Source: Planctomycetota bacterium | Lineage (GTDB): Bacteria; Planctomycetota; Planctomycetia; Pirellulales; PLA5 | Length of the DNA: 32,882 nt | Direction of reading: 5' to 3' | NCBI GenBank assembly: GCA_003576845.1 | Contig: QEVJ01000061.1 | Span: forward strand, 1 to 32,882 | Shown here: positions 1-32,882 of the stretch, one piece after another | Position numbering within the stretch: position 1 is the stretch's first letter | Layout of the letters: each line of letters starts with the position of its first letter | Made by a program: the position numbers and the translations under genes | Notes under the pieces: generated by a model | Databases searched by the model: none | Seen by the model: only the letters and a program-made list of their open reading frames with translations | Told to the model about the DNA's origin: nothing

Positions 1-40
1 TAGTCGTCCGTCTCTGCGAATTTGATAGGCGATAGCACTC

Positions 41-66
41 GTAGGACGGATTGCAATCCGTCCCAC
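41..66. repeat. Short palindromic intergenic repeat, copy 1
   Basis: Positions 44-63 form a perfect 20-bp palindrome (GGACGGATTGCAATCCGTCC), extended outward by two more pairs and one mismatch. It shares its left arm, GTAGGACGGA, with the hairpin at 151-178, so the two look like members of one repeat family. The rest of positions 1-243 shows no credible gene. There is no T-tract, so it is not an obvious intrinsic terminator. Confidence 0.7.
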
Positions 67-150
67 AGTGCCGCTAGCACTTGTCGGTCTCATCTAGACC
101 GAGCACTAGGTTAGCCGCGGATGCCCATCAAGCGGCATCGCAACGTCGGC

Positions 151-178
151 GTAGGACGGACGTAAACGTCCGTCCTAC
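151..178. repeat. Short palindromic intergenic repeat, copy 2
   Basis: A perfect 12-bp stem: GTAGGACGGACG at 151-162 and CGTCCGTCCTAC at 167-178 around a TAAA loop. The first ten bases equal the left arm of the palindrome at 41-66, while the centre differs, as in REP-like families with conserved ends. It lies 65 bp upstream of the dockerin/PEP-CTERM gene. Confidence 0.7.
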
Positions 179-243
179 GTGGGCGGCAAACTCCGGTCGG
201 TATCGAGTTCAGACAACGACCGGCGAGGAAGAGGAGAGAAGCC

Positions 244-1062
244 ATGATCCGTTCGCCACCGATTGCGACGTGCATTGTCTTGGCGTGTCTGACGAGCGCG
301 GAGGTCCGTGCATCGACCGCCGTGTTCTTCGATCCATCGCAAATTGCCACGCCCGTGGCTTCCGGAGTGACCTGGGACACGATCGGCGTTCGCATCCCGT
401 GGCCAACGGGCGTCGAAGCACAGGCCGTCACGACACCGCCGCCCGGAGTGACCGACTACAAAGCACGGATCACGCTTTCACGCGTCGACGGCGCAGTGTT
501 CGATCTGATCGCGTTTACCGCCAAGCTGCTGGCCAACACGGGCGGGGCAGGGGCGTCGATCGAAATCATGCCCCTCGTGGGCGGAGAGGACGCATTCGAC
601 GAGCCGGTTTTCTTCAATGCGACCGGATACTACGGCAGCACGTTCTCGTACGACGAATCGCCGAACTATCTCGGCACAACGGCCGCGCTCAAGGGATTCG
701 ACACGTACAAGATCGGTCTGTACGTCGACTTCGCACTCACGGCGCTCACGCTCGAAGGGCCTGCCGCATCCGGTATGCCGGGCGACATCGACTTGAGCGG
801 CACGGTCGATCGGCGCGATGCGGCGCTCCTTTCGCAGAACTTCGGGCTCGAAGCGGGGGCGGATTGGTTCGCGGGCGACTTCGACGGGGACGGGGCGACG
901 ACGCTCTTGGATTTGGCGATTCTGCAGGCACATCTCGATCCGATCGCGGCGCCCGTTGCCGGAGACCGAATCGCCGCCGTGCCCGAACCGTCGGCAGCGC
1001 TGCTTGTGGCGTCTGGCTTTGGCGTCGCGCTTCTTCGGCAACTGCCGCGGCGACGCCGGTAG
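244..1062 (+). CDS. Secreted protein with dockerin-like domain and PEP-CTERM anchor
   Basis: A 272-aa exported protein of unknown function. The N-terminus is a signal peptide (hydrophobic stretch ending near residue 24). Residues about 180-238 resemble a type I dockerin: two calcium-loop-like segments (DIDLSGTVDRRD and DFDGDGATTLLD), each followed by a helix. The C-terminus is a PEP-CTERM sorting signal: VPEPS, a hydrophobic segment, then an arginine-rich tail (RRRR). In PEP-CTERM systems the tail is processed by an exosortase for surface display; no exosortase is visible here. The central part (about 30-175) looks beta-rich and was not recognised. The ATG at 244 is supported by GAGGAG at 231-236. 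The signals are clear; the role is unknown. Confidence 0.85.
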   Translation: MIRSPPIATCIVLACLTSAEVRASTAVFFDPSQIATPVASGVTWDTIGVRIPWPTGVEAQAVTTPPPGVTDYKARITLSRVDGAVFDLIAFTAKLLANTGGAGASIEIMPLVGGEDAFDEPVFFNATGYYGSTFSYDESPNYLGTTAALKGFDTYKIGLYVDFALTALTLEGPAASGMPGDIDLSGTVDRRDAALLSQNFGLEAGADWFAGDFDGDGATTLLDLAILQAHLDPIAAPVAGDRIAAVPEPSAALLVASGFGVALLRQLPRRRR

Positions 1063-1186
1063 TCTCTTTTCGTCCCACGACCGCCGACCGGTGGCGACGG
1101 TGCGGCGGCGGCGTTAGATTGCATGGTCGAACCGTGCCGGTCGTTCGGCGACCGCGGTGTGTCATGCAATTCTGGCGAGGGCGACC

Positions 1187-1957
1187 ATGATCTCGAAGTT
1201 GTTCGATCTAACGGGCCGCGCGGCGCTCGTAACCGGCGGGAGCAAGGGCTTGGGCAAGGCAATGGCGCTTGGTTTGGCGGAGGCGGGGGCGGACGTTGTG
1301 CTTGCCAGCCGGCACGAGGGCGAGCTTCGAGCCGCCGCAGACGAGATTCGATCCGCGACCGGGCGACGCGCGGAGTTTCTGGCAACCGATATGACGAGCA
1401 AAGCCGACATCGAGCGGCTCGCCGCCTTCGCGACCGATTGGCTGGGCAAGGTCGACATCTTGATCAATAACGCCGGCAGCAACGAGCCGCAAAACCTCGA
1501 TGCGACGACCGACGAAGCTTGGGACCGGATCGTCGAGCTGAACCTGTCGTCGTGTATGCGGTTGTCTCGGGCCGTGGTCGGAGGGATGAAAGAGCGGCGC
1601 TGGGGGCGTCTCTTGTTTACGTCGTCCATCATGGGCTTTGCGTCGAACCCGGCGCGAGGCGCGTATTCGGCGACCAAGGCGGCGCTGGTCGGGATGGTCC
1701 GAGCGTGGGCCTTGGAGCTTGGCCCGTACAACATCACGGTCAACTGCATTGCCCCGGGACCTTTCCTCACCGACCTGCCCATGAGCCTCTTAAGCCCGGA
1801 GCAAAAGGAGAACTTTGCAAAACGGGCGGCGCTGTTGCGATGGGGCCAACCGGAAGAATTGGCGGGGCCGGCGCTAATGTTTTGCAGCGACGCCGGGAGC
1901 TATATCACCGGAGCGACGCTGATTGTGGACGGCGGGACACTGTGCCGGACGTTCTAA
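1187..1957 (+). CDS. SDR-family NAD(P)-dependent oxidoreductase
   Basis: A 256-aa classical short-chain dehydrogenase/reductase, cytoplasmic, expected to interconvert an alcohol and a ketone with NAD(P)(H). Visible family marks: the cofactor glycine motif TGGSKGLG near residue 17, the NNAG motif, a serine in the FTSS segment, the YSATK active-site motif, and the C-terminal ITGATLIVDGG segment typical of FabG/gluconate 5-dehydrogenase-like members. Length is normal. The ATG at 1187 is preferred over the upstream GTG at 1157, because GAGGG lies just upstream and the family N-terminus begins there. The substrate cannot be deduced; 3-oxoacyl-ACP reductase or a sugar dehydrogenase are both possible. 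It stands alone between a secreted protein and rpsU. Confidence 0.9.
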   Translation: MISKLFDLTGRAALVTGGSKGLGKAMALGLAEAGADVVLASRHEGELRAAADEIRSATGRRAEFLATDMTSKADIERLAAFATDWLGKVDILINNAGSNEPQNLDATTDEAWDRIVELNLSSCMRLSRAVVGGMKERRWGRLLFTSSIMGFASNPARGAYSATKAALVGMVRAWALELGPYNITVNCIAPGPFLTDLPMSLLSPEQKENFAKRAALLRWGQPEELAGPALMFCSDAGSYITGATLIVDGGTLCRTF

Positions 1958-1970
1958 CGGGGCTGGCGGT

Positions 1971-2004
1971 CAGGGGATGGGGGTTAGGGGCTGGGGGCTG
2001 GGGA
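1971..2004 (+). repeat. G-tract low-complexity repeat, possible G-quadruplex
   Basis: Directly after the SDR stop lies a run of G-tracts of four or five (words GGGGATG, GGGGTTA, GGGGCT) that could form a G-quadruplex on the plus strand. A C-rich run of similar make-up, its opposite-strand counterpart, precedes the dipeptidase at about 21304-21326. The rest of the 1958-2263 gap holds a small TGACG/CGTCA hairpin at 2144-2157 and the rpsU promoter candidate, with no credible gene. Confidence 0.6.
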
Positions 2005-2205
2005 GAATTCGGGGTTCGAGCCGGGCGAGCGGTCGATACCGTGCCGTCGATTTGTCCGATATACATGAATTGGCCGACGAGTGTGGCTAGACGCGCGTCG
2101 GGGGCGGTCGGTAGACTTATGGGTTCCAGGAGGGTGGCGCTCTTGACGCTTCCGTCAGGCAGGCGCGGATCGAGTTGTTTGGCTACGGCAAGCGAATTGG
2201 CCGCT

Positions 2206-2234
2206 TTGCCTGACCTACTTTGTGGGCATAAAAC
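2206..2234 (+). promoter_or_regulatory. Candidate sigma70-type promoter of rpsU
   Basis: TTGCCT at 2206-2211, a 17-bp spacer and TAAAAC at 2229-2234, each 4/6 to consensus. Predicted start is near 2241, giving a leader of roughly 23 nt that contains the Shine-Dalgarno sequence. Moderate match only. Confidence 0.35.
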
Positions 2235-2263
2235 ACTGGTTTTCGAGCAAATTTGGAGGGATC

Positions 2264-2455
2264 GTGGTTAAGTTGACGCTGCGTGACCGCGAGTCGGTCC
2301 AGGAAGCAGTTCGCCGGTTTCGCAAGCTCGTCGAGCGGAGCGGCGTAAAGAAGGAAATGCGCCGCCGCGAATACTACGAAAAGCCGAGCGAGATCAAGCG
2401 GCGAGCACGCCTGCGGGCCGAACGGCGATCGCGGCGGACGCGCTTGCCGATCTAG
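2264..2455 (+). CDS. rpsU: 30S ribosomal protein S21
   Basis: A 63-aa basic protein of the small ribosomal subunit, matching S21 throughout: [18 protein letters not shown], then [18 protein letters not shown] and a lysine/arginine-rich tail. S21 sits near the anti-Shine-Dalgarno region of 16S rRNA and assists initiation. The frame is open upstream to 2222, but the family N-terminus and a strong GGAGGG at 2255-2260 place the start at the GTG at 2264. Length is normal. It is monocistronic, with no terminator showing a T-tract; a palindromic repeat follows 44 bp downstream. Confidence 0.95.
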
Positions 2456-2498
2456 GGCCGCCAAAGCCCTTCTATTTCGCCCCGGGCAATCTTATGTA

Positions 2499-2521
2499 GC
2501 CCCCGGTGAATACACCGGGGG
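2499..2521 (+). repeat. Palindromic repeat (CCCCCGGTG type), copy 1
   Basis: Perfect 9-bp arms, CCCCCGGTG at 2500-2508 and CACCGGGGG at 2513-2521, around the loop AATA. The same element occurs inverted at 2652-2676 and again at 29938-29962, each preceded by TAG on its own strand. No T-tract follows. The 2456-2697 gap between the convergent rpsU and PEP-CTERM genes holds these two elements and otherwise no credible gene. Confidence 0.8.
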
Positions 2522-2651
2522 AAATGGGTGCGAACTTCGCGACCGTGCGCCGATCCCGCGCATGACGTTGACCCGTTCGGCGCCGCGTTGCTCAACGTTA
2601 CCCCCGCAGAGGACTCGCGGCGCGACGGCTTTCGCGTGTGCCGATCCAATC

Positions 2652-2676
2652 GCCCCCGGTGTGTTCACCGGGGGCT
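2652..2676 (-). repeat. Palindromic repeat (CCCCCGGTG type), copy 2, inverted
   Basis: A 10-bp stem (GCCCCCGGTG at 2652-2661, CACCGGGGGC at 2666-2675) around TGTT. Read on the minus strand the loop is AACA and the element is preceded by TAG, so it is copy 1 in opposite orientation 130 bp away. The pair faces inward between two convergent genes, like a bipartite REP/BIME unit. Confidence 0.8.
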
Positions 2677-2697
2677 AAGTAGGTTGTCGGGGTTCAA

Positions 2698-4008
2698 TCA
2701 CGCAGCAACGCCTAGCGACGTTCGCCGCCGATGGCGAACGACGACGAACGCGCAGCCGAGTCCCGCGGAAACGAGCCACAGCGCACAGGGTTCCGGCACC
2801 GGCATGGCCATCGGTCCACGCATGGCTCCGATTTCTTGGAAGAAGAACCCCTGCTGAGACTGGAATTGATGTGCTTGCGGAATCATGCCTTGATACAGCG
2901 GATTGCCCATCCCCGCGCCGGGCGTCATATCCACGATCATCAAGGTATCGAGCTCGTGGTCGTAATCGAACTTCACGTCCGTGATCGTCGGATAAGTCGG
3001 CGGCGCGACGATGTCGTATAGCGGGTAACTCCCACTAAACGAAGCCGTCGTCAGCGTCGACCACTTCGACCAGACATCGACCCGGTAGTTGCCGGCTTCC
3101 GCGTAAAAGTGGAAGTCGTTGGGCGTTTCGGGTAGCGTCTTGTGATCCTTGTTGATTTGCGTCGGCGGCGCCGGAGGCTGCGTGATGCCGCCCGGGAACG
3201 TCCGGCCGATCTCGACTCCATTGCGCGTCCAGATACCCGGTCCCCAGGTAACGGGGCGGGGCGAATTGTTGATGACCGTATCCCACACCGTTGCCGGCTT
3301 CGACTTCGTAAAGCCGCCGATGATGTCCGCGTACTGGGCGTTGGTGGGTATGGTCCCGTCGGGCTTGGCCGCCAGTCCGTTCGCCGCGGGCGGGCCGTCG
3401 GCCGGATTGACGAAGTTCCACGAAAAACCGGGATGCCAAGAGTGCCAGGAACCGTCGGCGTTCAAACTGACGAGCCACGTCATGAACATGACGTTCGTGC
3501 CGTCGGGTCCACCCGGAAAGTCGCTGTACGCGAGATTTGCGCCGCTGGTGGAGGCTTCGACCTCCGTCTGACCGCCGGGAGGTATCGTCGTGGGCGGCGA
3601 CGTCTTACCGGCAGGCAGCGGATTTGGCGGGCGAACTTCGTCCAGATACCACGGAAGCGTATCGGCCCACAACGTCGATTGGCCGCCTGAGAGCGGGTCG
3701 ACTTGCGGACCCCCGCCGGGGATCAGCGGATGGGTGCCAGATGCGGTTTGATACCAATTGAAGTGGTGTTCGCCGCAGGCGGCTGCTGCGGCCGCTTGCG
3801 ACGGGGGTGTGCCGACGGTGCTGATGAAGTTACCGGATACGCCGGCGCCGGAGATGTTGACGTCGATCTTACCGACTTGGTTCCCGTTGCATTTTACGGG
3901 GATTTCCAACGCCGCGGCCTGAGATATCACGAGCGATGCCAGCGCGGCGAGCGCCGCCGCGGCACGCCAGCCGAGCCTGGCCGAAATCGCCATTTTTAGT
4001 GCGTTCAT
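2698..4008 (-). CDS. PEP-CTERM surface protein, function unknown
   Basis: A 436-aa secreted protein. It has a signal peptide (charged start, then an alanine-rich hydrophobic core ending near residue 33) and a C-terminal PEP-CTERM signal: PVPEP near residue 405, a hydrophobic segment, then RHRRR. The body is rich in Pro, Gly, Thr and Trp with few Lys and reads as an extracellular beta-structured protein; no enzyme motif was recognised. The ATG at 4008 has a strong AAGGAG (plus-strand complement at 4017-4022), eight bases away. It is transcribed divergently from the ECF sigma factor and is the second PEP-CTERM protein in the window, with no sequence likeness to the first beyond the sorting tail. 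Anchoring would need an exosortase encoded elsewhere. Confidence 0.85.
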   Translation of the reverse strand: MNALKMAISARLGWRAAAALAALASLVISQAAALEIPVKCNGNQVGKIDVNISGAGVSGNFISTVGTPPSQAAAAAACGEHHFNWYQTASGTHPLIPGGGPQVDPLSGGQSTLWADTLPWYLDEVRPPNPLPAGKTSPPTTIPPGGQTEVEASTSGANLAYSDFPGGPDGTNVMFMTWLVSLNADGSWHSWHPGFSWNFVNPADGPPAANGLAAKPDGTIPTNAQYADIIGGFTKSKPATVWDTVINNSPRPVTWGPGIWTRNGVEIGRTFPGGITQPPAPPTQINKDHKTLPETPNDFHFYAEAGNYRVDVWSKWSTLTTASFSGSYPLYDIVAPPTYPTITDVKFDYDHELDTLMIVDMTPGAGMGNPLYQGMIPQAHQFQSQQGFFFQEIGAMRGPMAMPVPEPCALWLVSAGLGCAFVVVRHRRRTSLGVAA

Positions 4009-4438
4009 TAGTCGTTCTCCTTGTGGGAAGCAGAGTGATGGAAACGTCGGAACGCTTCTGGTGTTCCCGTGGCCCGACGGTCGCGACCTTCAACTCGCCT
4101 GCCCCAAAAAAGACGTGCGAACCGGTCTGCGTGACGCGGTCGAGCGCGAAATCACGAGGACAACGAAGCGCCCAATCTGCACGTTTAATCCCCGCCGCCC
4201 CCTCCGTCCAGCGGACACTGAAAATTTTGCGGTTTTTTCTTCACGTCAAGTTGAAAACTTCGGCCTGCCCGGTCGCTCGCTGGCACGACGCCACGCGGGG
4301 CATCAAAGCGTGCCGTGGTTTAAACCATTGAGACGGCTTTGGGCACTTATGGTTTGACGGCTCGTGGCGGGTTACAATGCGAGTTCGCGTGAGGCGAGTC
4401 CGCGTTTCGCTCCCTACAGGCCGCCGGGAAACCTTCGC
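4009..4438. other. Divergent intergenic region between PEP-CTERM and sigma factor genes
   Basis: About 430 bp without a credible gene. It contains an AT-rich patch around 4218-4260 (with the small hairpin AAGTT-GAA-AACTT), a perfect 12-bp palindrome TGGTTTAAACCA at 4316-4327, and a TACAAT hexamer at 4373-4378 suitable as a -10 box for the sigma operon. On the minus strand, TTGACG within the AT-rich patch could be a -35 for the PEP-CTERM gene, but the matching -10 is poor. The palindrome is a possible operator. Confidence 0.4.
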
Positions 4439-5026
4439 GTGTCCGACGTTCCTCCCCAGTCGATCGACGTCGACGAGGTAACGCGCACGTACTTTGCGCG
4501 GATCCATCGTGCTGCGCTCGTCTTGACCGGAAGCCCTTGGGAAGCGGACGACCTGGCTCAAGAGACGTTTATGGTGCTCACCCGCTCGGCCGGCCGGTTT
4601 GAAGGGCGGAGCAACATTTACACCTGGCTGTACGGGATTCTGCTGAACTTGGACCGGCGGGAGCGGCGGCGCAACGGGCTTCGCAATCGCAAGCTACGGA
4701 CCGCCTGGGACGCCGCGCCCAAGGGCGAGCGAAGCGTGCCGGCCGCGGAAACGCCGATCGAAGTCGCCGAATGGAAGAAGAGCCTCTGGGCGATCGTCGC
4801 CGAACTGCCCGATGGACAGCGACAGACGCTAACGCTGCGATACAGCGAGCACCTAAGCTACGAGGAAATCGCCGCTGTGATGAATTGCCCCGTCGGCACC
4901 GTGAAGTCGCGCGTGTTTCACGGCGTCGCGTCGCTGAGAGAGAAGTTGGCGCAGGACCATCAAGACCGCGGGCTGGTGGCGCACGCTCCGGCCCATGCCA
5001 GTGAGGACGCGATCCGTGCCGTTTAA
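4439..5026 (+). CDS. ECF-type RNA polymerase sigma factor
   Basis: A 195-aa extracytoplasmic-function sigma70-family protein. Region 2 covers about residues 17-80 (RIHRAALVLTGSPWEADDLAQETF style core-binding and -10 segment, with IYTWLYGILLN). Region 4 covers about 110-170 (LSYEEIAAVMNCPVGTVKSRV, the -35-reading helix-turn-helix). There is no region 1 or 3, as usual for ECFs. The frame is open back to a GTG at 4364, but a TACAAT -10-like box at 4373-4378 and family length favour the GTG at 4439, which has only a weak GGGA upstream. It overlaps the next gene by 32 nt and heads a three-gene operon with a one-TM protein and an HtrA-like protein, suggesting control by a membrane or envelope signal. 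Confidence 0.88.
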   Translation: MSDVPPQSIDVDEVTRTYFARIHRAALVLTGSPWEADDLAQETFMVLTRSAGRFEGRSNIYTWLYGILLNLDRRERRRNGLRNRKLRTAWDAAPKGERSVPAAETPIEVAEWKKSLWAIVAELPDGQRQTLTLRYSEHLSYEEIAAVMNCPVGTVKSRVFHGVASLREKLAQDHQDRGLVAHAPAHASEDAIRAV

Positions 5027-5738
5027 GCCGCGCATCGTACGATTCGACGAAGAACACGCCGCCGTGCCAACGCCGGCGGGCAGCGATCCCGCCGCGCCGC
5101 TCGGCGCGAGCCTCGTCGCGACCGTGGGCGACAATCCAAGCGCCGTCGAAACGCCTCCGAAAGACCCTGTCCACGACACGATTCGCGGCGAAGCGTTCGA
5201 CACGATCGCCAATTGGGACCCCGACGACGCGTTGCTCAACGACCCGATGATGCAGTGCCTGGCCCGGCAACTTGGCGATGACGCGGAGCGCTTGGCCAAG
5301 CGATATCCGGCCGAAGGTTGGATTCCACCCGCGATCGAGCAAGATTCGACGCGGCCGCCGCCCGCCGCATACGCGCGGATATGGCGGCGTGCGATTGCGG
5401 TCGCGCTTGGGGCTTGCCTGTTGATCGCGGTCGGTCCGCCGTCGAGCCGTGATCGCGGCGTCCAAGGCATCCGAGCCGTCGAATCCGCGAATTCCCCCGA
5501 TCGTGAATCGCAAGCCGCGCCGCTGCCGGTCGATCGCGTGACGTATGAAGACGGCGATGCCGCGATCTGGGGCTCGAACCCCATCGACGACTCGCAGTTC
5601 GGCGACGTGCAATTCGGCGTTTTGCAGTTCGGCGACGATCGCGGCGCGGAAGGTGGCGTCCTCTCGCGGCCGGCGCACGAAGCCTTGCGCGACCTGCTGC
5701 CCTCCGATTCGCACGAATACTGCGACGTTTCGATGTAA
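4995..5738 (+). CDS. Single-TM membrane protein, candidate anti-sigma factor
   Basis: A 247-aa protein of no recognised family. It has a cytoplasmic-looking acidic N-terminal region (1-125), one membrane segment at about 128-147 (WRRAIAVALGACLLIAVG), then a region of about 95 residues. The zinc anti-sigma HxxxCxxC motif is absent. Its start overlaps the sigma gene by 32 nt, and its stop overlaps the next start (TAATG), so the three genes look translationally coupled. Position and topology suggest a partner of the sigma factor; this is inference. Around residues 201-214 a short QFGD-like unit occurs three times (nucleotides about 5596-5637). A GTG at 5016 is an alternative start. Confidence 0.65.
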   Translation: MPVRTRSVPFKPRIVRFDEEHAAVPTPAGSDPAAPLGASLVATVGDNPSAVETPPKDPVHDTIRGEAFDTIANWDPDDALLNDPMMQCLARQLGDDAERLAKRYPAEGWIPPAIEQDSTRPPPAAYARIWRRAIAVALGACLLIAVGPPSSRDRGVQGIRAVESANSPDRESQAAPLPVDRVTYEDGDAAIWGSNPIDDSQFGDVQFGVLQFGDDRGAEGGVLSRPAHEALRDLLPSDSHEYCDVSM

Positions 5739-7267
5739 TGGCGGCGGCAGATTTGTCGTCGCAACTGCTTGCCGTGGCGGAGCCGCGTTCCTTCGATCCG
5801 GCGGTGTCGGCCATGCGTGCGTCATTGAACTTGATGCTCTCCATCGCGCTTTCGCTCGCCGCCGGCGCTTCCGCGTTCGCGGTGGAGGAATCGGTCGAGA
5901 ACGCCGCCAAAACCTTGTCCGCGGCGACGGTCACGGTGCGGATGCAAAGTCCTGGCGGCGAACGCGCGGAAAAGAACGACGCCGACGCTGGGTTGTCGGG
6001 CGAAGCCAACGCTCCACGCGCGACCGCATCCGACGACGAGCCGCGCGGCGACGCGACCGGACCATCGCCGGACGAGCGACGCGCGCGTGGACGCCGCTTT
6101 ACGCTCGCGTCGGGCGTGTGCGTCGGCGAAAACCTGATCGTTACGGCGCTGCGTCCGCAGAAGGAAAACGAATTCCGCGTCACGTTGCCCGGGGGACAGC
6201 GGGCCGAGGCCAGGCTCTGCGTATTCGATGCCCATAGCACGCTGGCCTTGCTCGAAACCAAGGCCGAGCGCGGCGCCAAGCCTGCCGTTTCTCCGCTCGC
6301 GATCGCTTCGCAACCCGCCGCGCTCGGTACGCGGCTGGTCGCGGCGTCCGCCTGGGGTTCGGAGTCGCCTACGGTCTCGGTCGGCGTCCTTGGCGGCGTC
6401 GATCGATTCATTCCCTCTTCTCTGTTGCCGCCGCTGCTACAGTGCGACGTGCATACGACGGAAACGTCGCGCGGCGCAGGCGTCGTAAATGCGGCCGGCG
6501 AACTCGTGGGAATCGTCGTGGCCGTCGAAGGCGACGATCGCCGATCGAGTTGGACCTACCTCATTGGCGCGGAGCACGTCGACCGATTGATCGCGGCACG
6601 CAAGCCGGGAGAAGTGGTCGAGTTGCCGCGGCGCGTGGCGCACGCGGGCTTGGACCTGCGCCAAGTTGCGGGCTCGGATACGCTCGTGGTGAAGAACGTC
6701 GTCGCCGGAGGGCCGGCGGAAAAGGCCGGCATCCGCGCCGGAGATGAATTGCGGTCGCTCGACGGGCGAGCCATTCACAGCGCGTTCGCCGCAGCGCGGA
6801 CCGTCGCTAGCCGAAAACCCGGCGATGCGATCGCCTGTGCGGTGCGCCGCGGCGAGGCTGAATTGAACCTGACGCTGACGCTCGAAGCGAGCGCCGACGA
6901 ACCCGCCATCTCCTATAAAGCCAAGGAGTCGCCGGCCCGAGACTCCGACGAGTCGGGCAAGGCCGCGACGCAAGCGGCCACAACGGAAAACGACGGCAAG
7001 CAGACCGACCCGCGCCGACTGCCCGAGTTGTCGAAGGGCCGGTCCGCCGAAAGCAAGCCGGCCACGATTCCCGCAATCGCCCCAGGCCGTAGGACCGATT
7101 CGCTCGACGATCTTCGGGCACGCTTGCGACAGCAGGAGGACCTCGTTCGGCGGCTGGAAGCGGAGTTGGCCGAATTGCGCCGCGAGCGCGACCGGTTTGC
7201 CGGAGCGTCTGCCGAATCGCATGCGCCGGCCGCGCCGCGCGGACAATCGACGCCCGCGCCGCGTTGA
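5738..7267 (+). CDS. HtrA/DegS-like PDZ protein with degenerate protease triad
   Basis: A 509-aa exported protein. A signal peptide core lies at residues about 30-48 and ends ASAFA. A trypsin-like domain follows (about 115-290) and a PDZ domain (about 303-385, with GGPAEKAGIRAGDEL). A basic low-complexity linker and a coiled coil (about 455-490, leucine/arginine heptads) complete it. The protease fold is recognisable, but where HtrA proteins have the catalytic His (TNxHV) this has TALRP (136-140). The Asp of the DxAL motif is replaced (STLALL, 167-172), and the GNSGG serine site reads TSRGA (243-247, Arg at the Ser position). It is therefore probably inactive and may act as a peptide or envelope-stress sensor. 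The ATG at 5813 would place the signal peptide at the N-terminus and is a good alternative start. Confidence 0.8.
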   Translation: MAAADLSSQLLAVAEPRSFDPAVSAMRASLNLMLSIALSLAAGASAFAVEESVENAAKTLSAATVTVRMQSPGGERAEKNDADAGLSGEANAPRATASDDEPRGDATGPSPDERRARGRRFTLASGVCVGENLIVTALRPQKENEFRVTLPGGQRAEARLCVFDAHSTLALLETKAERGAKPAVSPLAIASQPAALGTRLVAASAWGSESPTVSVGVLGGVDRFIPSSLLPPLLQCDVHTTETSRGAGVVNAAGELVGIVVAVEGDDRRSSWTYLIGAEHVDRLIAARKPGEVVELPRRVAHAGLDLRQVAGSDTLVVKNVVAGGPAEKAGIRAGDELRSLDGRAIHSAFAAARTVASRKPGDAIACAVRRGEAELNLTLTLEASADEPAISYKAKESPARDSDESGKAATQAATTENDGKQTDPRRLPELSKGRSAESKPATIPAIAPGRRTDSLDDLRARLRQQEDLVRRLEAELAELRRERDRFAGASAESHAPAAPRGQSTPAPR

Positions 7268-7480
7268 GAAATGGTGCGGATAATCGGGCCACGCTCCGCG
7301 GGAAAAACGCCGGCGCGGCCCGTCTCTTGACGCGGGCGCTGACGCCTTTCTTTAGGGCGAAACTCTGCGAAACCGCCAGACTTCTCCCATCTTTGGCACG
7401 CGCGCTCGCGTGCAATTCGTACAACCATCACAACCGGAACGCGGCCCACCGGACGACGGCCATTTTCCGTGGCCATTGCC

Positions 7481-7508
7481 TAAAGGGCCTAAATTAACGG
7501 GCCGATGA
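7481..7508 (+). promoter_or_regulatory. Candidate sigma28 (FliA-type) promoter upstream of flagellin
   Basis: TAAAGGGC at 7481-7488 and GCCGATGA at 7501-7508; the -10 octamer matches the FliA consensus GCCGATAA at seven of eight positions. The gap is one base longer than the classical spacing. A second, weaker candidate with exact spacing (TAAC at 7648-7651, GCCGCCGA at 7667-7674) lies nearer the gene. Flagellin is the standard sigma28 target. Use of the first site would give a leader of about 320 nt. Confidence 0.4.
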
Positions 7509-7616
7509 ACTCCCGTAGACGTACCGAGTTCAGGCGCGCGGATCATCGTTCGCCGCTGCCGGAACCGCGGACAGGAAGCACGAGCAGGAAGCTTGGAAGA
7601 ACTTGTGACCCAGGAC

Positions 7617-7745
7617 CAAGCCCAGGCGGGGCTTGCGTGGCGGGTATTAACGACCAGTTAGGTAGGGCCGCCGACGACGCGCTCGAAACGAGCGCGTGTC
7701 CCCGCGCGACGTTCGCGCGGCGGCGAACCGTACCTGCCGCGCAGG
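7617..7745 (+). promoter_or_regulatory. Hairpin-rich leader of the flagellin gene
   Basis: Four perfect stems lie in the 7268-7833 gap: 7617-7635 (7 bp, CAAGCCC/GGGCTTG), 7677-7697 (9 bp, ACGCGCTCG/CGAGCGCGT, loop AAA), 7702-7720 (8 bp, CCGCGCGA/TCGCGCGG, loop CGT) and 7733-7745 (5 bp, CCTGC/GCAGG). The middle two are only four bases apart. No T-tract follows, so they are not terminators. The rest of the 566-bp gap shows no credible gene. Possible roles are transcript stabilisation or translational control, but high GC makes some hairpins expected by chance. Confidence 0.45.
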
Positions 7746-7833
7746 CGAAACCGACCTCCGCAAGCTCGTGCAGCGGTCCGGCGTGCCTAACGTGATGCAC
7801 ACTCGCACCTACTAGAAAGAGGGTTCTTGCAGT

Positions 7834-10518
7834 ATGACACGCATTAACACGAACGTCGGTTCGCTCATCGCCCAGAAGACCTTGGCGCGGTCGAACACCC
7901 AACTGCAAGAATCCCTCACGCGGTTGAGCACGGGCTTGCGGATCAACGTCGGCAAGGATGACCCCGCCGGCTTGATCGCCAGCGAAGTGCTGCGATCCGA
8001 CATCATCAGCGTGCAACGTGCGATCACCAACAGCGAGCGGGCAAACCAGATCATCGCCACGGCCGACAGCGCCTTGGGCCAGGTTAGCGCGTTGCTCAAC
8101 GACATCCGCGGTCTCGTTTCGGAGGCCGCCAACACGGGCGCCTTGAGCGACGAACAGATCGCCGCCAACCAGTTGCAGGTAGACTCTTCGCTCGAAGCCA
8201 TCGACCGCATCGCTCAGACTACGAGCTTCCAGGGCCGCCGATTGCTAGACGGCAGCTTGGACTTCATCACGAGCACCGGCGCGACTGGTTTTGCCACCGG
8301 CGTCGTCGGCAACACGCTCGGCGTCGCGGCCACCGGCTCGTTCGGCGATCCCGACGGCGTGGCGGCGACGGGCACCATTACCAAGACGGGCGTCGCTTCG
8401 ACGGGCACGATCACGAACAACGCCGACACGTTGATATTCACGGCCGACAACGTGGGGTCCGTTTACGACGGCTTGGATGTGACGTTCGTCGTCTCCGGCG
8501 CCGTCTCGGCAGGTTCCGAAGTGGTGAACTACGATTCCACCGCAAACACGGTGCAAATCACGATCAATGCGGCATCGACGACGACGCAAATCCGTGCAGC
8601 ACTTAACGCCCATACGGGTTTCGCGGCGAACTGGACCGTCACGGGGGCCGGCGGCACCGAAGTTTATACGGCCGGCAACAACGCCGCCAACCTGACGACG
8701 GGCGGCTTGAACACGGACACGATTACGATTACGGCCGATCAGCCGGGCACGGCGTACAACGGTCTCGACGTGACATTCGTCGCGGACGCCTCCGGCGCCG
8801 GCAGCGAAACGGTCGACTACAACAGCACGACCAAGGCCGCTACGGTCCACATCCATGCGAACTCGACGACCACGCAGATCGTCGCCGCCCTCAACAACAC
8901 CGGCGCCTTTGCCTCGGAGTATACCGCCAGCGGCACCGGCTCGCGGAACTACGTCGTCGGCGACAGCGCCACGAACGTCACGTCGGGCGGCACCGAGGCC
9001 AACTTGATTAACCTGACGGCCGTGGACACGGGCGACACGCTCAACGGTCTCGATGTGACGGTCGCCATCGGCGGCGCCGTCGGGTCCGAAACCGCCGTGC
9101 TCGCCGGTAGCACGCTGACCCTGACGGTCAACGCCGCGTCGACCGTCACCGATGTGGTCGCCGCCATCAATGCCCAAGTCGCCGAATTGACCGCCTCCGC
9201 GGGAGCGGGCAACGGGGTGTTCACCGCCGGCACGTCCAACAACGTCCTGTCGGGTGGCGTCGACGGCAATCAGTTCCAACTCACCGCGCTGCAAGCCGGA
9301 TCCGACTTCGACAATATCACCGTCAACTTCACCGTCAACGCCGCGTTGGGCGTGGGCAACGAAGTCGCCGCCTACGACTCGACGACGAAAGTGTTGAGCA
9401 TCACGGTCGACGATACGTCGACCACGGGCGACGTCATCGCGGAAATCAACGGCACGCTGGGAACCCTGTTCTCCGCCACCGCCCTCGATGGCACCGCCGG
9501 CATCTACACCGATGCCGATGACGAAACCAACGTTACGACCGGCGGAACTGGCTCGGGCGCCTTCCAGAACCTCCGCATCGACCAGGCAAACTTCGGCACG
9601 CTAAGTCAGATCGACGTCGACGTTACCGTCGATGCACAGGCCACGAAGGCCCGACTCGTCTACTCCGGCGGAAACCTCACGGCCGACTTGAGCTTGCAAG
9701 TCGGCGGTAAGAGCGGCTTCGAAGTGTTCCAGTTCGGGGCCACCACCGGCATTCAAGGTATCGCCGACGCCCTGAATCTCGTGTCCGACGCGACCGGCGT
9801 CACCGCGACCGTCGACGGAACCGACCTTCTCCTCGAATCCAGCGAATACGGCGCGGATGCGTTCGTGTCCGTCCAATCGCTCAATAGCACTCCGTTCCTG
9901 ACGACGCTTGAGGACGGACTGACTCAGTCCTCTCGCACAAACGGCACCGACGTGTCGGTTCGCATCAACGGCGTCCAGGCGACGGGCGAAGGCTTGAAGG
10001 CCTCGCTCAACACGTCGACGCTCGACTTGAGCTTCTCGGTCGACGATTCCTTGATCGACGGCAGCAGTTTCTCATTCTCGATTACCGGTGGCGGCGCCAT
10101 CTTCCAGCTCGGTCCCGACGTAGTATCGAACCAGCAAGCTCGAGTCGGCATCCAGGGCGTGAGCACGTCGACCTTGGGCGGCGTAAGCGGCACGCTCTAT
10201 GAACTCCGCTCCGGAAACGATAGGGATTTAGCGACCGACGTGAAGGGCGCGGCGAAGATCGTCGACGAGGTCATCACCTCGGTCACCGGACTTCGCGGCC
10301 GACTCGGCGCCTTCCAACGCACGACGCTTGAAACCAACATCTTCACCCTGAACGACACCGTGGCCAGCCTCGTCGAAGCCGAAAGCTCGATTCGCGATGC
10401 CGACTTCGCCGCCGAAAGCGCTCGGCTCACCCGGGCACAAATCCTCGTGCAGTCCGGCGTGTCCGTGCTCGCCATCGCCAACCAGAACCCGCAAAACGTG
10501 CTCGCCCTGCTGCGGTAA
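7834..10518 (+). CDS. fliC: Flagellin, very long, with repeated variable domain
   Basis: The 894-aa filament subunit is secreted through the flagellar type III apparatus. Conserved N-terminal D0/D1 helices occupy about residues 1-140 (INTNVGSLIAQKTL, LSTGLRIN, DDPAGLIASE, TSFQGRRLLDG). C-terminal D1/D0 helices occupy about 795-894 (SSIRDADFAAESARL, ending QNPQNVLALLR). The roughly 650-residue middle is the surface-exposed variable region. It contains four degenerate tandem modules (residues 198-294, 295-389, 390-478, 479-571) followed by further beta-rich sequence. This is nearly twice the common flagellin length. AGAGGG at 7818-7823 precedes the ATG by ten bases. A sigma28-like promoter and hairpins lie upstream and an intrinsic terminator lies downstream, so it is probably monocistronic. 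The repeated module also occurs in the next gene, fliD. Confidence 0.95.
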   Translation: MTRINTNVGSLIAQKTLARSNTQLQESLTRLSTGLRINVGKDDPAGLIASEVLRSDIISVQRAITNSERANQIIATADSALGQVSALLNDIRGLVSEAANTGALSDEQIAANQLQVDSSLEAIDRIAQTTSFQGRRLLDGSLDFITSTGATGFATGVVGNTLGVAATGSFGDPDGVAATGTITKTGVASTGTITNNADTLIFTADNVGSVYDGLDVTFVVSGAVSAGSEVVNYDSTANTVQITINAASTTTQIRAALNAHTGFAANWTVTGAGGTEVYTAGNNAANLTTGGLNTDTITITADQPGTAYNGLDVTFVADASGAGSETVDYNSTTKAATVHIHANSTTTQIVAALNNTGAFASEYTASGTGSRNYVVGDSATNVTSGGTEANLINLTAVDTGDTLNGLDVTVAIGGAVGSETAVLAGSTLTLTVNAASTVTDVVAAINAQVAELTASAGAGNGVFTAGTSNNVLSGGVDGNQFQLTALQAGSDFDNITVNFTVNAALGVGNEVAAYDSTTKVLSITVDDTSTTGDVIAEINGTLGTLFSATALDGTAGIYTDADDETNVTTGGTGSGAFQNLRIDQANFGTLSQIDVDVTVDAQATKARLVYSGGNLTADLSLQVGGKSGFEVFQFGATTGIQGIADALNLVSDATGVTATVDGTDLLLESSEYGADAFVSVQSLNSTPFLTTLEDGLTQSSRTNGTDVSVRINGVQATGEGLKASLNTSTLDLSFSVDDSLIDGSSFSFSITGGGAIFQLGPDVVSNQQARVGIQGVSTSTLGGVSGTLYELRSGNDRDLATDVKGAAKIVDEVITSVTGLRGRLGAFQRTTLETNIFTLNDTVASLVEAESSIRDADFAAESARLTRAQILVQSGVSVLAIANQNPQNVLALLR
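8425..9546 (+). repeat. Four tandem ~90-97-residue modules in flagellin
   Basis: Units run 8425-8715, 8716-9000, 9001-9267 and 9268-9546. Each begins with an xITA/LTA strand, then a turn and a hydrophobic strand of GLDVTF type, a GxE segment, and YDSTxxxLxI. These are followed by an A-x-STTxxIxAALN helix-like segment and an ending TTGG or TSGG. Similarity between units is clear in protein but degenerate, so the duplications are old. A fifth copy lies in fliD at 11635-11934. Confidence 0.8.
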
Positions 10519-10549
10519 GCGGCGCGGTTCGCGAAAGGTCGAAAACAAC

Positions 10550-10587
10550 AGCCGGGCCATCGCTCCGCGCGGTGGACCGGCTTTTTT
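10550..10587 (+). terminator. Intrinsic terminator after flagellin
   Basis: The outer stem AGCCGG/CCGGCT (10550-10555 with 10577-10582) and an inner CCAT/GTGG pairing close a GC-rich loop. Six T follow at 10582-10587. It lies 32 bp after the flagellin stop and separates fliC from fliD. Confidence 0.75.
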
Positions 10588-10719
10588 CGTCTGCCTGCCC
10601 GAGAGCCCTTCCCGGCGGTCGCCAAACTTTGCCCACGCGGTTCAGCTTCTCATGCCGCGCGGTCGATACCAAAGAATACGTGGCGGACTGGGGCCTCCCG
10701 ATCGCATTGAACTACGGCT

Positions 10720-13700
10720 ATGGGACGCATCACTTCCTCGATCGGTCTGGTGTCCGGCGTGCCCATCGCCGAGACCGTCGAAAAGCTGGTCGCGCTCCAG
10801 ACCGGACCGCGAGACCAGCTCGTCGCGTCGGTCAAAAAGACGACCGAACGGCAGACCGCCATCGTCGATCTCACGGCGCGCCTGATCGCCCTTCAGTTTT
10901 CGAGCAACGCCCTCGGCCAGACCTCGTCGTTCGACGCCGTATCCGCCGCCAGCAGCGATACGAACACGCTCGGTGTGACGGCCGGAGCTGATGCCGCGGT
11001 CGGCACGCACCAGATCACCGTTCTCCGCAAGGCCCAATCGCAACAGTCGATCACCACCGGATTCGCGTCGCGCTCGGCCTTCGTCGGCGCGGGAACGCTC
11101 GCGTTTCGCTTCGGCGGCGCCGTCGATCCCGATACGTCGCTTGGCCTCGCCAACGGCGGAACCGGCATCCCCCGAGGGCTAATCCGCATTACCGACCGTA
11201 GCGGCGCCGCCGCCGATATCGACCTGCGCTATGCCCGCACCGTCAACGACGTTCTCGACGCGATCAACAACAACACGGCGATCCGAGTGACCGCGGAAGT
11301 CGACGGCGACGCCATCCGCCTCGTCGACCGTACCGGCCAGTCCCTCGCCAACCTCCGCGTCGACGAAGTCGGCGTCGGCGGAAAAACGGCCGCCGCGCTG
11401 GGACTCGCGGGCATCAATGTCTCCGACAACAGCGCAACCGGCGAAGACATAGTGAGCCTCGGCCGCGCCGTCCAACTCGCCGCCCTCAACGACGGACTCG
11501 GCCTACGGATCAGCGAAACGCTGCCCGACTTGCGCGTCTCGCTCCGCGACGGCTCGACCGTCGAAGTCGACCTGCACCGGGCCTCAACCGGCGACCGTGA
11601 AGCCACCGCGACGACGACGGCCGCCAACGGTCCCGACGCGCGGTTGAGAATCACGTCCGTCGAAAAGGGCGCGACATGGGACGGCGTAAAGATCGTCTTC
11701 GTCGACGACCCGGCCATCACCGTTGGCAACGAAACCGCCGTCTACGACGCCAGCGATCCCGAGAACAAAACGCTCACGTTTCACATCGACGCCGGCAACA
11801 GCACGGCCGGAGACATTGCGGCGGCGGCAGCCAACGCGCCGTTGCTTGCCGGGAACTTCACCGTCGCCATCGACGAGTCTGGCGACGGCACGGGCATCGT
11901 CGAAGTGACCGACACCGGCCTCACCTCCGGCGGCGCTCCCCGAGCCGCCGTCCACGAACTGAGCCTCGGCGAACTCATCGACACGATCAACGCCGTCGCG
12001 CCCGACAAGCTCCGCATCGAAATCGGTCCCGATGGCGACCGCCTCCAGCTCGTCGACCTCACCACCGACGCCGGTCACGATTTCCAGGTCGAGGGCTTGT
12101 TCGGTTCGCAACTCGCCCGCGACCTCGGACTCGACGGCGAAGCCGACCGCGACACGATCGAGGGCGGCCGCATTCTCGCCGGACTCAACACGGTGCTGCT
12201 CAAGTCGCTCGCCGGCGGCGGAGGCTTCGGCCAACTCGGCACGCTCGCAATCACCAATCGCGTCGGCGGATCGGCGACCGTCGACCTTGCTACGGCGGAA
12301 ACGCTAAACGACGTGCTCGATCTGATCGACGCCGCAGATGCCGGCGTCCGGGCCGAGATCAATCGCGCCCGCAACGGAATCAACCTCGTCGACACGAGCG
12401 GCGGCACGGGCAATCTCGTCGTCGAAAACGGCGACGCCGACACCCACACCGCCGAGAAGCTCCAGCTCGCGACGAACAAGCCCACCCCGCGCGCGGAATC
12501 GGGAAACCTGAGGCTGCAAACCGTTGGCGAGAACACCACGCTCGCATCGCTCAACGGCGGAAACGGCATCGCCGCGGGACGAATCCGCATCTACGACTCG
12601 CTCGGCGGTACGAACAGCCTAAACCTCGCTGCCGACTCGATCGAGACGATCGGCGATGTGATCGATGCCATCAACGCGCTTGCCGTGCAGGTCACCGCCC
12701 GCATCAACGACGACGGCGACGGCATCGTACTCGTCGACGAAGCCGGTGGAACGCGGCAAATCAAAGTCGAGGACATCGCCGGGCACTCCGCCCGCGATTT
12801 GGGGCTGCTCGGCGAAGGCCAGACGGTCGAAATCGAGGGCGAAGAGCGTTCGGTCATCAGTGGTTCGTCGACGATTCGCATCGATATCGACGCCGACGAC
12901 ACGCTCGACGATCTGGCCGCCAAAATCAATGCCCGTGACGCCGGCGTGACGACCGGCGTGCTCGGCGACGGCGCGCTGTTCCGGCTTACGCTTGCCAGCG
13001 TCCGATCGGGCGACGCTGGAAACGTCCTGTTCGATACCACCGGCCTGCAATTCGAGATCGACCAGACCGTCCGCGGTCAGGACGCCCTCGTCCTCTACGG
13101 CGCCGGCGACAACGCGGCAAGCACGGTCCTCGCATCGTCGCGCACCAACACCTTCGCGAATCTCGTGAGCGGACTTACCCTCGACGTCAAAAACGTGTCG
13201 AGCGCCGCCGTAACCGTTTCCGTCACGCGCAGCGACACGCAGGCCGTCACCCGCGCCAAGGCCTTCGTCGACGCCTTCAACGCCCTTCACGAAAAGCTCG
13301 ACGGATACACGTCGTTCGACAACGAGACGTTCAAGACCGGCGTGTTGTTCGGGTCGGTCGAGGCGCTGCGGATTCAATCCGACGTCTCCCGCGTGCTGAC
13401 GGGGCGCATCTTCGGCGCCGGGCAATTCACCTCGCTCAAACAACTCGGCATCGACCTCGACCAGGACGGCGCACTCAAGTTCGACGAAGCCGCGTTCACC
13501 GCGGCCCTGTCCCAAGACCGCGGCGCCGTCAAACAGTTCTTCACCCAAGAGGAGTCGAGCTTCTCAAAACGCCTGAGCGACGCCATCGAATCGCTCGCGG
13601 GAAGAGATCGGTCGCTCCTCGTCTCGCGGGCCGCAACGATCGAAACGCAGATCAAGAACGACAACGCCCGCGTCGATTTCCTCAATGCACGGCTCGACAA

Positions 13701-13827
13701 AACCCGCGAAAAGCTGCTGTTGCAGTTCTATCGCATGGAAGCCGCGATTGCGAAGGTCCAAAGCAGCCTGACGGCCATCCAGCAAATCCAAGCCGTCCCG
13801 CCGCTGGGTTCGACGAGCAGTAAATAG
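10720..13827 (+). CDS. fliD: Flagellar filament cap protein FliD (hook-associated protein 2)
   Basis: The 1035-aa FliD sits as an oligomer at the filament tip and promotes flagellin assembly. The N-terminal FliD domain (about 1-100) has the typical GLVSGVPIAETVEKLVALQ. The C-terminal FliD domain (about 790-1020) ends in a coiled coil (LNARLDKTREKLLLQFYRME). Between them are several Flagellin-IN-type repeats, recognised by DVLDAIN, a hydrophobic strand and IxLVD followed by a glycine turn, near residues 150-240, 265-300 plus 410-470, 505-580 and 620-700. Residues 306-405 carry a copy of the flagellin variable module and split the second IN-type repeat. It is about twice the usual FliD length. 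The start ATG has only a weak Shine-Dalgarno but fits the family N-terminus. Confidence 0.93.
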   Translation: MGRITSSIGLVSGVPIAETVEKLVALQTGPRDQLVASVKKTTERQTAIVDLTARLIALQFSSNALGQTSSFDAVSAASSDTNTLGVTAGADAAVGTHQITVLRKAQSQQSITTGFASRSAFVGAGTLAFRFGGAVDPDTSLGLANGGTGIPRGLIRITDRSGAAADIDLRYARTVNDVLDAINNNTAIRVTAEVDGDAIRLVDRTGQSLANLRVDEVGVGGKTAAALGLAGINVSDNSATGEDIVSLGRAVQLAALNDGLGLRISETLPDLRVSLRDGSTVEVDLHRASTGDREATATTTAANGPDARLRITSVEKGATWDGVKIVFVDDPAITVGNETAVYDASDPENKTLTFHIDAGNSTAGDIAAAAANAPLLAGNFTVAIDESGDGTGIVEVTDTGLTSGGAPRAAVHELSLGELIDTINAVAPDKLRIEIGPDGDRLQLVDLTTDAGHDFQVEGLFGSQLARDLGLDGEADRDTIEGGRILAGLNTVLLKSLAGGGGFGQLGTLAITNRVGGSATVDLATAETLNDVLDLIDAADAGVRAEINRARNGINLVDTSGGTGNLVVENGDADTHTAEKLQLATNKPTPRAESGNLRLQTVGENTTLASLNGGNGIAAGRIRIYDSLGGTNSLNLAADSIETIGDVIDAINALAVQVTARINDDGDGIVLVDEAGGTRQIKVEDIAGHSARDLGLLGEGQTVEIEGEERSVISGSSTIRIDIDADDTLDDLAAKINARDAGVTTGVLGDGALFRLTLASVRSGDAGNVLFDTTGLQFEIDQTVRGQDALVLYGAGDNAASTVLASSRTNTFANLVSGLTLDVKNVSSAAVTVSVTRSDTQAVTRAKAFVDAFNALHEKLDGYTSFDNETFKTGVLFGSVEALRIQSDVSRVLTGRIFGAGQFTSLKQLGIDLDQDGALKFDEAAFTAALSQDRGAVKQFFTQEESSFSKRLSDAIESLAGRDRSLLVSRAATIETQIKNDNARVDFLNARLDKTREKLLLQFYRMEAAIAKVQSSLTAIQQIQAVPPLGSTSSK
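11635..11934 (+). repeat. Flagellin variable-domain module inside fliD
   Basis: FliD residues 306-405 follow the pattern of the four flagellin modules: LRITS, then GVKIVF, GNETAVYD, LTFHIDAGNSTAGDIAAAA and the ending LTSGG. The flanks, GSTVEVDL before and SLGELIDTIN after, read as the two halves of one Flagellin-IN-type repeat, which points to insertion of the module. Confidence 0.7.
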
Positions 13828-13858
13828 TCGCCCGGTGTCGAAGATAACGGAGAGAGGA

Positions 13859-13950
13859 ATGCAAAATGCAAAATGCAAAATGAAGAATGAAAAATGAAAA
13901 ATGGCGTTCGAGGCATTTCATTTTTCATTCTTCATTTTGCCTTTTGCATT
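13859..13950. repeat. AT-rich inverted word repeat between fliD and fliS
   Basis: The left arm (13859-13902) is built from words ATGCAAA and ATGAAAA. The right arm (13915-13950) is nearly its reverse complement, around a 12-base loop. About 25 bases pair without mismatch (core GCAAAATGAAGAATGAAAAA). The same words recur at 28776-28873 and 27845-27868. It is sharply AT-rich against GC-rich surroundings and could fold into a long hairpin in the fliD-fliS transcript. Confidence 0.85.
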
Positions 13951-13992
13951 GTCCCATAATCCAACCCCGTCCCCTATCGAGACTCCCACCGC

Positions 13993-14490
13993 ATGGACGC
14001 CGCCGCTCGCGAACAATACTTGTCGTCGCAAATCTTCACCGCCACGCCGGAACGATTGCATCTGATGCTGATAGACGGGGCAATTCGCTTCGCCCGGCAG
14101 TTGCGCGACGCGCTCGCCGCGGGCGACCGCGAGACCGCCACGATCGTCGGCGAACGGTGCCGGAACGTGCTCAGCGAAATGCTGCTGTGCGTCGAGCGCG
14201 ACGCCAACGAAGCAGCCGTCCGACTTCGGTCGATCTATACGTTTCTCGTCCGCGAAGTCGCCGACGCCCAGTTCCGCCGCCAAGCCGAGAAAGTCGACGG
14301 TGTCTTGGCGGTGCTTGAGATCGAACGCGAGACCTGGGCGCTCGTTTGCGAGCAAGCCGGCCCGCGCGACTTCCGCCGCGACGAGCCTCATGCGCCCGCG
14401 CCGCACGAACCTGTGTCTCAGCACGCCCCTGTGTTGCCTTCGCTCGAACCCCCGCCGCTCGTCGGCGAGTCGTTCTCCTTTCAGGCCTAG
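13993..14490 (+). CDS. fliS: Flagellar export chaperone FliS
   Basis: The 165-aa cytoplasmic chaperone binds the flagellin C-terminus and prevents premature polymerisation. The helical FliS core covers residues 1-125: YLSSQIFTATPERLHLMLIDGAIRFARQ at the start, a middle LRSIYTFLVREV helix, and a final VLEIERETWALVCEQ. A proline-rich tail of about 35 residues is not part of the fold. It follows fliD, as in many bacteria, and is followed 17 bp later by a paralogue with the same hallmarks. Confidence 0.88.
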   Translation: MDAAAREQYLSSQIFTATPERLHLMLIDGAIRFARQLRDALAAGDRETATIVGERCRNVLSEMLLCVERDANEAAVRLRSIYTFLVREVADAQFRRQAEKVDGVLAVLEIERETWALVCEQAGPRDFRRDEPHAPAPHEPVSQHAPVLPSLEPPPLVGESFSFQA

Positions 14491-14507
14491 GCGCCGTGGC
14501 TGCCACA

Positions 14508-14984
14508 ATGAGCGACCAAGCGCACCGAGCCTATCGGAAGGCGGACTTGACCACCGCCTCGCCGCAACGGCTGCGACTCATGCTCATCGACGCGGCCATC
14601 GGATACGTGACTCATGCCCGCACGCACGCCCAAGCGTCGCATTGGGCCGTCGCCGGCGAAGCGTTCGTTCAAGCCCGCCGCGCCGTGATCGAGCTTCGCG
14701 CCGGCATCCGGGCGGTACCCGCGAGCGAGCATGGCCCAGCGATCGCCGAGCTGGCCGAAAACGTCCGCGCACTCTACGCCTTTCTGTTCCGCCTGCTCAC
14801 GGAATCGCAACTCTACCGCGATCCCGTGCGGCTCGACGACGCCTTGCGGCTGCTGACAATGGAACGCGAGACGTGGCGGCAAGTTTGCGAACGGGCCGCA
14901 GATTCCGTCGCGCTTCGTGCCGACGCAAATGTCGGCGATCCGAACGAGGGCGAAGCGTTCCCGTCGTTTTCGCTTCGGGTCTGA
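14508..14984 (+). CDS. Second FliS-type flagellar chaperone
   Basis: A 158-aa paralogue of the preceding FliS. It keeps the same landmarks (YRKADLTTASPQRLRLMLIDAAI at the start, ALYAFLFRLLTESQ in the middle, MERETWRQVCE at the end) but differs over most of its length. This suggests an old tandem duplication with possible specialisation, for example for FliD or another client instead of flagellin. The frame is open far upstream, but homology starts at the ATG at 14508; a GTG at 14496 is an alternative. It is probably cotranscribed with fliS. Confidence 0.82.
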   Translation: MSDQAHRAYRKADLTTASPQRLRLMLIDAAIGYVTHARTHAQASHWAVAGEAFVQARRAVIELRAGIRAVPASEHGPAIAELAENVRALYAFLFRLLTESQLYRDPVRLDDALRLLTMERETWRQVCERAADSVALRADANVGDPNEGEAFPSFSLRV

Positions 14985-15066
14985 CCGAACCGATCTCTCG
15001 CGTCCCAGCGTCACTTCTGGCCCAGGCCGCAGCTCATCCCGATGCGAATGTCCGCGCCAACGCTCC

Positions 15067-15095
15067 TTGACGATCGCTATTGCCGAGGCTAGAAT
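15067..15095 (+). promoter_or_regulatory. Sigma70-type promoter of accBC
   Basis: TTGACG at 15067-15072, a 17-bp spacer and TAGAAT at 15090-15095, each 5/6 to consensus with ideal spacing. The predicted start is near 15102, about 90 nt upstream of accB. It is one of the two best promoter matches seen in the window and separates accBC from the flagellar genes. Confidence 0.65.
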
Positions 15096-15192
15096 CTCGC
15101 CCAAAGTTGAATCGCTGTACGGAGTTGCGACGTTTTTGGCGTCGTGCCTCGCAGCATTAGAAAGCGCCCGAAAGCCTCTCGCGGAAATACTC

Positions 15193-15741
15193 GTGGCCAC
15201 CAAGAAACGACCCCCAGCGGCGGACGACGACCCGGCGACTTCCAATCCCGACCAAGGCCCGACCGACGTATTCAACGTCGACAAGGTGCGGCGCCTCGTC
15301 GAGTTGATGCGCGAATTCGACTTGAGTCTGGTCGACCTTAAGCAAGGCGACCAGCGCGTCCGTCTGCGTCGGGGAAGCGAGCAGGTCGTCGTGGCGCCGT
15401 CTGCCGCGACAAGCGTCCCAAGCATCCAGCCGGTCGCCGCTCCCGTGCCTCCCGCCCGCACGAGTGAAGCGTCCCAACCCGCCGCACAAAGCGGCAAGAA
15501 AACCGCGCTCATCAAGAGCCCGATGGTCGGCACGTTCTACTCCTCGCCCAAGCCCGACGCCCCGCCCTACGTCAAAGTCGGCGACATGATCGGCCCGGAC
15601 ACGGTCGTCTGCATCATCGAGGCGATGAAGGTGTTCAACGAACTCCCCGCCGAAACTTCCGGCCGGATCGTCGCCGTCCTCGCCGAAAGCGGCGCGCCGG
15701 TCGAATACGGACAGGCACTGTTCGAGATCGAGCCGCGATAG
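15193..15741 (+). CDS. accB: Biotin carboxyl carrier protein of acetyl-CoA carboxylase
   Basis: A 182-aa carrier that holds biotin for the carboxylation of acetyl-CoA to malonyl-CoA, the first step of fatty acid synthesis. The N-terminal part (about 25-65, VDKVRRLVELMREFDLSLVDL) is the usual BCCP dimer/interaction segment. An Ala/Pro linker follows (about 70-105), and the biotinyl domain is C-terminal (about 108-182). The biotinylation motif EAMKVFNE has its lysine at residue 146. The GTG at 15193 is chosen because the family N-terminus follows it and a good promoter lies 100 bp upstream; the Shine-Dalgarno is weak. It is followed by accC, the usual partner. Confidence 0.95.
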   Translation: MATKKRPPAADDDPATSNPDQGPTDVFNVDKVRRLVELMREFDLSLVDLKQGDQRVRLRRGSEQVVVAPSAATSVPSIQPVAAPVPPARTSEASQPAAQSGKKTALIKSPMVGTFYSSPKPDAPPYVKVGDMIGPDTVVCIIEAMKVFNELPAETSGRIVAVLAESGAPVEYGQALFEIEPR

Positions 15742-15745
15742 TCAT

Positions 15746-15862
15746 AAGTTTCAAGTTCTAAGTATCAAGGCTCAAATAAGGTTCAAGGCCTAAGGCTAGA
15801 CGGCAGTGAAGCGTAGTTAATCCTTCGACCTTAAGCCTTATTTGAACCTTGAAACTTGATAC
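15746..15862. repeat. AT-rich inverted word repeat between accB and accC
   Basis: The left arm (15746-15796; words TTTCAAG, TATCAAGG, TCAAATAAGG, CCTAAGG) faces a right arm (about 15826-15862) that is largely its reverse complement. For example, TCAAATAAGG at 15772-15781 matches CCTTATTTGA at 15836-15845. It can form a long hairpin between two genes that must be made in step. The words differ from those of the other intergenic word repeats in the window. Confidence 0.75.
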
Positions 15863-15915
15863 GTGAACCTGCTCCGTGTTTCGCTCAATTTCTTGCACTC
15901 GTCTTCGCCTCGCCG

Positions 15916-17262
15916 ATGTTCAAACGCATCCTCATCGCCAACCGGGGTGAAATCGCGCTGCGGATCATTCGCGCCTGCCGCGAGCTTGGCGTCGAGACGG
16001 TCGTCGTCTACAGCGAGGCCGATCGCGGCGCGGCCTATCTCGATCTCGCCGACGAGGCGTTCTGCGTCGGCCCGGCGAAAGCGGCCGACAGCTACCTGAA
16101 AATCAACAACATCATCAGCGCCGCCGAAGTCGGCAACGTGCAGGCGATCCATCCCGGCTACGGGTTCCTGGCCGAAAATGCCCATTTCGCCGAAATCTGC
16201 CGAAGCTGCAACATCGAGTTCATCGGCCCGCCGCACGAGGCCATGCGGCAATTAGGCGACAAGAACTCGGCCCGAACGCTCGCCCGCGAGGCGAACGTCC
16301 CCGTCGTGCCCGGCAGCGACGGCCTGGTGACGAACGAGCGCGAAGCGGTCGAGATCGCGCACAAAATCGGCTTTCCGGTGCTGATCAAAGCGTCGGCCGG
16401 CGGCGGCGGTCGCGGAATGCGCGTCGCCTCGAACGATCTGACGCTCAAATCGGCTCTGTCGCAAGCCGGCGCGGAAGCGCAAGCCGCCTTCGGCAACGCC
16501 GCCGTCTATCTCGAAAAGTACATCGAGCGTCCGCGCCACGTCGAAGTGCAAATCCTCGCCGACAACCACGGCAACGTCGTCCATCTTTACGAGCGCGACT
16601 GCTCCACCCAGCGGCGGCACCAGAAGCTGATCGAAGAAAGCCCCAGCCCGCGGCTTACGAGCGAAACCCGCGACGCGATGTGCGCGGCCGCCGTGCGATT
16701 GGCGAAGGCCGCCCATTACACCAACGCCGCGACGGTCGAGTTCATCGTCGATCAGACCGGCAACTTCTACTTCATCGAAGTCAACACGCGGATTCAGGTC
16801 GAGCACCCGGTAACCGAAATGGTAACTGGCATCGACCTCATCAAGATGCAGCTTCGCGTCGCCGCCGGCGAGCCGCTGCCATTCTCGCAGAGCGATATCC
16901 AGCACCGCGGCGCGTCGATCGAATGCCGCATCAACGCCGAAGACCCCGCCGCCGGCTTCCGCCCCTGTCCGGGCAAGATCGACCTGTTGATCCCGCCCGG
17001 CGGATTCGGCGTCCGCTTCGATTCGCACGCCTACACGGGCTACACGGTCAGCCCGCACTACGACTCGATGATCGGCAAGCTCATCGTCCACCAGCCGACC
17101 CGCGAACAAGCCATCCGCACGATGCTCCGCGCCCTCGCCGAACTCCGCGTCGACGGCCTAAAAACGACCGTCCCCATCCACCGCGAAATCCTCACCCACA
17201 CCGCGTTCGCGGAAGCCCAAATCGACACGACGTTCGTCGAGCGGACCTGGGGGAAGGCCTAG
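15916..17262 (+). CDS. accC: Biotin carboxylase subunit of acetyl-CoA carboxylase
   Basis: The 448-aa ATP-grasp enzyme carboxylates the biotin on AccB using ATP and bicarbonate. Domain order is normal: N-terminal biotin carboxylase domain ([20 protein letters not shown]), ATP-grasp with the glycine loop [12 protein letters not shown] (lysine 158), catalytic segments HVEVQILAD and [16 protein letters not shown], and the C-terminal domain ending near [11 protein letters not shown]. Length equals the usual 449 or so. The frame is open to 15856, inside the word repeat, but the family N-terminus fixes the ATG at 15916. The carboxyltransferase genes are not in this window. Confidence 0.97.
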
Positions 17263-17351
17263 TTGGCTGGAATGATGTTCACGTCCGTACCTTATCCGGA
17301 GCGAGGTGAGCTTCCTTTGACTTGCCAGTGGTCGGAACGGATAATTGAACC

Positions 17352-17603
17352 ATGGTAGCTCGCGGCGAATTCCTCGAACGGCTGGTCTCTCCGCTAGCCG
17401 ATTGCTTTACGCCAGACGTTGCCCGGCGCGTTGCTGCGCTGCGCGCCGATCCGCGTTTGCAAGCCCGGATCGATGAACTCGCCGACAAGTGCAATGAGGG
17501 CGAGTTGACGGCGGAAGAGCGCGACGAGTACGAGCTTTACGTTCACACCGGCGAAGTCATCGCCCTCTTACAGGCCAAAGCGCGTTCGCTAACCAACGCA
17601 TGA
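17352..17603 (+). CDS. Small acidic protein paired with HNH nuclease
   Basis: An 83-aa, mostly helical, charged protein without signal peptide or membrane segment. The central part (ARIDELADKCNEGELTAEE) and the tail (VIALLQAKARSL) look like helices around an acidic turn. I have no named family for it. It ends four bases before the HNH gene, so the two are probably cotranscribed. An accessory or antitoxin-like role is possible only by position. Confidence 0.7.
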   Translation: MVARGEFLERLVSPLADCFTPDVARRVAALRADPRLQARIDELADKCNEGELTAEERDEYELYVHTGEVIALLQAKARSLTNA

Positions 17604-17607
17604 TGCG

Positions 17608-17982
17608 ATGAACGCTGCGACCCGCGACGCCGTTCGCCGGCGAGCCAACGACTGCTGCGAGTATTGCCGGATCGCCCAGGCTGTCGTGCCCTTCTCGCGG
17701 CATCACGTCGAGCACGTTCGTCCCCGAAAGCATGGTGGGAACGACGAACTCGACAATCTTGCACTCGCTTGCATTCACTGCAATTTGCACAAGGGGCCGA
17801 ATCTGTCCGGCATTGACCCGGAAACAGGTCGGATTGTCGACTTGTTCAGTCCGCGCGATGATGCGTGGAGCCAACATTTCCGGCGGCAGGGTGCAGAAAT
17901 CGTGGGCGTCACTTCGACCGGCCGCGCAACCGTCGTCGTCCTGAACATGAATGCGTTGAGCCGACTGCGCCTTCGCGAATAA
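17608..17982 (+). CDS. HNH endonuclease domain protein
   Basis: A 124-aa protein with a complete HNH/beta-beta-alpha-metal core. It has a zinc-type CxxC pair (C17, C20), the catalytic region RHHVEHVRP (His 32, 33 and 36), KHGGNDELDNLALAC with Asn 50, and a second CxxC (C55, C58) followed by Asn 59. HNH proteins cut DNA with a single metal ion; stand-alone short forms like this are common and their targets usually unknown. No intron, intein or phage genes are nearby. Coupling to the 83-aa gene suggests a two-gene unit. Confidence 0.88.
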   Translation: MNAATRDAVRRRANDCCEYCRIAQAVVPFSRHHVEHVRPRKHGGNDELDNLALACIHCNLHKGPNLSGIDPETGRIVDLFSPRDDAWSQHFRRQGAEIVGVTSTGRATVVVLNMNALSRLRLRE

Positions 17983-18012
17983 CCCGCGGCACGAATTACT
18001 TTCCGCCGACGC

Positions 18013-19872
18013 TCACCACTTCAGCCCAAACTTCGCCCCGTCCGATTGCGACGATAGTCCGCCCTTGAGCGGCTTGGTGGATTTCTTCACCGGCGGCGCG
18101 GGCGGAGCGGCTTCTTCCGCGGCTGCGGCTTCCGCTTCCTCGCGGGCTTTCTTTTCGGCCTCCGTCTCCGGCCGAGCCGAAAGCGCCCGGATCGAAAGCG
18201 CGATCCGCTGCGCCTCCGGGTCGATCGACATGACCTTCGCTTCGACTTCCTGCCCTTCCTGCACGACGTCGCTCGCCCGGAACACGCGCTTGTGCGACAG
18301 CTCGGAAATGTGAACCAGTCCCTCGATGCCCGGCTCGAGCTTGACGAACGCGCCGAAATCCATGATCCGCGACACGGTGCCTTTGACGATCGACAGCGCC
18401 GGGTATTTTTCGGCCGCCTTGTTCCACGGGTTCTCGAACGTGTCGCGATACGACAGGCCGATCTTGCCCGTCGCCGGGTCGATCTTGTCGACGCGGACCT
18501 TCACCTTCTGCCCATCGCCGAGCACCTGGCTCGGATGCTTGATGCGATCCCAGCTCATCTGGCTGATGTGGATCAGCCCGTCGACGCCGCCCAAGTCGAC
18601 GAACGCGCCGAAATCAGTGATTCGCCGCACGACGCCCTCGCGAACCTGGCCCGGCTGAATCTCGGCGAGCAGCTTCGTCTTGGCCTCGGCCTGTTCGCGT
18701 TCGAGCACGGCCCGGCGGCTGAGCACGAGGTTCCGCTTGTCCTCGTTCGCCTCGGTCACGACGCAGGCAAACTTCTGCCCGACGAACTCCTCGAAGTTCT
18801 CGACGCGGTACATCGACACTTGGCTGGCCGGGATAAAGCCGCGAATGCGATTCACCTCGACTTCCAGCCCGCCCTTGTTGTGCCCCGTGACGAACGCCTC
18901 GACGACCAGCCCTTCCACCAGCTCCGACCAATCCTGCACCGCCACCGCCGCCCCTGGCACGGTGATTTCATACAGCCCTTCCTCGGGCAGAAACCGCCGC
19001 ACGACGACGTCGAGCAGCTTGCCGACTTCCGGCAGCGTGGCAAACGTGTGCAGCGGCACGACGCCCTGGTTGCGGCCGCCAAGATCGACGAACACGTCGT
19101 CGCGATGTATTTTGGCCACGCGGCCGCGATGCCGCGAGTCCGGCTCCAGTTCCGGCGCGTTGAGCGGCGCCGACGCTTCGCCGATCATCTCGTCGAGCGA
19201 CACGCCCGCGAGCATCTCGTCGACCTCGTCCTGCAAATCGGTCGGCAGCGGCGTCCGCTCGCGAATGAAGAAATCGTCCGCCACCGTTTCGGCCACCTTC
19301 TTGGCGAGCGTGGGGACGGCCTCGTCGGCTTCGCGCTCTTCGGCGCTGCGTTCGCGCCGCTCGTCCCGATCCGCGCGCTCGCCGCGCTCGCGCTGCGGCT
19401 TGCCATCAGCCGGCGGCGTTTCTTCGGCCACCGGCCCGATGTCCGTCGCTGCTTGTGCTTCCGCAGACGCTCCGCCTTCGGGCGTTTGCGGCGCACCGGC
19501 CGGCCTTCCCGACTTCGCGGCCAGATCGCGCATCGGTCCCGGCATCCCCGGCGAAGGTCGAAACTTCCGCGGCGGGGGCTTCGCTTCCGCCTTGAACCGC
19601 ACGCCGCTCATCCGCTGCGAGCCGATCTTGATGCGTTGCCCGGCGGCGGAGGCCTGCGACTCGCCTTGGCGAGACGCGTTCGTGCCCGTCCCTTCGGTGC
19701 TTGGCTCGGCGACCGGCTCGGCAGGCTGTGCCGCGGCGACCGGCGGTTCGGCGCCGGCGTTTGCGCCCGGAATCGCGGTCGTCGAGGCCGGCTCCACGGT
19801 CGGCCCAGCGCCAGCAGGAGGCTGGCCGGAAGGAGAAACGTTCTCGTCCACGGATGGCACGTCGGTCGTCAT
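18013..19872 (-). CDS. rpsA: Ribosomal protein S1 with long disordered N-terminus
   Basis: A 619-aa RNA-binding protein with four S1 (OB-fold) domains at about residues 245-315, 315-390, 405-480 and 490-565. The last two are the most typical ([22 protein letters not shown] and [11 protein letters not shown] with EGLVHISE). The first 240 residues are low-complexity (Ala/Pro/Glu/Arg) and look disordered, and the last 55 are acidic then basic. It probably recruits mRNA to the 30S subunit; a general S1-type RNA-binding protein is the alternative. The ATG at 19872 is the first sensible start of the frame and has no clear Shine-Dalgarno, as is common for rpsA. It diverges from the 20162 gene. Confidence 0.85.
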
Positions 19873-20161
19873 CGGAAGAGCGCAAAAATACCAGGAAGTC
19901 CGCCGGCGTTGCCCCGCCAGCGCGCAACCGCAGCCACACCGCCCGGCGGACCGCGTTCGGATCGAACCTTCAAGTCTACCAACCGCCCAAGCCACGCGGT
20001 AGGGAGTTTCTTCCGCGCCCGCACCCGCACACGGACATTACAGGCCCCAACGCACCCACGCCTCCGGGTGGCGCAATGAACTCTCGCCTCCCTGACTCGC
20101 GGCCGAACGAATCGCTAAACTTAACGGCTCGCCGTGTCCCCACCGATCGACGAGCCACCGC

Positions 20162-20752
20162 GTGACTGCCTTTGACGCCCATTGCTATGGATCTCTCGTC
20201 GCGGCGCTCGTTACCGACGATCGCCTGCCTGCGCTCGACGCCGGCGAACCGAATCGTGCGGCCCGCAAACGGCTCGACGCAATCGCGCCCGAAGCACTCT
20301 TTGACGCGGCGCCGGTTGATCGCGACATGGCCGCGGCCTGCCTCTCCGCCCTCTGGCTGTGGCACGATTTCCTCGACGAGTCGCACGCAATCAGCCAGAC
20401 CATCGACACGCCGACAGGAAGTTTCTGGCACGGCATCATGCACCGTCGCGAGGGCGATTTCGGGAACTCGAAGTATTGGTTTCGCCGCGTGGGCCGGCAT
20501 CCCGTGTTTGGCCCGCTCGCTGCCGCCGCCGCCGAAGAAGCCGCTTCAGCCGAGACCGCCTCGTCGCTGGCCGGCGAGTTTGCGGGCGACCTTGCCGGCG
20601 GCGACTGGGATCCTTTCCGGTTCGTCGATCTGTGCGAGCGGGCGGTGCGGTCCGGCGACGCCCACGACACCGACCTCCTCCGCCGCATCGCCCGGCGGGA
20701 GTGGCAATTGCTGTTCGACCATTGCTACCGCGCGGCGCAAGGGTCGTCCTAG
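20162..20752 (+). CDS. Conserved hypothetical protein with WHGIMHRRE motif
   Basis: A 196-aa soluble protein of unknown function. The most striking stretch is a central WHGIMHRREGDFGNSKYWF followed by RVGRHPVF, rich in His, Arg and aromatic residues and likely a conserved binding or catalytic site. The N- and C-terminal parts look alpha-helical, and the end contains EWQLLFDHCY. No signal peptide or membrane segment is visible. Start is a GTG at 20162. It precedes xseB by 40 bp and may be cotranscribed with it. I believe similar proteins occur in other bacteria but cannot name the family. Confidence 0.75.
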   Translation: MTAFDAHCYGSLVAALVTDDRLPALDAGEPNRAARKRLDAIAPEALFDAAPVDRDMAAACLSALWLWHDFLDESHAISQTIDTPTGSFWHGIMHRREGDFGNSKYWFRRVGRHPVFGPLAAAAAEEAASAETASSLAGEFAGDLAGGDWDPFRFVDLCERAVRSGDAHDTDLLRRIARREWQLLFDHCYRAAQGSS

Positions 20753-20792
20753 CCGCGTTGCACGATCGCGCGTTTGAGAGGAAACTCAGTCC

Positions 20793-21149
20793 GTGAGCAA
20801 CGATCCGTCCACCGCCGAAACGACGCCGACGTTCGAACAGGCGCTGCAATGCCTGGAGCAGATCGTCCGCGAACTCGAAGAGGGCCGCATCGGACTCGCC
20901 GAGGCGATGCAGAAATACGAGCAGGGCGTCGTGCTTCTGCGGCAATGCTACTCAATGCTCGACTCGGCCGAGCAGCGGATCGAATTGCTCACCGGCGTCG
21001 ACGCCGATGGCCGAGCAATCACCGCGGAGTTCGAACACACCGACTCCGCCACCCAAGCCGCCCAAAACCAACCGCGCAGCCGCCGCCGATCGGCAAAAAA
21101 AGAATCCTGCCCGGATCCAACCCCCGAAGGCCCGCAAAGCCTTTTCTAA
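20793..21149 (+). CDS. xseB: Exodeoxyribonuclease VII small subunit
   Basis: A 118-aa protein whose first 70 residues match XseB: FEQALQCLEQIVRELEEGRIGLAEAMQKYEQG, then LLRQCYSMLDSAEQRIELL, two long helices. XseB binds XseA to form the nuclease that degrades single-stranded DNA. The C-terminal 45 residues are an extra basic, proline-containing tail (SRRRSAKK). The GTG start is preceded by GAGAGG at 20776-20781. The large subunit gene, often adjacent, is absent from this window. Confidence 0.92.
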   Translation: MSNDPSTAETTPTFEQALQCLEQIVRELEEGRIGLAEAMQKYEQGVVLLRQCYSMLDSAEQRIELLTGVDADGRAITAEFEHTDSATQAAQNQPRSRRRSAKKESCPDPTPEGPQSLF

Positions 21150-21167
21150 CGGCGAGCCGCATGTCCG

Positions 21168-21286
21168 TTAATCGTGAATGGAAAGTGGTGAATTGTGATT
21201 TGTGAACACAGGCACGCCCTCAGGCCGAAACGCGATTCATTCGTCATTCACAACTCACAATTGACCATTTACGATTCACAATTCAC
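21168..21286. repeat. AT-rich inverted word repeat between xseB and dipeptidase
   Basis: The left arm (about 21168-21206) uses words such as GTGAATTGTGATTTGTGAA. The right arm (about 21245-21286) is an approximate reverse complement (CACAATTGACC, TTTACGATTCACAATTCAC). A spacer of about 38 bases lies between. It belongs to the same style of element as those at 13859, 15746 and 28776 but is built from different words. A C-rich run follows up to the dipeptidase start. Confidence 0.75.
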
Positions 21287-21327
21287 GCCCACACCGCCAT
21301 CTTCCCCGACCCCCGACCCCGAACCCC

Positions 21328-22419
21328 ATGCTCATCTTTGACGCCCACCTTGACCTCGGCATGAACGCCCTCGAATGGAACCGCGATATCTCGCGGCCCG
21401 TCGCCGAGATTCGCGCACGCGAAATTGAGCTGGGCCTGGCCGACAAATCCGACCGCGGCAAGAACACCGTCGCCCTGCCCGACATGCGCCGCGGCCAGGT
21501 CGGCATTTGCGTCGCCACGATGATCGCCCGCGGCTATCCCGGCAAGAGCATGCTCAAGAGCCTGCCGGGTTTTGCCAGTCCCGAGATTGCGTGGGCGATG
21601 ACTCAGGCCCAACTCGCCTTCTACCGCGCGATGGAAGAGCGCGAAGAGATGGCCCAAATCGTCGACCTCGCCGGCCTGCATAAATACGTCGACCTGTGGC
21701 AGCGCGAACCGAGCGACAAGCTGCCCGTGGCATACATCCTGAGCCTCGAAGGCGCCGATTCGATCCTCACGCCGAAGCACCTGGAGCGGGCCTACGCCGC
21801 CGGACTCCGCGCGATCGGTCCCGTCCACTATGGACCCGGTCGCTACGGCCACGGCACGCACAGCACAGGCGGTCTCACGGCCATCGGCCGCGAGCTACTC
21901 GCCGAAATGCGCCGCCTCGGCATCATCCTCGACGCGACGCACCTCTCGGACGAAAGTTTTTGGGAAGCCCTCGAACTCTGGGACGGTCCCATCTGGGCAA
22001 GCCACAACAACTGCCGCGCCCTCGTCCCCGATCAGCGGCAATTCAGCGACGAACAACTCAAAGAACTCATTCGCCGCGGCGCGGTCATCGGCGCGGCGTT
22101 CGATGCCTGGATGCTCGTTCCCGGCTGGGAACGCGGCAAATCCACCCCCGAGTCTTCCGGCGTCTCGATGCGGCACGTCCTCGACCACATCGACCACGTC
22201 TGCCAACTCGCCGGCAACGCTAATCATGCGGCCATCGGCACCGACCTCGACGGCGGCTTCGGTCGCGAGCAATCGCCCGGCGATCTCGACACGATCGCCG
22301 ACTTGCAGCGTATTCCGGGCATGCTCGCCGAACGCGGTTATGCGGCCGCCGACGTCGAGCGAATCGCCCACGGCAACTGGATCGCGTTTCTCGAGCGCGC
22401 CTGGTCGGCCCGCGGATAA
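21328..22419 (+). CDS. Membrane dipeptidase (peptidase family M19)
   Basis: A 363-aa zinc-dependent dipeptidase of the renal dipeptidase family, an amidohydrolase-type barrel. Metal ligands are visible in family order: His7 and Asp9 (DAHLD), Glu141 (LEGAD), His205 (ATHLS), His226 (SHNN) and Asp306 (GTDLDGG). Other hallmarks are GHGTHSTGGLT and the ending HGNWIAFLERAW, as in the family's GGN-like C-terminal segment. Despite the family name there is no signal peptide, so it is probably cytoplasmic. Likely substrates are dipeptides, possibly D-amino-acid-containing or N-acyl amino acids. It is followed 100 bp later by the dehydrogenase-cytochrome fusion, which need not be functionally linked. 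Confidence 0.93.
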   Translation: MLIFDAHLDLGMNALEWNRDISRPVAEIRAREIELGLADKSDRGKNTVALPDMRRGQVGICVATMIARGYPGKSMLKSLPGFASPEIAWAMTQAQLAFYRAMEEREEMAQIVDLAGLHKYVDLWQREPSDKLPVAYILSLEGADSILTPKHLERAYAAGLRAIGPVHYGPGRYGHGTHSTGGLTAIGRELLAEMRRLGIILDATHLSDESFWEALELWDGPIWASHNNCRALVPDQRQFSDEQLKELIRRGAVIGAAFDAWMLVPGWERGKSTPESSGVSMRHVLDHIDHVCQLAGNANHAAIGTDLDGGFGREQSPGDLDTIADLQRIPGMLAERGYAAADVERIAHGNWIAFLERAWSARG

Positions 22420-22519
22420 AGCCTGCTATTGCGAGCATCCGACCGCATTGATACGTTGGGTCCCTGTCGGCGGGATTGGAGTACCGCCGCGGCCCGCACA
22501 CACCAGCGGAGAGAAACGG

Positions 22520-25027
22520 ATGTCTCGCAGCACGCGCAAGCGGTTCGCCACGGTCGTTGCTATCGCTGCATGCACGGCGGTCGCAGCGTGGCAGTGGCCC
22601 CGCGTGCCTCACGCGAACAGCGGCGCGAACGTCACGCTCGTCGCGGCGTCGCAGCCGGTCGTGCCCAAGGCCGGGTTCACGCAACTGCCCCTTCGCGCGG
22701 GCCAGTTCGTTCCGTTCTCGTGCGAAGACGCATTCGACGGCCTGCGCTTCTGGGATCCGCTTTACGTAACGCCGCTGCCCGACGGATCGGGCCGACTCGC
22801 GGTCGTCGAACGCCGCGGCACGATCCAACTCATTTCCCACGCGAACGGCACATTCGCCAAGGAAACGTTGCTCGACATCACCGCCCGCGTCCATCTCTCG
22901 CCGAACGAGGCGGAAGAGGGCCTGCTCGGACTGGCGTTTCATCCGGAGTTTGCTGCGGCCGCGTCGCCGCATCGCGGTGAGTTGTTCGCCTACTACGTCG
23001 CCCGCGGCGCGACGCCGGGAACTAGCACGAACCGCCTGTCTCGCTTTCGCACGGTTGCCGATCGGCTCGACCGCGCCGATCCCGAATCCGAACGAGTGCT
23101 CATCGACCAGCCGCAGCAAGTCCAAGCCCACAACGGCGGCAGCCTGCTGTTCGGCCCCGACGGGTTCCTCTACCTGAGCCTGGGTGACGACGCCCTCTAC
23201 CCGCCGAATCCGAACACCCAAACGATCTATCGCAACCTGTTCTCGGGCATCTTGCGGCTCGACGTGGATTGCCGTGGTGGCGCCGCCAGCCATCCGCCAC
23301 CGCGCCAGCCGCGCGAAGGCCAAACCGCCGGCTACTTCATTCCCCGCGACAACCCGTTCGTCGGCGTGCCCGACGCGCTCGAAGAGTTTTACGCGATCGG
23401 CCTCCGCAATCCGTGGCGGATGGCGTTCGACCGCGCGACCGACCTGCTCTACGCCTCGGACGTCGGCGGCCTCCTGCGCGAGGAAGTGAACCTGATCGCG
23501 CCGGGCAGCAATTGCTGTTGGAACTACGCGGAAGGCACGGTGCGGCTCGGCGCGGACGAACCCGATCCCGATGGTTCTCCCACGACCTCCGCGCACAAAT
23601 CCACGCCGCAGCGAGGAAAGCCGCTGGGCGTCGAAACCTGGCCGCTATTCGAATATCCGCGCGACGCGGCCCATCGCTGCATCATCGGCGGCCACGTCTA
23701 TCGCGGCAAGCAATTCCCGGAGCTCGTCGGCCGCTACGTCTACGCGGACCAGAGCGGCCGCATCTATGCGCTCGAAATAACCGACGGCGGCCGCCGCGCC
23801 GGTGCGAATCGGCTCATCGCCGTTTTGCCCGAGCCCGGCATCGGCATTTCGTCGCTCGGCGAAGACGCCGACGGCGAATTGTATTTTTGTTCGATCGGCG
23901 ACTTGGCCTCCGAGACAGGTCGCGTGTTTCGCCTCCGCCACAATCGCGAATCCGAACGCGACCACTTGCCGCCAACGCTCGCCGAAACGGGCCTGTTCGC
24001 CAACTGGCAAACGCTCGAACCGCAGCCGTTTTTGATGCCTTTCGCCGTCAAAGTCCCGTTCTGGTCCGACGGCGCGGACAAACGGCGATGGGTGGCACTT
24101 CCCGCGGGTGAACGCATCGACGTCGACCCGCACGGCCAACTCCGCTTTCCGCCAGGCACGGTGTTCGTCAAGCATTTCGATCTCGCGACCGACCGGAGAG
24201 CGAATGCGGCCGCTGCGCCGCGGCCGCTCGAAACGCGGATCCTCGTGTGCGACGACCAAGGCGGCGTTTACGGCGCGACGTATCGCTGGTCGAGCGATCG
24301 ACGCGAAGCCCGACTCGTTACGTTCAACGAAATCGAGTCGATTCCGATCCTTCAAGCCGACGGCATGCAAACGGAGCAGACGTGGACTTATCCCGGCCGC
24401 TTCGAGTGCGCCATGTGCCACAACGCGGCCTCGGGCAACGTGCTCGGATTCTCCCTTCGGCAACTCGACCATGTCGCCCGCGGCAACGAGCACGGTAATC
24501 GCGAACCGGAACTCGACCGGCTCATACGGCACGGCTTCGTTTCGGACATGGCTCGCCGGATTCATCCGACGCTGCTCGGTAGTTTGTCGGCGCTCGACGT
24601 TGTCTCGGCCCCGCTCGAGCACCGCGTCCGTTCCTATCTCGACGCGAACTGTTCGTCGTGCCACAACCCGAACACGCGCTTCGCCGCGTTCGATGCTCGC
24701 ATCCAGCGAGGCCTCGGCGAGCAGGGAATCGTTGACGGCGTGGCTTACCACCATTCGGATCGCGGCCCCGACGTGCGGATCGTTCGCCCTGGAAGTATCG
24801 AACTGTCGATGATCTACCATCGGCTGTCGACCGACGATCCGAGCTTGCGCATGCCGCCGCTGGGCAGCACGGTCGTCGACGGGCAGGGCGTGGCGCTAGT
24901 AATCGAGTGGATACTCTCGCTCGCGCCGCCGCCGTACACTCCTCAAACGCCACCGCCCATCGTCGATTCATCGACGGACAAGCCGGCCGAGCGAACCGCC
25001 GAAAGCGACGCGGCGCCGCCAATGTAG
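22520..25027 (+). CDS. PQQ-dependent sugar dehydrogenase fused to diheme cytochrome c domain
   Basis: An 835-aa exported protein. The N-terminus has a signal or anchor segment (about 8-30). Residues about 65-470 form a glucose/sorbosone dehydrogenase-type six-bladed propeller (FGPDGFLYLSLGDD, YAIGLRNPWRMAFD, LIAPGSNCCWNY, GHVYRGKQFPEL). Residues about 485-815 match the HNE_0200/SO2930-type domain with two CxxCH heme sites, CAMCH at 630-634 and CSSCH at 711-715, plus LRMPPLG as a possible axial methionine. The expected role is periplasmic oxidation of a sugar or alcohol with electrons passed to its own hemes. The ATG at 22520 has GGAGAG six bases upstream. The frame is open further upstream only by chance. 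Confidence 0.88.
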   Translation: MSRSTRKRFATVVAIAACTAVAAWQWPRVPHANSGANVTLVAASQPVVPKAGFTQLPLRAGQFVPFSCEDAFDGLRFWDPLYVTPLPDGSGRLAVVERRGTIQLISHANGTFAKETLLDITARVHLSPNEAEEGLLGLAFHPEFAAAASPHRGELFAYYVARGATPGTSTNRLSRFRTVADRLDRADPESERVLIDQPQQVQAHNGGSLLFGPDGFLYLSLGDDALYPPNPNTQTIYRNLFSGILRLDVDCRGGAASHPPPRQPREGQTAGYFIPRDNPFVGVPDALEEFYAIGLRNPWRMAFDRATDLLYASDVGGLLREEVNLIAPGSNCCWNYAEGTVRLGADEPDPDGSPTTSAHKSTPQRGKPLGVETWPLFEYPRDAAHRCIIGGHVYRGKQFPELVGRYVYADQSGRIYALEITDGGRRAGANRLIAVLPEPGIGISSLGEDADGELYFCSIGDLASETGRVFRLRHNRESERDHLPPTLAETGLFANWQTLEPQPFLMPFAVKVPFWSDGADKRRWVALPAGERIDVDPHGQLRFPPGTVFVKHFDLATDRRANAAAAPRPLETRILVCDDQGGVYGATYRWSSDRREARLVTFNEIESIPILQADGMQTEQTWTYPGRFECAMCHNAASGNVLGFSLRQLDHVARGNEHGNREPELDRLIRHGFVSDMARRIHPTLLGSLSALDVVSAPLEHRVRSYLDANCSSCHNPNTRFAAFDARIQRGLGEQGIVDGVAYHHSDRGPDVRIVRPGSIELSMIYHRLSTDDPSLRMPPLGSTVVDGQGVALVIEWILSLAPPPYTPQTPPPIVDSSTDKPAERTAESDAAPPM

Positions 25028-25096
25028 CCCGCCGCGTCGGCGCCCTCGTAAGCATCGCGGAACGCTTCGCGACTGCCGCGACCGCGTAGCGCGCAT

Positions 25097-25132
25097 AAAA
25101 AGGCCCCCGGAAAGGCCATGTCCCAGGGGGGC
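25097..25132 (-). terminator. Intrinsic terminator reading leftward
   Basis: On the minus strand, CCCCTGG pairs with CCGGGGG around a loop of about 12 bases, followed by CC and TTTTT (plus-strand A run 25097-25101). It is oriented for leftward transcripts, either the candidate RNA or a long DUF4350 message. It cannot terminate the plus-strand dehydrogenase gene, because the A run precedes the hairpin in that direction. Confidence 0.55.
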
Positions 25133-25437
25133 AAAGGACACCCTGCATTTCCGGGAGCGATTGGATTCGCTCCGCCCATCCGCCGACCGCTTCCGCCGCG
25201 GCGCTTGGGCGATCGAGTTGTGCTGACGGTCGCGCGGGCTTGACGCCCGCGAGATAATCGAAAAGTACCGCGCGGCCTCCATGCCGGCGGCACCCTTCGC
25301 GGTCCGCAGAAAGACGCAAGCGCCTTCCCCATGCAGACCCATCCACGTGGATTGCTGCCTGTAGGTTGCTGCTCTCGCCTCGCGACGGCGAGCACGCCAT
25401 TGAACGCGGGCCAAATGCCGCGTTGCTCGTGCGTGAG
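25097..25437 (-). ncRNA. Candidate structured RNA, unidentified (~340 nt)
   Basis: The 25028-25639 gap has no credible ORF but holds, on the minus strand, a near-consensus promoter (25444-25472) and a hairpin followed by five U (25097-25132), about 340 nt apart. Stems between them include 25154-25173 (7 bp, GGAGCGA/TCGCTCC), 25233-25251 (7 bp, CGCGGGC/GCCCGCG), a palindrome ATCCACGTGGAT inside a GCAG/CTGC stem near 25332-25357, and a TGCTCGCC/GGCGAG stem near 25375-25396. I looked for tmRNA tRNA-like ends, the RNase P GAGGAAAGTC core and the SRP GGAAGGAAGCAGC loop and saw none. A size and promoter like this fit a housekeeping or regulatory RNA; identity is open. Confidence 0.45.
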
Positions 25438-25443
25438 GCCGGG

Positions 25444-25472
25444 AGAATATGGCAATTCCCAAACAGGGTCAA
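25444..25472 (-). promoter_or_regulatory. Sigma70-type promoter of candidate RNA
   Basis: On the minus strand: TTGACC (25472-25467), a 17-bp spacer and TATTCT (25449-25444). The -35 is 5/6 and the -10 is 4/6, with ideal spacing in an AT-richer patch. The predicted start is near 25437. No Shine-Dalgarno plus start codon with a plausible protein follows. Confidence 0.55.
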
Positions 25473-25639
25473 GGTCGATTTCCACGATCCGCAAAAATCT
25501 GAAATTGCCTCAAAAACCCGCAGAAAACCAGCCTTTTCGGACGGCGGCAAAGATGCTTGAACGCGCCGCGAGCCGCCAGGAATGCCCCGCGAACCGCATC
25601 CATTGCGACTTCGCGCCGCTGCGGTTTGCGAGTCCTACC

Positions 25640-26812
25640 TCACCGCTTCTCGCGCTCGATCCACTGCGCCACGCGCTCGCGGCAGTAGGCGTCGTCGCGC
25701 GAACGACGCAACAAATCGCCGAGCGACTCGACGTGTTGCCCGAAGTCCGAAAGCGGTGCCGCCGCCGATCGCCGCGGCCGCCCAAAGATCGGCCAACTCC
25801 CCAGCGTCACCACGATTGCCAGAGCAATCGCGTGATAGAGCATGTCGCTGATCGGCGGCGGGTAATCCGCTTCGGTCGGCGGCTGAACTTTGGGGTCGTT
25901 CTTGTGTACTCGCGGACCGCCCTCGTCGCTTTCCAGGAACACCACGTCGCACTCGCTGCCCGACTGTAACTCGACCGCGTCGATCAGCTCCGCCGCGAGC
26001 CTGCGATGCTCGCGGTTGACCAGCGCCAGGTTCAGCAAAAACGAACCATTTTGCACGATGAACAACGCCCCGTCGCCGAACTGCATCCGCCGCAAGCGCG
26101 AGACGACCGCGCTGTCCTCGGTGTACAAGAGTAGCTCGTCGCTCTCCTCGACCGTCAGCCGATCGTTGAGTTCGATCTCCGTCTTGGCGACGTCGATCGT
26201 CTCGCTCCATTCGCCTTGCAGCGAACTGCGAACGTCGGCCTTTGCTTCGTTCTCGTCCGGCAAAAGCTCGGTCGTCCGCGTCAATCGAAACCAGCCTTCC
26301 GAAGGCCGTTCGCCGCGGCGGTCGGGCTGCCGTTTCGCATCCTCGAAGAACCGCGTCGCCGCCACGCGCACCTTGGCCGCTTCGAGCAGCTGGCGCAATT
26401 CCTCGCGCTTTTCGGGCGGCGCTTTGGCGATCGCCTTTTCCCAATACAGCGGCTCGGCGTCAAAATCGCGGCCGACGTAAACGAGCGTCCGCCCGAAACC
26501 ACTCCGCAGCCAGTCCTCGAACCATCGCCGCACCTCGGGCCGCGGCGGATGGAAGTCGTCGGGAAACCACACGATCACGTCCGCCGTCTCGATCGCCGGC
26601 GACAGCGCCGAACGCGCCGAAACCTTGTGCCCCGCCTGCGCGAACATGCCCGCGATCACCGCCGTGCCGTTGAGGCTGTCGCCGTGCGACCGGCCGCGCT
26701 GACGCCCGTACTCGACGTTCACCTGCGACTGCTCTTCGGGCTCGGCGCATCCGCCGGCGAGCAGCGTGCACCACGCCGCGAAGGCAAACATCCATCGCCG
26801 CCGACCGCTCAT
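25640..26812 (-). CDS. DUF4350-domain lipoprotein
   Basis: A 390-aa membrane protein. The N-terminus is a lipoprotein signal (hydrophobic stretch ending LLAGGC, lipidated Cys at 22). The DUF4350 segment follows (SLNGTAVIAGMFAQAGHKV, then DVIVWFPDD), resembling a glutamine amidotransferase-like Rossmann fold without enzymatic motifs. Middle and later parts contain GDGALFIVQNGSFLLNLALVN and a C-terminal membrane segment (about 332-352) followed by a cytoplasmic tail. The function is unknown; in other bacteria DUF4350 proteins lie with DUF4129, MoxR and DUF58 genes. The start overlaps the DUF4129 stop by 4 nt (ATGA), indicating coupling. The downstream MoxR and DUF58 partners are not present here. 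Confidence 0.82.
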   Translation of the reverse strand: MSGRRRWMFAFAAWCTLLAGGCAEPEEQSQVNVEYGRQRGRSHGDSLNGTAVIAGMFAQAGHKVSARSALSPAIETADVIVWFPDDFHPPRPEVRRWFEDWLRSGFGRTLVYVGRDFDAEPLYWEKAIAKAPPEKREELRQLLEAAKVRVAATRFFEDAKRQPDRRGERPSEGWFRLTRTTELLPDENEAKADVRSSLQGEWSETIDVAKTEIELNDRLTVEESDELLLYTEDSAVVSRLRRMQFGDGALFIVQNGSFLLNLALVNREHRRLAAELIDAVELQSGSECDVVFLESDEGGPRVHKNDPKVQPPTEADYPPPISDMLYHAIALAIVVTLGSWPIFGRPRRSAAAPLSDFGQHVESLGDLLRRSRDDAYCRERVAQWIEREKR

Positions 26813-27582
26813 GCTCGGGCCTCGTCGATCGAGCGGTGAAAGTCGTCGATGCCTCGCCAGGTCGTCTCGAAGTCGTCGCGCGGCAACTCCCGGCGCCCGA
26901 AGAACGCGGCCTCGAACGCGTGCATTGCCGACTCGAAGAAGCTCGCCACCGTCGGCCGCGAGCGGACTTCGCGAAGGTATTGCCGGTTCGTCTTGCCCTT
27001 GGCCAGGCGAATCAAATGCCCGCGATCGAGCCGCAAGAGCATGTGGCTGTACAAGTAGATCATTGCCCGCGCGAACTCACCCCGTTCATACAACCGCCGC
27101 GCTTCGGCCAACAAGTCCGAATCCGCCGCGGCCACCGGCACGGGCAAGGCTTCGAGATCGACGCCGGCGCTCTCCTTCGCCGTCTTCCCTTTGCGTTCCA
27201 ATCCGTCGCCCTGCAAAATTGCATACAGGATCGTGCCCACTAGGGCGGCGATAATCAACCCGACGACGATCCACGCCACGATCGCGCCGCCGGCGAGAAA
27301 ACCGCTCGGCGATCGAACGCGGAACGAGCGGCCGCGCTCGCGCTCTTCTCCCTCGCGTCCGCGCCCGCGCTCGGAGCCCGAACTCCCTTTCACCTCCTTA
27401 GCGCCGCGGACCGTCACCGGGCGCACGTCGTCGGCCTTCGCGTCATACCACGGAAAGTTGCCGCTCTCGCCCAGCGCCTCGCGCCCCGATTCGACCGGAT
27501 CGTCGATCCCGGCAAGTCCCGCAACCGGCGCGCACAACACAATGAGCCAGACGCCAACGACCGTCTTAATCGACCCTGGCAT
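26809..27582 (-). CDS. DUF4129-domain membrane protein
   Basis: A 257-aa protein with a signal peptide (1-25), a basic low-complexity extracytoplasmic region (60-90), one strong membrane helix at about 98-122 (VAWIVVGLIIAALVGTILYAIL) and a C-terminal DUF4129 domain. The domain shows GEFARAMIYLYSHMLLRLDRGHLIRL, KTNRQYLREV and the FFGRREL segment. The DUF4129 domain often occurs at the end of transglutaminase-like membrane proteins; here it stands alone. It shares an operon with DUF4350 (4-nt overlap) and probably acts with the RDD and SpoIIM proteins in an envelope complex. The exact function is unknown. Confidence 0.85.
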   Translation of the reverse strand: MPGSIKTVVGVWLIVLCAPVAGLAGIDDPVESGREALGESGNFPWYDAKADDVRPVTVRGAKEVKGSSGSERGRGREGEERERGRSFRVRSPSGFLAGGAIVAWIVVGLIIAALVGTILYAILQGDGLERKGKTAKESAGVDLEALPVPVAAADSDLLAEARRLYERGEFARAMIYLYSHMLLRLDRGHLIRLAKGKTNRQYLREVRSRPTVASFFESAMHAFEAAFFGRRELPRDDFETTWRGIDDFHRSIDEARA

Positions 27583-27871
27583 ACGCGAACCACCCGGTAC
27601 TCAAACCGCAAAGCCGCAAAGAGGCAAAGCTACGAATCCGCCAACTCACCGCGATTCTATCAGATGCGAAACAAGGAATCACGGCGACGCAGCAAACGGA
27701 TCAAACTAACCGCACCAAATCTTCGTCCCTGGGAAGTTCTTTGTCCATCGCGAAAGCGCGAAAGTACGAAATCGCGAAACGCTCGGAGGAATATTGGAAA
27801 TCCGATCAAGTGGCGCTGCGGTCGAAGTTTTCGCGGTCGTTCTGCATTCTTCATTTTGCATTCTGCCTTCC
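27583..27871. other. Intergenic region with three kinds of word repeat
   Basis: No gene is seen. Three low-complexity stretches occur: near 27604-27630, words CCGCAAAG and GGCAAAG; near 27748-27781, words GCGAAA and TACGAAA; and at 27845-27868, words TGCATTCTTCATTTTGCATT, which match one arm of the repeats at 13859 and 28776. They lie in the same style of gap as the inverted repeats elsewhere, but here without facing partners. Confidence 0.6.
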
Positions 27872-28765
27872 CTACGTGACCGTCCGCGTCATCGCAGCCG
27901 CTTCCGTGCGGACCCGCAACTCGACCTCCCAGCCTTCCCGCCGAATCCGCAAATCGAGATACCCCAAAAATCGCACGATCGCCAGAAACCAAACCGTCAT
28001 CCACAGCGCGAGGGGCAAAACCACGGTGAACGTCGCCCGGTCCGCCTCGACGACGTTGAACAGCAGCGCCCGCATGTAGGAGATCGTCAGCCACAAGCTT
28101 CCGACAGTGAGAAACCCGAGCATTCCGGCCCCGATCATCTGCACGAACGAGTCGCCGCCAAACCCGGCGTGCAGCGCGGCGTTTCTCCGAGCCGTGGTCA
28201 TCGCCGAGCCGCGTTCGGCCCGGCGCGGATTGCGCTCGAGCAGAATCACCTCGTTCAAATACGGCCGCAGTCCGCGCGCCCCCAGCGCCCATAGCGCCGC
28301 GCACCACACGATGAACTCTGGCATGACCGCAAGATCGCGTTTGTTGTCGATGGCAGCCGCCACGAGCGCGAGCATCGTTCCCCGCACCACGCCTTGATAC
28401 CAGAAAAGCTGCCCCGCCGACCGGCCGAACTCGCGGATCAGTTGCCGCGTCGTCGGCCGCGTGCGAAACAAGACCTGGCCCAGGTAGATCGTCATCAGCG
28501 ACGTGGCCAGCGGCGCTTCGAGAAACACGAGCAGCGTCATGTACTTGACGTAGTCGCTCCGTTCGTCGCCGCCGTAGAGATCCGTTTCGTCGTACTCGGC
28601 GATCGGAGAAAGTGTCCAGGCGTTGAACGCGGCGAACGGCGCCGCCCCCAAAACGAGCGCAACCGCGAGCGGTCCGAAATGCCGCCGCGCTACGTGCAGC
28701 GCCAGGTCGAACAACTCCCGCTTTCCCCGTTCGCGGATCGAGATTTCGGTTTGATTGACGAACAT
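27872..28765 (-). CDS. Polytopic membrane protein of RDD/SpoIIM/DUF4129 cluster
   Basis: A 297-aa integral membrane protein with about six hydrophobic segments, among them PLAVALVLGAAPFAAF near 33-48, LLVFLEAPLATSLMTIYLG, FIVWCAALWALGA, MLGFLTVGSLWLTI and VVLPLALWMTVWFLAIV. It has no recognised enzymatic motif. A frame open to 28843 would add 26 residues, but that stretch translates the AT-rich word repeat; the ATG at 28765 with MFVNQTEISIRERGKRELF is the natural start. It sits between the SpoIIM-domain and DUF4129 genes on the same strand, so it is probably part of the same membrane system. The function is unknown. Confidence 0.78.
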   Translation of the reverse strand: MFVNQTEISIRERGKRELFDLALHVARRHFGPLAVALVLGAAPFAAFNAWTLSPIAEYDETDLYGGDERSDYVKYMTLLVFLEAPLATSLMTIYLGQVLFRTRPTTRQLIREFGRSAGQLFWYQGVVRGTMLALVAAAIDNKRDLAVMPEFIVWCAALWALGARGLRPYLNEVILLERNPRRAERGSAMTTARRNAALHAGFGGDSFVQMIGAGMLGFLTVGSLWLTISYMRALLFNVVEADRATFTVVLPLALWMTVWFLAIVRFLGYLDLRIRREGWEVELRVRTEAAAMTRTVT

Positions 28766-28775
28766 CGGCGGTTGC

Positions 28776-28873
28776 GAAGAATGAAAAATGCAAAATGGAG
28801 AATGCAAAATGCAACCGCCCGAAGTCGCGATCGCATGCGACATTTTTCATTCTTCATTTTGCATTTTGCATTT
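28776..28873. repeat. AT-rich inverted word repeat upstream of membrane protein gene
   Basis: The left arm at 28776-28814 and right arm at 28841-28873 are made of ATGCAAA and ATGAAAA words. GAAGAATGAAAAATG (28776-28790) is the exact reverse complement of 28841-28855. A GC-rich centre (28815-28840) contains TCGCGATCGCATGCGA. It is the same family as 13859-13950, about 15 kb away, and fills the gap between the SpoIIM-domain and 297-aa membrane protein genes. Confidence 0.85.
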
Positions 28874-28884
28874 CCCCTCCTTTC

Positions 28885-29892
28885 TCACAAGTCTCTGCCG
28901 CTTTCGCCGTTCTCTGCGTCAGCGATCATCGTCCTTCCGATCGACCCGAGCACGACGAAGTAGATCATCAGCACGAGGCTCGATCCGGCGCCGAACAGCG
29001 CCTTGATTTCATACGGCAGGGCCGAGGGCGAAATGTAACCCTCGATGAGCGCCGCCAATAGGAACAAGATCATCGCGACGCCCATCGCGGGCATCGCCGA
29101 CTTGCCGGCCAAGCGAACCGAATCGCCGCGCGTGAGTCCACCGGTAAACAAGAGCGCAAACCCGAGCTTCATCCCGACTCCGGCCGCCAGCACGATCGCC
29201 GTGAGTTCGAACGGCCCATGCGCCGTGACGAACTGAAAGAAATTGTCGCGCGCATCCGGCACGGTCGTCATGTAGCCGAACACGGCGCCCAGATAGGCCG
29301 CGTTGCGGACCGTTTCCAGAATCCCGCCGATGCCGAACAACAGCCCGTGGGCAAAGACGCGCAACCCGATCGTCGTGTTGTGGCTCTGATAGAACCCGGT
29401 CATGCCCGTGCCGCCACCAAGATCCTGCTCCCACTTGGCCTGGACGTACATCTCTTCGTACATCCGCAGGTTGTCTTCGCCGACCATTTTCACGGCGAAA
29501 TCCGGCGCCGGCGAGGCATCCGACGCGAGCCACATCGACATCGCGAACAAGCCCCAGAACAGCACCGACGCCACGCGAATATAGCGGTCGGCATACAACT
29601 GCGCGGGCACGGCGTAGAGCAACTCGGCCATCCACATCCGAATCCGAAACCGCTGACTGCGGTAGATCTGGTTGTGCGCCCGGCCCACGAGCTGATGCAG
29701 ATAATCGACGGTGCTCGGCGGCAATTGATACGACTCGGCCAGAGCCAGGTCCGCGCACACCGCGCGGTAAAGAGACGCAAACCGCGCCACGACCGGCGCG
29801 GGAATCCGCCGGAACTGCTCAAGCTTGCGGCAAAGTTCGTCGAGCTGTCGCCAATTCCCCCGCCGCGATTCGAGAAGCTGCGAAACTTTCAT
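28885..29892 (-). CDS. Stage II sporulation protein M (SpoIIM) domain protein
   Basis: A 335-aa membrane protein. A soluble helical N-terminal region (about 1-95) is followed by a first membrane helix (about 106-124), a periplasmic loop, and then four or five hydrophobic segments. SpoIIM-family features include LRVFAHGLLFGIGGILE, NAAYLGAVFGYM, AHGPFELTAIVLAAGVGM with the conserved HGxxE, and GLTRGD. In Bacillus, SpoIIM belongs to a peptidoglycan-remodelling complex in engulfment; in non-sporulating bacteria the family lies beside RDD genes and its role is unknown. Both are true here: RDD lies upstream and DUF4129/DUF4350 downstream on the same strand. Confidence 0.88.
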   Translation of the reverse strand: MKVSQLLESRRGNWRQLDELCRKLEQFRRIPAPVVARFASLYRAVCADLALAESYQLPPSTVDYLHQLVGRAHNQIYRSQRFRIRMWMAELLYAVPAQLYADRYIRVASVLFWGLFAMSMWLASDASPAPDFAVKMVGEDNLRMYEEMYVQAKWEQDLGGGTGMTGFYQSHNTTIGLRVFAHGLLFGIGGILETVRNAAYLGAVFGYMTTVPDARDNFFQFVTAHGPFELTAIVLAAGVGMKLGFALLFTGGLTRGDSVRLAGKSAMPAMGVAMILFLLAALIEGYISPSALPYEIKALFGAGSSLVLMIYFVVLGSIGRTMIADAENGESGRDL

Positions 29893-29937
29893 GGCTCACT
29901 TCGCCCCCGCGCCCTCATTTAGCCCCCGCGCCCATTT

Positions 29938-29962
29938 AGCCCCCGGTGAACACACCGGGGGC
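29938..29962 (+). repeat. Palindromic repeat (CCCCCGGTG type), copy 3
   Basis: A 10-bp stem, GCCCCCGGTG at 29939-29948 and CACCGGGGGC at 29953-29962, around AACA, with TTTA just upstream. It is identical in arms to the elements at 2499 and 2652. Immediately upstream (29902-29938) are two truncated iterations of its head (CGCCCCCGCGCCC followed by ATTTA), suggesting local slippage or decayed copies. It lies in the 29893-30028 gap between the RDD and SpoIIM-domain genes. Confidence 0.8.
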
Positions 29963-30028
29963 AAAGCGGCGTGCGTACGAGAAAACGCAAGTTTCGCGAA
30001 TCACCACAAACGATTGGAAAGCCAAGCC

Positions 30029-30889
30029 TCAAACACGAATCAACGGTGCTTCGGTAAGCGGCACAGCGGGCGTCCGATACGCTTCCACGTCGCCCGGCTC
30101 CTCCGCCACGAACGTCCGATAGTACAGCGCACACAGCAGCGTGTCGTAATTCGTCTGCGCCGGTAACCGCAACCGCGCAATCAACGGCACGGCCAGATGC
30201 CGCGCGACTTCCGCCCGCCGCAGCGGCGACAGCGCGAGCCGCCGTTCCGCATACATCGACAGCGCTTTGCCCAGCGAACGCGTAGCCTCGAAATCGACGG
30301 GTATTTCCGCCGCGAGCGCCAGCACGGCCGGGTCACTCACGTTCACCACGCCGTGCACGCCGCTCTTGCGCTCGACAACGACCATCGTTCCCGCCGCCAG
30401 GTCGCCGAGGCGTTGATACCGCTCGGTCAACGCCATCGAAATCAAGCCGACCCAGTACAGCCCGACGAGTTGCAACTCCGGCCAGAAAAAACCGAACGCA
30501 TAGGGCATCGTGTCCACGTCGCGCAAGATGTTCCGCAGCACGGCCTGGAGCGCGTTGATCGGCCGGCCGTCGACGGAAAGCACGCGCAGCCCGATGAGCC
30601 GCTTGCCGGGCGTCTGTCCGTTCCAGAACGTTTCGAACAGCCCGCCATAAAAGTGCGTCAGAACGAAAAACCCGATGGCCAGAAAGCCGATGCCGAAGTC
30701 GAACGCCCCAACGGCCGAAACGCCCCACAAACCAATCAGCATCACGAACGCAATCGCGACCCGCACGGCCAGGTCGATGAGATAAGCCGGCAAGCGGCGA
30801 AACGGCCCGGCCACCTCGTAGTGGAACGCCACATTCTCCGGCGTCACGACGTTGATCTGGCCGTCGATCGTCGAAAGCGATGCGGCCAT
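30029..30889 (-). CDS. RDD-family membrane protein
   Basis: A 286-aa protein. The RDD domain (about 20-165) has the diagnostic residues FRRLPAYLIDLAVR (Arg then Asp), a following pair of membrane helices, NGQTPGKRLIGLRV and LRNILRDVD. The C-terminal 110 residues are a soluble helical extension. RDD proteins are poorly understood and proposed to be transporters or partners of envelope complexes. It is the first gene of the minus-strand cluster with SpoIIM. An upstream extension to 30952 is not needed, since MAASLSTIDGQINVVTPENV at 30889 is a natural start. Confidence 0.88.
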   Translation of the reverse strand: MAASLSTIDGQINVVTPENVAFHYEVAGPFRRLPAYLIDLAVRVAIAFVMLIGLWGVSAVGAFDFGIGFLAIGFFVLTHFYGGLFETFWNGQTPGKRLIGLRVLSVDGRPINALQAVLRNILRDVDTMPYAFGFFWPELQLVGLYWVGLISMALTERYQRLGDLAAGTMVVVERKSGVHGVVNVSDPAVLALAAEIPVDFEATRSLGKALSMYAERRLALSPLRRAEVARHLAVPLIARLRLPAQTNYDTLLCALYYRTFVAEEPGDVEAYRTPAVPLTEAPLIRV

Positions 30890-30997
30890 GGCGAAACGTG
30901 CGGCGAAGCAAAAGAAGTCGAAGCGAGAACGTCTGCTCCGATTATTCGCCATCCCGCGCCGCGTCGCAAGCCAATTCGGCGCGATGCCGGCCGCGAG

Positions 30998-32779
30998 CTA
31001 CGACACGGCCTGCGCTTGATATTGCTCGCTCCACCGTGCCAGTTCCTCGACGCCCTTGCGGTGACAGAAGTCGCCGAAGGTTTCGCCCGCCGTCCGTTCG
31101 TGCTTGAAATAGGCGAGCACCGGAACGAGCGTCGCGGCGATTTCTTCGCCGGGTACCAGGTCCTTGTAAATCGCGTTGAGCCGGTCGCCCAAGAGCCGCC
31201 CGCCGAGCAGGATCGTGTATTTGCCCTGCGCCTTGCCGACCAGACCAATGTCGCAGTTGTACGGCCGCGCGCAGCCGTTCGGGCAGCCCGTCATGCGGAC
31301 CGTAAAAGTCTCGTCCGAAAGGCCCAGCCGCGCGAGCTCGACTTCGATCTCGTCGATGATGCCCGGCAAGGCCCGTTCGCTCTCCGTGATCGCCAGACCG
31401 CACGTCGGCCACGCGACGCAAGCCATCGACCAGCGGCGGACCGTCGAGATTTCGTGCGACAGCTTGACGCCGTGGTCGCGCAGCAGCGTTTCGAGGCGGG
31501 CGCGGCTCTCCTCCGCTATGTCGGTGAACAGAATGCTCTGGTGCGAATTGAGGCGAATCCCCGGACGAAGCTCGCGACAGACAGCGCGGAGCGCCTCTTT
31601 GAGCCGCCAATCGTCGCGGTCGGCAATCCGACCGTTCTCCACGTTCAGACCGTAGAACCACCGCCCGTCGCCTTGCTCGTGCCAGCCGAGATGATCGTCG
31701 AATCCGCGCACGTCGTCGGGATGCGGATCGGCGAGCGCGTGGCCGAGATATTCCTCGACCTTGGCCCGAAACCACGGCAGCCCGCGCTCGTGAATCAAAT
31801 ACTTGAGCCGGGCCTGCTTGCGGTCGCTGCGGTTGCCGAAGTCGCGGAACACCTTGACGACCGCGGTCGCGACGTCGACCGCTTCTTCCGGCCGGCAAAA
31901 CGCCATCCGCTTGGCCACCGCCGGAAACGTTTTCTTCACGCTCGGCGTCACGCCGAAACCGCCGCCGACCAGCACGTTGTAGCCGACGATCTTGAAATCC
32001 TCGCAAATCGCCATGAAACCGAGATCGTTGGCGTACAGGTCGACGCAGTTATCGCCCGGCAAGCCGATCGCCGTTTTGAACTTCCGCGGCAGATACGTCT
32101 TGCCGTAGATCGGCTCGACTTCGTCGCCGCCGGTGGGCTGGCCGTTGTGCTTGTGGACGTTGTGGGCGTGGCCGTTAGCGCCGCCCGCGACGAGCGTGTC
32201 CTCGCCGGTCGCTTCGTCGCGGAGCCAGATTTCGTGATACGCCCGCGTTCGCGGCGCAAGGTGTGCGGCCAGCCGGTCAGCCAAGTCTTGAAGCTCGCGA
32301 TGCACCGGGTCGTGGTGGTGCGGCGCGGGGCAGCACATCACGTTCCGCTCCACGTCGCCGCACGCCGCAAGCGTCGAAAGCTGCACCTCGTTGATCCGCG
32401 CGATGCACCGCTTGAGGTTCTTCTTGAGCACGCCGTGCAGTTGCAAGCCCTGCCGCGTCGTGATTCGCAACGTCGTGTTGCCGATCTCGTCGCACAGGTC
32501 GAGTTCGGCGAGCAGTTGCTCCGCAGTGAGCTTCCCGCCAGGAATCTTCGTGCGGACCATGAACATGTACGTCTTTTGCGACTTGCCGCCGTCGGTCGCC
32601 GTGCGGTTCTCGCGGTCGTCTTGCTGATACGTGCCGTGGTGCTTGAGCAGGTTGATGCTGACCTTGCCGAAAAAGTCGTTGCCGTCGACCAATTCGGCGG
32701 AGATTGGTCCGCGCAGGTAGTTGCTCTCGACCTTGGCGGTTTCGACCGCGCTCGGTTTTCCGGATGGTTGGTCAGTCAT
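30998..32779 (-). CDS. cysI: Assimilatory sulfite reductase hemoprotein (CysI-like)
   Basis: The 593-aa siroheme/[4Fe-4S] enzyme performs the six-electron reduction of sulfite to sulfide for cysteine synthesis. The four cluster cysteines are C454, C460 (ACVAWPTC), C499 and C503 (TGCPNGC); their spacing of 6, 39 and 4 equals that of E. coli CysI. Other CysI-type marks are [39 protein letters not shown] and LGGRLLGDR. The cysteine context fits sulfite and not nitrite reductase. Whether NADPH-flavoprotein or ferredoxin is the donor cannot be told from this chain. The start overlaps the upstream gene stop by 4 nt. Confidence 0.93.
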
Positions 32780-32882
32780 GGCAGGTGCGCGGCGATGTCG
32801 GCGCGGTCAAAGCCGCGACAGACGCCGGCGCCGCAGCGGCGAAACGCGTCGGCGAATTGGTGAGCGTCCACGTCATTCCACG
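32776..32882 (-). CDS. C-terminal fragment of gene upstream of cysI (partial)
   Basis: The minus strand is open from the window edge to a TGA at 32778-32776, encoding 34 residues that end [11 protein letters not shown]. The stop overlaps the cysI ATG (ATGA), the same 4-nt coupling seen between DUF4129 and DUF4350 in this window, so this is very probably a real gene cut by the window edge and cotranscribed with cysI. It is too short to assign to a family; a sulfur assimilation partner is plausible from position only. Confidence 0.6.

Follow-up and report, generated by a model that had tools for sequence, protein, structure and literature searches.

A tandem and nested protein module shared by flagellin, FliD and FlgL in Pirellulales

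A protein module of about 95 residues is shared by the flagellin and the filament cap protein FliD of a planctomycete, and a third protein of the same genome, FlgL, carries it as well. The similarity between the flagellin and FliD modules is confirmed by sequence comparison to be far above chance and also above that of ordinary Flagellin_IN (IN) repeats. In FliD the module is a true insertion, one block within an IN-type repeat. The flagellin and fliD genes lie in a stretch of 32,882 nucleotides, called the window here. Its features are as follows.

7834-10518, plus strand: flagellin gene, 894 aa; Pfam Flagellin_N 7.6e-29 and Flagellin_C 2e-20
8425-8718, plus strand: flagellin module 1, profile match 1.1e-39 (this module is within the profile's seed), in tandem with modules 2-4
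8716-9003, plus strand: flagellin module 2, profile match; modules 1-2 modelled together with AlphaFold, pLDDT of the block up to 95
9001-9270, plus strand: flagellin module 3, profile match; its closest relative is the same-genus flagellin module L046
9268-9552, plus strand: flagellin module 4, profile match; best BLASTP stretch to FliD, E 6.8e-6
9700-9822, plus strand: ordinary Flagellin_IN repeat of flagellin; PF07196 above cut-off, 3.5e-6
10720-13827, plus strand: fliD (filament cap), 1035 aa; Pfam FliD_C 1.4e-36 and FliD_N 2e-14
11176-11334, plus strand: intact N-terminal IN repeat of FliD; 68.6 bits with the IN profile, which includes it as a seed
11476-11583, plus strand: left half of the split IN-type repeat of FliD, two strands ending in GSTVEVDLHR; empty-site alignment, model strands 26-30 and 36-40
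11641-11937, plus strand: FliD module inside the IN-type repeat; module profile, pLDDT 94-98, orthologues with 0, 1, 2 or 3 copies here
11956-12066, plus strand: right half of the split IN-type repeat of FliD, helix SLGELIDTIN and two strands; empty-site alignment, model helix 172-182, strands 187-191 and 198-202
12238-12396, plus strand: intact IN repeat of FliD; IN profile 40 bits, not a seed
12577-12741, plus strand: intact IN repeat of FliD; IN profile 69 bits, a seed, Pfam match sub-threshold
12832-12996, plus strand: intact IN repeat of FliD; PF07196 above cut-off, 1e-5

Both helical termini of flagellin (PF00669/PF00700) pass the Pfam cut-off in 7834-10518, as do FliD_N and FliD_C (PF02465/PF07195) in 10720-13827. 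On its upstream side flagellin is adjoined by a trypsin-like protease with a PDZ domain (5738-7267). Right after fliD, at 13887-14318, there is a 143-aa open reading frame (ORF) with no Pfam match, in the place where an export chaperone such as FliS is often found. Elsewhere in the window, a 272-aa ORF at 244-1062 has a type I dockerin domain, and genes for DUF4350, DUF4129 and SpoIIM-domain proteins form a run on the minus strand (25640-29892).

A preliminary description of the window had placed four tandem modules at flagellin residues 198-571 and a fifth at FliD residues 306-405. Both placements were recovered by a search with a profile built from the window's five modules (four from flagellin and one from FliD), which returned the four flagellin segments listed above, 90-98 residues long in the middle of the protein, and about residues 308-406 of FliD. 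Cap and filament have a module in common, and by its position it is of the surface type. When flagellin was compared with FliD using BLASTP, the best stretch was 480-534 against 308-366 (E 6.8e-6), centred on module 4. Smith-Waterman scores of FliD 306-405 against flagellin modules 1-4 were 87, 107, 74 and 100, respectively; shuffled modules score about 36 +- 7, and the real scores were reached by none of 2000 shuffles. Ordinary IN repeats had been set beforehand as the yardstick for this likeness, and against four of them the same FliD segment scores only 27-44, compared with 74-107 for the modules. Furthermore, an HMM made from flagellin modules 1-4 of the window matches FliD 309-405 at 38.5 bits, and the IN repeats of FliD stay below 10 bits.

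The best reading of the module is that of an elaborated relative of the Flagellin_IN repeat. It begins with a pair of strands peculiar to the module, continues with a strand-helix-strand core like that of IN repeats and finishes in T-S-G-G. Flagellin_IN (PF07196) is found in the same three proteins and aligns with the second half of the module (profile columns of about 34-83), which is IN-like at HHalign probabilities of 90-97%; six clean IN repeats aligned to the module profile give 90% over columns 34-80. However, an IN repeat has about 50 residues and the module about 95, with the extra N-terminal strand pair and the GG end. PF07196 is matched at E 0.1 by 9 of 92 modules (best 5.4e-5); the FliD module matches no Pfam family at E 0.1 and does not pass the PF07196 cut-off. 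The highest Flagellin_IN match of the genome (2.8e-8) is located at G000:C97 14620-14751, inside a 477-aa ORF. The module has no family entry in the protein-family libraries searched, and no earlier description was found in the literature searched, most subscription journals being outside its reach.

In the window, FliD reads GSTVEVDLHR, then the module, then SLGELIDTIN. Five module-less FliDs that were aligned across this site (L049, L053, L079, L081, L085) have one uninterrupted IN-type repeat there. The suggestion that the module splits one such repeat is borne out by these orthologues, which read straight across, and the comparison of fliD orthologues that had been proposed for checking it gave an empty site as well as 1, 2 or 3 copies at one and the same point. 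Most FliDs of relatives have no module, the others carrying one, two or three copies in tandem. Wherever the N-terminus is intact, the module starts 193-199 residues after the FliD_N match, with the exception of one weaker match in G047, elsewhere in the protein. In a FliD tree built without the module, its presence changes at least 5 times and its copy number at least 10 times.

Structure prediction was carried out on FliD 245-449 (AlphaFold model m509958265021) and on flagellin modules 1-2. An alignment that placed the IN repeat of module-less FliDs onto the module itself was excluded from folding. The FliD model has a pLDDT of 87.8 overall and 94-98 within the module; two strands precede the module and a helix and two strands come after it, as expected for an IN repeat cut in two. 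The flagellin model is of lower confidence (80.8). Different folds in the two proteins would have spoken against a common module, and the two models instead have the same order of elements, namely strand, short turn, strand, strand, strand, helix and strand, the comparison being one of order only. Fold searches of the PDB with both models (Foldseek and VIA-align) gave nothing above noise, which is not proof of a new fold.

The preliminary description had also called for a search in other surface proteins, and had taken the module to belong to the filament locus. In the own genome (whole 7.05 Mb) the profile finds it in flagellin, FliD and FlgL only. FlgL, which had been missed, is encoded on contig C278, a different contig from that of flagellin and fliD, so confinement to the filament locus does not hold; nor does the profile reveal the module in further surface proteins encoded by this genome. 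Single-sequence matches on contigs C136 and C4 were at chance level. The FlgL gene (L016 6643-9675, G000:C278, minus strand) encodes a module nested inside another module, and a further module near the C-terminus. The same nesting is present in FlgL of G004, G005, G014 and G023; other FlgLs have the outer module alone, without the nested one, and that of G022 lacks it. An empty site is seen in FlgL as well. Flagellins of several genomes also have nested modules, the inner copy usually sitting between about positions 47 and 50 of the outer one, and nested copies have un-nested counterparts. One locus (L059 8066-14785, G017) holds two very similar adjoining flagellin genes with a nested module in each. 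The neighbour on the hook side is FlgK, and none of the 21 FlgK proteins examined has the module; a duplicate of the FlgK from the window's genome is not counted among them.

Among 97 genomes of relatives, the profile detects the module in every one sampled that has FliD (58/58) and in 1 of 39 without FliD, this single genome (G059) being a fragmented assembly. The 214 module matches in the fetched loci comprise 104 in flagellin, 78 in FlgL, 30 in FliD and 2 in other ORFs. Scans of named genomes with single proteins gave matches only in relatives of Blastopirellula; the FliD proteins of one genome (G077) and of Blastopirellula marina DSM 3645 share 95% identity. In class- and phylum-wide samples, where a limited number of candidates per genome was scored, nearly all module matches are within the Pirellulales. 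A match within a NADH-oxidoreductase chain 6 ORF (L076 17422-18462) was taken as chance. Additionally, giant ORFs of other planctomycetes (L182, L183, L184 and L080; 2389 to 8010 aa) have one or two modules each, and two of the giant-ORF genomes with the module have no FliD. The module is therefore not strictly flagellar, since a few giant non-flagellar ORFs also carry it.

How three proteins came to share the module was considered on the basis of these comparisons and of a tree of 147 modules, in which many forks are unresolved as the modules are short. Each protein could have separately extended a loop of an ordinary IN repeat, and the IN-like second half is what such convergence would predict. 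It is, however, very improbable: when only the N-terminal halves of the four flagellin modules in the window are used for an HMM, FliD 309-343 is matched at 22.2 bits and nothing else stands out, so that the N-terminal half is specifically common to flagellin and FliD, and the FliD module sits inside a separate IN repeat that stays whole in relatives. The preliminary description favoured a mobile or recombining module that has been spreading within the locus, and copies in three proteins, tandem and nested, with gain or loss at one site, are consistent with continuing exchange among the filament genes. Against this, the modules group by host protein, the host-protein label needing 14 changes on the tree where shuffles need 61. 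The FliD module of the window has a same-genus FliD module as its sister, and for flagellin modules 3 and 4 the nearest relatives lie in the flagellin of the sister species. Moreover, placing every FliD module in a single clade is compatible with the data (AU p 0.868) and gives a better fit than the unconstrained tree search, and DNA repeats between flagellin and fliD are short and about 71% alike, with no long or recent ones. Recent exchange between these two genes is rejected on these results, and we regard ongoing exchange in general as very improbable. The simplest history, and judging from the trees the most likely one, would be that FliD gained the module just once, early on, and that duplications and losses came later. 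This ancient insertion would have hit an IN repeat of FliD in the loop that connects its second strand to its helix; tandem duplication would then have raised the number to 2 or 3 copies, and several losses would have occurred. The modules of flagellin and FlgL have multiplied both in tandem and by insertion into a loop of another module.

With regard to function, we lean towards reading the module as an additional outer domain in the filament region of the Pirellulales flagellum, forming a coat from junction to cap which FliD joined by a single old gain. All three proteins carry it in their middle part, which would face outwards, along the axis from the junction outwards, with FlgK excepted. 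Each module would extend outwards from the helical core and pack against modules of the same kind on neighbouring subunits, and this packing may make the outer layer from junction to cap thicker, more stable or a better shield. The variable regions of flagellin and FlgL vary in length together (rho 0.64, n=25), the correlation on family means being rho 0.56 with p 0.059, and that of FlgK stays constant. Between families, the FliD variable region does not co-vary in length with that of flagellin (rho -0.05 on family means), so that a strict length match of cap and filament is not supported. As many FliDs, moreover, have no module while the flagellin of the same genome does, cap and filament need not match.

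A role in adhesion or glycan binding, by which the organelle would stick to surfaces, mucus-like polymers or algae through cap, filament and junction, is the less probable of these functions, at perhaps one chance in a few. Adhesin roles of FliD and flagellin are known in several bacteria (review PMC8306008), relatives of the module are found in giant ORFs, one of which also has Calx-beta domains, a usual make-up of surface proteins, and variable copy number fits an interaction surface under changing selection. Yet the fold searches of the PDB gave no lectin or adhesin match above noise, and sequence matches to lectin-like chains were at E 0.03 or worse. By analogy, an outer coat is the function that our analysis would favour over adhesion.

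The module may also be related to the outer domain of phage tail sheaths. The tail sheath family phrog_279 is matched by 6 of 92 modules, best 1.3e-6, at sheath positions of about 97-183, and when the 97 genomes were scanned with phrog_279, two places were matched and both were modules. An HHalign comparison of the module profile with domain II from 16 phage sheaths gives a score of 28.8, against 8.7 +- 1.5 and a maximum of 14.8 for shuffled columns. Module and sheath domain II (phrog_279; PF17481) have the motif order L-T-x-T-A-x-x-x-G-x-x-x-N, strand, strand and terminal GG in common, and each would be an outer domain added to a helical tube. The match is, however, remote and partly significant, and the flagellar proteins are without the conserved sheath core, which is built from both termini; theirs are flagellin and FliD domains. 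The relation is weak but consistent, and we regard the putative kinship as likely enough to test.

It is conceivable, though rather unlikely, that the ancestral Pirellulales flagellum captured the module from virion proteins, i.e. contractile-sheath domain II or a relative, for which the matches above argue together with four phage proteins at E <0.001 in a Foldseek search of predicted viral structures. These four are function-unassigned and superpose with large rmsd, and named sheaths are at E >0.5. HHalign gives a probability of 75% when sheath domain II is taken by itself and 24% for the entire sheath; the alignment can be drawn out over the full length, but its confident part is the first 25 columns. 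The FliD module itself has no phrog_279 match, and tblastn for module copies in phages and plasmids gave none that is convincing and no sheath in phages. Transfer could have run in either direction, and the second half of the module looks Flagellin_IN-like. A slightly better, still doubtful, case can be made for the broader proposal that a relative of the sheath outer domain was taken up by the ancestral planctomycete flagellum, became a common coat of junction, filament and cap, and grew by tandem copying and self-insertion.

Known systems resemble parts of this arrangement. The D2 domain of FlgL resembles that of FlgK, and quasi-homotypic packing has been proposed (PMC6155364); there, too, one outer-domain fold is common to neighbouring axial proteins, but in the present case FlgK is without the module and the sharing is among FlgL, flagellin and FliD. 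Giant flagellins, including one of Blastopirellula marina, have been described, and thick filaments were shown in two gammaproteobacteria (PMC6248924). In the DE region of the Oceanospirillales giant flagellins, the middle of flagellin is likewise enlarged by tandem duplication and insertion; FliD is unmentioned in the text of that work, and the module is likened to the DE region by description only. The H. pylori FliD domains D4/D5 and the Campylobacter FlaA domains D2-D4 (PMC8306008) are also extra head or outer domains on a cap or filament protein. There each protein has extra domains of its own, whereas here one module family is used in cap, filament and junction.

The Pirellulales thus offer a natural series, with 0, 1, 2 and 3 copies at one point of FliD and with un-nested and nested copies in FlgL and flagellin. 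This series lets one ask what the outer domains do, and whether those of cap, junction and filament have to correspond to one another. The kinship with the sheath domain, if confirmed, would tie together the outer layers of two unrelated helical tubes, which would then use the same kind of outer layer.
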